This document shows, in pieces, positions 1-64,000 of a DNA stretch of 64,000 nucleotides. Made by a program: the position numbers and the translations under genes. The DNA is from Thozetella sp. PMI_491 (Eukaryota > Ascomycota > Sordariomycetes > Chaetosphaeriales > Chaetosphaeriaceae). Under the pieces are notes generated by a model that saw only the letters and a program-made list of their open reading frames with translations, searched no databases and was not told the DNA's origin. The stretch lies in NCBI GenBank assembly GCA_021432635.1, contig MU270107.1, positions 62,001 through 126,000 on the forward strand, read 5' to 3'. Each line of letters opens with the position of its first letter. The stretch's first letter is position 1.

Positions 1-2739
1 CACAGGTCATGGCCGGCATCCCGCAGCGGGCGGCGAGGACCTCGGGTCGCCAAGTCCCCTCCAAGATTAAGAAGCCGCATGAAGCATACATGGCATGTCT
101 GCAGGTCCCGCATTCAAGAGACCCGGGATTTCGGGTCCTCCCCCGCGCTGGTGGTCCAGCATAGCTAGCTCTACCTTCAGGCTGAACCAGGCTTGCCATG
201 CTTGCCGTCATGCACCCGATGGTTTCTCTGCTCAGGCGGCGCGGAGGCGGGCTCGGCTCTGTGAAAGATTGGTACGGGCCGAAACTAGGAACTGGCATAG
301 CTCGCCGTCCGCCATTCATACCTACAGTTTAGCGAGGTTCGGCTATGAGGAGTAGCGGATCCCTCCCCAAGACGAGCCCACCATAGCCGGCAGTAACCTC
401 TGCCAGGCTTGGCGCATTGATAAGAAGCTGTCGTCGTGAGGTAGCCTCCTATGTTTTGCTCCTTTGGCTAAAAACAGCTCTACCTTTAGCTGTCTTCCCG
501 TTTCGTCTGTATAAACTGCAAGACTGCGGCTGCGGCTAGCTATGCAAAGTTGATGCCTTGTTGGAGGGAATCCATCTCGGTTATTCCGGCGTAGCGCCTA
601 GGATCAAATAACTGTTGGTGTTGGCAGGCCAGATCCGTAACGACGGCCGGCCCCTCATTCATTCTCGTCAGTGGGGGTGGGGCACTTGGCGTAGTGTTTT
701 GACAGCTTGTTGCCTGAGGGTACGATATGAATTGTAAATATAGAACAGCAGCACCAGCCCACTGCAATAGCGGCGCAACTTGCTCTTCCAAACTAGAAAC
801 ACCGCTAACTCGTCAAGTAATATGCAGATCCTGTAGGCATTTCTAAAATATGCTATACTTAAGAGCATATATAGACCTATGCCAGAATCCAGATCGTAGC
901 CAAGTCTACCTTGGGGTAGGTTATCTAGCTGGGGTAGAAATGGTCTACTCATCGCGGCTACGTGCCTGGAGTTTATATCAGAATGAAATATCTGCCAATC
1001 ACCTTAGCTTGGTCATACAGAGTAGTGCGTATATGAGCCAATGGTAAAGTAATAGGGTCACTGCTGGAGTAGCGAGCTACGGGGAGCCGTCGTCAGGTCA
1101 CTGGGAGACCAACTCAACGGCAGGGGGTCAAAAGAGAGCAGGACTTGTTCAGCTTGATGTGATCCCAAGTCCCGCATACTGTGAGAAGAGGTTGACCCAG
1201 CTAGTCAGACGAACTAGTCCGGAGATGGTGTCCCGTTCACTGCCAACTTCCCCCTTCGGCTCTCATCAACTCTTAGTCGCCGCCCCCACTAACTGGAGCT
1301 GCAGGTCCAATTAGGTACCTAGGTACTGAAGCCCACTATCGATCATAGACAATGGACTACATCACCACCACGCGGCGAGGTAGGCTATGTTAGCTGGCAA
1401 GTTGGCAAGCAAAGTGTCAGGGAAACCCCTTTCGGCATATACCATTGAATGTCATGGGTGCAGAACCACCCAGATCCCTGTGTCGATCCATCCGCATCAG
1501 TGAGACTTGCATCATCCATTTGGTTCGCGCCCCGCATCCAGTGGTTCTGAAATCCTCCTAGCTGGCCGGTTCCTTGGTGCATGCAGAGGCTGCAAGGGTC
1601 CGAAGGACCGGGACTTGCACGGGATCTAAGGACCTAAGGAACGAATGCTCCCGCCCAACAGTAACATGCCGACCAAGTCTTGACCGCATATAATAGGCGC
1701 CTGTCGGGTGAGGCGGGGCGAGACTAAAGAAAAGGAGATGAGACGATATTGCCAGCGCACGATGAAGTGACGCGGTGGCTTGTGAAAGCCGGGTGTGCTT
1801 TGTCCGATGGGGTTGCCCGTGCGACCAAACTCAGCGTCTCCCAATGCATGCCTTACTTGACGTCATAGACCACACAGATCCGCTCGCGGCACCTGGAACG
1901 GGGATCATCCTCTTGCGAGTGAATCGGCATGAGATCCGGATTGCGACTTGGATCGTTGGGCTGTCGTACTGGCTAGTGTTTCTCTGGACCAACCAACGCT
2001 CTGCTGCTGGGACGCGTCGTCAAGGCTAACAGTTGGCCGGGGAGGTGCGACTGAGCTTCATGGCAGCCAAGCCTCTTGAACGCGAGAAAGGCGCGAGTCG
2101 AGGTGGGCGTCGCCGTATGCGGCAGCTACATCCTTTCCCATGATACTTCTTTCCGCGTTACTACAATAGAAGAATCGACAAATGGGCAATGCCTCGATTC
2201 GGGTTGTGCATTGTTGGGCAAATTTATTCGGTATATGGCCATAGGTTCGGTGGAACAGGAGGAGGCATCACTCCCTGTTTTTGACGATCACCGCCGCGTA
2301 GCTACGTCTCAGATGTAGCCACTTGACCTTGCCAAGCTTTTCTTGATCGTTCACAGAAAGCTCGGGCCAAAGGGTTCAGCATTGTCCCGTCGCATCTCTC
2401 CCCAGACCCAGCAGCAGTTCCCCGGGACTTAGTGGGAGCTGGTGGCTTGGGTGATTACCTCTTGAGTCCCTGCCTGCCTATGACGTACTAGATTTTCACC
2501 TCGAAATCATCTACGCAACAGACACTGCAAGTCGAAAAGCTCCGCAGCCAAGCCCTGCATCCATTCAACCATATTAGTTTGGCAGCCGCCTCGGTCGCCT
2601 TTGCATTCGCTTCCCACCTTCTTGTTCTTGTCCTATTCTCCATACCACCTAGCCACTCGTGATACCCCCTTCTCCCCATTTGATACCCTTGCTATCTTTT
2701 CTAATAGCACCCCCAGCATCGGAGTGGAAACATAACAAA
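1..2739. other. Intergenic region, no supported gene
   Basis: All open frames here are under 100 codons, overlap on both strands, and show no recognisable domain or splice pattern. The last 100 bases are pyrimidine-rich and lead directly into the start codon of the HAM1-like gene, as is usual for filamentous fungal core promoters. No tRNA, rRNA or transposon protein was seen. Confidence 0.6.
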
Positions 2740-5632
2740 ATGGCGAATTCAGGCTCACCCAACGTGAACAAGCCCACGGACGTCAAACAAAAAGAGGCAG
2801 ACGTAAACCGCAAGCTCCAGCTCTACGGCATCATCAACGCCTTCCAGAACGGAAAGGTCCCTTCGGTACGGGTCCGAGATATCCTCGGTTTATGGCCTCA
2901 ACCTGCTGACATCTGATATTTGCACTAGAACGAGCAGATCGATGTCGCCCTAAACAGCTTCCTTGCATCCCAGGCCCTTGCTAACCCCTCTAAGAAGCTG
3001 TCAGCAGAGGGCCAGGCCCTTGTAGCCGATGTGCGAGAGGTAGTGACGCAGGCTAAGAAGCTTCTACTGTCCAAGAACGACGGAAACCTGCTTCAAGATT
3101 TCATCTGGGAAACTCAGCAATTTGAGGCAACGAGCATCAACACGCCTGGCGCGCCTGTTGGCAAGGATGATGCGAAGCAGCACGGAGACCAAGCTCTTGA
3201 AGGCCTCAGAACGCTAGGGACCTTGATCATAACCAATGGCCAGTTCCGAAAGCTTCGTAGGTCACATCTATTCGATTATCCGATCGTCACAGCTTTGCTA
3301 ATACGAAGCCAATAGTCAAGGATGCGACGATCCTTATCAGGGACATGGCAGGCGACGCTGCGACCAGTGCCGCGACTCGCGTCAAGCCTTCCTCCGATGA
3401 CTTGGAGCAGATCGACAGGCCTGCCGCCGACAATGTGTGGCACGATGCTCCCGACCTTTCTAAGGACAACCTCAAGAAGCAGGTTCAGTCTGTTTACAAG
3501 GGCGATCCAAAGGAAGATGCCCGCGCCGCCGCCGCCGCCGGGACCTCTTCTGCTCATCCTAGTGGGTCAGCCGATCCCAACAGCCTGGCTACACTGGCCG
3601 CTCGGGACCAGCGAATTGGCACATCGTCCGGGGTGGATGCGGCGGCCGGTGTACCAGCAGCGGCCAACACCCTTGTGCAGCGCGTAGACGCCAATTTGGT
3701 GGATGAAGAGACCAAGGACGCGGCTCGTTCCAGAGCTAAGGAACTTCGTGCTAAGACCAAGGAGTACCTCTCTAAGAAGATGCCCGCGGAACGGCGGGAG
3801 CAGATCATCTGGCGGCTCAAGGTACGTTGACTTAGAAATTTTGGGAATAACCCTACCTGCGATACTAATGTAGTTACAGAAAATGGTCATCGAATGCCAG
3901 CAGCACCCCGACTACCAGCGCGCGATCCAGACCCTCCTAGATCTGGCAGAGACATACGGTGGTCACGCGAACACTCTAGCCCAGGGCGGCTCCGGCACCG
4001 TCAAGGAAGCCCGATCCCACCTAGCTCAGGCTGAGCGTAGCCTCAAGGTAGGAAGGCCATACTCCACAGCGAATAGAGACATCGTGCTCACTGACGTTCT
4101 AGACTCTCATCGAGCGATTCGCCAACGGAACCTCGAGCGATGATCTCTGGAAATCCATCAATACCATCTATCAAGATGCCGATAAGGATCCAGAGCTTCG
4201 TGAGTGGTTCAAATCTCTGGATCGCTACATCCGGCGCTGCTTGCAGGAGCAGGGTTATGTCCTGGACGACGATTCAACTCATCAATGGAACCGGCTATAC
4301 GACCAGGGTAACTACCTGCTGCGTACCAAATATCGCAGCCACACCGACCGCATTGTCGACGAGATCAAGTTTCTGACGGACCAATTCGACCAGGATCCGC
4401 AGAACAAAGCCTTTTCTGCATCTCTGACCAAGCTCTTCACTGACCTTGGCAATGATGAAGCCGGAAAGCCGACCTTCAAACCTCACCTGGTGAAGGATCT
4501 TACCGAGGTCATTCTTCCGGCCCTTTTCGAGAACATTGCCTACATCCCTGTGCCCAGGATCGAGTACTCGGATCCCCAAATCGACGCCGTCATAGAAAAC
4601 CTGGTGCTCGAGAGCGACAACTTCATGCCCAACGTGCTCGAGATCGCTAGTGAGAACTACGTCCGTTGGGGTCGCAAGAGCGTCGCCAACAAGAACAAGC
4701 ACTCGATCGAGATCAAGGTCGCTGGCATCCAAATGGACCTGCGAGACGTTAGCTACTACATCAAGCGCAAGCAAGGATTTCCATCTATCACCGATACCGG
4801 TGTCGCCAATATTGTCCTTGCCGGTGATGGCTTTTCTTTCAAGCTGAAGATGGCGACTGCAGACGAGAAGGATTCCCAGAATTTCTTCAGGCTGGACAAG
4901 ATTGATGTCAACATCAAGAATCTACAAGTCAAGCTTGCCAAGTCCAACCACAAGATCCTCTTCAACGTCTTCAAGGGCTTGCTTCTCAAGACCCTGCGCC
5001 CCGCGCTGCAGAAAGCTCTGGAGAAGACTATCCGCGACCAGATCAATCAATTTGATCGACTGCTGTACCAGATCAAGGTCGAGGCTGATCGCGCACTCGA
5101 GGCCGCCCGCGAGGATCCCGCAAACGCGCCCAACATTTACAGCCGCTATGTCGCTGCGGCCCAGAAGCAGATTCTGCAGGGCAAGCAGAGGGCTCAGGAC
5201 TTTGTGGCCGACAAGAAGGTCAATTATGCTATCACTAAGGAGGAGAGCATCTTCCCTAATATTCACCTGCCTGGTGGCATCAGCTCCAAGGCCACCGAGT
5301 ACAAGGAGTTGGCGCGCAAGGGTAACAAGTGGGAGAGTCCTGTTTTCTCCCTCGGAGACGCTGCCAAGAGTAATGACATCCCAGCGGCACCTGAAGTTAC
5401 GCATAAGCCGCACACCGTCAACGGCCAAAGCGGTACCAACGGTGGCCCGGGAATCAACGGCCACACGGCAGTCAACGGCCACACGGCAGTCAACGGTCAC
5501 ACGGCAGTCAATGGTCACACGGGAATCAACGGAAACACCACTGTGAATGGGGGGCCCAGCATTAATGCCAGTGCGAAGCCGAATCCCGTCGCTGCAAACC
5601 CGTCCGCCGCACCGGTGACACCTTCCGTCTAG
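2740..5632 (+). CDS. HAM1-like (HAM1_N/HAM1_C, formerly DUF5923/DUF4449) protein, 5 exons, 885 aa
   Basis: Exons 2740-2865, 2929-3256, 3316-3821, 3880-4047 and 4103-5632 join in frame to 885 residues; the introns are 55-63 nt with GTANG-type donors. The start is the ATG at 2740; the frame opens upstream only through a GTG. The protein is a long, charged helical type typical of the fungal HAM1-like family, whose C-terminal half is proposed to resemble BPI/SMP-type lipid-binding folds. Conserved family stretches include WRLKKMVIE near the middle and the run from YVRWGRKS to AGIQMDL in the C-terminal domain. There is no signal peptide or clear membrane span. The last 60 residues are low complexity, with tandem NGHTAV hexapeptides (about residues 827-856), probably a variable tail. 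The alternative acceptor at 3873 would add only LQ. Molecular function is unproven; a lipid-transfer or membrane-contact role is an inference from the fold. Confidence 0.85.
5453..5542 (+). repeat. 18-bp coding minisatellite (NGHTAV repeats) in HAM1-like gene
   Basis: Five 18-bp units begin at 5453, 5471, 5489, 5507 and 5525. The first three differ by one or two bases; the fourth and fifth are more diverged. The unit length is a multiple of three, so copy-number change keeps the frame. Each unit encodes a hexapeptide around N-G-H-T-A/G-V/I in the C-terminal tail. Confidence 0.9.
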
Positions 5633-6316
5633 GTTGAGGAGGAGGTTTTGTTCTCAGCGGTGCAGTACGACAGTAACAGGCGAGAGGCGCACTAAACCAG
5701 TTTGCAACATGAATGGGTAAAGAAGCGTAGGTAGGTGTCCGGTAGAGATACCCAAGCCGGGGGAGGGCATACCGGAAGATAATGCAGGGGAAACAAGGCA
5801 AAGGAGAAACGAGCAGACGGTTAGGAAGGAGTGGCTGCTATCTTCCGTTGACGCGCTGTGTATTAAAGCTGTTCCGTGTAATAGCCCTGGAATCCACCTG
5901 GGGATGATTTGGAACCTAAGAATTGACACTTCCTTTACATTCATCCACTCCACTCGAGTGAAAGTTGCACATGCTGTGTCTTGATCATACCTGCGGGCAG
6001 GAGCTGTGTTGTATATCTGTTACATTAAATTCGTTGATAGTGAGCCGCCGTAGGACTCTGGAAACGGATTTAGTGGCGCTTCAAATACTAGGCAACAGTG
6101 GCAACCTGAAGTGGGGCCTTCCTGACGTCGAAGGGCGAAAGACGCGAACAGCGCATATAAGAGTGAGCGTCGTGTATTGCGGGCGGGCATGTTTGCCATT
6201 CTTCACAATAACTTCAGTTTTACACATAGCGGATTCATTTACCGTGATATGCGACTCGACTGTTCTTTCTCAACACCTTGCCTAGGATTGTGGGTTTCAC
6301 CTGGGACTTGATCGAG
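5633..6316. other. Intergenic region between HAM1-like gene and LIG4
   Basis: This holds the presumed 3' UTR of the HAM1-like gene and the promoter of LIG4. The 106-codon frame at 5965-6285 has no domain similarity that I recognise and I leave it out. No repeat or RNA gene was seen. Confidence 0.6.
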
Positions 6317-9300
6317 ATGAGCGGACAAACACACGGAAAGAGGGCGCGCTCTCCGGACGCAGAAGCGCGGAAGGAAGACAAGGAGCAGTATGGCGCTGCT
6401 AGCTATTTGGAAGAAAAGTTTGTTGCTACGCCCTTTCTGCCCATATATCGCTCTTGCTCACTAGTAATAGCTATCCGAATCGACCACGGAACCACTCAAA
6501 GACGCTCCTCTTCTCGGAGCTCTTCGAGTCTCTCTTTAACCCTTTAAGCGAGAATAAAAAACAACCCTCCGGTCCACCAGCTGCCCGTACCAGAGGGGCG
6601 GGAAAGGGAGGTCAAAAGCTTTCATGGAGCGAGCAGCGTCGGCACATTATCGAGCGATTCATATCGCGGTGGCGCGATCTTGTCGGCAATGACTTCTACC
6701 CTGCCCTGCGTCTGATACTGCCAGACAAGGACCGTGATCGAGGTCTCTACGGCCTCAAAGAAAGCAACATCGGAAAGTTGTTGGTGAAGCTTATGAAGAT
6801 TGACAAGAACTCGGAAGATGGATACAACCTAATCCACTGGAAGCTTCCCGGGCAGACAATCGCAAGCCGCATGGCTGGCGACTTCGCGGGTCGCTGCTTC
6901 GAGGTTCTTAGCAAGCGACAGATGCGTGCGGAGGTGGGAGACATGCGCATTGCCGAGGTCAACGTTCTGCTTGACCAGCTTGCAACCGCGGCGGGCGAAG
7001 CAGAGCAGCTACCGATCTTCGAGGAGTTCTACCGACGGATGAATGCGGTCGAGCTAATGTGGCTGATTCGTATCATTCTGAGGCAGATGAAGGTTGGGGC
7101 GACTGAGAAGACTATGCTCGACATGTGGCACCCCGACGCCGAGGCGTTGTTCAGCGTATCATCGAATCTGCGCCGGGTGTGCTGGGAGCTATGGGATCCC
7201 GAGATCAGGCTCGAAGACAACGACGCCCCGTGCGTGACACTCATGCAGTGCTACCAGCCGCAGCTGGCCCAGTTCCAGATGACCACCACCTTCGAAAAGA
7301 TGGTCCAAAAGCTCAAGGTGACCGACTCCGACCCTGAGTTCTGGATCGAGGAGAAGCTGGACGGTGAACGGATGCAGATGCACATGCATGAGGACGACAC
7401 CGTACCAGGCGGCTTTCGATTTACATTCTGGTCCCGGAAAACAAAGGACTACACCTACCTGTACGGGGGCGGTCTCGAGGATGAAAACTCGGCAGTCACC
7501 CGCCATCTCAAAGACGCCTTCGCCGATGGAGTCAGGAATTTGATCCTCGACGGCGAGATGATCACCTGGGACCCGGAGGTCGACAAGATCGTCGGTTTCG
7601 GTACCCTCAAGACGGCTGCGCTGGACCTGCAGAAGAATCCGCACAGTAACGGACCTCGGCCACTCTACCGCGTGTTCGATATACTTCTCCTGAATGATAA
7701 GCCCCTCACTGAATATACCCTTCGCGATCGCCACAGGGCCTTGGAGCGTGCAGTTCTAGGGGTACCACGCAGGTTAGAGATCCATGCTTTCGAGATTGCG
7801 ACCTCTGCGGATGCCATCGAGCCGCTCCTCCGCAAGGTCGTAGCCGAAGCTTCGGAAGGCCTGGTGCTCAAGAACCCGCGGTCAATGTACCGCCTCAACA
7901 GCCGCAACGATGATTGGATCAAGGTGAAACCTGAGTATATGTCTGAGTTCGGCGAGTCGATCGACTGCGTCGTCGTGGGCGGGTACTGGGGATCTGGTCA
8001 CCGAGGTGGCACGCTCTCGAGCTTCTTGTGCGGACTTCGTGTGAGCGAAAATGAGGTCAAGGGAGGTGCGAATCCAGAGAAATGTCTCAGCTTCTTCAAA
8101 GTCGGTGGAGGGTTCAAGGCAGAGGACTATGCTGAGATCCGACACCTCACTGAGGGCAAGTGGATCGAGTGGGAGAGCAGCAACCCCCCGTCCGAATACA
8201 TCACCCTCGGCGGCGGCGAGCGCCTGCAATATGAGAAGCCCGACGTCTGGATCCGGCCCAAGGACTCCATCATCCTCTCAGTCAAGGCAGCCTCAATTGG
8301 GGCCTCGGAACAGTTCGCTACGGGCGTGACGCTCCGCTTCCCCCGTTTCCGCAAGCTGCGGTTGGACAAGGCTTGGAACGCCGGGCTGGACACGGACGAA
8401 TTTGCGGCCTTGAGGAGCCAGGTCGACCAGGAGGCCAAGGAGAAGAAAGAGATGAGTATCGAGAACCGCAAGAGAAATCCGAATAAGCGCGCCAAACGCG
8501 AGGTGGTCATTGCTGGCGCCGATGGTCCAGAGTCTGGGGCTGGAAAGCCGGCCGTTGCGCTGAAGACCAGGGTGTTCGAGGGTATGACTTTTTGCGTGCT
8601 CTCCGAGGCGTTGAAGCCGATCAAGAAGACGAAAGCGGAACTCGAGACTCTGATAACAGCGAATGGCGGGAATATTAGCCAGCAAGTGGATAAGACCTCC
8701 GGGATGGTTCTTCTCGGTGACAAGCGGGTTGTCAAGGTTGCAAGCCTGATCAAGTCAGGCGATACGGATATCATCAAGCCCAAGTGGGTTGTGGATTGCC
8801 TCACCAAGGCCGGGCCTGATACCCCCTACCTGCTCCCGTTCGAGGAAGGACACCTCTTGCACGCCACCGACGCCATGAAGCAAGAAGCTCGAAATAACGT
8901 GGACAAGTTTGGTGACAGCTACGCGCGCGACATCGACCTCGAGGAGCTGCGAGACATCCTCAACGGCATCCCCAAGGCCGAGGCGGATACTCGAACCAGC
9001 AGATCGCAGAGCGGATCACTGGACGAGCCGGATGGACACGAGGTGGATTTGGAGGGGCTCGCCGGGGCGATCTTCATGCGCTGCAAGGTTCACTTCGCTG
9101 TGGCAGATGGCATCTCCGACATATCTACATTGAAGCTGCGGAACTACATTGCTTTTAGTGGCGGGGAGGTTGTAGAGGATATGGAGGATGGGGATGTCAC
9201 CCATGTAGTGATCGTGGCCAAGGAAAACAACAGAATGCAGGAGAGGATCGTTGCTGCTGAAGTGCGGTCGAGAGTCAGTACCAGGAGGTTGGTACCCAGG

Positions 9301-9378
9301 ATCGTCAACGCGAAGTGGGTAGTAGATTGTTGGGCCGAGAAAACGTTACTTGACGAGGAGCAATACGTCCCAGCCTGA
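6317..9378 (+). CDS. LIG4: DNA ligase IV (ATP-dependent), 2 exons, 1002 aa
   Basis: Exons 6317-6417 and 6471-9378. The 53-nt intron (GTTTGT donor, TAG acceptor) splits an Asn codon and restores the family-typical run EENYPNRPRNHS. The enzyme seals double-strand breaks in non-homologous end joining, in the nucleus, with the XRCC4/LIF1 partner. Domain order: DNA-ligase N domain (about 60-270), adenylation domain with the nucleotidyl lysine in EKLDGER (K329, codon at 7354), motif III FTFWSRKTKDY, motif IIIa LILDGEM, motif IV EGLVLKNP, motif V WIKVKPEY, OB fold to about 660, then two BRCT domains (about 705-800 and 885-1002). The acidic DIDLEELRDIL segment between the BRCTs lies where the XRCC4-type partner binds in known ligases. 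Length fits fungal LIG4. The next gene converges tail to tail, 337 bp away. Confidence 0.97.
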
Positions 9379-9715
9379 ACGGTTAGGCAAGGTCGCTGAA
9401 AGGGGGGTTCTTGGCGTGCAAAATAGGGTGAAGCTGAGTTAGATATCACGAGAGTCTCTGTAAGAAGATTTTGAGCCTGAGTACCATTGCCTTTTTCCTG
9501 ATCGGCTTGGGTTGATGGTCTAAGAGCCCTCGCATATTAACGCCTGACAAACTCCGTTGCACAATACTATGATCCTCGGGGTATCCATGTCTAGACAGGT
9601 GGGCTTAGCGGTCCGTCCTAGGCGGCATCGGCCGGCCTAGGGACGCGGCAGCTCTCCTACTCAGCAGCAAGACCAAGCCGATACGGCTTGCCTCCACAGA
9701 TGCGATCAGAGGCAT
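9379..9715. other. Convergent intergenic spacer LIG4 / UPRT
   Basis: A 337-bp spacer between two convergent stop codons, presumably holding both 3' UTRs. Nothing else is recognisable. Confidence 0.6.
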
Positions 9716-10568
9716 CTATTTACCGATAGTCAAGAACAGCCGATCGCCCACGTCACCCACGCCGGGCTTTAGCATGCCCTCCGGAGTCAGCTCCGAGTCG
9801 ATACCGGCGAGCCAGATCTCCACCTGGTCCCACTCAGCCGCAGCCCGCCGAACACCGGGCTCCGCACCGATAACAGAGAGCACGATAATGCGCTGGGCCC
9901 CCCACTCGCGCAGCGTCTGGATAGCGGCTGCGCAGGTGCCTCCTGTCGCGATAACGGGATCGAGGATTATGGCGAGCTTGTTACCGCCAGCCGCCTCCGC
10001 GGCACCTTGCACATGGTTAGGCAGGTTGTTGTAGTACTCGACCGGATCGAGCGTCGAAGGCTCGCGGTACAAGCCGAGGTGGTGCACTGGGACCGGATCC
10101 GGGAGGAGCGTCTGGATCGCTAAGCACAGGGGTGAGTTCCTATCGATCTCTGGCGACGAAGCGGCCGGAGAAGCCGAGGAAGGGCTCAGAACAGAAGCTT
10201 ACCGTCGACCAAGCCGAGACCAGACCGGAGGATTGGGACGATTGAGATGTTCTGGGGGGCTACCTGGGTCGTCTGGTACTCGAACCCAAGAGGAGTTTGG
10301 TCCTAACGTGGGTTAGACAGGCTACTCTCCGGAATGATTAGAGGACGGATGGACAGAGGTCCGTTGTGGCTCTGCCGGGGGACCATACTACGGGGCCGGC
10401 GGACACGGAGAGCACGGACCCGAGGGCCTCGACGCCCACGATGAGGCCGATCTCGTTCACCAGAGAGCTAACCTCCTTAGACGGGGTGTCCTTGGATCGG
10501 AGCTTGCTCAGCTTGGCGAGGAGGCATGGATGCTGCGACACATGCACATTGGATGGAAGGTTCGCCAT
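9716..10568 (-). CDS. FUR1: Uracil phosphoribosyltransferase, 3 exons, 227 aa
   Basis: Exons (minus) 10568-10389, 10302-10203 and 10119-9716. They join to VGVEALGSVLSVSAG, then TPLGFEYQTTQ, then SGLGLVDAIQTLLPD, HHLGLYREP and the C-terminus. The enzyme converts uracil and PRPP to UMP in the cytosolic pyrimidine salvage pathway, and also activates 5-fluorouracil. The PRPP-binding loop LDPVIATGGT lies near residues 140-155 and the uracil-binding PGVGDVGDRLF near 212-222. The start is the ATG at 10568 (MANLPSNVHVS), the conserved N-terminus; an open frame reaching 10625 begins with TTG and is not a credible start. Donor 1 could also lie three bases upstream (GTAGTA rather than GTATGG), which would remove one Val. 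Length matches the family. Confidence 0.96.
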
Positions 10569-11366
10569 GACGGGTGAATAGGGGAGGGGCGATGCCGATG
10601 CCGGTGCGGAAGGTGGTGCAGGCAAGGCCAGATACCGATCCGAGAGGTCGTAGAGGTGGAAGTGCAGAGAAAAGAGGCGGGGAGGAAGAGAGGTGGTTCT
10701 CGGGAAGAGTTGGGTCGGACCTGGGGATCCTCTTGTTTAGAAGGGGTGAGACAGCAGCGGCGGGGCAGCCGGCGGCTGCCGAAGGGAGCGAACTTGGGCT
10801 GCAATGGCGGGGGTTGCCAAGGTACTGTACGGTACCGGGGGGAGGCTAATTAAGACCTGCCCTTGGTCTTGGAGCGAGACAGGACGACCGTGCTTGGTCA
10901 CGGGGCCGCTGGAGCTGCACGGATAAGGGTCGCTACAGAGGTGGCACGCCTATCACAGCGTCCTGGCAACCAAATCTGGGACGAGGGATAGCGGTGTGCT
11001 ATGTCCAGTATGGTCCTGGAGCTCGGCGCTAGCAACTATGGGAACGTGAGCCGTAGGGCGATGACGATGTGTTTGCAGGGATTACGAGAGGGGTGCCTTC
11101 GTCCGATAACGATAAGATAGAAGCTCCAGGCCAAAGTGGGTTCTGCTTGCCGTGGATCCGAACTCTCAAGAAAAACAGTCAAAACGGCGAGCGCTGCTCT
11201 TCCCAACCCAGGCCATGTACTGGGCGCAGGGCTGGTGGCCAACTGCTACATACAATGCGCGCCAGGGCACAATCCCACGACTGACCTATCAAAGATAGCA
11301 AAGTCCCCCTCAGCCAGGCCTTCCCGCCAAGAGATACCAACGCGCCCGCTTGGCGCAAAAGACGCG
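10569..11366. other. Divergent promoter region UPRT / fluoride channel
   Basis: About 800 bp between two divergent start codons. The frame of the downstream gene is open back to 11136 but only through a GTG, so I treat that part as 5' UTR. The small frames at 10508-10853 lack any recognisable family. Confidence 0.55.
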
Positions 11367-13067
11367 ATGTCGTCCGGCCTTGAGACGACCACGCAAGCGC
11401 CAATCGAGAAGATTGGAGAAGGCCGCGGCGCAACCTCGCGCCGATCGGGCGCGGCCGGAAATGAGCACCAAGCTCCAATTCAGTCCGTGGAATATTCGAT
11501 GCCAGACTTCTATGGAAACCTAGACGATGTCTACGGCCCCGCGCCGGTGCAGGACGCGGACGAAGGTTCCGTTCGGAGAGCCGATGCGCGAGAGGACCTG
11601 CCCCTCACTTCGGCTGGCCCAGGCCTGCAAGAGCTTCAAAGGAGAACATCCGGTGCATCCGCCGCCCGGGAGAGTCGCAATGCCCGCCGTCGATCCAGCA
11701 TCGCACGCGTGGACTATGACGTGCCCGACGTCTACGCTCACCTTGGCGAGGTAGCCGATGTGTCGCCGGTGGAGAACCCGGATGAAAGGCCGATATACAC
11801 TCACAGGAGCCTCGAGGAGGTACGCAGTCAAGATCTGGAGCGCATGAAGCATGAACAAGAACGGAGACAATCGATTGCGCTGGCTGGACAGCCGGAAGTA
11901 CTACCAGCCGCGGCCTCGGAGGTACCAGAAGGCGAGCAAAGACTAAAGGTCTCGAGGCTTGCCACGCAGATATATACAATCTCGTACCTTATACTGTTCT
12001 CCCTGCTCGGCACGCTCGCCCGGCTTGGGCTGCAAGCCATCACGTCTTACCCCGGCGCGCCGACCGGCTTCCCATCCATATGGCCGAACTTCGGAGGCAG
12101 CTTGTTCATGGGCTTCCTTGCCGAGGATAGGATGCTGTTCTTGTGGGAATGGGGCACGCCGACTTATGAGAACGAGATCAAGAGGTCGAAGGAGAACGGA
12201 AAGGACGAGGAGAGCGGCGGTTCGAGCGGCGACAGGCGCAACGTGGACTTGGCCGCTGCCAAGAAAGCACATGTCGCGACCAAAAAGACAATACCGCTCT
12301 ACATTGGCCTAGCGACTGGCTTCTGCGGCTCGTTCACATCCTTCTCTTCGTTTATCCGCGACGCATTCCTGGCTGTCTCCAATGACCTGCCTCCTCCCGG
12401 CACAGGTTCGACAGTCTCCAGAAACGGAGGCTATTCCTTCATGGCCCTCTTGGCTGTCCTGCTGGTCACGGTCGCGCTCTCTCTGTCTGGGCTCATCATC
12501 GGGGCTCACCTAGCCATTGCCCTTGAGCCTATCACCCCTTCGCTCCCCTATCTCTTCACTCGGAAGTTTGTAGATCGATCTACTGTGTTTCTAGCTTGGG
12601 GATGCTGGCTTGGGGCTATCCTACTGTCGGCGCTCCCTCCCGATCGCTTTGCAGCCGGCACCGAGACCTGGCGCGGGGGCGCAACCTTCGCGCTCGTGTT
12701 CGCACCGCTTGGCTGCCTCGGGCGCTTCTACGCCTCGCTCTACTTGAACGGCCGCAAACCTGCTTTCCCGCTCGGTACGTTTGCGGTGAATGTCTTGGGG
12801 ACCACGGTGCTAGCAATGTGCTGGGACCTGGCACACGTACCCGAAGGGGGGATCATTGGATGCCAGGTGCTCCAAGGGGTCGAAGATGGGTTTTGCGGGT
12901 GCCTGACGACGGTATCCACATGGGTCGCCGAACTGGCCGGACTGAGACGGCGACATGCTTATTTTTATGGCGCTATGAGCTTCGGAGTGTCGTTTGCCAT
13001 CATGGTCGCCATCATGGGGGGGCTGAGGTGGAGCGAAGGATTTGCTGGCATCGTGTGCTACCACTGA
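11367..13067 (+). CDS. FEX1: Fluoride export channel FEX (two fused CrcB/Fluc domains), 566 aa
   Basis: Intronless frame, started at the ATG at 11367. Fungal FEX proteins are single polypeptides made of two CrcB/Fluc domains joined by a linker helix; they export fluoride across the plasma membrane. Visible marks are GTLARLG and WPNFGGSLFMGF in domain 1, GFCGSFTSFSSF (about 317-330) with the Phe/Ser pore residues, then the second domain with GCLGRFYASLYLN, FAVNVLGT and GFCGCLTTVSTW. The membrane part starts near residue 204. The first 200 residues are hydrophilic, Ser/Arg/Asp-rich and contain a duplicated motif of about 26 residues (41-66 and 115-140). Yeast FEX lacks such a long tail, and its role here is unknown. 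The gene is divergent from UPRT. Confidence 0.93.
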   Translation: MSSGLETTTQAPIEKIGEGRGATSRRSGAAGNEHQAPIQSVEYSMPDFYGNLDDVYGPAPVQDADEGSVRRADAREDLPLTSAGPGLQELQRRTSGASAARESRNARRRSSIARVDYDVPDVYAHLGEVADVSPVENPDERPIYTHRSLEEVRSQDLERMKHEQERRQSIALAGQPEVLPAAASEVPEGEQRLKVSRLATQIYTISYLILFSLLGTLARLGLQAITSYPGAPTGFPSIWPNFGGSLFMGFLAEDRMLFLWEWGTPTYENEIKRSKENGKDEESGGSSGDRRNVDLAAAKKAHVATKKTIPLYIGLATGFCGSFTSFSSFIRDAFLAVSNDLPPPGTGSTVSRNGGYSFMALLAVLLVTVALSLSGLIIGAHLAIALEPITPSLPYLFTRKFVDRSTVFLAWGCWLGAILLSALPPDRFAAGTETWRGGATFALVFAPLGCLGRFYASLYLNGRKPAFPLGTFAVNVLGTTVLAMCWDLAHVPEGGIIGCQVLQGVEDGFCGCLTTVSTWVAELAGLRRRHAYFYGAMSFGVSFAIMVAIMGGLRWSEGFAGIVCYH

Positions 13068-13681
13068 AGCACAGATGGATGATGTTGATATTACCTCCAC
13101 GCAGCTGGCACCCGCTTTACAAGCTGGGCAGCACGACGCCTGCACACAATAAACATAATTGTTTATATGGACACTTTGCGGATCCCATGTTGACGTTTCT
13201 GGGATTTCTCGTTGTGCTGGCCAATTGTCTCTGCCCGCCCTCGCCCCTGCATACACCTGCCCACAGGCTGCGCTTCGTTGCAATAACTAGGATTTCGCCT
13301 CGAGCAGGCGAATAGGCTGGCGACCAAAGATAAGTCCTCCCCGTTAGGAGACAGCTAGGGAAGGACATTGTTTGTCAGTCACTGCGGTCAACTTGTCCCA
13401 CCAATTTCACCGTCGCATAGAAGCAATGTGTCGCATTTTTAATACAAACACCGAACGTTTGGCCCTGCGTACACATCACAGCCGCTTCGTGTTCTTGTCG
13501 CCTCGAAAGGGGCTTGGGCGGATTGGAGAGCGGGGCCTACCTGCAGGTCAAGTAAGCCACAACAGTACGCAAACCGACCCCCGTAGCACGCTTAAGAAGC
13601 AGGCTGAACCCCCCTCACGGACAGCGGCTCACGTCCACCGGAGCATTCGCGATAATCGAATGGCAGACTCAGACTCCCGCC
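13068..13681. other. Intergenic region FEX / HET gene
   Basis: A 614-bp spacer with no recognisable gene. An overlapping frame at 13372-13779 runs into the HET gene in another phase and has no known domain. The first part should hold the FEX 3' UTR. Confidence 0.55.
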
Positions 13682-15574
13682 ATGTGGCTCATCGACACTA
13701 CCACGTACGAACTGAAGTTCTTTGCCGACGCCGCCGATGTCTCATACGCCATCCTATCCCACACCTGGAACGACGATGAGGTCGTTTTCGGTGACATGAC
13801 GCATCCCGAGAAGGCGATGCGGAAGGCCGGCTGGGCCAAGATCGAGAAGACATGTCTCCTGGCGCAGGCACAAGAGCCCCCTCTTCCGTATGCGTGGGTG
13901 GACACGTGCTGCATCGACAAGACCAGCAGCGCAGAGCTGACCGAGGCCATCAACTCTATGTTCCATTGGTACCGGAATGCCGAGATCTGCTTCGTCCACC
14001 TGCAGGACTTCCCCGTATCCTCTCTCGGCATCGGGGCCCACGACTACGAGAGCCTAGAATTCCAGACCGCGCTCCGGGCTTGTCGTTGGTTCAAGCGAGG
14101 CTGGACCCTCCAGGAGCTGGTGGCGTCTGAGTCGATCGAGTTTCACGGCGACAACTGGCGTTACGTGGGAGATAAGTATCTCCTCCTGCCACTGCTTTCC
14201 ATGATCACGGGCGTCGACAAGAGCGTGCTCGAATCCATCGACAACTTGTCCGCAGTGCCTGTAGGCATCAGAATGTCGTGGGCGGCCGGGAGGGAAACAA
14301 CTAGAGTTGAAGATACGGCATATTGCCTCCTGGGTATCTTCGGTGTGGCATTGCCTCTGCTATATGGCGAGGGCCCAAAGGCCTTCCAGCGCCTCCAAGA
14401 CGAGATCGCAAGGTCCTCCAACGACCTCACGCTCTTCGCCTGGGAGCAGGTCAGCGCCACTCGCTCGCCAATGTTCCGCGGCATCTATGCCGAATCACCG
14501 GCAGAGTTTGCCAATTGTGCGCACCTCCGAGTTCCTCAGGAGAAGTTCAGCCTCGACAACGAATTCACTCTCACCAACCGTGGCCTGCGATTCGACCGGA
14601 ACCTAGCCGTCAGAGGCCCGCGACGCAACTTTGTAGTAGACAACACCAAGGGCCACGATCTTATCCTAGGCCTCGATTGCTTAGAGCGCAGCTACCGTAC
14701 TAACTCGAAACCGAAGTGGGTTGGCATACACCTGTGGAAGATCGGCAGCACCTACGTACGATATCGCGCGGACTCGCTTCACTATGCATCCTCCAGGACG
14801 CAATGGCGCTCCCCAGAAGCTGGACAACGCGTCGCATACGTTCCTCGCATGATCTCCGAGTCAGAAGCCAACTGTATCGAGCACGAGGTCACCATCAGCA
14901 TCGTGTACGACGGCGTAATGCGGACCATAGTTGACGAGGACCTCATTCCGACCAAGAGAATGCTCGTTGCGCCGCCCTCCCTCGAGAGTGGAGAGTCCGA
15001 CCTTGTTCACGAGGTCGAGGCTTTCGAAGCCCAAGGTCTCGAGGCGTTCATGAAGCTACACATCATAGAGGCCAAGCTTGAGCACCAAACAGCCCGCCTT
15101 GCGCTGGTCTGTGGCCTCCAGGTTCGCTCCAACGCTGCGGACTCCGCCAAGCCATGGGTGGTGCTCTTCCATGAGGAGCAGCTGTCCCACCTGCGTGACC
15201 ACCCCGTCAGCAACCCGGCTCTATTCAATCGGCGGTCCATCTCAGACATCACACACGAGGAAAAGCTAGACCGCTTCCGAGACTACATGTTCGAGACGTT
15301 CTCGGACGCCCAGGGGTACTTGAAGGAGGATGAACTGGTTGGCACCGCGGAGATCTTGGGGGCGAGGAACACAGCCGAGACGCACACTTTTACGGCCCTG
15401 ATCCAGGAGTCGCACGAGCTGATGTGGGAGCCCTCTGGACTGAGCCAGAATTTTCACATAACTGTGTCGTACCAACACGGGTACAAGTCCAACGCCGATG
15501 CTTCCTGGGGCAGCCCCAACAGCAGCGCAATTGATGTACTTAGCTATCTAGTTCTGCCAGAGGGGGATGGTTGA
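13682..15574 (+). CDS. HET-domain (heterokaryon incompatibility) protein, 630 aa
   Basis: Intronless, ATG at 13682. The N-terminal HET domain (about residues 22-150) shows the three usual blocks: YAILSHTWNDDEV, WVDTCCIDK (72-80) followed by EAINSMFHWYRNAEICF, and GWTLQELVA (140-148). After it comes the run common in HET-E-like proteins: RMSWAAGRETTRVEDTAYCL followed by LLGIF and LLYGEGPKAFQRLQ. The C-terminal 350 residues (about 280-630) carry no WD40, NACHT or ankyrin repeats that I can see. HET domains are TIR-like modules that trigger cell death after non-self recognition, but most paralogues, probably including this one, have no demonstrated allelic function. The gene converges on the SRR1-domain gene. 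Confidence 0.9.
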   Translation: MWLIDTTTYELKFFADAADVSYAILSHTWNDDEVVFGDMTHPEKAMRKAGWAKIEKTCLLAQAQEPPLPYAWVDTCCIDKTSSAELTEAINSMFHWYRNAEICFVHLQDFPVSSLGIGAHDYESLEFQTALRACRWFKRGWTLQELVASESIEFHGDNWRYVGDKYLLLPLLSMITGVDKSVLESIDNLSAVPVGIRMSWAAGRETTRVEDTAYCLLGIFGVALPLLYGEGPKAFQRLQDEIARSSNDLTLFAWEQVSATRSPMFRGIYAESPAEFANCAHLRVPQEKFSLDNEFTLTNRGLRFDRNLAVRGPRRNFVVDNTKGHDLILGLDCLERSYRTNSKPKWVGIHLWKIGSTYVRYRADSLHYASSRTQWRSPEAGQRVAYVPRMISESEANCIEHEVTISIVYDGVMRTIVDEDLIPTKRMLVAPPSLESGESDLVHEVEAFEAQGLEAFMKLHIIEAKLEHQTARLALVCGLQVRSNAADSAKPWVVLFHEEQLSHLRDHPVSNPALFNRRSISDITHEEKLDRFRDYMFETFSDAQGYLKEDELVGTAEILGARNTAETHTFTALIQESHELMWEPSGLSQNFHITVSYQHGYKSNADASWGSPNSSAIDVLSYLVLPEGDG

Positions 15575-15971
15575 CGAGCAAAGGAGCCAGGCAGGAGGGA
15601 ATTACGGCTCGACTACTCCTAATTTCTGTGTATACACACACCCTCGTAAGCATTTCTACCGCGCTGCACCGTTCCCTTCTCCAAGTCGAATTCCGTTCCT
15701 ACAATCTGTGCGTCCGCGGGCCACTCGGTCGGGGGCGCTGAGTTGGCTGTTTGGGTTGAGAAAGGGAGAGCCTGGCCAAGTTAATAACAGCAAAGAGTTC
15801 AAATTTGATGATTTCTTGCTCAGTGTGTTCCGATGAGACTAGGGGCAATAAACACCCGAGCGACGGGACGAGCTTCCAGGTGCACTATGACTTCTGAGCA
15901 TATATTTGTTGCCACGGGTTATCCGGTCACCTTAACCGCCATTTGACGGCGTCGAGCAAGCTCCTCCCTCT
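15575..15971. other. Convergent spacer HET / SRR1-domain gene
   Basis: A 397-bp spacer between two convergent stop codons. It should contain both 3' UTRs. No gene, repeat or RNA structure is recognised. Confidence 0.6.
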
Positions 15972-17253
15972 TTATGACTCAAAGTGTTTGGCGTCATAAT
16001 CATCCAGTTTGCGGGTATAGATGGTGGTTCCCTCGGGGAAGTACTTTTCTGTCTCCGGGAAGGGCCGCTCGCTGTAGTCAGCTATCATGTTCTCTAGGCG
16101 AGGAGTGACGGGGTCCTCCATTCCCGGCCTAGGATAATATTAGTCTCAGCACATACTTCTCAGGCTGCGAGAAAGATGTGAGCGATTGTACAACTCACCT
16201 CACAATAAAGCGCTGGGGCTCATCGGCGATGACAACTTCGTGAATGTAGGCCGAGTTCTCGCACCCTACTGCGTCCCAGATCATCATGGCGGGCCGACAA
16301 ATATCAGACACGATCTCGCGGACCGGGCAGTTTGGCAAGTGAGAGAGAACGACACTCTCGTTGTCCACCTCCAGGAACCCAACCGGGCTGTTGAGCACGG
16401 CGATTCCATGGGCGCCAAGCACGTCGCGGTCCGTGTCTGTGTACATGGGGTCCTGGGCATAGCACTGGATTGGGATGGTCTGGTGCCCTGCCTTTCGGAG
16501 GAAGTTCCGTATCTCTAGGATAAGAATGTGCTGCATAAAAAAGCGGTTGGGGTTGACGGCGATGCCACTTCTGGCCATGCTGTGGCCTCCGAAGGCCACG
16601 ATCTTCCTGATGCGGGGAATCTGTGCAGCCGATGCCTTCAGGTAGGCACGAAACTCCTCGGCCGGCTTGCTGCAGTCCCAGACCGCCAGGGCATTGTCGA
16701 ACCTGGAGGTTACCTCGTCGAGACTCCGCGGGACAAAGTCGGGCAGGTGGACTTTGGTAACAATGTCGCGTCCTCGATAGGCACAGTTGATGTTAAGCGG
16801 ATGGAAAGGCAGTTCACAGCCTGGGGATCCCGGATTGACCCCGAGGATGCGGAAGTCGACGGGCAGAAAGAGGATCTCGAGCTTCTCACTGTCAAACGCC
16901 GTCAGTATGAGAGGAAGCTGTATAGGGCCGGCGCGGACAAGCTAGGAGGATGGGGCTCACGGAACAAACTCCACGTTTGGGTTATCGTGTGCGACGAACT
17001 GTTTGGTCGGGATATGCTGCAAGAAATCAACGCCGTCAACTGTAGGGATGCTGACCCAGGTTGTATCTCCCAGCACGTCCGGCGGGAGCCGGGAGAGCTG
17101 CTCCAGAACGCGTCGGATGCCATCCTTGGTGAAGAAAGGGTATCCTGCGCTGTGCATTCTCTGCAGCTGGTGATAGGTCAAGAAGGGTTGCGACGGATCC
17201 TGGCCACCCGGCTGGCCGAGCTGCTGCTGCTGGTTTGCAGGCGGGATCGACAT
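15972..17253 (-). CDS. SRR1-like domain protein, 3 exons, 379 aa
   Basis: Exons (minus) 17253-16961, 16888-16199 and 16128-15972; the introns of 72 and 70 nt have GTGAGY donors and CAG/TAG acceptors with TACTGAC upstream of the first acceptor. The reading frame is continuous through both joins (VEFVP|EKLEILFL and FIV|RPGMEDPV). The middle contains the SRR1-like domain: RKIVAFGGHS, a following helix MQHILILEIRNFLRK, the strand TIPIQCYAQDP, then GIAVLNSPVGFLEVD and SDICRPAMMIWDA. SRR1 was first named in plants for red-light signalling; fungal paralogues are uncharacterised, and the domain looks like a Rossmann-type nucleotide or SAM-binding fold. The N-terminus is Gln/Pro-rich. There is no signal peptide or membrane span. 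The family call is fairly sure and the function is unknown. Confidence 0.85.
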
Positions 17254-17538
17254 GGTTGTGAATAGACGTGTTTCACGGTCAGTTTGTCGATGGCGGTTGG
17301 CGATGGTTGTATCAGGGTGAGTGAATGAAATTTCTTTGGCTCAAGTTGATGGAGGTTCACATTGCATGAAAAAGGCGGGTGAAAAAAAGATGTGGCAGTC
17401 AGGATTTTGATAAAGCGAGGTCTGGGGTTTGCCAAAGACTCTAGGCTGCCCTGTCTTGCAGAGATGGCAATGGAAGAAGGCTGCTACATGCTAGCGCCCT
17501 AATCAGTTTTGATTTCTACTCTATGGGTGTATTCTATT

Positions 17539-19293
17539 CTATTTTGCAACAGTTGGCCACTGCTGTGCCTTCTCCGGATCTCCTTTCTCGCCTATCGACT
17601 CCGGACTTGTCGGTTCGGCCTGTTTCTGCAATAGGTTCCTCTTCTTGACGAAGAAACTGGCAATCACCATCAGACTGCTCATGCAGGTGTAGAAGATCCA
17701 CATAATCCTCAAAGCCGACGCGTATTCCTCCTTGTCTGCCACGGCTGCTGCATTGCTGGCTTCAGACTCGCCAGTGCCCGGCGTCAGACTGCCGGCTCCC
17801 AATGCTCGTTGTAGGATGACACTGCCAACCACAATCGATGTCGAGGTGAAGAGGTTTCGGGAAAACGTCATGGCCGACGAAGCCATGGCGACGTCCTCTG
17901 GGAGAACATGACTCTGCAGCGCAATCATGGGGCACTGGAATAGCGGCCCGACACCCAGTCCGGCCACCAGCTCGAACAGAATGATCTTGGCCCATTCCGT
18001 GGCCGACCCAAAGCTGATGAACAAGCCGGTGCCGAGGGTCATTAGCACCGCGCCGGTCCGGATGGGCGTTAGAAAGTCGCCCGTACTTCTCACAAAGAAG
18101 CCGCCCCCCATAGTCACCACCGATAGGGTGACGACTAGTGCAAGCATGGTTACGCCGGAGATGATGGGCGAGAAGCCCAGGACGGCTTGGTAGTACAGGG
18201 GCAAGAAGTAGTCATAGCTAATGAATGTGAAGGAATGAACGCAGGTGAGAATGAAGCAGGCCACATTAGTGACGGACCGGAATATGCGAGTAGGAACAAG
18301 CGGGTTCTTTGCAAACTTGGTCTCGTAGAGGAGAAAGAGAGCCAGGAGAATAGCACCGAAAGCGAGAAGACAGGAAACCATGGCCGAGCCCCAGGGATGG
18401 GCACCGCCGGCCCCCGTCTCTAGGCCGAGGAGGAAGCAGATGGCACCGCCGGTGACCAGAACGGTACCACCCCAGTCCAAAGCCCTCAGCCCCTCGAGAA
18501 AGGCCACGGGAGTCCGTGGTTGCTTGAAGGCGAAGAAAACCATGACGAGGGAGGCAGCGCCGAACGGGAGGTTGATATAGACTGCGGGGGCTAGTCAGCA
18601 ATAAGTTCTGAGGTGGCATGTTGCCAAGCACTTCTTACAGCACCACCTCCACCCGATCGTAGAGGTAAAGACGCCTCCCAGCACCGGGCCCATGCTGCTC
18701 GACAGGGCGTAAACGAGACCTGTAAGGCCATAGTATTTAGCACGTTCCTCCAACGCGAAGATGTCGCCAATGACGATGGTCACCAGCACCGTTGACCCCC
18801 CACCGCCCAGGCCCTGCAGAACACGGCCGCCGATCAGCATCGCTGGGGTCTGGGCGAACGCGGCGACCAGGCTGCCGGCCATGAATAGGGCATTGGAACC
18901 CATGAGCATTGACTTGCGGCCGTAGATGTCGGAGAGCTTCGCCCAGACCGGGGTGGTCGATGTGCTCGCGAGCGTATAGGAGCTGCCGACCCACGCATAC
19001 TCTGCCGCGTTCGCCCCGAGCGTGTGGGCAATGGTCGGGAGGGCAGTCGCGACAATGGTGGTATCCAGCGCCGAGAGGAAGAGGGACAGGCAGATGGAGA
19101 ACATGATGATGCGGCGCCGTGCCGCCGACATGCCGCGGGGCGCGTCGCCCGGTGGTTCGAGGCACTCGTCGCCGGGCCCATCCTCGTCGCGTGTAAGTGT
19201 CTTGTCCGTATCGGAGAGGGTGTGGGCCCCGTGTTCCTGCTGGGTCTGAGGCTCCGTTGACGAGACAAGTGTATGGGGCTTGGCGACAGTCAT
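17539..19293 (-). CDS. MFS transporter, DHA2 drug:H+ antiporter type, 2 exons, 565 aa
   Basis: Exons (minus) 19293-18639 and 18581-17539. The 57-nt intron (GTAAGA...GCAG) sits in the conserved loop GWRWCFYINLP, where it splits the Phe codon. Start ATG at 19293; the long open frame upstream to 19890 lacks conservation. The protein has a hydrophilic N-tail of about 65 residues, then a membrane core in which motif A appears as LSDIYGRKS, motif B as GGRVLQGLGGGG and motif C as GPVLGGVFTST. DHA2 members have 14 spans and export toxins, drugs or secondary metabolites from the plasma membrane or vacuole; closest in style to fungal aflT/multidrug exporters. The C-terminal tail is charged. The substrate cannot be read from sequence. 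No biosynthetic core gene lies next to it, so a metabolite-cluster role is not supported. Confidence 0.92.
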
Positions 19294-20110
19294 GGTTGCA
19301 TGGATACTAGAGACAGCCGCGCAGAGAGAGACTAGAAACTCGATCCGAAGCAGGGCATTCCGTATCGACCCTTCATGATTCCCTATGTACTTGGCATGGC
19401 CCGAGGAGCAGATTTCAACGCCTGTTCCGGGTGGACCTGCCAGGCTCAAATCAGTCGTCTTGCCGCCCGAGGAATGGACAAAACGCCCAGCCTGTCGCTC
19501 CATTCCGTTCCAGCCTCTCCAGTCAAGACGAGGACTAGATCCTTGGGTGATCTCGGTCCAGTAGTTGGGAGACGATGCTGATTGGCGAGGCCAGAGCCGG
19601 GGAGCAAGAGATCTGGAGCCGAGCGTCCTCGGTTCGGCTCGGGGCCACGGTCCGGGCGGGCATTGACCGAAAAAAAAAGCCACAAGGGGCCGCCCGGCCG
19701 GGGACCGTCCTTTACGCGTATAGAAGCATATGTAATCACCGACAGCCTCACGCCTCTTCTGAGTCTTCATGATCCGGCCGGAGGCTACCCGAGGCTCAGA
19801 CTGATACACATTGTATGCTTCTCGGGGATCTGGAATGGACAAGTTCTCATTCCGTGGGAATAAATCCGGTGCTCGGTGACGTTCCTTCACGGAAAAACCA
19901 CGCGCCGCCCAGATTCTTTGACAGGTGTTTGTAGGTAATGGGCCCCAGGATCAATGCATCGATCGTTATTCACTATGGAGGCGCGAAGACAATGCAAAAC
20001 TACCATACACCGCGCTCATCCGCATCAAACCAACCCCCGCCATTCCAGTTCCCCTTCCGCGATGCATCGTCAATCATCAAGAACAATCATACAAAACTAT
20101 TCATACGAAA
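19294..20110. other. Spacer between two tandem MFS genes
   Basis: An 817-bp spacer: promoter of the DHA2 gene and 3' region of the upstream MFS gene, both on the minus strand. Frames within it are shadows of the upstream-extended DHA2 frame or antisense. No other element is recognised. Confidence 0.55.
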
Positions 20111-21992
20111 CTATTCCGGCCTGTCCCTAGACCACCGCCCGGTGAGCATACGAATCTTCTTGCCCCAGATGTAGACCGGGAGGCCCAAGAGGCCAAGCAC
20201 CCCGGTCAACGCGCCAAAGGTGTTGAAGGTTCCGTCGAAGCCTCGGCTCTCGATGAAAGGAGAGATGCCGTAGCTCACGCCAAACGAGATGATGCCGCGG
20301 AAGGCGCAGATGATAATCAGCATCGGCCCAGCCCGCGTGGGATAGCTGTCGAGGAGGTACGTGATGGCGACGATGTTGGCGCCCACGAACGCAAAGTAGT
20401 AGGCCGCAAGCGCCCAGACGTAGACGAACCAGTGGTACTGGTACGGGTTCTGCGCGCCCTGGCCGTACAGCACGGCAGTGAATACCCCCACGATGATGGG
20501 GAAGATCAGCGGGACGATGCGGATCTCGGGCTCGTGGATGCCGCCGCGGCGCTGGGCCACCTTCTTGATCAGAATGTCAGAACCGTGGCCGAAGAGGGGG
20601 AGGGCAACGAGCGCCGTGACGATCTGGCCGATGTTGGCGTAGCTGACACTGTCCTGAGGCCAGTTGTAGGGGGGGCTAGTCACGATATTGCCGTAGGTGG
20701 TCCCGATGGCGACGTTCACGCCCAGCGTCAGCCCATTGAGGCACATAGCCCAGAAGACGTTGGGAAACAGAACCAGCTCGAACGTCTGGCGAAACACAGT
20801 CCAGGCCACCCAGAGATCCGGCTTCCCGACCCAGAGACGCAGGTCCGACTTCCAGGTGCGCGCTTCGTAGTTGACGAAGTCTAGCTCCGGCCGCTCGGTG
20901 CAGACCTGCTCCGTGGCCTTGCCGCCCTCGCTTTGTCCGTCGGACTGCCCCTCCTGGAACGAGGTCAGGGGCCGCTCGTACTTGGTCTCCGGGACCCAGA
21001 GGAACACGGCGACGAGCGTCAAGCCTGAGAGGCCGGCTCCCAGCCAGTACCAGCCCTGCGGGGTGATCTTGCCGGCAATGGGGGAGGCAAAGAGCTGCCA
21101 GATGGCGTTCAGGATGACCTGGACCGTCATCTGGATCATGAGGCCGCGGCCCCTCTCGTGGAGGAAGAACAGCTCCTGCGATTCGGAGTCAGCACACGCT
21201 ATCCTGAAGACCATTTTTTTGCCCGCCCATCCGTACCTGGGTGATCAGCGGGACCAAGGCCTCGCTCTGGCCCGCCGCCAGACCCATGACCATGCGGGCG
21301 CCGAGGTGCCACTCGTAATTCTGGGCGGTGGCGCAGAGGAAGGCAGCGATGATCATGATGATGGTGGAGATGAGTAGGACGATGCGGCGGCCGACCGCAT
21401 ACGCGAACGGCATGCCCAGGAGGTTACCGATACCCCTATGGCCCGGAACGCGTTAGAAGGCGGCAGAGAGGCTCGCCTGGACGACGAGCGAGGCGTAGCA
21501 GGGCCCTTACATGAACAGAGTGGGATAGGTCATCAAGTGGGTGATGTCGGCGTAACCTTTCCCGGCGGCCGCGTAGTCGGGAATGTAGAAGCCCAAGAGG
21601 CCGCCGAAGCCCGCAACCAGCGTCAAGCCGAGAGTCGAGACTACGGATCGGGACGGTCAGAAGGGCTTCGCCACACTGTGGGAGGGAAGTGGGCTGGCTC
21701 ACAAACAGAGATGACAACCAGAGCCACGTATTTCTGGAACAAGGGCAGGTTCAGCGGGTCTGGAGGCGGTGGTTGTCAGTCAGCTTGCTGAAAAATCGGT
21801 CTTCTCTGCTGGAGCACAGGTCGGCTTGCCTCGGGGGTCCGCCGTAGGCGTGGGAATGTACACGACCGTTCCGTGCACCAGCTTGACCGTGCCCATGACG
21901 GCGATCTCTTCCTTCAGAATGGTGCTCTCCTCGCCATCCTCGAGGTGCACGGCGTGCATGCCGTCTTTGGGATTGGCGTCGTCCGCCATCAT
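20111..21992 (-). CDS. MFS transporter, DHA1/HOL1-like, 5 exons, 537 aa
   Basis: Exons (minus) 21992-21830, 21759-21703, 21640-21511, 21435-21237 and 21175-20111. The first join needs a GC-AG intron (GCAAGC at 21829-21824), which restores the family signature IPTPTADPRDPLNLP; no GT donor nearby gives this product. The other three introns are canonical. The joined product has about 12 spans, a cytoplasmic N-tail ending in the DPLN signature, motif GRRIVLLIST after span 2, and VPETKYERP after span 6 at the start of the long central loop. Fungal HOL1-like DHA1 proteins move cations, polyamines or drugs; the substrate here is unknown. It lies 0.8 kb upstream of, and in the same orientation as, the DHA2 gene. 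An isoform starting at the second Met is possible. Confidence 0.9.
21760..21829 (-). other. Probable GC-AG intron in MFS gene
   Basis: The 70-nt intron begins GCAAGC and ends CCTCCAG; a CTGAC branch-like site lies about 20 nt before the acceptor. Splicing joins ADPR to DPLNLP exactly as in relatives. Without it the frame hits a stop at the end of an open stretch that reads through the donor. Confidence 0.75.
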
Positions 21993-23788
21993 CTCGGGTC
22001 GAACTGCGGGGGCCGTTGGGAAACAGAATAATCTAGTCGATAGGAATGATGGAGAAAGGGATCGACGGCGAGCTTCCATGTCCTCCTCTATATAGGCGCC
22101 ATGGCCATCTTCGGCGTCCCTCGAGGGGTGGCATGAAGGCCAGCCCGAACCGAAGGTCAACCCGCCCAGTTGGGAGCGCCAGGGCCTTGGAGTTCGGGGC
22201 GGGCGGGGGGGGGAAGGTGAGGGGGGGTGAGCCTGGGCTGCACCTAAGAGGAGAGGGAACCCCTGGCCCGGAAGCCCGTCTCCAACGAGTGTGGTAATTA
22301 GCTAGTCCAGACCACCGCACTTCGGATCCCAAGGCCCAAGACGTGGTGGCAGGGATCCACCCGAGCCGAGCCTACCAAGATCCCCGGGATGGGGTCCCCG
22401 CAAAGTTGGGGTAAGGAATGCTTTGTGTGGCTTCTTGCCTCCTCCAAATGTAGGGAGCCTTACCAGCTTCGATTAGCGCATCTAGATGATGCGGTTAGTG
22501 GTGGACTAGGCGCGGCCACAGCCCTCTCTCTCCAGCCCGGCCCGTCGGTTCTGCTTGTGTGCTGGCAGCGCCGCTCACCACACCTCCCGCGATCCAGCCG
22601 ACGGGGACCAAGGGGGCCCGAATAGGGGCACGATGTTCCTGAAAGGTTTTAGCGCAGTTCAGAGGCATGCAGTCATGCATCCACTAATAGCTCCCACGAG
22701 CTGAAAAAGCTGCCAGCAAACCCTGGCTGCGCGCTCCGAGGTGATCAACCATCGCAGAGCGGCGCTGTACAACAGGTGCCAAAGATGGTGGAGCATGTGA
22801 GTCTAAGAGAGGAATGCAGACATGAGAGCGGAAAGGGACAGTGTTGAAAGCTGAGCTTGAAATTCTATATCTACCTAAACTAGGTCTAAAGAGTGCTCAA
22901 TTCCCTTCAATCGCTCAGGGGAGAGTTGGTAGGTAGATCAACGCATGTGGGATAAAGGGAATTAATAAAATCAGGAGTTCAGCCCAGACTCCCCGGCCGT
23001 GATGGTCAACCTGTATCGGTTCGGGGCTCGGACCGAGCCAACCCGGGCAGAGCTGTCGGACGAATGCGGCAGCCTCTGGTCCCCCCGGCAATACGCTGAT
23101 GACCCATGGACTGGGATGATGGCGTGAATTTCATGGAAGCTACATTATGGATGAAATTCCATTCACGGCGTCAATGAAAACAATGCTATAGGCCGGGAAG
23201 TCGGTCGACGGGAGCTTGACTACGGGAAAGCGTCCTAGAGTGTGACCCCGACAAGGTGGATCAGGATATGCCCACCAGCCTCATGCTACAGGCCGACAGG
23301 GTCAGGTCGGCATGCAGGTGCCCGAAAGCCATGCTCGGGGTTCTCATGAGAGCAGGCGGCGAAGGACGTGGCCCGAACCCATACTGGATCGCGGGCGGCT
23401 CGGGCCATTGGGTGCCTGTTACCGCTGTCCATCACTTGGGATTTCTTGGCGGAAGCTCACCGCGATGTTTGTTTCTTGGCTGGGTACACGCAGCACTTGA
23501 ACGGCCGCCCTGTGTCGTACCAAAACTTGACCTCGAGATAAGGTCGGTTGAAACGGCCCAGAGTCGGGAGTCGCCAGGCACCGGCCGAGGCCCCTCGGTT
23601 CGCATTGTGAGGTGGAACACAGATGACCTGGGCCTTGATGACCCTAGTGTCTCCCTTGTTTTTAGGGTGGCGAAACTTCTTCCAGACGTACTCCAGCACA
23701 GCCGATATAGCATCGTCAGACCTTGCTTTGGAATCCGTGAAGGTGATATCGTTTATTCCCAGACCGCGGGACATGATGATGATGATGT

Positions 23789-23790
23789 CG

Positions 23791-23830
<40 letters not shown>

Positions 23831-23832
23831 TG
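23789..23832. repeat. (CGTG)11 microsatellite
   Basis: Eleven perfect CGTG tetranucleotide units, preceded by a short run of GAT triplets. It is expected to be length-variable between strains. Confidence 0.95.
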
Positions 23833-24910
23833 TAAGGCGAGCAGGATGGTTGTCGTACAGTTCTCCGGAGCTCGTTTCAGTTCCGGCGGACGGTAGTGGA
23901 AGCTTCTCGGTCTGACCTGGTTGGGGTGTAGAAGCACGAGAAACGAGAGCCATGTCTCAGCAGCCAGGCAGCGAGCTTTATGGATCTCGGGCGCGTGAAT
24001 GCTCAGAAACAGTACCTGAGAAGAGCAAGAATGCTCGATTACTCTACAAAGACGCTGTGACGGAGCTGCAGCCGAACAGACATCGCCCTGTTCCCCGCGA
24101 GATGACGGTTCAGGTGGCCCGGGAGCGAAACCAAACAACAGTATCCATGTCAACAAAGAGTGCACATCTCGACAGGGTGAACTATCCACTGATCAGCTGA
24201 ACTTTAGCATGTAAAGTGAGCTGTCATTATATTTCAGTCTCAGGATTGGCACTTCCAGAGGCTGTGTGCAGGTTTCAAAACAGAAAATACAGAGCTGGAG
24301 CAGAAGTTGAATGGAGTTATTTCATGATGAGCTCTACCACGTTCTTTCTCCCTGGAACGCAAGGTTGAGCGCATCAGCACCTCACTCATTTACCCTACTA
24401 ACTGGAGATTTTCTCTTGAACTTCACGAACAGTTGCATTGCCTTGGCGATTGCCCCTGGGAGGAGAAGAGAGGGGGGAAGGGGCTTCTTGAAGGGGGGGT
24501 GTTCCCTGTCGGCCGTCCACAGATCCGCCCTGACGTCAACCAATCGCCTTGCACACTTCCCGTGCCCTCTTACTCCCGCGAAGAAAAGAAGCCCCAGTTT
24601 GTGGTTCTCTATTTGGAAGCAATCATACCCAGGGAAACACTTGCGCAAGTGTCCGGTTGCGGTCTAGACCTCGTAGTCGGTATATTACGGGGAACCACGA
24701 TACGTTCATCCCAGTCCTGAACTTTAAGGATTATCAACTACCTCCGGTTCTACGGGATAAGTGCCTGAAGTAAGGATTGACCCGAGTCGCTCGCTAACTT
24801 GTTACATCCTGATGTTTGCGTGCACGTATTCCAAATCGGGCAACCTTTTAATCTCGCAGCCAATGAAATCACCGGCCACTTGGGCGCTTTTTTACGCCAG
24901 TAGACTGCAA

Positions 24911-24950
24911 GGTACGGTACCTACCTTACCTACCTTACTTACCTTCGGTA
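24911..24950. repeat. TACCT/TTACC-rich simple repeat
   Basis: Interrupted repeats of ACCTACCTT and CTTACCTT next to a GGTACGGTACC near-palindrome. The same motif recurs at 31757-31797 and as single AGGTA/TACCT pairs in other spacers of this window. Confidence 0.75.
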
Positions 24951-25292
24951 GTGGTGCAGCTTAGGGCCTTGCAAAGCGGCCGCTCGAGTGTCACGTTGGC
25001 GCTGCTCTTGCGACATTGCGTTTGGAGGGGGAAACGACCGATTCCATTCACCTAATATGCCCTTCGGCAGTCCCGTAAGCTATCCACTCTCCTCACTACA
25101 ATGTGCTGGCAGAAATTCCTTCGAGGTACCGAAGCGACTCCCTACCCGTTGTGGGCTACAATCAGATGGTCAGACAGCAGGGAAAATTAAACGGGCAAAG
25201 TACATATGTAGAACAATACTGGGTATGTACAGTACCTAGGAAACTCACAAGGGTATGCATAGGCTGAGGAGCATAGGTAGCGCGCCGCAGTT

Positions 25293-25308
25293 GGGGGGGG
25301 GGGGGGGG
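25293..25308. repeat. 16-nt poly-G tract
   Basis: Uninterrupted run of 16 G on the plus strand. Possible G-quadruplex or assembly-length uncertainty. Confidence 0.9.
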
Positions 25309-26018
25309 TTGGTATTTCGCCTGTAATGTGCTCGGCAAATATTCTGCCCAGTCCCGACGGCACGAATGAAGAAGGCCTTAGGCTGGTGTGGCTGTCGTCT
25401 CTGTCTCGCATTTCTCCTTCTTCCTGACGCGAAATTGATTTTTTCGTTCCAGGCTGCTCGGGTATGTCTCGTGGGTGCTCCTGGTGCTCCTCCTTCGTCG
25501 CGCATTTTCCTCTTTCGCGATGGTACGTAATAACTTGAACAGGGCCGATACTTCTCAACTCAAAGCCGAAATCATAGGTTGGTAGTTTTAATGTCGGTTG
25601 GATGGAAATCCTAGCACTCACCTACCTGGCCCCTGGAAAGTAACACCCAGCCTGGCCCCGATCGGTACCCAACAGTCACCCAGACGCAGCTTTCCCACGG
25701 CTGGGGCGCTCTGTAATTGTGGTGACGAACTGCGCCCCGCCCGGTTCCTCACTTCCTTCGAGACTCTACGATGCTACATGCTCGATGAGCACTTCAACTT
25801 AATTCTACACCGACGCCATCATCTACGACCATCGCCCTGCCGAAAGAAGAAAATATTGCTGCGCCGATTTTGCGCCGCTTTCGTTACTTCCGGGAACCCC
25901 TTCCAAGAGGAGGCAACTTGCTAGGCCAGACATATAAGAATATCAACCTTAACCTAGCAACTGCCCACGCGCTCGCTTCCCTTCGATAGTTCCATGCCAG
26001 CTTTGAAAGAAAAAAAAA

Positions 26019-26933
26019 ATGCGACCCAGCTCTCGAAAGATCACCGCGGCGTGGGCGGCGCTTGCCCTCTCCCCTGCGGCCGCAGCCCGGGCAGTAGAAG
26101 TTGCTCCTAGGGACCTCAACTTTTCGCTGCCCGACGCCCTCCTCCACTCCCCCCTGGTCGGCAAACCGGCCAACGATTTCAACTGCAAGTCGGTCCACAA
26201 TCCCATTGTCATGCTGCACATGCTTGGGGCGAACGACCAGATCGATCTGAACCAGCTTCAGTATAAGCTCAACGGCCTCGGTTTCTGCACCTTTTCCAAG
26301 ACTTATGGCGCCCATTCCCTCGCGCCTTGGATCGGCGGCGTCGTGCCGATGGTCGACTCGGCTAAGGAGGTGGCGAGTTTCATTAAGGAGGTGAAGGCGA
26401 AAACCGGCGCGGCAAAGGTCGACCTCGTCGGGCACAGCGAAGGCGCCGCCATGACGCTGTACGTGCCGCTCACCCAGCCAGGGATCTCGGACATGATCGA
26501 GCGCGTCGTTGCCCTCGCTCCCGCCGTGCACGGCGCCAAATATTTCGGGCTTACCGACCTAGCCTACCTAGGCGGAGAGCTTACACGCCAGATCGCCGCC
26601 GATATCCTGGATGTCCTCGGATGTGAGGCTTGCGATGATCTCGCGACTGGGGGACGGGTGTATAATGACTTTGTGGCTGCGGGAGCGCACATTGCTAACC
26701 CAGCCATCAAGACGTCTATCATCATGTCCGCCTCAGACACGTTGGTCACACCAGATGTGAGCAGGGTCGACGAGCCTGGCGCGAGGAACCTGCTAGTGCA
26801 GAATTATTGCCCAGCCGACAAGGTGGGACACACTGGCCTGGCATATGATACAGGCGTCTGGGAGATGGTGGTCAATGAGCTCACAGAAAACTACAATGGT
26901 TCGGTGGCGTGCACACAGGGTCTTGGCATCTGA
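26019..26933 (+). CDS. Secreted class-2 (PF01674-type) lipase/esterase, 304 aa
   Basis: Intronless, with ATG at 26019 directly after a run of A. The N-terminus (basic, then a hydrophobic Ala/Leu stretch ending near AAAARA, residue about 24) is a signal peptide, so the enzyme is probably secreted. The alpha/beta-hydrolase nucleophile elbow is GHSEG with Ser140; the likely acid is Asp240 (SASDTLVTP) and the base His271 (DKVGHTGL). The oxyanion region is HNPIVMLHMLGAN. Four Cys late and early in the chain could form disulfides, and NGS/NFS offer glycosylation sites. This family, common in actinobacteria and present in fungi, hydrolyses triglycerides or other esters. The gene is head-on to the MDR oxidoreductase downstream, with only 176 bp between stops. 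Exact substrate unknown. Confidence 0.88.
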   Translation: MRPSSRKITAAWAALALSPAAAARAVEVAPRDLNFSLPDALLHSPLVGKPANDFNCKSVHNPIVMLHMLGANDQIDLNQLQYKLNGLGFCTFSKTYGAHSLAPWIGGVVPMVDSAKEVASFIKEVKAKTGAAKVDLVGHSEGAAMTLYVPLTQPGISDMIERVVALAPAVHGAKYFGLTDLAYLGGELTRQIAADILDVLGCEACDDLATGGRVYNDFVAAGAHIANPAIKTSIIMSASDTLVTPDVSRVDEPGARNLLVQNYCPADKVGHTGLAYDTGVWEMVVNELTENYNGSVACTQGLGI

Positions 26934-27109
26934 GCTATCCCAGAAAACTAATGATATAAATAGTTAATAATAGCAGAACAGCTGCCTTGGCTTTGTCTTC
27001 ATCTTCTTTCTATGTACGACCCTTTCGCACTTGCGTAGCAACTTGTTATGCTTAGTGTGTCGCCTACCTAGACGCTCAATGGACCAAGCTGGTAAACAGG
27101 AACCGTCCA

Positions 27110-28150
27110 TCACAGCGTCACCACCACCTTGCTGGCAGTAACACCTCCAAGTACCATATCCAGAGCGGTCTGAAGGCTCTCGAGCCCTTGCCCAACCACC
27201 TTCGGCTCCGGGGCGGGGACAAACTTCCCGGCGGCGAGGGCGCCAGGGAGGTAGTTTCGAAAGACGAATTTGATCGTCTCTTGAGTGGCATAGTCGCCAG
27301 GGGCCACGAATCTGGAGGTGATCCCGTCCGGGACCGGCCCCGGGGCATGCCCGGCAAGAGCCACAAACTTCGCGCCCTGGGTTCTGGACAGAACCTCATA
27401 GCAGGCGTCGGCGGCATCTTGGCGTGACTTCGGATCAACGCCGGCGATGGAGAACGCACCGGCGCTGGTCTTGCCCTCGAAGGCCTTGACAAGGTTTTCC
27501 ACAATGTTAGCATCCTTGTAGTCGAAAACTTGGCTCGCTCCTAGGCGCTTGAGCAGAGGAAAATTCGCGGGCGACGAGGTCGCGATCACGTCGAAGCCGG
27601 ACGCCACGGCCAGCTGAATGGTGCTGCATCCCACGCTGGTGGCGCCGCCCCAGATGAGTAGTGTCTTGCCCGACGGCTCGGGGTGGAGGGAGGGGAGTGG
27701 GAGGCCCAGTTGGGTCTTCTCGTAGAGGCCATTGATGGCAGTGGTAAGGGTGAGCGGCAGCACGACGGCCCGTTCGTACGTGATCGAATCGGGGAGCAGC
27801 GTCGCGTTGTTGGCGTACAGGACCGTATACTCCTGGAAGCCGAACCGTGCCGTTCCGCTGGTGCCAAACCCTGCGGCGAAGCCCACCACGCGGTCGCCAA
27901 CTTGAAAGTCGGTGACGGCGCTTCCGACCTCGACCACCTCCCCGGCGACATCGCCGCCGAGGACTATGGGAAACTTGAGCCACGGGAACAGCCGCGGGCC
28001 CCTCACTGCCGAGGCGCTGTCGACAGGGTTGACGGCTAGCGCATGGTTCTTGAGGACGATGTCATTCGCCTCGGGCGGCGTATAGGGTGCCTCCTTGACT
28101 TCGATAGGCTTGCCGACTTCCGGCACGAACGCGGCTCTGTTGGAGGGCAT
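27110..28150 (-). CDS. MDR-family NADPH-dependent oxidoreductase (enoyl-reductase/quinone oxidoreductase-like), 346 aa
   Basis: Intronless. Residues 1-145 form the GroES-like fold, with the block PIVLGGDVAGEVVEVG (61-76) and VGDRVVGF. The Rossmann part has WGGATSVGCSTIQLA (167-181), the usual nucleotide-binding turn, and then a basic/Ser region TSSPANFPLLKRLGA. The structural-zinc cysteines of classical alcohol dehydrogenases are absent, so the protein belongs to the zinc-independent type such as ToxD/CipB-like trans-enoyl reductases. Members reduce activated C=C bonds or quinones with NADPH in the cytosol, some within polyketide pathways; no polyketide synthase is in this window. It shares strand with the ArnA-like gene 0.75 kb upstream. 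The family is clear and the substrate unknown. Confidence 0.9.
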   Translation of the reverse strand: MPSNRAAFVPEVGKPIEVKEAPYTPPEANDIVLKNHALAVNPVDSASAVRGPRLFPWLKFPIVLGGDVAGEVVEVGSAVTDFQVGDRVVGFAAGFGTSGTARFGFQEYTVLYANNATLLPDSITYERAVVLPLTLTTAINGLYEKTQLGLPLPSLHPEPSGKTLLIWGGATSVGCSTIQLAVASGFDVIATSSPANFPLLKRLGASQVFDYKDANIVENLVKAFEGKTSAGAFSIAGVDPKSRQDAADACYEVLSRTQGAKFVALAGHAPGPVPDGITSRFVAPGDYATQETIKFVFRNYLPGALAAGKFVPAPEPKVVGQGLESLQTALDMVLGGVTASKVVVTL

Positions 28151-28895
28151 GGCGGCAAAAGCTTGGGGGAATGAGGAAGAAGGCGGGGGTTAAGCTTCTC
28201 GTAGGCGGCGTAGACGGTGTTGGTGTGTATAAGCTGCAGAGATCGTACACTGGTTGACCACTTCAAATTGTTGGGAGGCCCTGCATTTAAACTTAAAATG
28301 GCACTCTATGGTTGCAGCAACTCGGTTACGGCGGCTTACACCGGACAAAGAGTCCTGCCTGCTACTGCCTTGAGACTGCATCTGCATGACGTCCGGAATC
28401 TTGCCTCGGGGACTTTTGTTTGATCAAGGTATGTAGTGGTGTAGTGTCACGAAAACACTAGCCTTGTGTCGTATCTCCCAGACTAACCTCACGTCGTAAG
28501 CCAAAGACTAACCTTTGGTCGTATAGGCTGTCCCTTTTTAGGTGCCACACTTAGTAGGCTGCCCCTTTTAACGCCGCTAACCCCGGAGCATCTGCTGTAA
28601 AGACTATGTGGACTTAGTCGCATAGCACCGGTCGGACTTTGGACTAGGGTATTATTAGATAGAAATCTGCTTGTGTCCTACCAAGCTCCGAAATTGGCCT
28701 CCTGGGGAAAGTTCAAGATTTATTTGTCTTTTAAAAAGAAGAGAGTGACTTCAAAGCCAAGGTTTCATACTGCGGCGGAGCTGAGGTATTCCTCTCTTTC
28801 ACTACGCATCCCTCCCCTGAGGCCCAAATTGTTATCCATTCCCACGCTTCCTCCTTGTATAATCATATAATGAACCCTCAAATTGTCTGTTCGCC
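28151..28895. other. Intergenic region with short repeat-like motifs
   Basis: A 745-bp spacer between two minus-strand genes. At 28480-28530 the motif AGACTAACCT occurs twice within about 30 bp, each time close to GTCGTA. A related stretch appears near 31400 on the other side of the ArnA-like gene. No coding potential is recognised. Confidence 0.5.
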
Positions 28896-30848
28896 CTACA
28901 CTTGGCCGTCAAAGACTTGATGCAGGGTTGCAACCAAAGGCACTGAAGGGTTCCAGTGCAGATCCGCGCAGGTGTTGCGGATCGTCGGGACTCGATCCTG
29001 CATGTCCTGGTATCCAAGGCCGTAATATTCTGCGCCCGCGATGTCCACGAGCTTCACTTTAGAGCTTGCGCGGGAAATACCGGGACGCGCGGCAGCGATC
29101 TCCAGCATCCCGGCCGCCAGGTCCCGGATCGAGCACCGGTTGGCCGGGTTGCCGATGTTGTATATCTTGCCGCTCGCCACGCCGTCGGGATTCTCAATGA
29201 TCTTCATCAGCGCATCGACACCGTCCTCAACGTCGGCGAAACAGCGACTTTGGGCGCCCCCGTCCACTAGCATGAGATCCTCTCCGCGGGTGATGTGTCC
29301 GAGAAACTGGGTTACTACCCGGGAGCTGCCCGGCTCCGAGTTCTCCGGGTCGTCGAGTCCACTGCCGATCCAGTTGAACGGCCGGAATAGCGTGAAGTCC
29401 AGGCCCTCATTTCCGTAGCCCCAAATCACGCGGTCCAGTAGCTGCTTGGAGCACGAGTAGATCCAACGTGTCTTGTGGATGGGGCCACAAACCAGCTCCG
29501 ACGCCTCGGGGTCGAGTTCAGGATCATGGCACATTCCATACACCTCGGAGGTGGACGGGAAGATGAGCCGCTTTCTATGCTCCGCTGCCATGCGCACAAT
29601 TCGCAGGTTAGCCTCGAAATCCAGTTCGAACACAGACAGCGGCTCTTTGACGTAGGAAGACGGTATCGCGATGGCCACTAGGGGTAGAATGACATCAGCG
29701 ACCTTGACGTACTCCTCCACCCACTCCGTCTCCGCCGCTATGTTTCCACGCTTGAACACGACTCGATCACGGTACTTCAGTTCATCCATGACCTGTGTGA
29801 TGCGGTCGTTGTTTAGGTCCATGCCGACGACATTCCAGTCCGTGGTTGCCAGGATCCGGCCGAGAAGATGGTGGCCGATGAAGCCGTTGATGCCGAGAAT
29901 CAGAATCGTCTTGGTGAGAGCCGCGTGGCCTGAAGTAGACTGTAAGACGAGATCTAGGTCGCCTGCGGAAATAGGCTTGCTGCCTTCGAGCAGTTCGTGG
30001 ATAACGACAGCTCCGTGGTCGCCGCAGACCCCGATAATCTCGTCTTCTAGTACAGAAAGCCCGGGGTGCATGCCAGGGAGACGCATATCTGACAATCGTG
30101 CTCGTCCTATGATGAACTTATGGCCATTGATTGCTGTCCAGGCGCCGGGATATGGCGGCGCCAGGGCCCTATGCAGGTTGTATACGGTTTCTGCCGGCTG
30201 TGACCAGTCAATGCGCCCGTCATCGGGCCACCGGCCGGCGAAGGGGTTGTCCTGCGAGGGAGCATTGGGGCGTGCCGGGAAACACCCCGACACTAGCGAT
30301 GGGAACGCCGTGCTGAGCATCTGTGCCGCGGCTGCGGGCATCTTCCCTCGAACATCAAATGCGGTGTCATCAGGGAGGGTTTGTAGTTTGGATTGCGCGA
30401 CAATGTCACCCTTGCCTGGCTCTGCTGTCAACTTGTGAAGAGTAACGCCCGTCTCGGTGTCTCCGTGCAAGACGACCCTGTTCACCGGGTACTGGCCACT
30501 GTACTTGGGCAGCAGAGAGCACTGAATGTTATAGGCGCCTTTTTGGGCCCGATCGAGGAGTTCCCCAGGGAGGGTGCGACAATAGGAGAAGCTAAAGATG
30601 AAGTCTGGACGCAGACCCTCGAGCGTCGAGAAAACACCCGAGTCGGGAGAGCTACTCGGCGCGATGTGTGCAATTCTATTTTCTTTGCAGAACGCCCCGA
30701 CCGATTTGGACTGCTCTCCATCTGGCGAGGGGTCCGGGTGGGTGACGACAAGGAGAATGCGGCACTGGTGGGCAAGCAGCGCCTCGAGGCAGCTGACGCC
30801 GACGTCACCGCAGGCGAACACAGCTGCAGTCGAAGGAATGATGGCCAT
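28896..30848 (-). CDS. arnA: ArnA-like fusion: degenerate formyltransferase + UDP-glucuronate decarboxylase, 650 aa
   Basis: Intronless; ATG at 30848. The full bacterial ArnA layout is present at the usual length (E. coli ArnA 660 aa). The N-terminal half (about 1-305) aligns with the UDP-L-Ara4N formyltransferase: LRPDFIFSFSYC, SLLPKYSGQYPVN and GDTETGVTLHKL. However, the catalytic His of the NLHGSLLP motif is Gln109 (reads NIQCSLLP), and the catalytic Asp (E. coli D140) aligns with Gly145, so this half is probably inactive. The C-terminal half (about 314-650) is an SDR: GINGFIG NAD-binding loop (319-325), FPSTSEVYG with Thr433/Ser434/Glu435, Tyr464-x3-Lys468, RPFNWIG and Arg619, matching the residues used for oxidative decarboxylation of UDP-glucuronate. 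The expected product is a UDP-4-keto-pentose or, after re-reduction, a UDP-pentose. No lipid A pathway is expected in a fungus; origin by transfer from bacteria is an inference. Confidence 0.92.
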   Translation of the reverse strand: MAIIPSTAAVFACGDVGVSCLEALLAHQCRILLVVTHPDPSPDGEQSKSVGAFCKENRIAHIAPSSSPDSGVFSTLEGLRPDFIFSFSYCRTLPGELLDRAQKGAYNIQCSLLPKYSGQYPVNRVVLHGDTETGVTLHKLTAEPGKGDIVAQSKLQTLPDDTAFDVRGKMPAAAAQMLSTAFPSLVSGCFPARPNAPSQDNPFAGRWPDDGRIDWSQPAETVYNLHRALAPPYPGAWTAINGHKFIIGRARLSDMRLPGMHPGLSVLEDEIIGVCGDHGAVVIHELLEGSKPISAGDLDLVLQSTSGHAALTKTILILGINGFIGHHLLGRILATTDWNVVGMDLNNDRITQVMDELKYRDRVVFKRGNIAAETEWVEEYVKVADVILPLVAIAIPSSYVKEPLSVFELDFEANLRIVRMAAEHRKRLIFPSTSEVYGMCHDPELDPEASELVCGPIHKTRWIYSCSKQLLDRVIWGYGNEGLDFTLFRPFNWIGSGLDDPENSEPGSSRVVTQFLGHITRGEDLMLVDGGAQSRCFADVEDGVDALMKIIENPDGVASGKIYNIGNPANRCSIRDLAAGMLEIAAARPGISRASSKVKLVDIAGAEYYGLGYQDMQDRVPTIRNTCADLHWNPSVPLVATLHQVFDGQV

Positions 30849-31756
30849 CGCGAATCAAGACTTCTGAGTTCTCTCGTTGCAATGGAGAATAGGAAGCAGG
30901 AGGGGGAACTAGCTGGCACAGAAAAGTAGGCATGCTTCTCACGAGTACTCGGCGCGGCGGCAACACCAGCCTTATCGCACACCCGATAGTTCCAACTAAA
31001 AGCCCAAGACAGCAGCGCCGGCAGCGGAACCGCCCAGAGTTGGTGACATCTCCAGAGAGGCTATCCCATGTCCCTTTCTTCACGACGTATTGACTGTGAG
31101 ACACTTGGCAGCCGGCAAACCTTGGGCACGATTTGGTGTAGGTTCTATTGGCCTCCGCCAGGCAGCGATCAGCACGCTGTAGCTAGAGGTGAGGCCGGTC
31201 TTTGTGTGTGCCGGTAGTGGAACAATTCACTATTGGCCGATGATATGGAACGGGCCTGGGCACCCGAAGAGCCTCTTGGTCAAAAACGTTAAGACATGGT
31301 GCCAGTGCTACAAACTCTGTAAAGACGGCGTAGGCTGTGATGTAATAGAGTGTAGCTCTAAAGCATGATCCATCCTATCCAAACCGAAGTGGCTCCTTTG
31401 TCTCTCCCAAGACTAACTTTGACAAGAAAAAAACAAGCTGTCGGCACGTTTGATTTTCTGGGACTCATTTCTAGACTCCTTGACTCCCTCAGAATTATTC
31501 CGGTCTAATTATCTAGCAAAGTTGCTGCCATCCGACCCTCTTACGAAATGTTAGGCCGTTCCCGCCGTTTGCAGATAGTTCAAGAGGCCTGTAATCCCTT
31601 CTCACTCACTTCTTCTGCTTCATGCCATTATCGGACTTCTTCATAGGATGCGCTCCAGGGTTAGGGTCTAGTCGAAATGCGCGAGGCGAGCGTTTGGAAG
31701 ACTCCGTCGCCTTCAGCGTCTCCATTTTTTACCGACTTTTGGGAAGGCGCCGTAAC

Positions 31757-31797
31757 TATCTACCTACCTACCTAGGTACCTAATAACCACCTACCTT
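31757..31797. repeat. TACCT simple repeat with CCTAGG palindrome
   Basis: Tandem CTACCTACCTACCT followed by a palindromic AGGTACC turn and ACCTACCTT. Same composition as 24911-24950. Confidence 0.75.
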
Positions 31798-31980
31798 ATC
31801 TGCCTTGGTAGATCGGCCGTTTGTTCTAGCTCGCATATTCTGTGTCATTGCTGCGTATGCGCTGTTGTGGGCGTTATTGGAACGGAGTTGAGCGGACCAA
31901 GCCCCTGCCTTGCGAAGTTGAGTCACCACTGGTGGGCCCGGTGATGAAGCAGAGATGAGTAGATGAGCCTCATCCAGATA

Positions 31981-32056
31981 AGAGAAGCCCCTAAGAGAAG
32001 CCCCTACGCCTGCTTGCGTAGGGACGCGTACTTCTTTCGCACGTAGCTGCGCTACG
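31981..32056 (+). promoter_or_regulatory. Leader with tandem duplication and two hairpins before tRNase Z-like gene
   Basis: A 13-bp unit (AGAGAAGCCCCTA) is repeated in tandem at 31981-32006. A perfect 8-bp stem follows, CCCTACGC (32002-32009) pairing with GCGTAGGG (32016-32023) across a 6-nt loop. A second stem is CGTAGC (32042-32047) with GCTACG (32051-32056). They lie 23-77 nt before the ATG at 32079, so they could be part of the 5' leader. A regulatory role is only a possibility. Confidence 0.35.
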
Positions 32057-32078
32057 ATCAACACCTCGGAGCGGCATA

Positions 32079-33080
32079 ATGGCTCCGCTAGTCTTTGCTA
32101 CGCCTCTTCCCCAGTCCAGCAGATCAGAGGTCCTGGAGTGGCGCTTCCCCAAACCCTATCACCAGTACACCCTGACTGGCCGATCCCGGGCAGCATGGCA
32201 TACCTCGTTCGTCATCCCACAGCTGAACCTTCTCCTCGACGCCGGACTCTGTGTCAACAAGCAGCGCCCAAAGCACATATTCCTCACCCACGGGCACAGC
32301 GACCACACACTCCTCACGCCCGCCTTCATTAAGCGTGAAGACCCGCCCGACATCTTCTGCCCCGTGGAGATGAAAGATGCCTTGAATGCCTTCCTCTTGG
32401 CCAAGACCGTGCTAAACAAGGGCGGCTTGTTCACCGCCGAGGAGATTGAGGGCTCGACCGACGTGGCCGACGAAGATGTGGAAGACGACGGGGGCGAAGA
32501 AGAGGGCCAGACAGCACCTGCGCCACAAGGAAAAAGGCGAGGGCCTACGCACGTAACCCACGGGATTCGGGCCGGTGACACTGTGCCACTCCGGAGAACC
32601 GCTAACATAAGTGCAACGGCGTTCGCCTGCGACCATACGGTCCCGTCCCTCGGCTACGTCTTCAGCGTGACCACCCAGAAGCTCAAGGCGGATTACACCG
32701 GGCTGGCTGGTCCGGAAATCAAGCGGCTCCGCGAGCAAGGGGTGCCCATCACAGGCCCCGTCTGCACGCCCATGTTTGCCTTCCTTGGTGATACCCAAGC
32801 CACGACGCTCGCGACCGAGCCCGATTGGCTGAAGAATGGTATACCTGTCGTGATCACGGAGTGCAGCTTCCTTCGCGAGAAGCACCGCGCGCAGGCTCAA
32901 AAGACAAAGCACACAATCTGGGGGGACCTGGAGCCGGTGGTGCGGAAGTGGCCGCGCACGACCTTTGTCATTATGCATTTCAGTCTCAGATACAGCGATA
33001 GTGACGTCAGGCAATTCTTTTCCGAGCTGGAGGACCCCCCAGAAAATATGGTTATCTGGATAGATGGGGAGCCCGAGTGA
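32079..33080 (+). CDS. tRNase Z-like metallo-beta-lactamase-fold hydrolase, 333 aa
   Basis: Intronless, ATG at 32079. The signature THGHSDHT gives the metal ligands His71, His73, Asp75 and His76. Later marks are CDHTVPSLGY, FLGDTQATT (bridging Asp) and the C-terminal HFSLRYSD, the tRNase Z type motif with a final His. The length fits short-form ribonuclease Z rather than the long fungal form. A very acidic insert (about residues 128-146) replaces part of the usual flexible arm region. Short tRNase Z enzymes cut the 3' trailer from pre-tRNA. Fungi usually rely on the long form, so this could be a specialised paralogue, perhaps nuclear or cytosolic; no targeting peptide is obvious. The fold and metal site are sure, RNA substrate less so. 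Confidence 0.85.
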   Translation: MAPLVFATPLPQSSRSEVLEWRFPKPYHQYTLTGRSRAAWHTSFVIPQLNLLLDAGLCVNKQRPKHIFLTHGHSDHTLLTPAFIKREDPPDIFCPVEMKDALNAFLLAKTVLNKGGLFTAEEIEGSTDVADEDVEDDGGEEEGQTAPAPQGKRRGPTHVTHGIRAGDTVPLRRTANISATAFACDHTVPSLGYVFSVTTQKLKADYTGLAGPEIKRLREQGVPITGPVCTPMFAFLGDTQATTLATEPDWLKNGIPVVITECSFLREKHRAQAQKTKHTIWGDLEPVVRKWPRTTFVIMHFSLRYSDSDVRQFFSELEDPPENMVIWIDGEPE

Positions 33081-33151
33081 AGGCGGCACAGTAAAGAAAT
33101 TTCATCCACGACCCTCGGAGGAGGCAGCTAGTGATTAGACTGTACAATACT

Positions 33152-33262
33152 GATACGGAGATCCTGCTGTTTTTGTAAAGAAGTAGTATTGTGTGATGAT
33201 GGGGAAAGAAAGAGCTGTTAATGAGGCCCTTACAGATCTATCCCAACCCCTCGGCATACCGA
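33152..33262 (+). repeat. Direct repeat copy A (partner at 33868-33975)
   Basis: Shares TACGGAGATCC, AGTATTRTGTGATGATG and GGAAAGAAAG, then ACAGATCTWTC and CAACCCYTCGGC, in the same order and orientation as the copy 0.7 kb downstream. I judge about 80 percent identity by eye over roughly 100 bp, with an 8-bp gap. Confidence 0.75.
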
Positions 33263-33424
33263 ATATACCCGTTTTGGGCTGTCAGCACTAGTACGGGGCA
33301 CTGAGTATACATGGGTATCTCCATCGGCAACAAAAGGGGCCTACAGGGTCTAGATAGGCTTGTGGCTCTTGGGGTGACTGGCTAGTTTAAGAGCTGGAAA
33401 GCTTAGTCGGAATCGAAGCTGGCT

Positions 33425-33540
33425 TCGTATCCATCGTCCTATAGCTTGTCGTATCCATCGTCCTATGGCTCGACGTATGCATCGTTGTATCCAGCGTCGT
33501 ATCAGTCGTCGTATCACTCGTCGTATCGGTCGTCGGATAG
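33425..33540 (+). repeat. TCGTAT-rich low-complexity repeat (Ser/Tyr frame)
   Basis: Irregular repeats of TCGTATCCATCGTCC and TCGTATCASTCG. One forward frame reads SYPSSYS-like peptides for about 35 codons and stays open to a stop near 33690, but it has no ATG and a stop lies at 33404. Confidence 0.8.
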
Positions 33541-33867
33541 CTCACTGAGGGGGGAGGGGCGTCGGTCGGATCAGTTGTCGGAGGAGGAATCGTAGTGGTA
33601 TACCAGCAGGGCTCACGAGGCTGGCTGAGCCGCCTGAACTTTCTGGTTAGGGCGCTAGGTAGTCAGCTGGCTGGATCCCTGGACACTTAGCTGGCCGGAT
33701 GGCTGGCCAGGTAGCTGCTCGGGGATAAAAGTTTGTATTACGACTATAACCAGCTATTTTCGTCGAGAATATATATACCGAAGGGAATCGATTGTGGAAA
33801 TCGGTAATTAAGACGGAAATAGTTTAGTATAGTAGTTATTATAATAGAAGGCTTTTTTACTATTATA

Positions 33868-33975
33868 TAATACGGAGATCCCGTTGTTTTTATAGTATTA
33901 TGTGATGATGAGGAAAGAAAGTGTTGTTGGAGAGGCACTCACAGATCTTTCTCAACCCTTCGGCTTATCGCCTTA
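33868..33975 (+). repeat. Direct repeat copy B (partner at 33152-33262)
   Basis: Second, shorter copy of the repeat described at 33152, preceded by an AT-rich stretch. The pair could be remnants of long terminal repeats or of a local duplication. Confidence 0.75.
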
Positions 33976-34451
33976 CCGTAAAAATAACCAATTAAAGGCC
34001 CTAACGCCATATACCCATCTTCCTGCATCAAATACACTGCCCTTTGGCGCTGCTTACGCAGCACGCACCCCTCCGAAGAGCCATGCTGTTGGCAGCTTTC
34101 AAGTCAGCCTGCCCGATACTAGTAGGAAAGATTAGGCATTGCCACGATATAGCTTAGTTGCGAAATGGAAAGTACCTCAGTCTGTGCTGTAATCACTAAA
34201 CCCTAAAAGGCAGGATTGCGAGAACCGCAACATCTAGTTAGAAACAGGGATATACTTGTGGACCGCGCAAAAGTGATCTCGTTCGGGAAGCACCAGTTTT
34301 AATCAGCGATGTCAGATGTCGTCCGAGGGTATGTTTCCCGTCCGGGGACGATATCTACGATCTCTCAGAGTTCGCATTACGCCTTGAATTTCTAGATCCA
34401 AGCTAGCCTCGCATGACCATATACCGTTCCATACCAGCGGTCATAATCTGA

Positions 34452-34472
34452 ATATATATATATATATATATA
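34452..34472. repeat. (AT)10 dinucleotide run
   Basis: Perfect alternating AT, about 110 bp upstream of the NmrA-like start. It might serve as a TATA-like promoter element, but there is no direct evidence for this. Confidence 0.9.
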
Positions 34473-34583
34473 GCCGGAAGGTCGTCCTCTCATTCAGATC
34501 GACCATGCCTTGCCAAACGCCGCAGAGCTCTGTCAGTATTGAGCCCTTCTCTAAGAGTATCCCCTCGCGTTTGTTCCGCCGAG

Positions 34584-35543
34584 ATGCTGGTCGTCATTGC
34601 CGGTGCCACCGGCAACCTAGGCCACCACCTGTGTCGCTCGGCCCTCCGCCGTGGTCACGCAGTCCGCGGGCTCGGCCGAAACCCAGAAAAGCTCGAGGCA
34701 GCCCTGCGGGAGAGACTCGAATCGTTCGTCGTCTCGTCCGGTCACCTCGACAAGTCGGCATACGACAAAGCCTGCGAGGGCGCCGACGCCGTCATTGTGG
34801 CCTTCTCGTCCAACCCCATTCTCGTCCTCGATGCTCAAATGCTGCTCCTCCGGGCGGCCGAGAGTGCCGGCGTCAAGCGCTTCCACGGCTTGTCGTGGAA
34901 CTGCGACTGGAGCAAGAGACCACTTGGCGATCTCATAAGCTATGACCCCATGATCGCGTTCGCAACCCATGCCTTCCAAACCTCTTCGATCCACCCATGC
35001 TACTCCTTCATCGGAGTTCTTTCCAACACTTATTTCGCCGTCCCAGGGGCGGGCCGTCTTGAGGATGATCAGGCTATGTGGGCGCGCCACGGGGACCCAA
35101 AGGAGAATAGACGCACCATCAGGTACGTTGGGTCGCCAGACGCCAAGATGAATTTCACATCCGAGGAAGACGCAGCCGATTTCACTGTGGCCCTCATCAC
35201 CAGCGAGTGTGGTGAGAAAGGTGGCTTCTATCACTTCTGTTCCGATGTCGTCACGCCCAATCAGGTCAAGGAGACGTTCGAGAGAGTTCGGGGCGGAGAA
35301 GTAGAGCTGGTGCAAGTCATGGACCTGGACACCGCCCAAAACTTCATGCATAAAACGAAGGCGGATGCTAAAGCCGCCGGTCCGGGGGCCTATCAGGCTC
35401 AGTGGTGGACCATCGTTGGACTGGAGTATGCCTACTGGATCCCTTCTGGTAGGATCTACTTCGATCCCGTCGATGCAGACAAGTTTTCAGATGTCAGCCG
35501 GACGACGCTCGCCAAGTATATCGAAGACCATGACTATGTATGA
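34584..35543 (+). CDS. NmrA-like / isoflavone-reductase-type NAD(P)-binding protein, 319 aa
   Basis: Intronless. The first conserved Met is at 34584; the frame opens to 34539 only through a TTG. The N-terminus MLVVIAGATGNLG carries the GxxGxxG nucleotide-binding loop (Gly7, Gly10, Gly13), followed by the strand RGLGRNPEKL, whose Arg suggests NADP(H). Later blocks are GADAVIVAFSSNP and AAESAGVKRFHGLSWN, as in NmrA-like and phenylcoumaran reductase-type atypical SDRs. The middle and C-terminal parts are less conserved. Such proteins act as redox sensors or as reductases in secondary metabolism; the catalytic Lys position is not obvious to me. Ends 330 bp before the amine oxidase remnant. Substrate unknown. 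Confidence 0.88.
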   Translation: MLVVIAGATGNLGHHLCRSALRRGHAVRGLGRNPEKLEAALRERLESFVVSSGHLDKSAYDKACEGADAVIVAFSSNPILVLDAQMLLLRAAESAGVKRFHGLSWNCDWSKRPLGDLISYDPMIAFATHAFQTSSIHPCYSFIGVLSNTYFAVPGAGRLEDDQAMWARHGDPKENRRTIRYVGSPDAKMNFTSEEDAADFTVALITSECGEKGGFYHFCSDVVTPNQVKETFERVRGGEVELVQVMDLDTAQNFMHKTKADAKAAGPGAYQAQWWTIVGLEYAYWIPSGRIYFDPVDADKFSDVSRTTLAKYIEDHDYV

Positions 35544-35871
35544 TGAATCGCCCCTTCGATGATTAATGGTGGCTTAACTGCGACGCCTCACTCCTGTTTC
35601 GAAATTTAACCTTAGATGATTATGCTATTCCAAACAAGGACGCGTCGCCAGCCTCAGCCGCTCCTTCCCCTCTCCCTCTTTTGCACCTAAACCACCGACG
35701 CCGTGACTAGAAAAGCTTGTTTTCTCATCCTAGCCCGAACTGACGCGCTTTCGCCTCAACGCGAGAGCAGAAGTGTTGTGTTTTTCGGACTCATGATGTA
35801 CCTCGGACTGAGACTAAATGGTGACCGCAGCCTAATAGGTCCTTAATAATAATAATTACCCTTGAATAAGC

Positions 35872-36465
35872 TCACTGCCGGTTTAAACGATTTAGAGAGG
35901 GGTGGGTGGAAATGTTAGCTTCCTCCTTCTTTGCACCGTTCTCACTACAGCAGCTACCTTGTCCTTCCAGATGTCCATTGCTGGCTACCAGCACGCTCTT
36001 GTTGACCTCTTGAAGTGACGGTGGTACATCAAGAGCCGGGTTGCAAGCAAAAAGTTGGCCGGCTTGAGCTCAATGCGGAATGACAGGGAAATCTTCGACC
36101 CGCGGATTATGCGTCAGACCATAGGTGTGCCGGAAGAAGAGATCCTGACTGCGCACATTCTCTTTCCTCGCGACGTAGTCCGCCACACCATCAATCTCCT
36201 CAAGGCTCTGGTTAGTCCACCGTCCGCCGGCCCATAGGTCGCCGTCCTGGTACCGAGAGACCCAGACGTGATACTCGCCGACGCGTGCACGTCGCCGTGT
36301 CACCGAGCCAGGCCGAGCTAGAATCAGCTGCGAAGGCTGTGGCACAATCTTGAAGCCAACCAGGTTACCTGACACTGGATTTCGCTTGGCCTCGTTCACA
36401 ATCTTGAAGCAACGGTTGCTCTGTAGGCTGGTATCGGCGAGTCCAGCTGGTGCAGTAGTATAGCT
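35872..36465 (-). pseudogene. Copper amine oxidase, C-terminal remnant
   Basis: Reading on the minus strand from about 36465, an open frame gives LADTSLQSNRCFKIVNE, then NPVSGNLVGFKIVPQPSQL, VGEYHVWVSRYQDGDLWAGG, RWTNQSLEE, VADYVARKENVR and GLTHNPRVEDFPV. These are the consecutive C-terminal blocks of copper amine oxidases, including the His of THNPRVEDFP that binds copper. The frame then stops (TGA after VIPH). Similarity resumes in a second frame (IELKPANF) and a third (NPALDVPPSLQEVNKSVLV), ending at a stop at 35872. So at least two frame changes and one stop break the gene, and the N-terminal 500 or so residues, with the TPQ-forming Tyr, are missing. Active enzymes oxidise primary amines to aldehydes, ammonia and peroxide; this copy cannot. 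Confidence 0.87.
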
Positions 36466-36525
36466 TTATCCTACTTTAGGAATCTATCCAAGGTTATCCT
36501 CACGACATTGGCTTCCCTGTCGCTT

Positions 36526-39090
36526 TCAGCCTAGGTTTATTTCTTCTCGTGAAGGTTTGGCTTCCTCCCACTCGCGTTTCTGCAGGCCGATGATACCTTC
36601 TCTATAGCACACCCCAGTCGCTGCATCTCGACGAAACAAAAGGACCGTATGCGATTCCATATCCGGCCCGAAACCAACAGCCGCGAGCAAAAGGATGCCC
36701 TCCTTGCTGCCCGAGTCCCATACCGATCCATCATCCATCGTCATCCTTCGGCTCCTCACCTCTGTTTGGCCCCGGCATTGCTCGCACGAGTCATCATCTT
36801 CGTGATGTTTCTCGAACTCTTTGACTTTTTCGTACTGAAGTGTCGCAGTCTCCGCTGTAAACGTGAGGATTCCTTGAGACCACACTCTCACTATTGCTTG
36901 GCCCGCAGCTTCGTCTTGAACCTCCCAGGGAAGTTCCAAGCTCGTGTGGAAGAACCAGCCCCTTTCTGTCCAGCAATGCAATTTAGGGTATTCAAAGATG
37001 TCGTAAACGACAGCACCGACCCAGCCAGCCCATGACCATGATGGAAAATCGATTGCGGTCTGCCTTGGCTTGGCTCTGTGTCTGTCCAATATCTCTGCTA
37101 CTCCGCTCCAATACCGCGTCTGGGTAGTCCTCCGCTGCATTGGTAGGCTGGAGGAGGACGCAGATCTCCACGCAAGAGCGAAGACCAGATCTACCTGAGG
37201 GAGACCCCAGAAAAACATATAGTGGTTCTTGGATGTGCTAGATATATGGGACAAGAGTCCTTCGAAGGCATGCAAGATGTCTGATTCGTAGGTGAGCTTT
37301 CGCTTGGTGTAGCCTTCGACGTGCTTTGTGTATGCATATAATGTCTGGTCGCTATCGTGATATATGTTCATCAGCTTAGGGTCAAGTTGTGTTCCCAGTA
37401 TCGACTCTTTGAGTTGCTGATGAGGTCTTGCCTCTCCCCATGAGCCCTTGTCACATTGATAGTATACCCTATCGTGTGCAAAAATCAGAAGTCGACGCGA
37501 AAGCTGTTGTTCTTGGTAAGTCCATGCACGGGTCGACCATACAGATCGTGCGAGCTCTGGTGCGGGCTCTTCCAGGGTGAGGAAGATGTTGTCCACGCTG
37601 CCCACCACGGACTGAACGTGGCGCGATCCGGGGTCCAGTCCTCTGAGGCCGGCATCAGCGTTGCTTCCGTCGGCCGCAACTATGGTGAGCTGTGCATGCC
37701 GATATATATTATTCATGGCCGGGAAAGTCTTTGCCTTCTCGTCCTCATCATCTTGAACAATGCAAAGAGCATCCACCCATAGATATCGCTCGCCAATCAT
37801 CTTAGTGACTCGCAAGGCATCCCGGATCGTCTTAGGGAATCTCTTGCGTCTGAATGGGATTATTTCGTCCTCCGTGAGCGGGTCGTGACTCTTGTTGGAT
37901 TTTGTGGTCTGGTAGTTATCAATGCCACCCCAGACATAGCTAAGCGCAACATATCTGCAGAATTTTGGAGCAATGACAATTTTATCCTCATAGACGTCGA
38001 TGACTCTGAATAAGGGTATTGACACTGTAGGATGGGACTTAAGGTCTCGGGCTTTCGCGCGGCAGCCCGCATGATTGTCCTGGCAATCTTGCCACCAACC
38101 TTGAATCAGAGTCGTATCGATCTGGGTGGGAGCTACGGCTCCACGGCCCCCTTCCTTTAGAGCTTCGCCGATGAACGGATCAGTCGTGATAGAAGAAGGA
38201 GACGCATGTAAAACGAATCGCAGGACGACAACATCCCAGAGGCCAACAGCAACCTGCTCATCAGAGCAGAAGCGTGCGCGAAGGACCCACCGATCAGCAT
38301 GGCTTTTGTCAAAAGGATTGTAGCAGTTGATCTCGACTGGTTGCGCATCCTTTGCGATGTGGTCAAACTGATCTTTGGTGGTCTCCATCTTCAACGCAGA
38401 GACGAGCAAGCTGCAGAAAGTGCAGGTCTGTTCATGCTGAAGCGCATGGGCCAGTCCGGGAAGCTTGAATGAAGTGCCGTATCTGCTTAGCGTGTATTTG
38501 CCTCCTAGGCTTGTGGTGATTTCCGTCTCCTTGTCGATCGTGCATACCGTGGAGTCGACAGTCGCCCAGTCGAAAGGTAGCGAATCGAAGAATGCAGTCA
38601 GGTGGTTTCGCCAGTCGTACCGAGCGCACTCACCACAGAGCGCACGGTCATCGCTGCTACCAATGAACTTACGGTAGCGTTCTCGGGTGGTAAAATAGAC
38701 GTCGAAGCTGTACTTGAGAGCCTCAGCGATCTGCTCTCCAAATTGACGGTGCGCGAGCCCGTATCTGGTAGTTTTGATTACTGGCGCGTGCCAATCTTCA
38801 GGTGCGCCGTGAAAAGCTGACTTGAACTCCTTGTCGTTCTGAAGAGCCTGGTGAATCAGGCGCATAGTGAATGATGGTGAAATGTTAAAACTAGGCCAAT
38901 CTGCCTCTGCTCTCTCCGCTATGGCCTGCTTGAATAGTTCATTTCCTTCCTTCATCAAGCGATCAGCTTCATCTAGGTGTGGCTGGATTTTTAGCTTCAC
39001 TTGATTGATTTCATCTTTGCGTTTCTGGTGCTCTTTGGCCCGATCCTGTTTCTTCTTGCTTATCGCCTGCTTTCTCTTGCTCTTTACCAT
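36526..39090 (-). CDS. Large HET-domain protein with basic coiled-coil N-terminus, 854 aa
   Basis: Intronless. The ATG at 39090 is chosen because the frame above it begins with TTG. Residues 1-65 are Lys/Arg/Glu-rich (KSKRKQAISKKKQDRAKEHQ), likely a coiled coil with nuclear-localisation potential. Two Cys pairs, CGECARYDW and CTFCSLL, precede the HET domain, as in many HET proteins. The HET domain (roughly 385-560) shows YVALSYVWGG, RFPKTIRDA, YLWVDALCIVQDDE, MNNIYRHAQLTIVAADG and STRAWTYQEQQLSRR. The C-terminal third has another CEQC pair and no known repeat domain. HET proteins mediate allorecognition and cell death. It is followed downstream by the amine oxidase remnant. Function of the N-terminal extension unknown. 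Confidence 0.9.
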   Translation of the reverse strand: MVKSKRKQAISKKKQDRAKEHQKRKDEINQVKLKIQPHLDEADRLMKEGNELFKQAIAERAEADWPSFNISPSFTMRLIHQALQNDKEFKSAFHGAPEDWHAPVIKTTRYGLAHRQFGEQIAEALKYSFDVYFTTRERYRKFIGSSDDRALCGECARYDWRNHLTAFFDSLPFDWATVDSTVCTIDKETEITTSLGGKYTLSRYGTSFKLPGLAHALQHEQTCTFCSLLVSALKMETTKDQFDHIAKDAQPVEINCYNPFDKSHADRWVLRARFCSDEQVAVGLWDVVVLRFVLHASPSSITTDPFIGEALKEGGRGAVAPTQIDTTLIQGWWQDCQDNHAGCRAKARDLKSHPTVSIPLFRVIDVYEDKIVIAPKFCRYVALSYVWGGIDNYQTTKSNKSHDPLTEDEIIPFRRKRFPKTIRDALRVTKMIGERYLWVDALCIVQDDEDEKAKTFPAMNNIYRHAQLTIVAADGSNADAGLRGLDPGSRHVQSVVGSVDNIFLTLEEPAPELARSVWSTRAWTYQEQQLSRRLLIFAHDRVYYQCDKGSWGEARPHQQLKESILGTQLDPKLMNIYHDSDQTLYAYTKHVEGYTKRKLTYESDILHAFEGLLSHISSTSKNHYMFFWGLPQVDLVFALAWRSASSSSLPMQRRTTQTRYWSGVAEILDRHRAKPRQTAIDFPSWSWAGWVGAVVYDIFEYPKLHCWTERGWFFHTSLELPWEVQDEAAGQAIVRVWSQGILTFTAETATLQYEKVKEFEKHHEDDDSCEQCRGQTEVRSRRMTMDDGSVWDSGSKEGILLLAAVGFGPDMESHTVLLFRRDAATGVCYREGIIGLQKREWEEAKPSREEINLG

Positions 39091-40793
39091 TGTGGGCGGT
39101 TGGGGCAAGACCTGTCGAGGAAATTGATTGTTGGAGCCTCCGATTAAGTAAAGCTGAAAATGGGCAGTCTAGGTTTTGGAGGGAACCTGCTGGATTAAGC
39201 TGCACGTTATTATATCTGCTGAAAATGTCTCACACAAAAAGAGGCCGCTCGCTCGCTTGGCGAGGCGTATCAGCTGCCGGCTGTGACGCGACGCTTCTGG
39301 TTTTAGCATGGAGAGCATTCAGCCCAACACGTGGTCAAATTGCTTCTGGGGACCACTTTGAAGATGGTTTGCGCAACATGGCAGTGCTGCTGCCTACTTT
39401 AGTCTCGTTTCAAGGATTACACTGCCTTGCGCCTGCCTATTGCAAACCTCAGCCTTGAGGTTACTCTGGTGAAAAAGGGATGGGTTTTCCACCCAATGAC
39501 CTTCATTATCATAGCTAGTTAAAGTAAACTTTTATTTAATAGGCTTAATGTCCACATTTATATACAATAGAGAGTAGAGCTACCATATGCCTCTTTTTGT
39601 TCACTATGAACTCAGAATATTATTCTTTTTAGTAACCCTATGACGGCACTTTAGCCTAGAGCCTTAGTTTAACATTTCTACTCTACTCCATATCTATCTC
39701 GCCTATCTAAGGGTGTTCATCCCTAGTTCTCCTTACAATCCTAGAGTCGAATTAGCCTAACTACTCTCATCGCGATGTGCTTAGTCCAGTGGAGATGCGG
39801 GGAAGTGTTAAAGAGAACAATAACAATGCACTCGTTCCGGCCTTCTACAATACCTAGCTCTAGTTTTTGCGGACTACATCTATGTCCACAGCATAGATAT
39901 GACCTACATCCAAAGTTTCGGAGGCCGAGACGTAAAGGTAGTGTGAATTCGGGCGAGGCTAGAGGGCTATTTTGTAGGCGTATACTTGGCAACTCGAAGC
40001 CAAATTTTAACGCGCCCAACGCCACATGCAAAATTTTAATGCGTGCGGCCAGCATTACCAGCGACCTAGATCGACCCAAATGACGATCAAAGATATGTGG
40101 TGTTGACACCCCGCATTCCAGCTTGGCGAAAATCCACAGAAGCGCATACACATATCTTGAGGCGATTGAGACTGGCCGTGAGATATTTGATTCTATCTCT
40201 ATCGAAATTGCCCCATTTCCATAGTTTCGTGGATAAAAGTGAAATCTAAGCTGTCATATGAGCTTCGAGCGATCGAAGGACAACCCCCCTCCCCTCCCCC
40301 GGGATTCAAAGCTCCCCGGAGATGCAAAGCTCCCCGGAGGTGGGAGACTTCCACGGAGCTCAGAAGAAACCCCACAGATCGGAAGAATGTGCAGGCCGGT
40401 GGCTCAGAATAACTACTAGGGGACGTGGAACACGGACGCTTTTCTTTTATGTATGCAAATCCAAATATTGATGCTACGGCTACTATCATGCGACAAATCT
40501 ACGCTCACTATGACCAACAACACATGCCTCGTGCTTTTTTCTATTCTATCCCTAGCCTCTAGTTTTGTAGGAGCGCCCCAGGCGGCCCAGTAAACGGCAT
40601 ATCTAATTATGTCTATCTTGTTCGCATACCTTTCGTAGCCTTTCGTCGATGTAGCAGCCACCATAGATGGCGCAAATCTAGGCGGGTTGTTCGCCGGCGG
40701 CCGGGTCTACGGGCCTGCCTTCCTACCTCGCACGCTGCGCCCCGGGTGTTCTACCGAGCGACAGTGCAGCTCAGATTCTCACCGAGATGGAGA
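39091..40793. other. AT-rich intergenic region, no supported gene
   Basis: The stretch 39480-40230 is visibly AT-richer than its neighbours and full of stops, which fits old, decayed or RIP-mutated sequence. Frames up to 136 codons (39741-40151) have no domain that I recognise. A short tandem repeat lies at 40307-40339. Confidence 0.55.
40307..40339. repeat. 18-bp period tandem duplication
   Basis: CAAAGCTCCCCGGAG occurs at 40307-40321 and again at 40325-40339. A diverged third unit may follow. Confidence 0.85.
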
Positions 40794-43033
40794 TCATCGG
40801 GCATTTGCGCTTTCAGAGCGCGCCTCTTCCTTCGAGGCATCTCCCGGCCTCTCCGGGGCCGGGCTGGCTGCATCTGCTTCGTGCAACTCGCCTCCGCTCG
40901 CCGACGTCTCAGCCTCCTTTGGCTTCTTCGCGTAGGTGCGAGTGTTTCCAACACCTAGCGTCATGATGAAATTCATGCCAATCAGGGCGCAGTAAAATAT
41001 GAAGATGTAGTGCAGACCATTCATGTAGACGGCAAGCACTTGAACTTTCTGGTCGTCTGTCAAACCCAGCGAATCAAGCGAGTAGGCTGAAGATGTCAGT
41101 CCAGAGATCATGGTTTCGGTGACAAAGGGCAGCGAAGAGAGTTGATTCCTGAGGGTGTTGGAGAGAATAGCTCCGGATACTAGAGCACGGATCTAGATTA
41201 GTGAACTTGACGAGGTTAGCAATTAAGCCGGGTTAGGGAGGCCTACGAATGAGGCCAAACCCGCCGCCAACGGTACGACCGAAGTTTCGGAGGCCGGTAC
41301 AGACCGCGCGGTCTTCGCTTCTGGAGTTTGCGAGAATTCCAATGAGAGCTATGCGATTAGAATCAGCACCAGCTAGGTCCGACCAGTCCTAGCACCACTT
41401 ACTTGGCTGCAGGGTCATGCCCACGCCGGCGCCTTCGATGACTAGGACGCCGACGACGGTCCCAATCGACGTCGACATCTTAAACATGCACTTCAGCCCC
41501 GTGCCCACAGTCCACAATCCGAATCCTGCCGCGACGAGGGGCATATATCGCCCCACTCTCGCCATAAACTGACCGCTCATGACGGAGAACATCGATGTGG
41601 TAACAATCAAAGGGAGGATCAGTGCACCCGACTGGAGAGGGGTGTACCCATGGACGGACTGGAAGTAGATGCTTGCGCGGGGTGAGTCAAGGCACTGAGT
41701 CAAGGCCCCAATATAGGTATCCAGTATATCAACTTACGGCACTGCCTCGAGTTAGTCCGCCGAAGGCAGGATGCGAAGGGGCTATGAGATAGTTGCTTAC
41801 TGTAAAAGAAGTTTCCATAGAAACAGGCGCCCCCAAACAGCGACTGCAGGTACATCCATGAACAGTGGGGTGCCTGCAACAAGCGCACTATGCATCTTGG
41901 TTAGCCATGACCCGTGTGAGGCAATCTCCATGTCGAGACGCAAAGGTGATGCTTCATACAGGGCATGATGGGGACCGGTGCCACCTTCCATTCGTAGAGA
42001 ACGAAGGCGATGGCGAGAACACCACCAACCGTGATCATAGCGATGAGCTGGGGGGAGTTCCAGGCATATGTAATGCCCGCCCCAGACAGGGGGATCTGCG
42101 AGATTTCGTCATCAGCATTTGGTCGAGGAGGATTCGATGCGTTAGGTGCTCACAAGGATTAAGAGAACGGCGGCCAGGTTGAGCACAATCCCTCCGTAGT
42201 CCACCTTCTTGACCTTCTCTGCATAGTTGCCCCGGTCGTATTTGAGAGGCAGAAACAGGTAAATGGTGATAAAAGCCGGTGCCGCGAGCATTGGGACCAG
42301 CCAAAAGACCCATCTCCAGGAGGCGCTTCCGACGAGGGCTCCCCCAATGAAGGGCCCAATGCCATTGGCCAACGCCACGACAGCTCCAATGATGCCTTTT
42401 GGTGGAGTCAGCGCTGGTGCCAAGAGCGGGCCTCAGGGGGGAAGGTCAATATTTACCCATGTATTTACCCCTATCCTTGAAACTGGTGATGTCGCTAACA
42501 ATGATCATGGCGAGGCTGTTGACCCCGCCGCCTCCAATGCCAGCAACGGCCCGGTAGGCGAAAAGCTGGGCCGGGGTCTTTGCAAAGCCGGACAAGATGT
42601 CGCCGACGGCAAGGAGGCCCAGGCACACTAGGAGGCAGTTCTTTCGGCCAAAGATGTCAGACAGGCGCCCGTTGATGAGCTGGAAGGCGGTAGCAGCGAT
42701 GAGGAACGACGCGCCAATCCACGCGGTAGAGCTCCCGGTATGCAGCTCCGCCGACACGGCTGGTATCGAGGTCGATACGCCGGTCTGGTCAATGAAGGAG
42801 ACAAATAGTGCAACCGACAGTGCTGGGAAGGCGACCAGGAGGCGGCTCTTGGGCATCACCGTCCGCTGGTTGCCAATACTAGCGGCATCGCTGGAGTCCG
42901 CAGCATCGTCATGGTTCGCAATGGATTGGGAATCCACGTGATCTTCTGGAGTGGTTTCGCCGGGGAGTGTGGCCTGGCCCCCGGCCTGCCCCCCTTTCTC
43001 CAAGTCAAGATTGGGCGCCGTATGTAACGCCAT
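40794..43033 (-). CDS. MFS transporter, DHA2 type, 8 exons with a 4-nt microexon, 600 aa
   Basis: Exons (minus): 43033-42457, 42395-42154, 42095-41960, 41887-41801, 41741-41738, 41671-41403, 41348-41247 and 41179-40794. The joined frame reads through GKYMGIIGAVVALANG, VLLILIPLSGAGITYAW, VPIMPLRLLQAPHCS, FFYMPIYFQSVHGYTP, GMTLQPTLIGILANS and GGGFGLILSGAILSN, as expected for 14-span DHA2 proteins. Motif A is SDIFGRKN, motif B AYRAVAGIGGGG and motif C GPFIGGALVGS. The N-tail (about 65 residues) is acidic and the C-tail charged. The fifth exon is only TGCC, flanked by a CTAAC branch site plus CAG acceptor and by a GTAAGT donor. The last acceptor (TAG at 41182-41180) was picked over an earlier TAG because only it keeps the frame. 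It probably exports toxic compounds; the substrate is unknown. Confidence 0.92.
41738..41741 (-). other. 4-nt microexon (TGCC)
   Basis: Preceded on the minus strand by ACTAAC and GGCAG, followed by GTAAGTT. Inclusion makes YMPIYFQ across three exons, matching the conserved F-Y-x-P-I/L-Y-F-Q of DHA2 transporters. Skipping it would shift the frame. Confidence 0.75.
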
Positions 43034-43938
43034 CGTGTATCCTAGTGTTGGTGATATAGTACGGATGCTTCAGTCTTGACTCAGTGCCCTGTGTGGAGCA
43101 GCAAACGATAAATTACCACACTAATTGGAATGTCAGAAAAAAAAGAGAGAAAGAGAAAGCACAAAAAAACACAATACAGTAAATTTTGATGACCAGGGGG
43201 GGCGAGACGCCTAGGTAGGCAGGTAGGAGACCGCATAGCCGTCCCAAAGCCGAACCGCTTCACGCCGTTACGGCACCGACACGCCGGCGCCGTGGGCTTT
43301 TGGCAGCGTCGCAGCGCTAATGCCTGATAGCTCTAGTGCCCTATGGCTCCGATTTGATACCGTAGCTCCCCATCGGATTTGACGGCACCTGTAGTGGAGA
43401 GCCCAACTGCAGCGCACCGGTTAGCGGTCGGACCCTCCGTGCCGAGTTTCGGCCTGCTCCGGCACCATTACACTCATATCTGGTCTCGTGCGCTGCGGAC
43501 ATGATCCGACCGCGCCTAACTTTCCCAGTCCGGTAAGAAAAAGAGGAAAAAGAAAAAAAAAAGGAAAAAGAGGGGGCCCAAACCAAAAGGGACAAGCGGA
43601 TGAGATGAGGCGGAGAGGATGTAGAGGTTCTTGAGGACCAAGTTTGTGAGCTGCATCTGTCCAATACTGAATGCTACTCAGGTTGCGGATGCCCGGATTC
43701 CACTTCTACGGCCAACCAACGGCACTCGACTGGAGCAAGCTTTACGGAGCCTCAAGACGGCCAGGTTCATGCATACTACCTATTGATAGCGGAAAGAAGC
43801 CAGACCGCGACGGTGAAACGGCGCTGCTAAGCCGACAGAGACAGACACCCATGTAGCTTTCCCAAGCCTCCACAACCCATCCTGTCCTTGTGTCTCCGGC
43901 CAGTCAGCCTATAGAATTGAGAAATTACCGAAACCGCC
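43034..43938. other. Intergenic region MFS / GrpB
   Basis: About 900 bp, including a purine-rich stretch (43535-43575) of A and G. It should contain the promoter of the MFS gene and the 3' region of the GrpB gene. No gene recognised. Confidence 0.55.
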
Positions 43939-44571
43939 TCACTCTTGTCCCTCTTCGGCCTGGTCAAGCACGTACCCGTGCGCCCGGAAGATGCGCCCGT
44001 AGATCTCCTGGATGGTGTCGTGCTTGCGCATATTGTACTCGTCGGTCGTCTCCCCCGCCGCCTCGCTCACGGTGGCCGCCGCGCGCTTGGCCGCCACGTA
44101 CTTGGCGAAGTCGTCCGGGTGCGCCTTGAGCCAATCCCGGAACATGATGTGCCTCGTGGTCTCTGGACAGTCCGGCCCGAAGACGTGGACGTTCGCATAG
44201 GGCTCCTGGAGCCCAAAGAAGCGGTGGTCGTGCCATTTGGGCTCGCGGTGTAGGAACTGAAACCCGGCCGCCTCCAGTGCCGGCACGTAGGCGTCCTCGG
44301 CGGCCGGGTCAGCGATCACTATATCAACGTCGATGATGGGCTTCGCCGGCAGTCCGGGCACCGACGTGGACCCCACATGCTCGACCGAGAGGGCGGTGTC
44401 GCCGAGCGCGGCTCGGACCTTGGACGCGATCACCGCGAACTGGGCCGGCCAGGTCGGGTCCGGCTCGGCAATCTCGATGCGCCGGCGCGGGCGGGTCGAC
44501 ACTCGCTGCACGTCCTCCGGCAGCACGTCGAGGTACTCGGTGAGCTTCCGGATCTCGGCGGCGGAAGGCAT
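43939..44571 (-). CDS. GrpB/UPF0157 family protein (nucleotidyltransferase-like), 210 aa
   Basis: Intronless; ATG at 44571, since the frame above it begins with TTG. Residues 31-205 cover the entire GrpB domain: RIEIAEPDPTWPAQF, VEHVGSTSVPGLPAKPIIDV (63-82) with the GST...DxD arrangement (Gly67-Ser68, Asp81 and Asp83) of the polymerase-beta nucleotidyltransferase superfamily, then HREPKWHDHRFF, VHVFGPDCPE and the tail helix YNMRKHDTIQEIY. Many GrpB proteins are bacterial stand-alone proteins or fused to CoaE; substrates are unknown. The whole fold seems intact. Presence in ascomycetes is patchy, so bacterial ancestry is plausible but not shown. It lies at the end of the accessory-looking block. 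Confidence 0.93.
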   Translation of the reverse strand: MPSAAEIRKLTEYLDVLPEDVQRVSTRPRRRIEIAEPDPTWPAQFAVIASKVRAALGDTALSVEHVGSTSVPGLPAKPIIDVDIVIADPAAEDAYVPALEAAGFQFLHREPKWHDHRFFGLQEPYANVHVFGPDCPETTRHIMFRDWLKAHPDDFAKYVAAKRAAATVSEAAGETTDEYNMRKHDTIQEIYGRIFRAHGYVLDQAEEGQE

Positions 44572-46053
44572 TTTCACGGCAGATATGGACGGTGTCAATA
44601 ATGGGATCGCACTTCTTGACCACTACGATTTACGCAAAGGCGGACGAGACTCTCTTGCCCAAGCGCGAGAACTTGAGTTCCTTTTCGTTATGTATTTTCA
44701 AGTCTTAATGTTGACTGCCGAATCGGGCTCGCCGGTGACTCCTCCCCGAGGTTGCGGCCAATTGACTGATGTCACAGCGCGGGCTGGACAACGAGAGGGG
44801 AGTTGGCCCGAAACAGGGCCGCTTACGTTCCGCACCCGGCCCGAACTAGGCCTATGCAACGACACAAGTTTCCAATTAAGCAGCCTTTGCCGTTTTAAAG
44901 GGATTTCCTCCTGCGACTAAATAACAATATAGCCCACACTATCCATTATCTCGCCAATCCCTTAATATCTATTCGCTACATTAGGCATTATAGATAGTAC
45001 AGCTTGGCATCCACGACGAGGCAGAAGAAACACGCGCTGAAAACCGATGAAACCATTGCCGGATCTATACTTCCCCCTTGGCGTGTGCTATCGCCCGCTA
45101 CCGAGGCTAGTATAATCGAGGTTATCACCGGACCAGGCGCCAATCGGCCAGCTATGGTCATCATCGACCATCTCTCCGTCGCATATACAGGTCTTTATGG
45201 ATCCCCCTCGTCCACAGGCGTCAACCCATCCAGAGGCAGGTTGGTATTAAACTGCCTTAGCATTGAGGTGCTCCTGGTCGCTTGCCCTGGATCGATCGAC
45301 TTTGTTGGTAAGAGACCTGGAGGCTCTTGCTCAAACGACACAGCCGGGGACGTGGAGGGGGTTGGCTAAGAGGCTTCTCCCTGACCGTAGAGCGGCGCCT
45401 CCATATGCTGGACGGCGTATCCAAGTTGGCCGGAAGGCCTGACCGTCTGGGGGGCTCCTCTCCACCATTTTGGGCGGGAACCAAGTACATACGTTCTGTA
45501 CGGGCTCGGATGGCGGGGATCGTAGGGTTTATGTTTATAGTAATCACTGCCAAAAAGGGGTTAGGTAGCTAGATTTTATGCACGCTATGCTTCGTAGAGC
45601 CCACTCTACAAACATATACGAACGCAACCATTACCAAGAGCACGCTGAAAGATGCCGAGTGTGGGTATTTTGCATTTCTCTATTTCGGGTATGATTTGGG
45701 CCCTGTCTAAACATCATGACGTGCCCCCCTCGAACTCCCCTGCCTTCCAGGTCCGATAACTTTTGACGCAAAAAGGAAAGGAGAGTTGGCCGTCTTTGTG
45801 CCTAGCAAAGCTGGCGTCATTGATCAGGGTGAGCCCGACCAGACGCCTCCGTATCGAAGGAAACGCAAAGACCATGTCTTCCACCCGTTAACACCCCCTT
45901 GATATTAGTTATGGGCTAGGTGCCAGCGCCGGGGCATCGGTCAACTGTAGCCCTCTCCCCGGCTACCTTCAGCACATCACCGTCTGGCCCAGTCGTCCAG
46001 TCGATTCCGACTGCCTAGATATCGGTCGCCACACTGTGAGTCAGGGAGGATCC
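44572..46053. other. Intergenic region, no supported gene
   Basis: A 1.5-kb spacer. Short frames at 45004-45572 on both strands overlap each other and show no family. The stretch 44920-45000 is AT-rich. Possible old, decayed sequence. Confidence 0.5.
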
Positions 46054-48513
46054 TCATACAGGCTCGTCCTCGTCGGTCGCAGCGCGCTGGTACTTCATCT
46101 CTAGCACCCACTTGTCGTCAAAATCGATGCCCCTCCGAAGCTTGGTGCCCGCCTTCTTCCAGACCGATGCGCCGAGCCCAACATCGGCCACGAACAACTT
46201 CCACTCGGCGGGGGTATCATCCGGCAGCGCTGAGGTCTCTCCTGCCAGTACCGTTTGGACGTCATCTTCGTTGTCGCCGGCCGCCATGGCCTCCAAGAGG
46301 CCGCGCTTGGGAGCGCCCATGGCGACCACGTATCGGGGCTTGACGTACAGCCGAGAGCCATCGATGATGCTGACCTTTCCGGACGATGGATCGATTCCCG
46401 TCGGCACGTCGACAGCGAGGACAAATGCCTCATTCCGATTTGCCCACTCGATCAGCTCGTAGACGGTCGCTTGGTCGCCGGTGCGCAGCTCCTCGAACGA
46501 GATGGCAAGGCCGAGGAGGGCGTCGATGATAAGAGTCACGCTCGAGACGCTCCTGAGGGTCGTCAGAGACGTGCGGGGCGTATCGATGGTCAGAGTCGGT
46601 ATGCTGATCTTGCGAAGGTGGTCGAAGAGCTCGATTTTGGAGAAGACGCGGCCGCCAAAGTTCTTGTAGAGCCGTACTTGGCGCCGCATATCTTCGAGTA
46701 GCTGTAGCTCTCCGCGCTCCAGGCCGACAACACAGACTAGGACGTTAAAACCTTTGTTGCGGAGGTGGCGCGCCGCTGCCACCGCGCGGATGCCGGACTT
46801 GTTGTTGCCCGCTAGTACCACGACGACGGGGGGCGGCAGCGTGCCTGCCGGGTCGGCAATGCCCAAATGCCGCATCCTGAGTGCTGGGTCAGTGAGGCAT
46901 GTCAGCGTGACTTCGGCGATCCCGCGGCCCGCGTTCTCTGTCATCATGTCTTCGGTGAGCCCAAGCTCGTTGTGTGCGATATTCTCGAGGTTGAGCATCT
47001 GAAGGGCCGAGACGGGCTCGAGACGGCGGTATGAAGGCAGCAGGTAGAAGCCCTGCGTGTTCGCTGAGGTAGGAAGCTGTGATTTCTGGTCAATGGAATG
47101 CGCCGAGAGCCGGCCGAAGGACCGGGCGCCCCCAAGCGAGAGCACCCGGCTGTGGACGCTTACTCCAGAGTTGATTCGGTTGGGCGCTTGGCCCACCGTC
47201 GTAGCGGCGCTTGCCTTCCGAGACTGCGAGCGCCGGTTGGTGGAGACTTTGCTCTCTCCGCGGCGCGAGCCCTGTCTGCTGCCCAACTCCCTGCCGCTCA
47301 GGCGCTCGCCGCCGTTCAGGACACCATCGTCGGCCTCGCTATTCCAAAAATCATTAGACGTCTCTTTCATGGTCTTTTCCTTGGGCGGCTTCGACGTCGT
47401 TGGCGTTATGTCCAGCACGTTCTCTGAGTAATGGAGATTTTTGCCGCCGGAGGTGCCCGGCTTGGGTCGCGGAAGCCGGTTGTGCGAGACCAGGCGGTCG
47501 GCCTCGTCAATCGCGTCGTCCTTTCGCATCTGTTCAAAGAGGTTCTGCTTGTCGAACTTGGCAAGTTCGGTCTCAAAGTCAAAGTCACCCATCTCCTGAA
47601 CATCGGTGACATCCTCAGATGCCCAGCCATTGTCGTTTTGCTGTCGTCGCTTGCCGGTGCTCTTCTTTAGCGAGTTGAAAGGCTGAAATGACGAGGTGCT
47701 CTCGAGGATCGGAGTCTCTCTCCATCCTTTTCCCTTGCCGGCCGTCTTAACCTGAGGTAGCGGAGATGCCTCGGGATCGTCCTGCTGGCCGTTACGAGGC
47801 TTCCGCTGCCTTCGTTTCTTCTTCTGGCCCCCCGCCTGCATATCCGTGAACGGAGCGAAAATTGCTCGTTCCTCTTCCGCCGAGTCTAGTGCAACCGCCT
47901 GCTCTTCGACTTTGAGCTGCTTCAACGACTCGGTGACTATGGTCGTCGTCGTCATCGCCGTAGTGATGACGGCAGGGGGCGTTGCGGTGGGCGCAACCTG
48001 GGGTGGAATAGAGGCTGTCTTGGCAGGCTGCGGATCCCTCTTCTCGCTCGTGTTAGGTTGGTTCTGAGAGTCTAGCCCTTGTTTCGGCAGAGAACTGGGT
48101 CTCGCACCCATTGCGACGATCGCAGGGTCCTGGAAGCCCGGCTGTGCCGGAGCAGCGGGCTGTGGGGACGGTGTCGCCGCGGCAGGTGCATTGGGAGCGA
48201 CGATGGAATTCGCTTGGGGCAGGGCGCTGGAGAGTTCCTGGAGGTCGACGATGTTGGAGGAAGGGATGGTGAGGCGCGGCTCCCATCGGCCGGAGTCAAG
48301 CAGCCAGACTGTACCGTCGGAACAGAACAGGTTAGCAGTGTCTCGTGACAAATTTCCACGGCAAGCTCTGCAAGCTCGAAGGGGGAGAAACGACGCACCA
48401 TTGCTCAGCGTCAAGCCTGAGCCAGCCTCGACAGAGCTCACAGTTCCTTTGAGCCGCGCAGGTGGATCGCGCACCGTGACAAGCATCTGGAGGCCGATGA
48501 ACTGGTCCGCCAT
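46054..48513 (-). CDS. EDC3: EDC3, enhancer of mRNA decapping 3 (LSm-FDF-YjeF_N), 2 exons, 789 aa
   Basis: Exons (minus) 48513-48399 and 48308-46054. The 90-nt intron (GTGCGT donor, TGCTAAC branch, GTACAG acceptor) is a multiple of three and has no in-frame stop, so an unspliced product would keep 30 extra residues. Splicing restores LTLSNVWLLDSGRWEP of the LSm-like domain. Order: divergent LSm (1-80), a long disordered Pro/Ser/Lys-rich linker, the FDF motif DFDFETELAKFDKQNLFEQM (about 280-315) that binds the DEAD-box helicase Dhh1/DDX6, then the YjeF_N Rossmann-type dimerisation domain (about 490-780), with TENAGRGIAE, VVVVLAGNNKSG and VDVPTGIDPSSG. EDC3 is a scaffold in cytoplasmic P-bodies that activates Dcp1/Dcp2 decapping. 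ATG at 48513 begins MADQFIG, the conserved start. Confidence 0.96.
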   Translation of the reverse strand: MADQFIGLQMLVTVRDPPARLKGTVSSVEAGSGLTLSNGASFLPLRACRACRGNLSRDTANLFCSDGTVWLLDSGRWEPRLTIPSSNIVDLQELSSALPQANSIVAPNAPAAATPSPQPAAPAQPGFQDPAIVAMGARPSSLPKQGLDSQNQPNTSEKRDPQPAKTASIPPQVAPTATPPAVITTAMTTTTIVTESLKQLKVEEQAVALDSAEEERAIFAPFTDMQAGGQKKKRRQRKPRNGQQDDPEASPLPQVKTAGKGKGWRETPILESTSSFQPFNSLKKSTGKRRQQNDNGWASEDVTDVQEMGDFDFETELAKFDKQNLFEQMRKDDAIDEADRLVSHNRLPRPKPGTSGGKNLHYSENVLDITPTTSKPPKEKTMKETSNDFWNSEADDGVLNGGERLSGRELGSRQGSRRGESKVSTNRRSQSRKASAATTVGQAPNRINSGVSVHSRVLSLGGARSFGRLSAHSIDQKSQLPTSANTQGFYLLPSYRRLEPVSALQMLNLENIAHNELGLTEDMMTENAGRGIAEVTLTCLTDPALRMRHLGIADPAGTLPPPVVVVLAGNNKSGIRAVAAARHLRNKGFNVLVCVVGLERGELQLLEDMRRQVRLYKNFGGRVFSKIELFDHLRKISIPTLTIDTPRTSLTTLRSVSSVTLIIDALLGLAISFEELRTGDQATVYELIEWANRNEAFVLAVDVPTGIDPSSGKVSIIDGSRLYVKPRYVVAMGAPKRGLLEAMAAGDNEDDVQTVLAGETSALPDDTPAEWKLFVADVGLGASVWKKAGTKLRRGIDFDDKWVLEMKYQRAATDEDEPV

Positions 48514-50113
48514 GATGGCTGCAATGTTGAACCCGGTCGGCTCGCGGAGTCGAGTCGTTGAAGGAGTCAATATTGCATCAGCGCACGAGGATGATCGAAG
48601 TGAAAACTCCGAAACAAATCCCTTCGATGGCGATGATTGCTTGGAGTAGGTTAGCCGTGGTGAATCGCGGTTGTTGCGTGGTGGTCTGATCGGGAGGAGG
48701 GAGGTTTGGAAGTTAATGATTTGATCGCACAGCTCAGCTTGTCCTTGCAGTTCGGGCCAAACGCTAGCTTTTGCTTATCGATAGGCCCAGTGCGCACTTT
48801 GTCGCGCTGCACACTGTTTGCGGGGTTAGAGCTCTCTGTCCCGGGAACCCGGGGGCAGGAGCGTGTGCTTGCCAGGGCTTTGAGTGCAACAAACTACCCG
48901 AGGTACAGGACCATGGCTGTGATGCGCTTTCGAATGCAATGTTGCCTTTGCTCGTACAGGAGCCGCTTGTCCTGCACAGGAGAGCGCACGGGGGTTCAAT
49001 AAGCACCGGCCGTGCGTGATGGATCACTACCCGGTACATTCATTGCATTCTTTCAAGGACCTTGGTCATCTGTGTCACACAGAGACTGGTTCCTGCACGA
49101 GTGGCCGATGAAATTTCTAGTGAAATTTCTGGTCGTTGAAAATTCCGGTCTTCTTCTCACCAGTGTCTATACTTCTCTCGAGCGACCCTCACAGTGGCTC
49201 ATCCACAAGTAGCTCTAGCAGCGTGTTGTCAACGGTACCCTCTCATTATAATGCCCCTATCCCACCGATATGGCCTCGTGGCACCGGCCTTAGAAGCCCC
49301 GAACTACCTAGTTACATATTGTATTGATGACCGCGTGTGCGCCTGCTTTTTGTCCCTCCATTAGCACCATGCTGCCGTGATACCTGCAAATGCCGCCGCC
49401 TCTGCTAAGGTAAGACCGAAGAATATATACAGATAGACCTCTCCAAGTCCCCACGTCCTAACACCTGCGATCCGCTGATCTCAGACTGTCCAGAGAGATC
49501 ACCTCCTGTCGGACCTCGGTAATTGTCAGTCTCCTTCTTCTCTACCCTTGCATTTCTAGAAGTAGACTGTAATCACAGCGAATCCAGAACTTACTTTAAT
49601 TTTTATTATTTTTATATGTGCTTGCTGGGTTCATCCTGATATTCTTTGGTTACTCTTGCCTCCTTAGTGCAAGAGCCATGCTCATCTTTTCTGACCATGC
49701 TAGTCTTCTTTGTACAAGTAGGGCTGGAAAGCTGTCAGCTTCATCATTGTTACTGGACAAGAACGCTAGGCACTTAGGACTAACGTACAGTTTTAATGCT
49801 AGATGAGTGAGCCGTCTAGTATTTATATAGTTGATAACTAAAGTCTAAGTAAACACTGGGGCTCGGCCAGTGACTTTCAGGGGAGAGAACCTTACAGTGA
49901 GATAGTGCTAGCTTGGCCCTCACTTCCCCACGCTACCCGGCTTTCCGGCCCTCGGCTGTATCGTTCTAAATTGGCCAACTGCTCGAAGGCAAGGGTGAAA
50001 AGAAGATACTGCCTCAGGGAAGAGAAGACGGTGGCCAGATTTATATACCCGAGGTAACTCGTCTGTGCATCATGGCAAACCTAACAATCCCAGCAAACAT
50101 CTATTGGCTCGAT
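48514..50113. other. Intergenic region EDC3 / PIF1
   Basis: A 1.6-kb spacer with the EDC3 promoter at one end and the PIF1 3' region at the other. Small frames near 48706-49330 and 49618-49806 have no recognisable family. A short AT-rich patch lies at 49590-49620. Confidence 0.5.
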
Positions 50114-52745
50114 TCAAAAGTTGCCCAGGGTGCTCTGCGTCTTCTTGCTGATGACCGTCTCCACGCTGTAGAGCTTGTTGTAGAAGCCCACAACGCGAGG
50201 GTGCGCCATGACCTTGTCTTTCTGAAATCGGAGGACCTGAAGCCCCTGCTGCGTTGTAGCTCGGCTCAGCGCGACGTAAGCTTGCCCCTTCTCGAACACC
50301 TTGCCCAGATCGACCTTGACCCGCTCTAACGTCTGGCCTTGTGCCTTGTGAATCGAGAGAGCCCAAGCCAAGATGAGGGGGATCTGTTTTCGGGATGCCT
50401 GCACTTCACCTGTTGGCAGCTCGACCTTCCATTCCTCGGGGATGCAGAGGATGTTGCGCTCGCTGCCATCGACCGCGCGAAACTTGACTAGGGGGTATTC
50501 GAGGTTGTCGCCTTTGGCTTTGGCCTTGGCTATTGCACTCTCCTCCAGAGCACTAGTGAATGCCTTCATTCGTTTCCTGAAGTTCAACGTATCGGCGGGC
50601 TGCTCAGGGTCCGACCCGTAGCCCTCGTAGTTCATCTCAAAGGTGCTCTCGCTCATGAAACCAACCACTTTTCCGAGCGAGCCATTGACAAGTGTGTCGT
50701 CCATGTTCTTGATGAGCATGACCTGGGCGCCTTTCTTGAGCTCTAGGGCCGGGGGGGCCATCATGTTTGCCAGCAGCTTGTCGCGGATGGTTGGGTCGCC
50801 AGAATCCATAGATGCATATTTGTAGGATTTCCCTTGGAGACCAGCCAGGCGCTTCTGGTTCGAGCTATCGACCTCAGTTCGGGTTGGGAACCTGTGCTAC
50901 GTCAGCATCTGTATTGTGCCTTCGTCGGAGTCGCCGAACTTACAGTTCTGTGACCTCGATATCATCGTCGAATCGGAGTGGTCGCTGCAGTGCCCGAAAG
51001 TTTCGGACTGTCTCTTCAGTGATTCTGCCCAGGCGCATTTCGTTGAGCATCTGCGCAAAGACTGGAGGCCATATTAGCACTTCTCTCCAAGGGGGCGCTT
51101 CCTCTTCACGAGTCAAAGATTGCCAATATGACATACCAGGATCCCTCTGACGAAAAACCTCCGTCAGGCCGATGGTGTGGTCGATAGAGGTGGTCCATGT
51201 TGCGGCTTCAAATGCGAATTTGATATCCCTTGCTTTGCCGGCCTCGTACTTGTCCGGCACAGGAGGAAGCTGGAAGAAGTCCCCCGTAATGATTAGCTGG
51301 ATGCCGCCCCACGGGCGGCCATTGTTCCGGATGGTGCGTCCAATCTGCGAGAGTTTGTCGAACAATTCGCCGTCCACCATGGACACCTCGTCAATGATGA
51401 GCACCTTTGTCTTGATCCATCGGTTCTTGGCCTTGGGGTTCCGCCGAATCTTCTTGACCAGAGTTGGGACATCTTCCTTGCCCAAGCCGATGCCAGAGAA
51501 ACTGTGGAGCGTCATGCCTCCGATATTACAAGCAGCTAAGCCGGTAGAGGCGGTGACTGCTACACGCTCCGGATCTCGTGCGAATTTCTTCCTCAGATCG
51601 GCGATGATGGCGCGCATCAATACTGACTTTCCGGTACCTGCGGGGCCGGTGAAGAAGACGCTCTTGCCCTTCTCGACTACAAGATCCTTGACGCGACGTT
51701 GCTCGTTGCTTAATGTGATGCCAGTTTTTTGTGCAGACCGAGAATGCATCACCTCTTGCATTTCTTCCATGGACAATTCCGTCTCAGTCGGAGCGAAAGC
51801 CTTCATCTGGTCCTTCAGTTGCTTCTTTTGGGCCTTCACTCCGCTGGCAGTGGTGTCCCATGGAAGTTTGTTCTTCTCTTTGGGGGCGGGGGTAGCCAGG
51901 CTAGGTTGTGGAGTATCGAGGTCGTCCTCATCGATCACAGCCATGGATGTTGTGGACCAGGGCAAGACGCGCTTCTTAGCTGGGCGCACCGCATCTGCGC
52001 CATCATCTGGAGATCCACGTTTGGCCGGTATGCCAACGCTTCGCGCAGATTGTGGTGGGACATAGTGAGAAGGAGGAGAGGAAGACCAAGACACGGCACT
52101 GCTGTTGGTCGGCGGGGGCGGTGCCATCTGCAAAAGAGTTGGCTTTGGCTCGGGTTTTGTCGCTGGCCGAGATGGCGCCGGCAACGCGCTAGGGGCCTCA
52201 TAGCTGAGGTCCAACTGATCGTCATCGCTGAAATCGGACTCCTCAACTATGACAGACGCAAGCCAGCTCTTTTCGGTGCCTTGGCTCTCCGTAACGAGAT
52301 CAATGACCTCGGGTGTTTCCTCAAACGTACTCGAATTGTTCACGATGGATGCAAAGCTGTCACTCTGAATGGTTTGCGTCGGTCGCCTCGGGGGTGGAAC
52401 TGTGTTGACGGGGCGGTTATTGAGGGGGTTTGTCGGCTCGGTATCTCTTAGGCTGGTGGAAGGCTTGCCGAACGCGACGGGCCGGTGCGTCTTCTTGAAC
52501 GATTCGCCTATATCGCCATCGCGCTTTATGCTCGGGCTGCTGGAAGGGAAGAGTTGTTTTTCGAGTTCAGGCTTGGCCCGCTTGGCCATGTAGTCCTGAT
52601 TTGGCTGGTGGAACATGGTGTCGGGAGCGGCGGGGGATTGAAAGCCAGCTCTGCACACATGGGATCTGTTGCTTGCCAGCAGCAAAAGTCTCGGCCGTAA
52701 CGGGATTGCTCGGAAGAACAAGAGGCTGGAGTTTCCAGCCGTCAT
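50114..52745 (-). CDS. PIF1: PIF1 5'-3' DNA helicase, 3 exons, 834 aa
   Basis: Exons (minus) 52745-51137, 51061-50944 and 50891-50114; introns of 75 and 52 nt. Joins give VFRQRDPVFAQMLNEMRLG and DDDIEVTELFPTRTEVDSSN. Superfamily 1B helicase motifs: Walker A FTGPAGTGKS (about 365-375), VTASTGLAACNIGG (Ia), HSFSGIGLG, Walker B LIIDEVSMVD, ITGDFFQLPPV (III), the PIF1 signature and, late, LAWALSIHKAQGQTL (V) and YVALSRATTQQGL (VI). The enzyme unwinds G-quadruplexes, removes telomerase and maintains mtDNA. The first ATG (52745) opens a basic, Leu-rich stretch like a mitochondrial presequence; a second in-frame ATG (52616, MFHQPNQDYMAKR) could start a nuclear form, as known in yeast. Residues 45-340 are disordered, with an acidic DLVTES motif. 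Confidence 0.97.
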
Positions 52746-55700
52746 GCAGGATTGGCGCACTGCGTGTTGTGATGGGTTATCGTTGCGAGTCAAAAATTGA
52801 ACGAGCGGTCGATGTCGTCCGCACCAGCGATTGGGTCCAGCTCAGGCGCGTCGGATTTCGACGCGTGAGGGAAGAGCGCCCCACTGTGAACCGAAGCGTG
52901 TAGGGGCAATCGGCTTAGTCATACATCTTTAAGTGCTTTCGAGTTCAACCTCTCTCCTCTATTCTAATCATGGCCAAGGATAAGCATAGTGATTATCCAG
53001 CCATCGCGAGAAGAAACAACACAGATTCTCGGTACCATAAACTCAAGGCATTCCTGAATCGTCGCGTTGGAGTACCCTATTAGCTGGACGTTCCGCATAT
53101 TCGCAGTTATAGCTACACAAGCTGCTAGCCCACAAGCTAGAAAGAAGCCTTTTGCCTCTTCATGTCGATCCCAAGACGACTGAAGGCAACAATGACGCTC
53201 GCCAAGTCAAAATGAGAACTCGGCCTCATCGTGAACACGTCCTTTTTCTTGGAGGAAAAGTCTCTCGTCTCCTCGAACAATCAGGTTCAACATGGCGTGA
53301 TCTAGGCCTTAATGCTTCTGAGACACACCAGACGTGGCAGGTAACGAAAGGTGTCCTCGCCTTCGTTCAGCCTGGTCTCGACACACTCTTGCAAACGGAC
53401 ATGGTGCAGCCCCCGATATGTGTTGACTCACCTTGCGAGAAGCCTGTCGGGAAGCCGAACTCGGAAGTAAACAATTGACCAATAGACGTGACCCCCACAT
53501 CATGCAAGACCTTACTAGGGGTTGCATGCGCCTCCTCTGGAGACCAAATAGAACTGTCACGAGACCATGTACTCGACGACCCATTGAGGTTCATTGGCCT
53601 CTAATACCAACAGAGGTAGGGCATCATTACATTAGAGGCGGATGCTGAGCAACGAAAGGCTAGCTTTGAGGAGGGGGCAGTGCAGCAAAAAGAAGCTATG
53701 GTGAAGTGTGTGGCGCCGAATCTTCCGCTGAGCGTCGATTTTTTCTTTCTTTCGGCAGCCCGCATGATGGGACTCTTTCCCGCTTCTCAGCATGTGGTGG
53801 CTGCATACCCGGGAGACACCAAGATGTTATGCTCACCCTCCGACCCAATCGGGTGTGTAATTGGAGAGCTATGGCTCGAGCCATGCGGTTTGTGATACGC
53901 TGAGAAGAAGGCGGGGCTCGTCAACGACATCGCTATGGAAGAGAGAAAGCAAGGAGGGAACTTTGTAGAGAAACTACCACGTCCCGCTTATGAGGAAATT
54001 CTTACGTCAACTGATCCTAGCGGTCTCTAAGACTCTTATTTCCAGCGATAGAACCGGCCTAACAGGAGTAGTGCTGTTGTTGTTTTTGTTGTTGTTGCTA
54101 CCCTTGTGTTTTCAAGCCACGGTCTGGCAATGTCGACTAATGCGATTCGCTAGCCGCTCAACCCAAATCACCAGCCCTTTACTATCTAGACAAATTCATT
54201 TGTCTAAGTTACCGCTCCTAAAATAGGACCTCCTCGATACTTTCCACGTGCAGACACACCTTCGCTCTTAGGAGGTGCTTATGCGCGAAGGTCCCGCGAC
54301 CTTGCTTCCGCAGAAATACGAGTGGGGACCCCCGGTCCCCAGAATGGATGTGGCAAGGTGCTTCCAACTGAGCGAACGGCCACCTGCCCTATCAAGCAAA
54401 CCGGTCTAGCTTGCAATGTAGTCTCGTGGTCTCCCGCGGTGCTAATGCGGCCACGTACACGTGCGTCGACGAAAGGCCGAAGCACTGGTGTGTGGTATAC
54501 GTGGGACGAACCGCGCCCTACGAGCTGCTCGATGTGCTGCCTCATGCCCTCTCGGACCTTCTTGCTGTACTTGATTTCAGGCTCCTGGCAATGGAGAAGT
54601 TGGTGACGCAAAGGTTGGGCTGCAGAATCTGGCAGCAGTGCTGGGTATGGCCGACAGGGGCCCGTCCTCGCAGGCGAGGATCGGAGGACGAGGAGATCCA
54701 GTGGCCAAGTACTAAGGCCATCTTAATTCGTGACTCACTCTTGGCCACGAGTTCCGTGCGTGAATCTTCCCCATTTGCTGAGGGAGAAAGGGTAATCCCT
54801 TGAACAGCAAACTCCACACCCGCGACCTGGCAGCGGAGATGGCGAAGGCTTTCGCCCCACAGGCAAATAGGCGCATCAAGGTGCAAAGCGACGCAGCCGG
54901 GACCATATCAATGTAGCCACGATCGTGGCTGCAATTGACCAAGGGGAGGCCGGGGGCGAAGAGCAAACCCACGGGCGATGTTTCTGCCAGGAAGTGGCAG
55001 GAAGAACTGTAGGTTTGTACATGTGTGCTGTGTGATGCATGGGGAAACATGGCGAGTTTGAAGCGCACTGTGTCGTGTGCTGGTCCACCGCCTGCAGGAC
55101 AAGCAAGCTTCGGTGTCTGACATGCGGCGGCGGTACCACAAGGCGCAACCAGAAGTCGAGAACGTAGCCCGTGGCTTCCGGGAGGCTTAACTCCCCCGGA
55201 GTCTTGTGATAGGACCGGTGCGACGTGCCTACCTGCTCTACCACGCTTGACCCCCACCGAACCCGGGATTCGGTGTGCCGGGCCTGCGTGGCCAGTCGGC
55301 AACGGAGCCAGAGCTGCGGGACCCCGCGCCGGTGCGGCCCTGGGAATGGACGCCTTCGGGTGGCTCGTGGGCGGGGTGCCGCGTCTACCTTCCTTCCCCG
55401 TTCAGCCTGCAGGGGTGCCACTCCCCTTGAAATTTCTAATTTTTTTTTTCCCGCTGCAAACTCCATCCTCCTTGTCATGCTTCCCGGTCGACAGAGCTCC
55501 TCGGTCGAGTGGTTGCGCAATCTCTTCCCGCCAAGGTCACCAACAGTGGATGCGCTATCACAATGCCCAGAGCCAGTACCAGGCAATCACAGCCCGCCGC
55601 CAAGTGTCTAAGAGCCTTGGCCGCCGACGCATTTCGTCCATCCCGTCCTGTACGAGGTGTTGTGGTTGGGCGTAATCGCACGCCCATGTGACGTCGACCG

Positions 55701-57657
55701 GCATGCTGCTGCAAGCATGCAAGCAGAGACTGCCCCTCAACAACAACAGGTGCAGTGCGCACTGAGGCGGAGCTTCCCTCCGTCCCGTGAGAGCCCACCC
55801 GGCATGGGCGCCCCTCAACACAACTCAGCCCTCGGGTGTGATCTCGTTGCGATATCTCAAAGAAATTTGGGCTGACGAGATGGTTTGGTTTGGCTATCAT
55901 CCCTCGTCCGTCGCCTGCGCGTGCCCTCGTGGATTGGTCGGCGGACCCTAGAATCGTGTTGTGAAGGGGGGGGGGAGGACCTTGACCCGGCCCCCGAGCT
56001 CAAGGGTTCCCAACCGGGTGGCCCTCCACCCAGGCTTATGCTAAGTACCTTGGAAGTACCCCTTCCCACCGTTCTCGCTCGCCCCTCCCTCAGCAACCAA
56101 AGAGAAGCACCAAAAGACAAGAGATCCGCGCTGTTAACCGCCTCTAAACCCCCCCCCCTTTCTCCCAAAAGTCCGCAGCTGGCGTCACGATCCCGCCCGC
56201 AATGTGCATCGCTTGGGATCGTTCGTAGAACGTTTGTTTGAGGCGCGGGAGCCGCGCCTAGAGACATGTAAAGCATAGATAACCCGGCAAGGGGAGGAGA
56301 TGGGTACGGTTCGCCCAGCCATGGGTTCACGACGATCAGATGGCAAAACAAGCAAAAACAGAAGGGCGCCCGACTCTAGGAGGCATGTCTCTCCGGTGCC
56401 CCACCTTTGGCTCGTCTGTCTTAACGTAGCCTTTCGCACCTGGGCACGGCGGCGTGCGTGCCACAATGGACGGGAGAAGAGCTCTGGAAGCTGTGGGACT
56501 CCCTGCCTCAACCTTAAATTGGTCTCCAAGCAATCAAGGGCGGAACGCGCCCGCCTGCTCGGTTATTTCACCAATTCTTTGCCCCGGTAGCCAAGGACTG
56601 TCTCGGTTCGTCCGTGGCCTGCCATCCCGCAACCCCTCCAATATGATGTACGAATGCATCGGATCGGCATGTGGTATGTATGTACTAGTAGTAGCGAATG
56701 CCCCCTCCAAAACCGTCGATCAGCGGCCTAAGCCGGAGGAGGGGGGGGGGGGGGGGGGGGGGGGCGGGGGGCGCCAGAGAAGCACAAAACGAACGGTATC
56801 GGTGATGGAGCAAATAGTACCTTTGGGGTACTTTGCCGGACCCCGGCTAAGGAAACAATCATCCTTGCTGGATTCTCGGATTCAATTGTTGGCGCGGCCT
56901 AGGCCCCACCCAACGAGTGCCGCTAGCCCAAGCTCAGGCGCAGGGCCGGATTTGGTCGAGGGGGACGAGACCGTGGGATGCTTTCACCAGCGCGGATGCG
57001 CAGCACCTTGGCAGAGAAAAAAAACTTTATATACACGAACCCCCCCGATTGCTTCGCCTTCGTTGCGTAATCTCTTGGCTTATCGCGACCAGAAAGCGCC
57101 CGTTGGGTCAATTGCCTCTCCCCCCCTCTCCATTACTGCCGCCGCGACGCGCGCTGCGTTTCCCTGCGTTTCCGTCTGCCCTGACTTGCCGGCGGGCGCT
57201 CACACACTCTCTATCTTCCTCTCCGCAGGCTCCGGTCACACCCGTCCGTCGCTGGCTCCAAGCTCCCCCCAGCGGCCGACGACTCCTTCCAAGCCACCGC
57301 GCGCCGAACTACCCGTCGTTTTGTCGCTCACGCTCGGCCTCCTCGGCGCCTGCGCCTTCCGCTCTTCCTGAATGCATCAACGTCGGCAGCCGATCCTCGG
57401 GACCGATTCTATCGACTGGGGCGTGAGCCCGTCGTCGCCAAGTCTCGCCAAGCTTGCTCACGCCGCGCCCGCCAGTGACGTCGTTGCTGCAACCACCGCC
57501 GTGCCCGTCCCCGGACTCAGGCCCTGAACCCGGGGAATTCCTCCGCGAGACAAGCCAAGACAAGCCAAGACGAGGCCCTCGAAAAACACACCCGGAAAAA
57601 AGAAAAAAACTAAACCAAAAGGTCTAGATAGGCTTTTGTGGTCTCTGGAACAACACC
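52746..57657. other. 4.9-kb region without a recognisable gene
   Basis: Divergent upstream regions of PIF1 and the Na+/H+ antiporter. Frames up to 305 codons (56454-57371) exist, but they overlap several others and consist of Pro/Ser/Arg-rich sequence typical of GC-rich noncoding DNA. Features seen are GTT-rich repeats (54071-54100), a 24-G run and extended CT-rich tracts from 57100 to 57640 that look like a long 5' UTR or promoter. Confidence 0.5.
56741..56764. repeat. 24-nt poly-G tract
   Basis: Twenty-four consecutive G, preceded by GGAGGA and followed by C and six more G. Strong potential for G-quadruplex on the plus strand, about 0.9 kb upstream of the antiporter start. Confidence 0.9.
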
Positions 57658-60600
57658 ATGGCGTGGGACCACCTCTCCATCACCAAGCCGCACCTGGTTT
57701 ACATCATCCTGGGCGGCTTCACGTCGCTGTTCATGCTCTGCTCCTCGGTGATCAAGGAACGCATGTACATTGGCGAGGCGACCGTCGCCACCCTCTGCGG
57801 CCTGATCTTCGGTCCCCATGCCGCCAATCTCATCGACCCCCAGTCGTGGGGCAGCGTCGACATTGTCACCATCGAGTTCTCCCGTTTGGTCCTCGTCGTC
57901 CAATGCTTCGCCGTCGGAGTCGAGTTGCCCAAGTTCTACATGGAAAAGCACTGGAAATCCGTCGTCTTCCTCCTGGTACCCGTCATGACCTTTGGCTGGC
58001 TGGTCACGGCGCTGATTATTTGGTGGATGGTGGTGCCGCTGAACTGGCTGGAGAGCATGGTTGTAGCAGCGTGTGTCACAGCTACGGATCCCGTCCTGGC
58101 CTCGTCGGTTGTCGGCAAGGGCAAGTTTGCCAAGAGGGTGCCCAAGCATTTGCGGGATCTACTCTCCGCCGAGTCCGGCTGCAACGATGGCATGGCCTTT
58201 CCGTTCATCTACCTCTCGATCTACCTCATTCAAGAGCACCAGAGCGCCAAGGAAGTGTCGTTCCACTGGATCGTCTACACCATTCTCTACGAGTGTGTCT
58301 TCGGCGCCATCTTCGGCTTCCTGGTTGGATATTTTGCCCGCCACGGCATCAAGTACGCTGAGAAGAAGGAGCTGATTGACCGCGAGAGCTTTCTCGTGTT
58401 CTACTTTGTTCTGGCCCTCTTCTGCGCCGGCTCGGGTAGCATCCTCGGCGTGGATGACCTTCTCGTCGGTTTCGCCGCCGGCGTCGGCTTCTCCAACGAC
58501 GGATGGTTCACGCAGAAGACAGAGGAGGCTCATGTGTCCAACGTTATCGATCTGCTGCTCAACTTGGCATACTTCGTCTTCCTCGGCACCATCATCCCCT
58601 GGGAGCAGTTCAACGATGCTTCCATCGGCCTAGAGGCCTGGCGGCTCGTCATTATTGCCCTGTTTGTCATCCTCTTCCGCCGGATCCCCATCATGATGGC
58701 GCTCAAACCCCTGATCCCTGATATCAAAACCTGGCGCGAGGCGCTGTTTGCCGGACACTTTGGCCCGATTGGCGTCGGCGCCATCTTTGTCGCCATCTTG
58801 GCGCGGGCCGAGCTGGAGCATGATGAGCCGGTCCCTCTGTCAGAGCTTCCGCCCAAGGATCACGAACATTACCAGCTGCTGCTTTTGGTCTGGCCGATTG
58901 TGACATTCTTGGTGGTGGCTTCGATCATTGTCCATGGATCATCCATCGCCGTCTTCACACTGGGCAAGCACATCAACACTCTGTCCATCACCATGTCGTA
59001 CACCGCCGCCCCTGAGGATGGTCCGTCGTGGATGAACCGCCTCCCTCGCATCTCCTCGATGTCGCGCTCTCAAGCCCGCACCATGTCTGACACTGATGTA
59101 GACGAATACAAGATGCCCGAGGTGCCGCCGGGAACGCTGCCTCCTGTCGGCATTCCGGGACAGTTCTTGCGCCGTGTCAAGGAGGAGGATGCCCCCAGCA
59201 AGCAAGGCAGCCGGGCGTCGTCTCTGGTATCGCGCCGCAGGAGGAAGAAGTGGGATGACGGAATCGGTCCCGGTGGGCCCATCACGCAGTCGGCGATCTT
59301 TCCTCAACGCAATGGCCAGAACGACCGCATATCGTCGACTCTTCAGCCAGAATCTTCCAGTCTGTCTCCCGTCGATCGGTCTGACTCCAACTTCTTGTCG
59401 CCTCGGGACGCCGTTAGACGTCCGCGACCCAGGGAGAGGGACCCAGAAAAGGCTGCTCAGTCTCCCGAGGAGACCCCCCCTGACAGCCAGCAGGAAGGTC
59501 GCGGAAGTGTTGAGGTGTATGCTGAGGGCGACAACCTTGTGATCGAAAATGAAGATGGTGATGTTTTGGCCGTGACGCCGGCTCCGGATCCCGAGGGCCA
59601 GGATCAAACCAAGCACGCCGAGGAACTCAAGATGAAGCTAGCCGAATCGGCAGCCGAACCAGGAAGTTGGACGACTTATGCCGGAATCAAGAAGAAGCTG
59701 GATAATTGGCGCGAGGGAGAGATCCAGAAGCGCAAGGAGAGGGAGAAGGGAGTCCGGCGCCACGAACCAGCTCGTGCCTACCAGTTCGGCAACACCGTAA
59801 GTCTCCTCTGGCCCGCCTAGTAGCCATGCCGTATGCTTACAACCTGCTTCGCAGATCATTGTTGAGGACGAGGACGGCGAAGTCGTCAAGAAGTATGAAC
59901 TTTCTCCGCAGAAAGACTCTGGCGATATCCTGAACCAGAGCCTGAAGTATATTGGCATGGGTGGTCTCGTCAAGGCCGGAGAAAAGGCCAAGCCTGGAGA
60001 GGGCGTGGAAGAGGAGGCCGAGACGACTGAGGTCTCCAAGGTCACCAGCCGGCCGGTCATCCCGAACTGGGCCACTGGTGCCTTTGGCCGGCCTGCTGCC
60101 GGCGAGCCATCTACCCGCCCGGGCCGTAGGAAGACGGTTGCGGAGGAAGAAGAAGAGGAGGACGACCGTCACATTCGCTTTACTATCGGTGGCGTGGGTC
60201 AGCGCATGACAAAGGAGGACTTCATCAGGGAGATGCAGCAATTCGACAAGAACACGCGGAACGAGATTATCGACCAGTCCAGCGCCTCTCAAGGCGTCAA
60301 AGATCTCGCGCAGCACGGTGACGCCGCTGCGGGGCAATCTTCCCGTGGCAAAGGCGTCGCCGCCCCTGCGTCACCCCCTTCGCGCGACGAGTCGCCCGAA
60401 GCGAGCTCTCCTGAACGCCGTGGTCGGCGAGCTTCGTCAACCAGCCCGTCTCCCAGGAGCTCCCCTACTCGTGGCGCAGAGCCCAGCAGCAGAGAGGAGC
60501 CCGAGACGGCTGTTGAGCGACGACGCCGTCTGGCGGTGCTGCAGAGCGTGGGTAGCGACGGAGAAGATATGGGCGAGACACCGGCGGAGCGACGACGCCG

Positions 60601-60730
60601 CGAGGCAGCCCTTGGCATGTCCTCCCCGACGGCTGCTGACGACGACAGCGACGACGATGATACGCCTCGGGTCCCACCGCAACGACGGGGTATTACCTTT
60701 GCTGACGTGCCGGATAGGGAGCGGAGGTGA
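57658..60730 (+). CDS. NHA1: Plasma-membrane Na+(K+)/H+ antiporter, NHA1/SOD2 type, 2 exons, 1004 aa
   Basis: Exons 57658-59796 and 59855-60730; 58-nt intron (GTAAGT...GCAG). Residues 10-445 form the CPA1-type exchanger domain with about 12 spans. The transport site is visible as ATDPVLASSVVG (Asp144) and ESGCNDGMAFPF (Asn176-Asp177). Further blocks are FVFLGTIIPWEQF and FAGHFGPIGVGAIF. Residues 445-1004 are the long hydrophilic cytoplasmic tail characteristic of fungal Nha1, with the conserved segments just after the last span and VYAEGDNLVIENEDGDVLAV, then VEDEDGEVVKKYELSP, and many Ser/Pro/Arg sites likely used by kinases. It exports Na+, Li+ and K+ for salt and pH tolerance. Start ATG at 57658 is conserved (MAWDHLSITKPHLVY) and preceded by an A-rich leader. 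Confidence 0.97.
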
Positions 60731-62174
60731 GCGAAGACGGGACCTGGGGAAGGCAGGTGTACGTACAGTCGGTGCCAGGCATCTTGGAGGTCTGGAGCAG
60801 ATGTGTAGATAATATGGATGCGGTATCAAGGCGTTATGAATCTGGGGGCTCCCTCGCAATACATCAGTTGAGGGAGCAGTGTTGGTAGATATGGGGCAAG
60901 GAGCATCAACGATTGGTACGGCCTTTAGTAGTATCCTCTCGCGGTTGGCATAGTGCGTAAAAAATTAGACATACCTCGGTTATAGTGAGGATCATCATTA
61001 CAGCTCTGGTCCATCGATGCTCTATGTCGCATCCACACAGATGTGTAGGTCGTTTCACGACCTAACCGCCAGTTGATGTTCGAGCGAGTCCACCAATGAA
61101 ATGCAGAAGGGGACAGCACCACCTATTAAATGGATGAGGTCGGGGCTCTTTGTCGGCCAAGAAGAGGCTTTGCAAGATCACCAATCGGCTAACCTGTGGG
61201 CTACATTCCAGAGGAGAAAGTGCAGTAAACGTGTCAACACCAAATGGAGTGCCGGCTATTGGGTGTATTAAGTAAATCCAGGTCATAGGAGGGTGTAGGC
61301 TATCGAAGATTCCAGCTACCTTCGTCAGAGTCGGAAAAAAAAAAGATGTCTAATCACGATGGCAAAGGTAGTCCTGAACTCTCGCCATTGCCTCTCTTGT
61401 TCCCCGCTTCCTGCTCAGGTGCAAAAGAGTAGGACAAAAATATTACAAGGAGCTAACGCGGTGTCGAGTCGCTCATGTCACAGCTGTGTCAACACGTTCA
61501 CTGGTGCTGACTGTCTGCCCTTGTCATGGGCCTTGTCGCACTGGTCGACAATACGCCATGTGTAACGGCTCTGATTAGGTGCTGAGGGGGACATTCACTA
61601 ACTCAAGACGAATCCTCGTCACGGCTCAAGAGAGCTCCAAGTATAAGACTGTGACAGCATTGGGGCTATTGCCAGGTGCAGTGCAGTGTAGTAGGAATAC
61701 TATGAGGCCCCTTTTCTTCCAAATTGCCGCACTCCCTGGTGTAATCCTAATCTATCCAACTTGGGGCGCGATCAACGAACCGCGAATCAGCTCACACTGA
61801 GGCTATTACCTCTCGGCGTCGAAGCACGTGATATTTACGCACACACCCCGACAATTTCTTCCCTGCTACACCTTCCCGTGGCCTCCGATAGCGATAAGCG
61901 CGGAACCGTGCACGCCATGACTGGGGCCGGGGACGTTAAAATTTATTGGCCGCTTGGCCTTGGCGTCGTCGTTTTCCTGCTGCCCTTCACCCTCGCTTGT
62001 TTCTTCCCTCCCAAGCCCATCGAGCTCCCTACTGTAGTGCACGCGATCCCGGTGTGCCACGACCAAGACGACCACGAAGACGACGACCAGAGCAACTGCA
62101 GCAGCGACAGCAGCAGCCACTGTGTAATTCTTACTCCCCTTTCTTCTTCCGACCATCTCGACCACCTCGCCAAA
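60731..62174. other. Intergenic region NHA1 / TOM22
   Basis: A 1.4-kb spacer with the NHA1 3' UTR and the TOM22 promoter. From ATG 61917 the frame of TOM22 stays open into the gene. No separate gene was recognised. Confidence 0.55.
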
Positions 62175-62857
62175 ATGGTGCAGCTCAAGGAGGTACCCGA
62201 TGAGCACTTCAGCAACCCGCAGCCCGGGCCCGAGGAAGACAACGAGGCCGACTTCACTGATACTGGTAAGTAGCATTCACGGATCCCATCATATCAATTC
62301 CCTTGCCGGCTTGCCGCAGCGCCGCTTCTGCCATCTTGCAACCGCTCCCCATCCGACAGCTCCGCGAGCTCCCTCACTACCAAGCTCTCCAAGTTTCGAT
62401 TCCCATCGCTCCAACTCTCGCCCCCCCCCCCCAGCCGCTGACCATCTCATTTTCTACAGACTCGGAGATCTCGGAGGACTCCAACTTCGACCCGTCGTCT
62501 GAGACTATCTGGGACCGCATCTACGAGCTCCGGAACATCGTGCCGCCCACCACACGCTTCTGGCTGTGGCGCCAGGGCCAGCGCGCCACCAACTTCTTCA
62601 AGACGAGCCTGTTCTTCCTTGGCCGCTCTAGCTACGTGATTGTCACTAGCGCCCTGCTGATCGGCGTCCCCTATGCCCTTGCCTACGCGGAGGAGCAGAA
62701 CATGATCGCCATGGAGCGCGAGCAGCAGATGCGCGAGATGGGCGGCGAGCTTCTGACTGCTGGCGGTGAGAACGACGCTGAGAGCACTGCCGACCGCGTC
62801 GGAGCTGCCATCGGAGGCAGCGAGAAGCAGGGCTCGCGCCAGCAGCTCACTCTCTAG
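62175..62857 (+). CDS. TOM22: TOM22, mitochondrial import receptor subunit, 2 exons, 162 aa
   Basis: Exons 62175-62265 and 62460-62857. The 194-nt intron (GTAAGT donor, CGCTGAC branch, CTACAG acceptor) contains a run of 12 C. The join splits Asp to give FTDTDSEISEDSNF. The acidic cytosolic N-terminus (1-50) binds presequences, ETIWDRIYELRNIVPPTTR is the conserved receptor-docking region, one membrane span follows (about 86-106, SYVIVTSALLIGVPYALAY), then a short intermembrane-space tail with EEQNMIAMEREQQMREMG. Tom22 anchors the TOM complex of the outer membrane and passes precursors from Tom20 and Tom70 to Tom40. ATG at 62175 starts MVQLKEVPDEHF, the family start; the in-frame ATG at 61917 would add 86 residues with an unusual hydrophobic segment. 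Confidence 0.95.
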
Positions 62858-64000
62858 AGTGGCAGTGTGCTGTAACCGGGTTGAAGCAGCAGGAGCTACA
62901 ACGGGGGAGGACGTGATCGCATACCTTGGGATGGTCTCCTTGGGCTCTAGGGTCCAAAGGTGACCTTGGCCAGCTCGGCATATCTTTTGAGATCAGCTGC
63001 CCCGGCCCTACACCCATACCGTCTTCACACCAACCTCCCTCTGCGCGACATTTTCTCTGGGTCAACCACTCCCAAAAAGATCATTGCCTTTTTTTTTTTT
63101 TTTTAGAACGGCGGAGACTGCCCTACGCAGAATCCTTCCAAAGCGTGGGCCGTCTGTACGATGGAAGGCTATGTACGGGGCAAGATGGCCATGGCATGAC
63201 GAAGCATGGACGGACGGACTGGCTGAAGAAGGCTCTCATCTCATCAAACCGGACAAGGGGGAAGGGACTTGGAACTTTGGATGGCTCGGCGCGGCCTCGT
63301 CCTGCGTGTACATTAACTGGTGATTGACCCCCAACACCTCCGAGGAGAGAGGGCCTCGGGAGGACTTGTATATTGAGTCTTTCCCTCTTTAATGCGCTAT
63401 AATCTGATGAACATGCCTTGTCCAATTGTACTCTGGTTACCTCGGCTCTCCGCCGTCTTCGCCCTCCCTTCCCCGGACTTGCTAGGGGGGGCCTAAGGGC
63501 TGTAACCAAGGTCACTGTCTAAGTTCACTGTCTGCAGACTGTCGAGCGAGATTCTTGATGAATATTGAATTTTAGTCAAGCTTACGGCCCTCGCCGGTGC
63601 TAGCTGCCTAAGAGAGTGGCAGGTGGCACGGCCGTATGCTCTGCCCAGTGGATATGTACAAACAACTCGAACAAGGTACGAAGAGATCAGCCTGATGCTT
63701 CTTTCTCTTCTTTCTGTACACACACGGGACCACAGATGCCCATAGCCTTAGCCACGGTGAACATCTTGATCTTAGTTCTGGATGCTTCCGAGTCCGAGCC
63801 ATGAAAAGAGTTGGCTTGTACTCGAACAAGCAGAGGAGCCGCTTACCTCCTCCGCAAAATGCAAAAGGGGGCCAGATGCCGCTGCGGTGGTATTGTGGTA
63901 TCATGCGACTAAATAAAAAAGGGACAAGAGGCAAGCAAAAGGCTCTTGCACTGAACCATCTTTTTCTCTCTTTCCGTTCTCCAGAGGACTCGTGACGATC
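62858..64000. other. Downstream intergenic region to window end
   Basis: No supported gene. A 16-T run (63089-63104) follows the TOM22 3' region and could mark its vicinity. Small frames at 62926-63995 have no recognisable family; a gene starting beyond the window cannot be excluded. Confidence 0.5.

What the first reader, a model, noticed from the sequence alone, without database searches (positions are those of the whole stretch)
28896..30848. Complete ArnA-type fusion enzyme encoded in a fungal genome
Seen: one intronless 650-residue frame has both ArnA halves in the bacterial order, with long stretches recognisable against E. coli ArnA in each half (FELDFE-type, STSEVYG, RPFNW and IRN blocks). 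Known: ArnA belongs to bacterial lipid A modification with 4-amino-arabinose, which fungi lack. Inference: horizontal acquisition from bacteria and reuse in fungal nucleotide-sugar metabolism, for instance making a UDP-pentose for glycans or natural products. I am not sure how widely such genes are already annotated in ascomycetes.
Basis: partly seen in the sequence, partly recalled or inferred. Interest (0 to 1): 0.8.

Follow-up and report, generated by a model that had tools for sequence, protein, structure and literature searches.

The report
Fungal ArnA-like fusion with decayed half
A filamentous fungus carries a sugar-nucleotide enzyme that apparently arose from two neighbouring bacterial genes joined into one, and in this species one of the two enzyme halves has lost its catalytic residues while the other half still looks intact.

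Summary
The 650-codon ORF at 28896-30848 is real but on the minus strand. It encodes an ArnA-like formyltransferase (FT) plus UDP-glucuronate decarboxylase (DH) fusion; the source matches Thozetella sp. PMI_491 (Sordariomycetes).

In trees of each half, the fungal-clade sequences found (14 FT, 17 DH) form one clade. FT is nearest Oxalobacteraceae-type betaproteobacteria; DH is compatible, its exact sister unresolved. Grouping with the mostly gammaproteobacterial fused ArnA is rejected (AU p 0.0008, 0.00004). All 12 Oxalobacteraceae loci read have two separate neighbouring genes, so the fungal fusion is most likely independent. A 2025 paper calls this fusion absent from eukaryotes.

The FT half changed 19 of 66 otherwise invariant positions, the DH half 1 of 78. 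A second fungal-clade copy decayed, apparently independently; 12 of the 14 copies with an FT half keep its residues.

Most likely function: UDP-glucuronate oxidative decarboxylase (UDP-4-keto-pentose, perhaps UDP-xylose) with a dead FT domain. A UDP-glucose dehydrogenase was found in this genome; a convincing ArnB was not, nor a UDP-xylose synthase in a partial check. No biochemistry was done.

The parts
28896..30848 (-). Single-exon ArnA-like gene, 650 codons plus stop
   Evidence: ORF; one match in its genome; 98% to P0001 Thozetella sp. PMI_491
29955..30848 (-). Formyltransferase-like (FT) half, about residues 1-298; fold predicted to be kept, catalytic residues lost
   Evidence: Pfam PF00551/PF02911; block pLDDT 53-94; PDB 2bln/1yrw matches, TMt 0.89
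30522..30524 (-). Codon 109: Gln where the FT catalytic His (E. coli H104) stands
   Evidence: H in 188 of 188 non-fungal rows that have a residue there
30414..30416 (-). Codon 145: Gly where the FT catalytic Asp (E. coli D140) stands
   Evidence: D in 189 of 189 non-fungal rows
29913..29954 (-). Linker, about residues 299-312, roughly where Oxalobacteraceae have the stop codon and intergenic spacer (inferred)
   Evidence: junctions compared by eye; residues 304-311 have pLDDT under 50; limits approximate
28899..29912 (-). UDP-glucuronate 4-oxidase/decarboxylase (DH) half, residues 313-650; active-site residues kept
   Evidence: PRK11908 511 bits, cut-off 294; 64-65% to named betaproteobacterial single-domain enzymes; eight DH positions examined, all kept
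29544..29549 (-). DH Ser434-Glu435 (E. coli S433-E434)
29445..29459 (-). DH Tyr464 ... Lys468 (E. coli Y463, K467)
30676..30711 (-). 36-nt GT...AG stretch that the public Thozetella protein P0001 lacks; probably a false intron in that record's model
   Evidence: P0001 lacks exactly 12 residues; frame open, block aligned with the other fungi

Best explanation
A fungus of the Sordariomycetes took up a piece of a betaproteobacterial arn operon holding the adjacent formyltransferase and decarboxylase genes. The stop between them was lost, giving one gene (shown: phylogeny and gene layout; inferred: order of events and donor identity). The fused gene was kept in scattered Sordariomycetes. In the Thozetella lineage, and apparently separately in a second lineage, the FT half lost its catalytic residues and evolved fast while the DH half stayed constrained (shown). 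The protein here should therefore be a single-activity enzyme: NAD+-dependent C4 oxidation and C6 decarboxylation of UDP-glucuronate to UDP-4-keto-pentose, possibly with some UDP-xylose (inferred from family and intact residues). The dead FT domain may persist because, in a fused gene, a stop or frameshift there would also destroy the DH half (inferred).
For: Both half-trees put all fungal rows in one clade (FT 14 rows 98/98, DH 17 rows 100/100), inside Oxalobacteraceae/Burkholderiales sets. Fungi plus five fused ArnA (E. coli, Pseudomonas, Arsenophonus, Pantoea, Azonexus) as one clade is rejected (p 0.000788 and 3.71e-5). Of 80 loci, 50 are split and 30 fused; 12 of 12 Oxalobacteraceae are split. 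The split pairs lie among arn genes: ArnC in 48, ArnD 46, ArnB 43, ArnT 38 of 50. The fungal FT tail (GVCGDG....IHELL..G..VS...L) resembles that of Noviherbaspirillum, not gamma ArnA (by eye). FT decay: catalytic residues; 19/66 FT against 1/78 DH invariant positions changed; FT branch 1.15 against 0.05-0.45 in nine intact fungi, FT/DH ratio 2.57 (5-95% 2.0-3.4) against 0.63-1.25. UDP-glucose dehydrogenase-type gene present.
Against: No biochemistry, no expression data. One DH position otherwise invariant is changed (T395I). The FT/DH ratio alone is not diagnostic: eight bacteria with FT residues intact have 2.4-17, because their DH is very conserved; and one intact fungus with a short branch, P0009, has a resampling range of 0.40-6.08. 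Two unnamed bacterial sequences (P0004, P0005) are already fused, so a fused donor is not excluded. The exact bacterial sister of the DH half is unresolved, and the fungi are simply one side of a branch. Herbaspirillum (L026), also Oxalobacteraceae, lacks the shared FT tail. Five gamma-labelled loci are also split. Fungus-to-fungus transfer was not tested.
Confidence: 0.72

Rival explanations
1. The donor bacterium already had the two genes fused; the fungus received a fused gene.
For: P0004 and P0005 (unnamed ena contigs) are fused Oxalobacteraceae-like proteins, so this stop is lost in bacteria too.
Against: In both half-trees P0004 and P0005 lie inside the Janthinobacterium/Duganella/Rugamonas group, not beside the fungi, and keep the second gene's start Met. 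The 12 Oxalobacteraceae loci read are all split, though that is a small, capped sample.
Confidence: 0.2
2. A true ArnA: the fungal fusion shares ancestry with the gammaproteobacterial fused ArnA.
For: Same domain order, similar linker length (E. coli 86, window 78 codons between anchors), about 40% identity.
Against: AU tests reject it in both halves; the FT tail is unlike gamma ArnA.
Confidence: 0.03
3. The FT-like half has a new role, such as ligand binding or regulation of the DH half, rather than being a relic.
For: The ORF is intact and the fold is predicted, with 49-50% identity to Noviherbaspirillum kept.
Against: Changes fall on 19 of 66 otherwise invariant FT positions, as relaxed constraint would give; a 2025 ArnA structure paper describes a DH-driven hexamer (PMC12650200, passages seen), so FT need not hold the assembly together.
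Confidence: 0.2
4. Bacterial contamination of the assembly.
For: Bacterial-type intronless gene.
Against: Fungal gene families on both sides; orthologs in four other named fungi on contigs of 2.3 to 9.3 Mb; fungal clade distinct from the bacteria sampled.
Confidence: 0.01

Closest known systems
ArnA (PmrI) of E. coli and other Gammaproteobacteria
   Same: FT then DH on one chain, DH active-site residues, predicted folds of both halves
   Different: Not the same fusion by phylogeny; FT catalytic His and Asp missing; below the ArnA equivalog cut-off; no arn genes recognised among the flanking ORFs scanned; the host has no lipid A (general knowledge)
[quoted passage not shown] RsU4kpxs of Ralstonia)
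   Same: Closest sequences among named bacteria (DH 64-65%; whole 56%); same gene order
   Different: Two genes there, one here; FT residues kept there
Plant UDP-apiose/UDP-xylose synthase (AXS)
   Same: Related decarboxylase fold (6h0n, about 35%)
   Different: Lower score (212 bits, against 455 for PbgP3 and about 342 for the ArnA DH domain); AXS-specific cysteines recalled, not tested

Membership tests
ArnA (bifunctional, NCBIfam PRK08125.1) | Score over the equivalog cut-off | tested here: not met
   609 against 777 bits; E. coli 1260; intact F. graminearum copy 700, also under
ArnA (bifunctional, NCBIfam PRK08125.1) | FT catalytic Asn, His, Asp (roles recalled, not from a call) | tested here: not met
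   N kept, H to Q, D to G
ArnA (bifunctional, NCBIfam PRK08125.1) | DH residues Y398, T432, S433, E434, Y463, K467, R510, R619 (roles recalled) | tested here: met
   all eight kept in the window protein
ArnA (bifunctional, NCBIfam PRK08125.1) | Common ancestry of the fusion | tested here: not met
   AU p 0.000788 (FT) and 3.71e-5 (DH)
ArnA (bifunctional, NCBIfam PRK08125.1) | Partner ArnB aminotransferase in the same genome | tested here: inconclusive
   only a distant DegT-like ORF, 31% over 159 aa; the search is exon by exon
[quoted passage not shown]
   511 against 294 bits; but E. coli ArnA also passes with 504, so the model does not separate the two
[quoted passage not shown]
   needs an enzyme assay

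The most novel reading that the evidence does not exclude
The fungi whose copies keep the formyltransferase residues (12 of the 14 fungal-clade copies with an FT half) run an ArnA-like two-step chemistry and make an N-formylated 4-amino-4-deoxy-pentose nucleotide, a sugar so far tied to bacterial lipid A. Thozetella and a second lineage have dropped that branch and use only the UDP-pentose step. This would be a eukaryotic 4-amino-arabinose pathway built by operon capture, independent gene fusion and later repeated loss of one activity.
Probability: 0.25. Interest if true: 0.85.

Novelty: new variant of a known kind. Interest (0 to 1): 0.6.

Why it matters
A 2025 survey that included 648 eukaryotic species reported the DH-FT fusion as bacterial-specific and absent from eukaryotes (PMC12650200, passages read). 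Here it is in fungi, and not by transfer of gammaproteobacterial ArnA but most likely by a separate fusion of the same two genes. The fungal clade also offers natural comparisons: copies with FT residues intact, copies where FT has decayed beside a constrained DH half, and possibly copies with DH alone. It points to an unrecognised UDP-pentose (and perhaps amino-pentose) branch in Sordariomycete nucleotide-sugar metabolism.

Tried and rejected
Contamination: rejected. Biosynthetic cluster: of ten window ORFs scanned, those nearest the gene match a zinc-type alcohol dehydrogenase, a metallo-beta-lactamase-fold protein, NmrA and HET, or nothing (26007-26933); no sugar or arn gene was recognised, but other ORFs and split exons were not scanned. 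ArnB: the DegT-like ORF on C21 is too distant; the C93:20510 hit is a 676-aa ORF that I read as 5-aminolevulinate synthase-like, by recall; the other three matches were not followed. ArnC: two weak matches, 25-30%. UDP-xylose synthase: PF16363 gave 43 matches and 12 loci; seven ORFs were followed and none read as UXS (L098 RmlB, L100 and L106 GalE, over cut-offs; L099, L102-L104 other types, under cut-offs, and for L100 and L098). L105, L108 and the 31 matches without a locus were not followed, so absence is not proved. Linker length as proof of origin: dropped, since E. coli's is similar. Gene neighbours in other fungi: no tool used here gave them.

Literature: judged from listings, searches showed no paper on a fungal ArnA; capped lists were 12 of 13 shown; 12 of 25. 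I opened passages of PMC3916237 and PMC12168206 (the word hit was an author named Arnaud), PMC10516422 (bacterial arn genes only), PMC3220709, PMC5607165 and PMC12650200. One search found no paper for the FT residue numbers; the roles are recalled. PMC3220709 lists one fungal protein closest to the plant UAXS model, unnamed in what I saw.

Limits: hit lists show the best 120 of 6275, 7999 and 2573, so fungal copies are a lower bound; six of the 14 copies with an FT half come from unnamed sources and are called fungal by their place in the trees, and P0013 is cut at its C end. One search used 11 fungal rows (P0013 left out, Madurella not yet known) and 8 bacteria on a topology that I fixed, the placing of window and P0002 beside P0006 being arbitrary, with 40 column resamplings. 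One search used 9 intact fungi and 28 bacterial rows; its left-out controls include near-sisters P0009 and P0011. The AU test of window plus P0014 (p 0.0175) was run after a quick tree had been seen.

Full report
Observation. The window belongs to a 72.3 Mb, 157-contig genome. The frame at 28896-30848 is open for 650 codons on the minus strand. It carries Formyl_trans_N, Formyl_trans_C and Epimerase domains in ArnA order and aligns nearly end to end with E. coli ArnA (1z7e, residues 9-647, E 3e-148). The best database hit is Thozetella sp. PMI_491, 98% (P0001); Thozetella is in Sordariomycetes, Chaetosphaeriales. P0001 lacks 12 residues that equal a 36-nt GT..AG stretch in an aligned block, probably a false intron. 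GC3 of the gene (0.69) is like that of eight other ORFs of the window (0.56-0.76).

Setting. Ten window ORFs were scanned and eight have Pfam matches, among them DNA ligase IV, CrcB, HET, FDF/YjeF_N and Nha1. One match in the genome. Named orthologs: Fusarium graminearum, Cladobotryum mycophilum, two Gaeumannomyces, Aphanocladium album and two Madurella. Six names were looked up and all are Sordariomycetes. Six unnamed proteins (P0002, P0006, P0007, P0010, P0013, P0014) fall in the same clade. The hit lists are capped at 120, so more may exist.

Origin. A capped scan of bacterial genomes kept the best 80 of 590 loci, closest Noviherbaspirillum autotrophicum (56%), then Oxalobacteraceae and allies. 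Of the 80, 50 are split into two neighbouring genes, in the same frame in all 50, and 30 are fused. The fused ones are 28 gammaproteobacteria, Azonexus and one unassigned bin; five gamma-labelled loci are split; 12 of 12 Oxalobacteraceae are split. The split pairs lie among arn genes: ArnC in 48, ArnD 46, ArnB 43, ArnT 38 of 50, some contigs being short. The DH half alone is 64-65% identical to single-domain enzymes of Duganella, Herbaspirillum and kin. Trees of each half (76 and 85 rows; 36 and 39 rows) give one fungal clade (14 of 14 rows in FT, 98/98; 17 of 17 in DH, 100/100). In some searches it lies inside sets of Oxalobacteraceae/Burkholderiales rows (36 rows at 98, 38 rows at 96; the second also holds Gallionellaceae). 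In the DH tree, drawn from the midpoint, the fungi are one side of a branch and the bacterial sister is not resolved. Holding the fungi with five fused ArnA rows is rejected in both halves (p 0.000788 and 3.71e-05). By eye, the C-terminal tail of the fungal FT half resembles that of Noviherbaspirillum up to its stop codon and not the tail of the gamma ArnA rows; Herbaspirillum L026 differs. I infer capture of two adjacent genes and an independent fusion. A fused donor is not excluded: two unnamed bacterial sequences (P0004, P0005) are fused, but they group with Janthinobacterium, Duganella and Rugamonas.

Decay of one half. At the positions of E. coli ArnA N102, H104 and D140 (catalytic roles recalled), 188 of 188, 188 of 188 and 189 of 189 non-fungal rows with a residue agree; one of the 189 rows, P0018, is gapped at two of them. 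Of 12 distinct fungal rows, 10 keep all three; the window has N, Q, G and P0014 has S, Q, S. Both Madurella proteins keep the motifs, so 12 of 14. Eight DH positions were examined: seven are kept by every fungal row with a residue there (R619 gapped in partial P0013), and Y398 is F in the F. graminearum protein. Of 66 FT columns invariant in 37 reference rows the window changed 19 and P0014 28; of 78 DH columns each changed 1. Nine intact fungi, left out in turn, changed 0-3 FT and 1-7 DH columns. FT terminal branches: window 1.15, P0014 1.13, nine intact fungi 0.05-0.45, eight bacteria 0.13-0.47. FT/DH ratios: window 2.57 (2.0-3.4), P0014 2.92 (2.2-3.7), nine intact fungi 0.63-1.25; eight of these have upper limits up to 1.62, and P0009, with a very short branch, has 0.40-6.08. 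On the DH half, window and P0014 as a clade are rejected at p 0.0175, so the losses look independent. Three further fungal-clade entries hold only the DH half (P0240 Fusarium pseudograminearum, unnamed P0244 and P0268); whether these are losses or gene-model errors is unknown.

The FT decay is not general. In the nine intact fungi the FT half evolves at about the rate of the DH half, whereas in the eight bacteria it evolves 2.4-17 times faster. The ratio alone is therefore no mark of decay; the invariant positions and the absolute FT branch are. It also suggests that FT is under selection in most of these fungi, which is evidence for the bold reading; the missing partner aminotransferase could not be looked for in those genomes.

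Mechanism. The DH half keeps the catalytic residues examined. The AlphaFold model (mean pLDDT 83, pTM 0.54) matches full ArnA chains at TM about 0.5 with rmsd near 18, so the relative placement of the halves is not reliable; single halves match well (PbgP3 and ArnA DH TMt about 0.88, ArnA FT 0.89). A UDP-glucose dehydrogenase-type gene is present. No convincing ArnB was found, and no UDP-xylose synthase among the seven ORFs followed. The likely reaction is UDP-glucuronate to UDP-4-keto-pentose; that ArnA and RsU4kpxs can also give UDP-xylose is stated in PMC5607165 (passages seen). What the fungus does with the product is unknown.

Known and new. PMC12650200 (2025; passages read) reports 39 DH-TF fusions among 1299 species, all in Pseudomonadota, with complete absence in eukaryotes. 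The fungal fusion is contrary to that statement; which 648 eukaryotes it used I could not see. Protein databases already label some fungal entries ArnA, so the gene is annotated, but my searches (judged mainly from listings) showed no paper that discusses it.

Noticed in passing
own genome G000:C7:1190672-1191631 (L098:1414-2640, minus): Open 409-aa frame of bacterial dTDP-glucose 4,6-dehydratase (RmlB) type, 508 bits on TIGR01181 (cut-off 365): a second bacterial-looking sugar-nucleotide gene in this fungus. No tree was made.
   Followed up: partly
own genome G000:C21:95233-95682 (L003:850-2229, minus): 459-aa DegT/DnrJ/EryC1-like ORF, distantly related to ArnB (31% over 159 aa), far below the ArnB cut-off (60 against 631 bits).
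   Followed up: partly
P0240, P0244, P0268: Fungal-clade DH-only proteins; P0240 and P0268 begin inside the linker of the F. graminearum protein, P0244 groups with the FT-decayed P0014: FT half perhaps lost outright, or gene-model errors.
   Followed up: partly
P0004, P0005 (unnamed ena contigs): Oxalobacteraceae-like FT-DH fusions that keep the second gene's start Met: apparently a further fusion by stop loss.
   Followed up: partly
P0241, P0243 (Madurella): Madurella copies keep the FT motifs but have insertions in the DH half (771 and 764 aa).
   Followed up: no
window 30676-30711: 36-nt stretch probably mis-annotated as an intron in the public Thozetella protein.
   Followed up: partly
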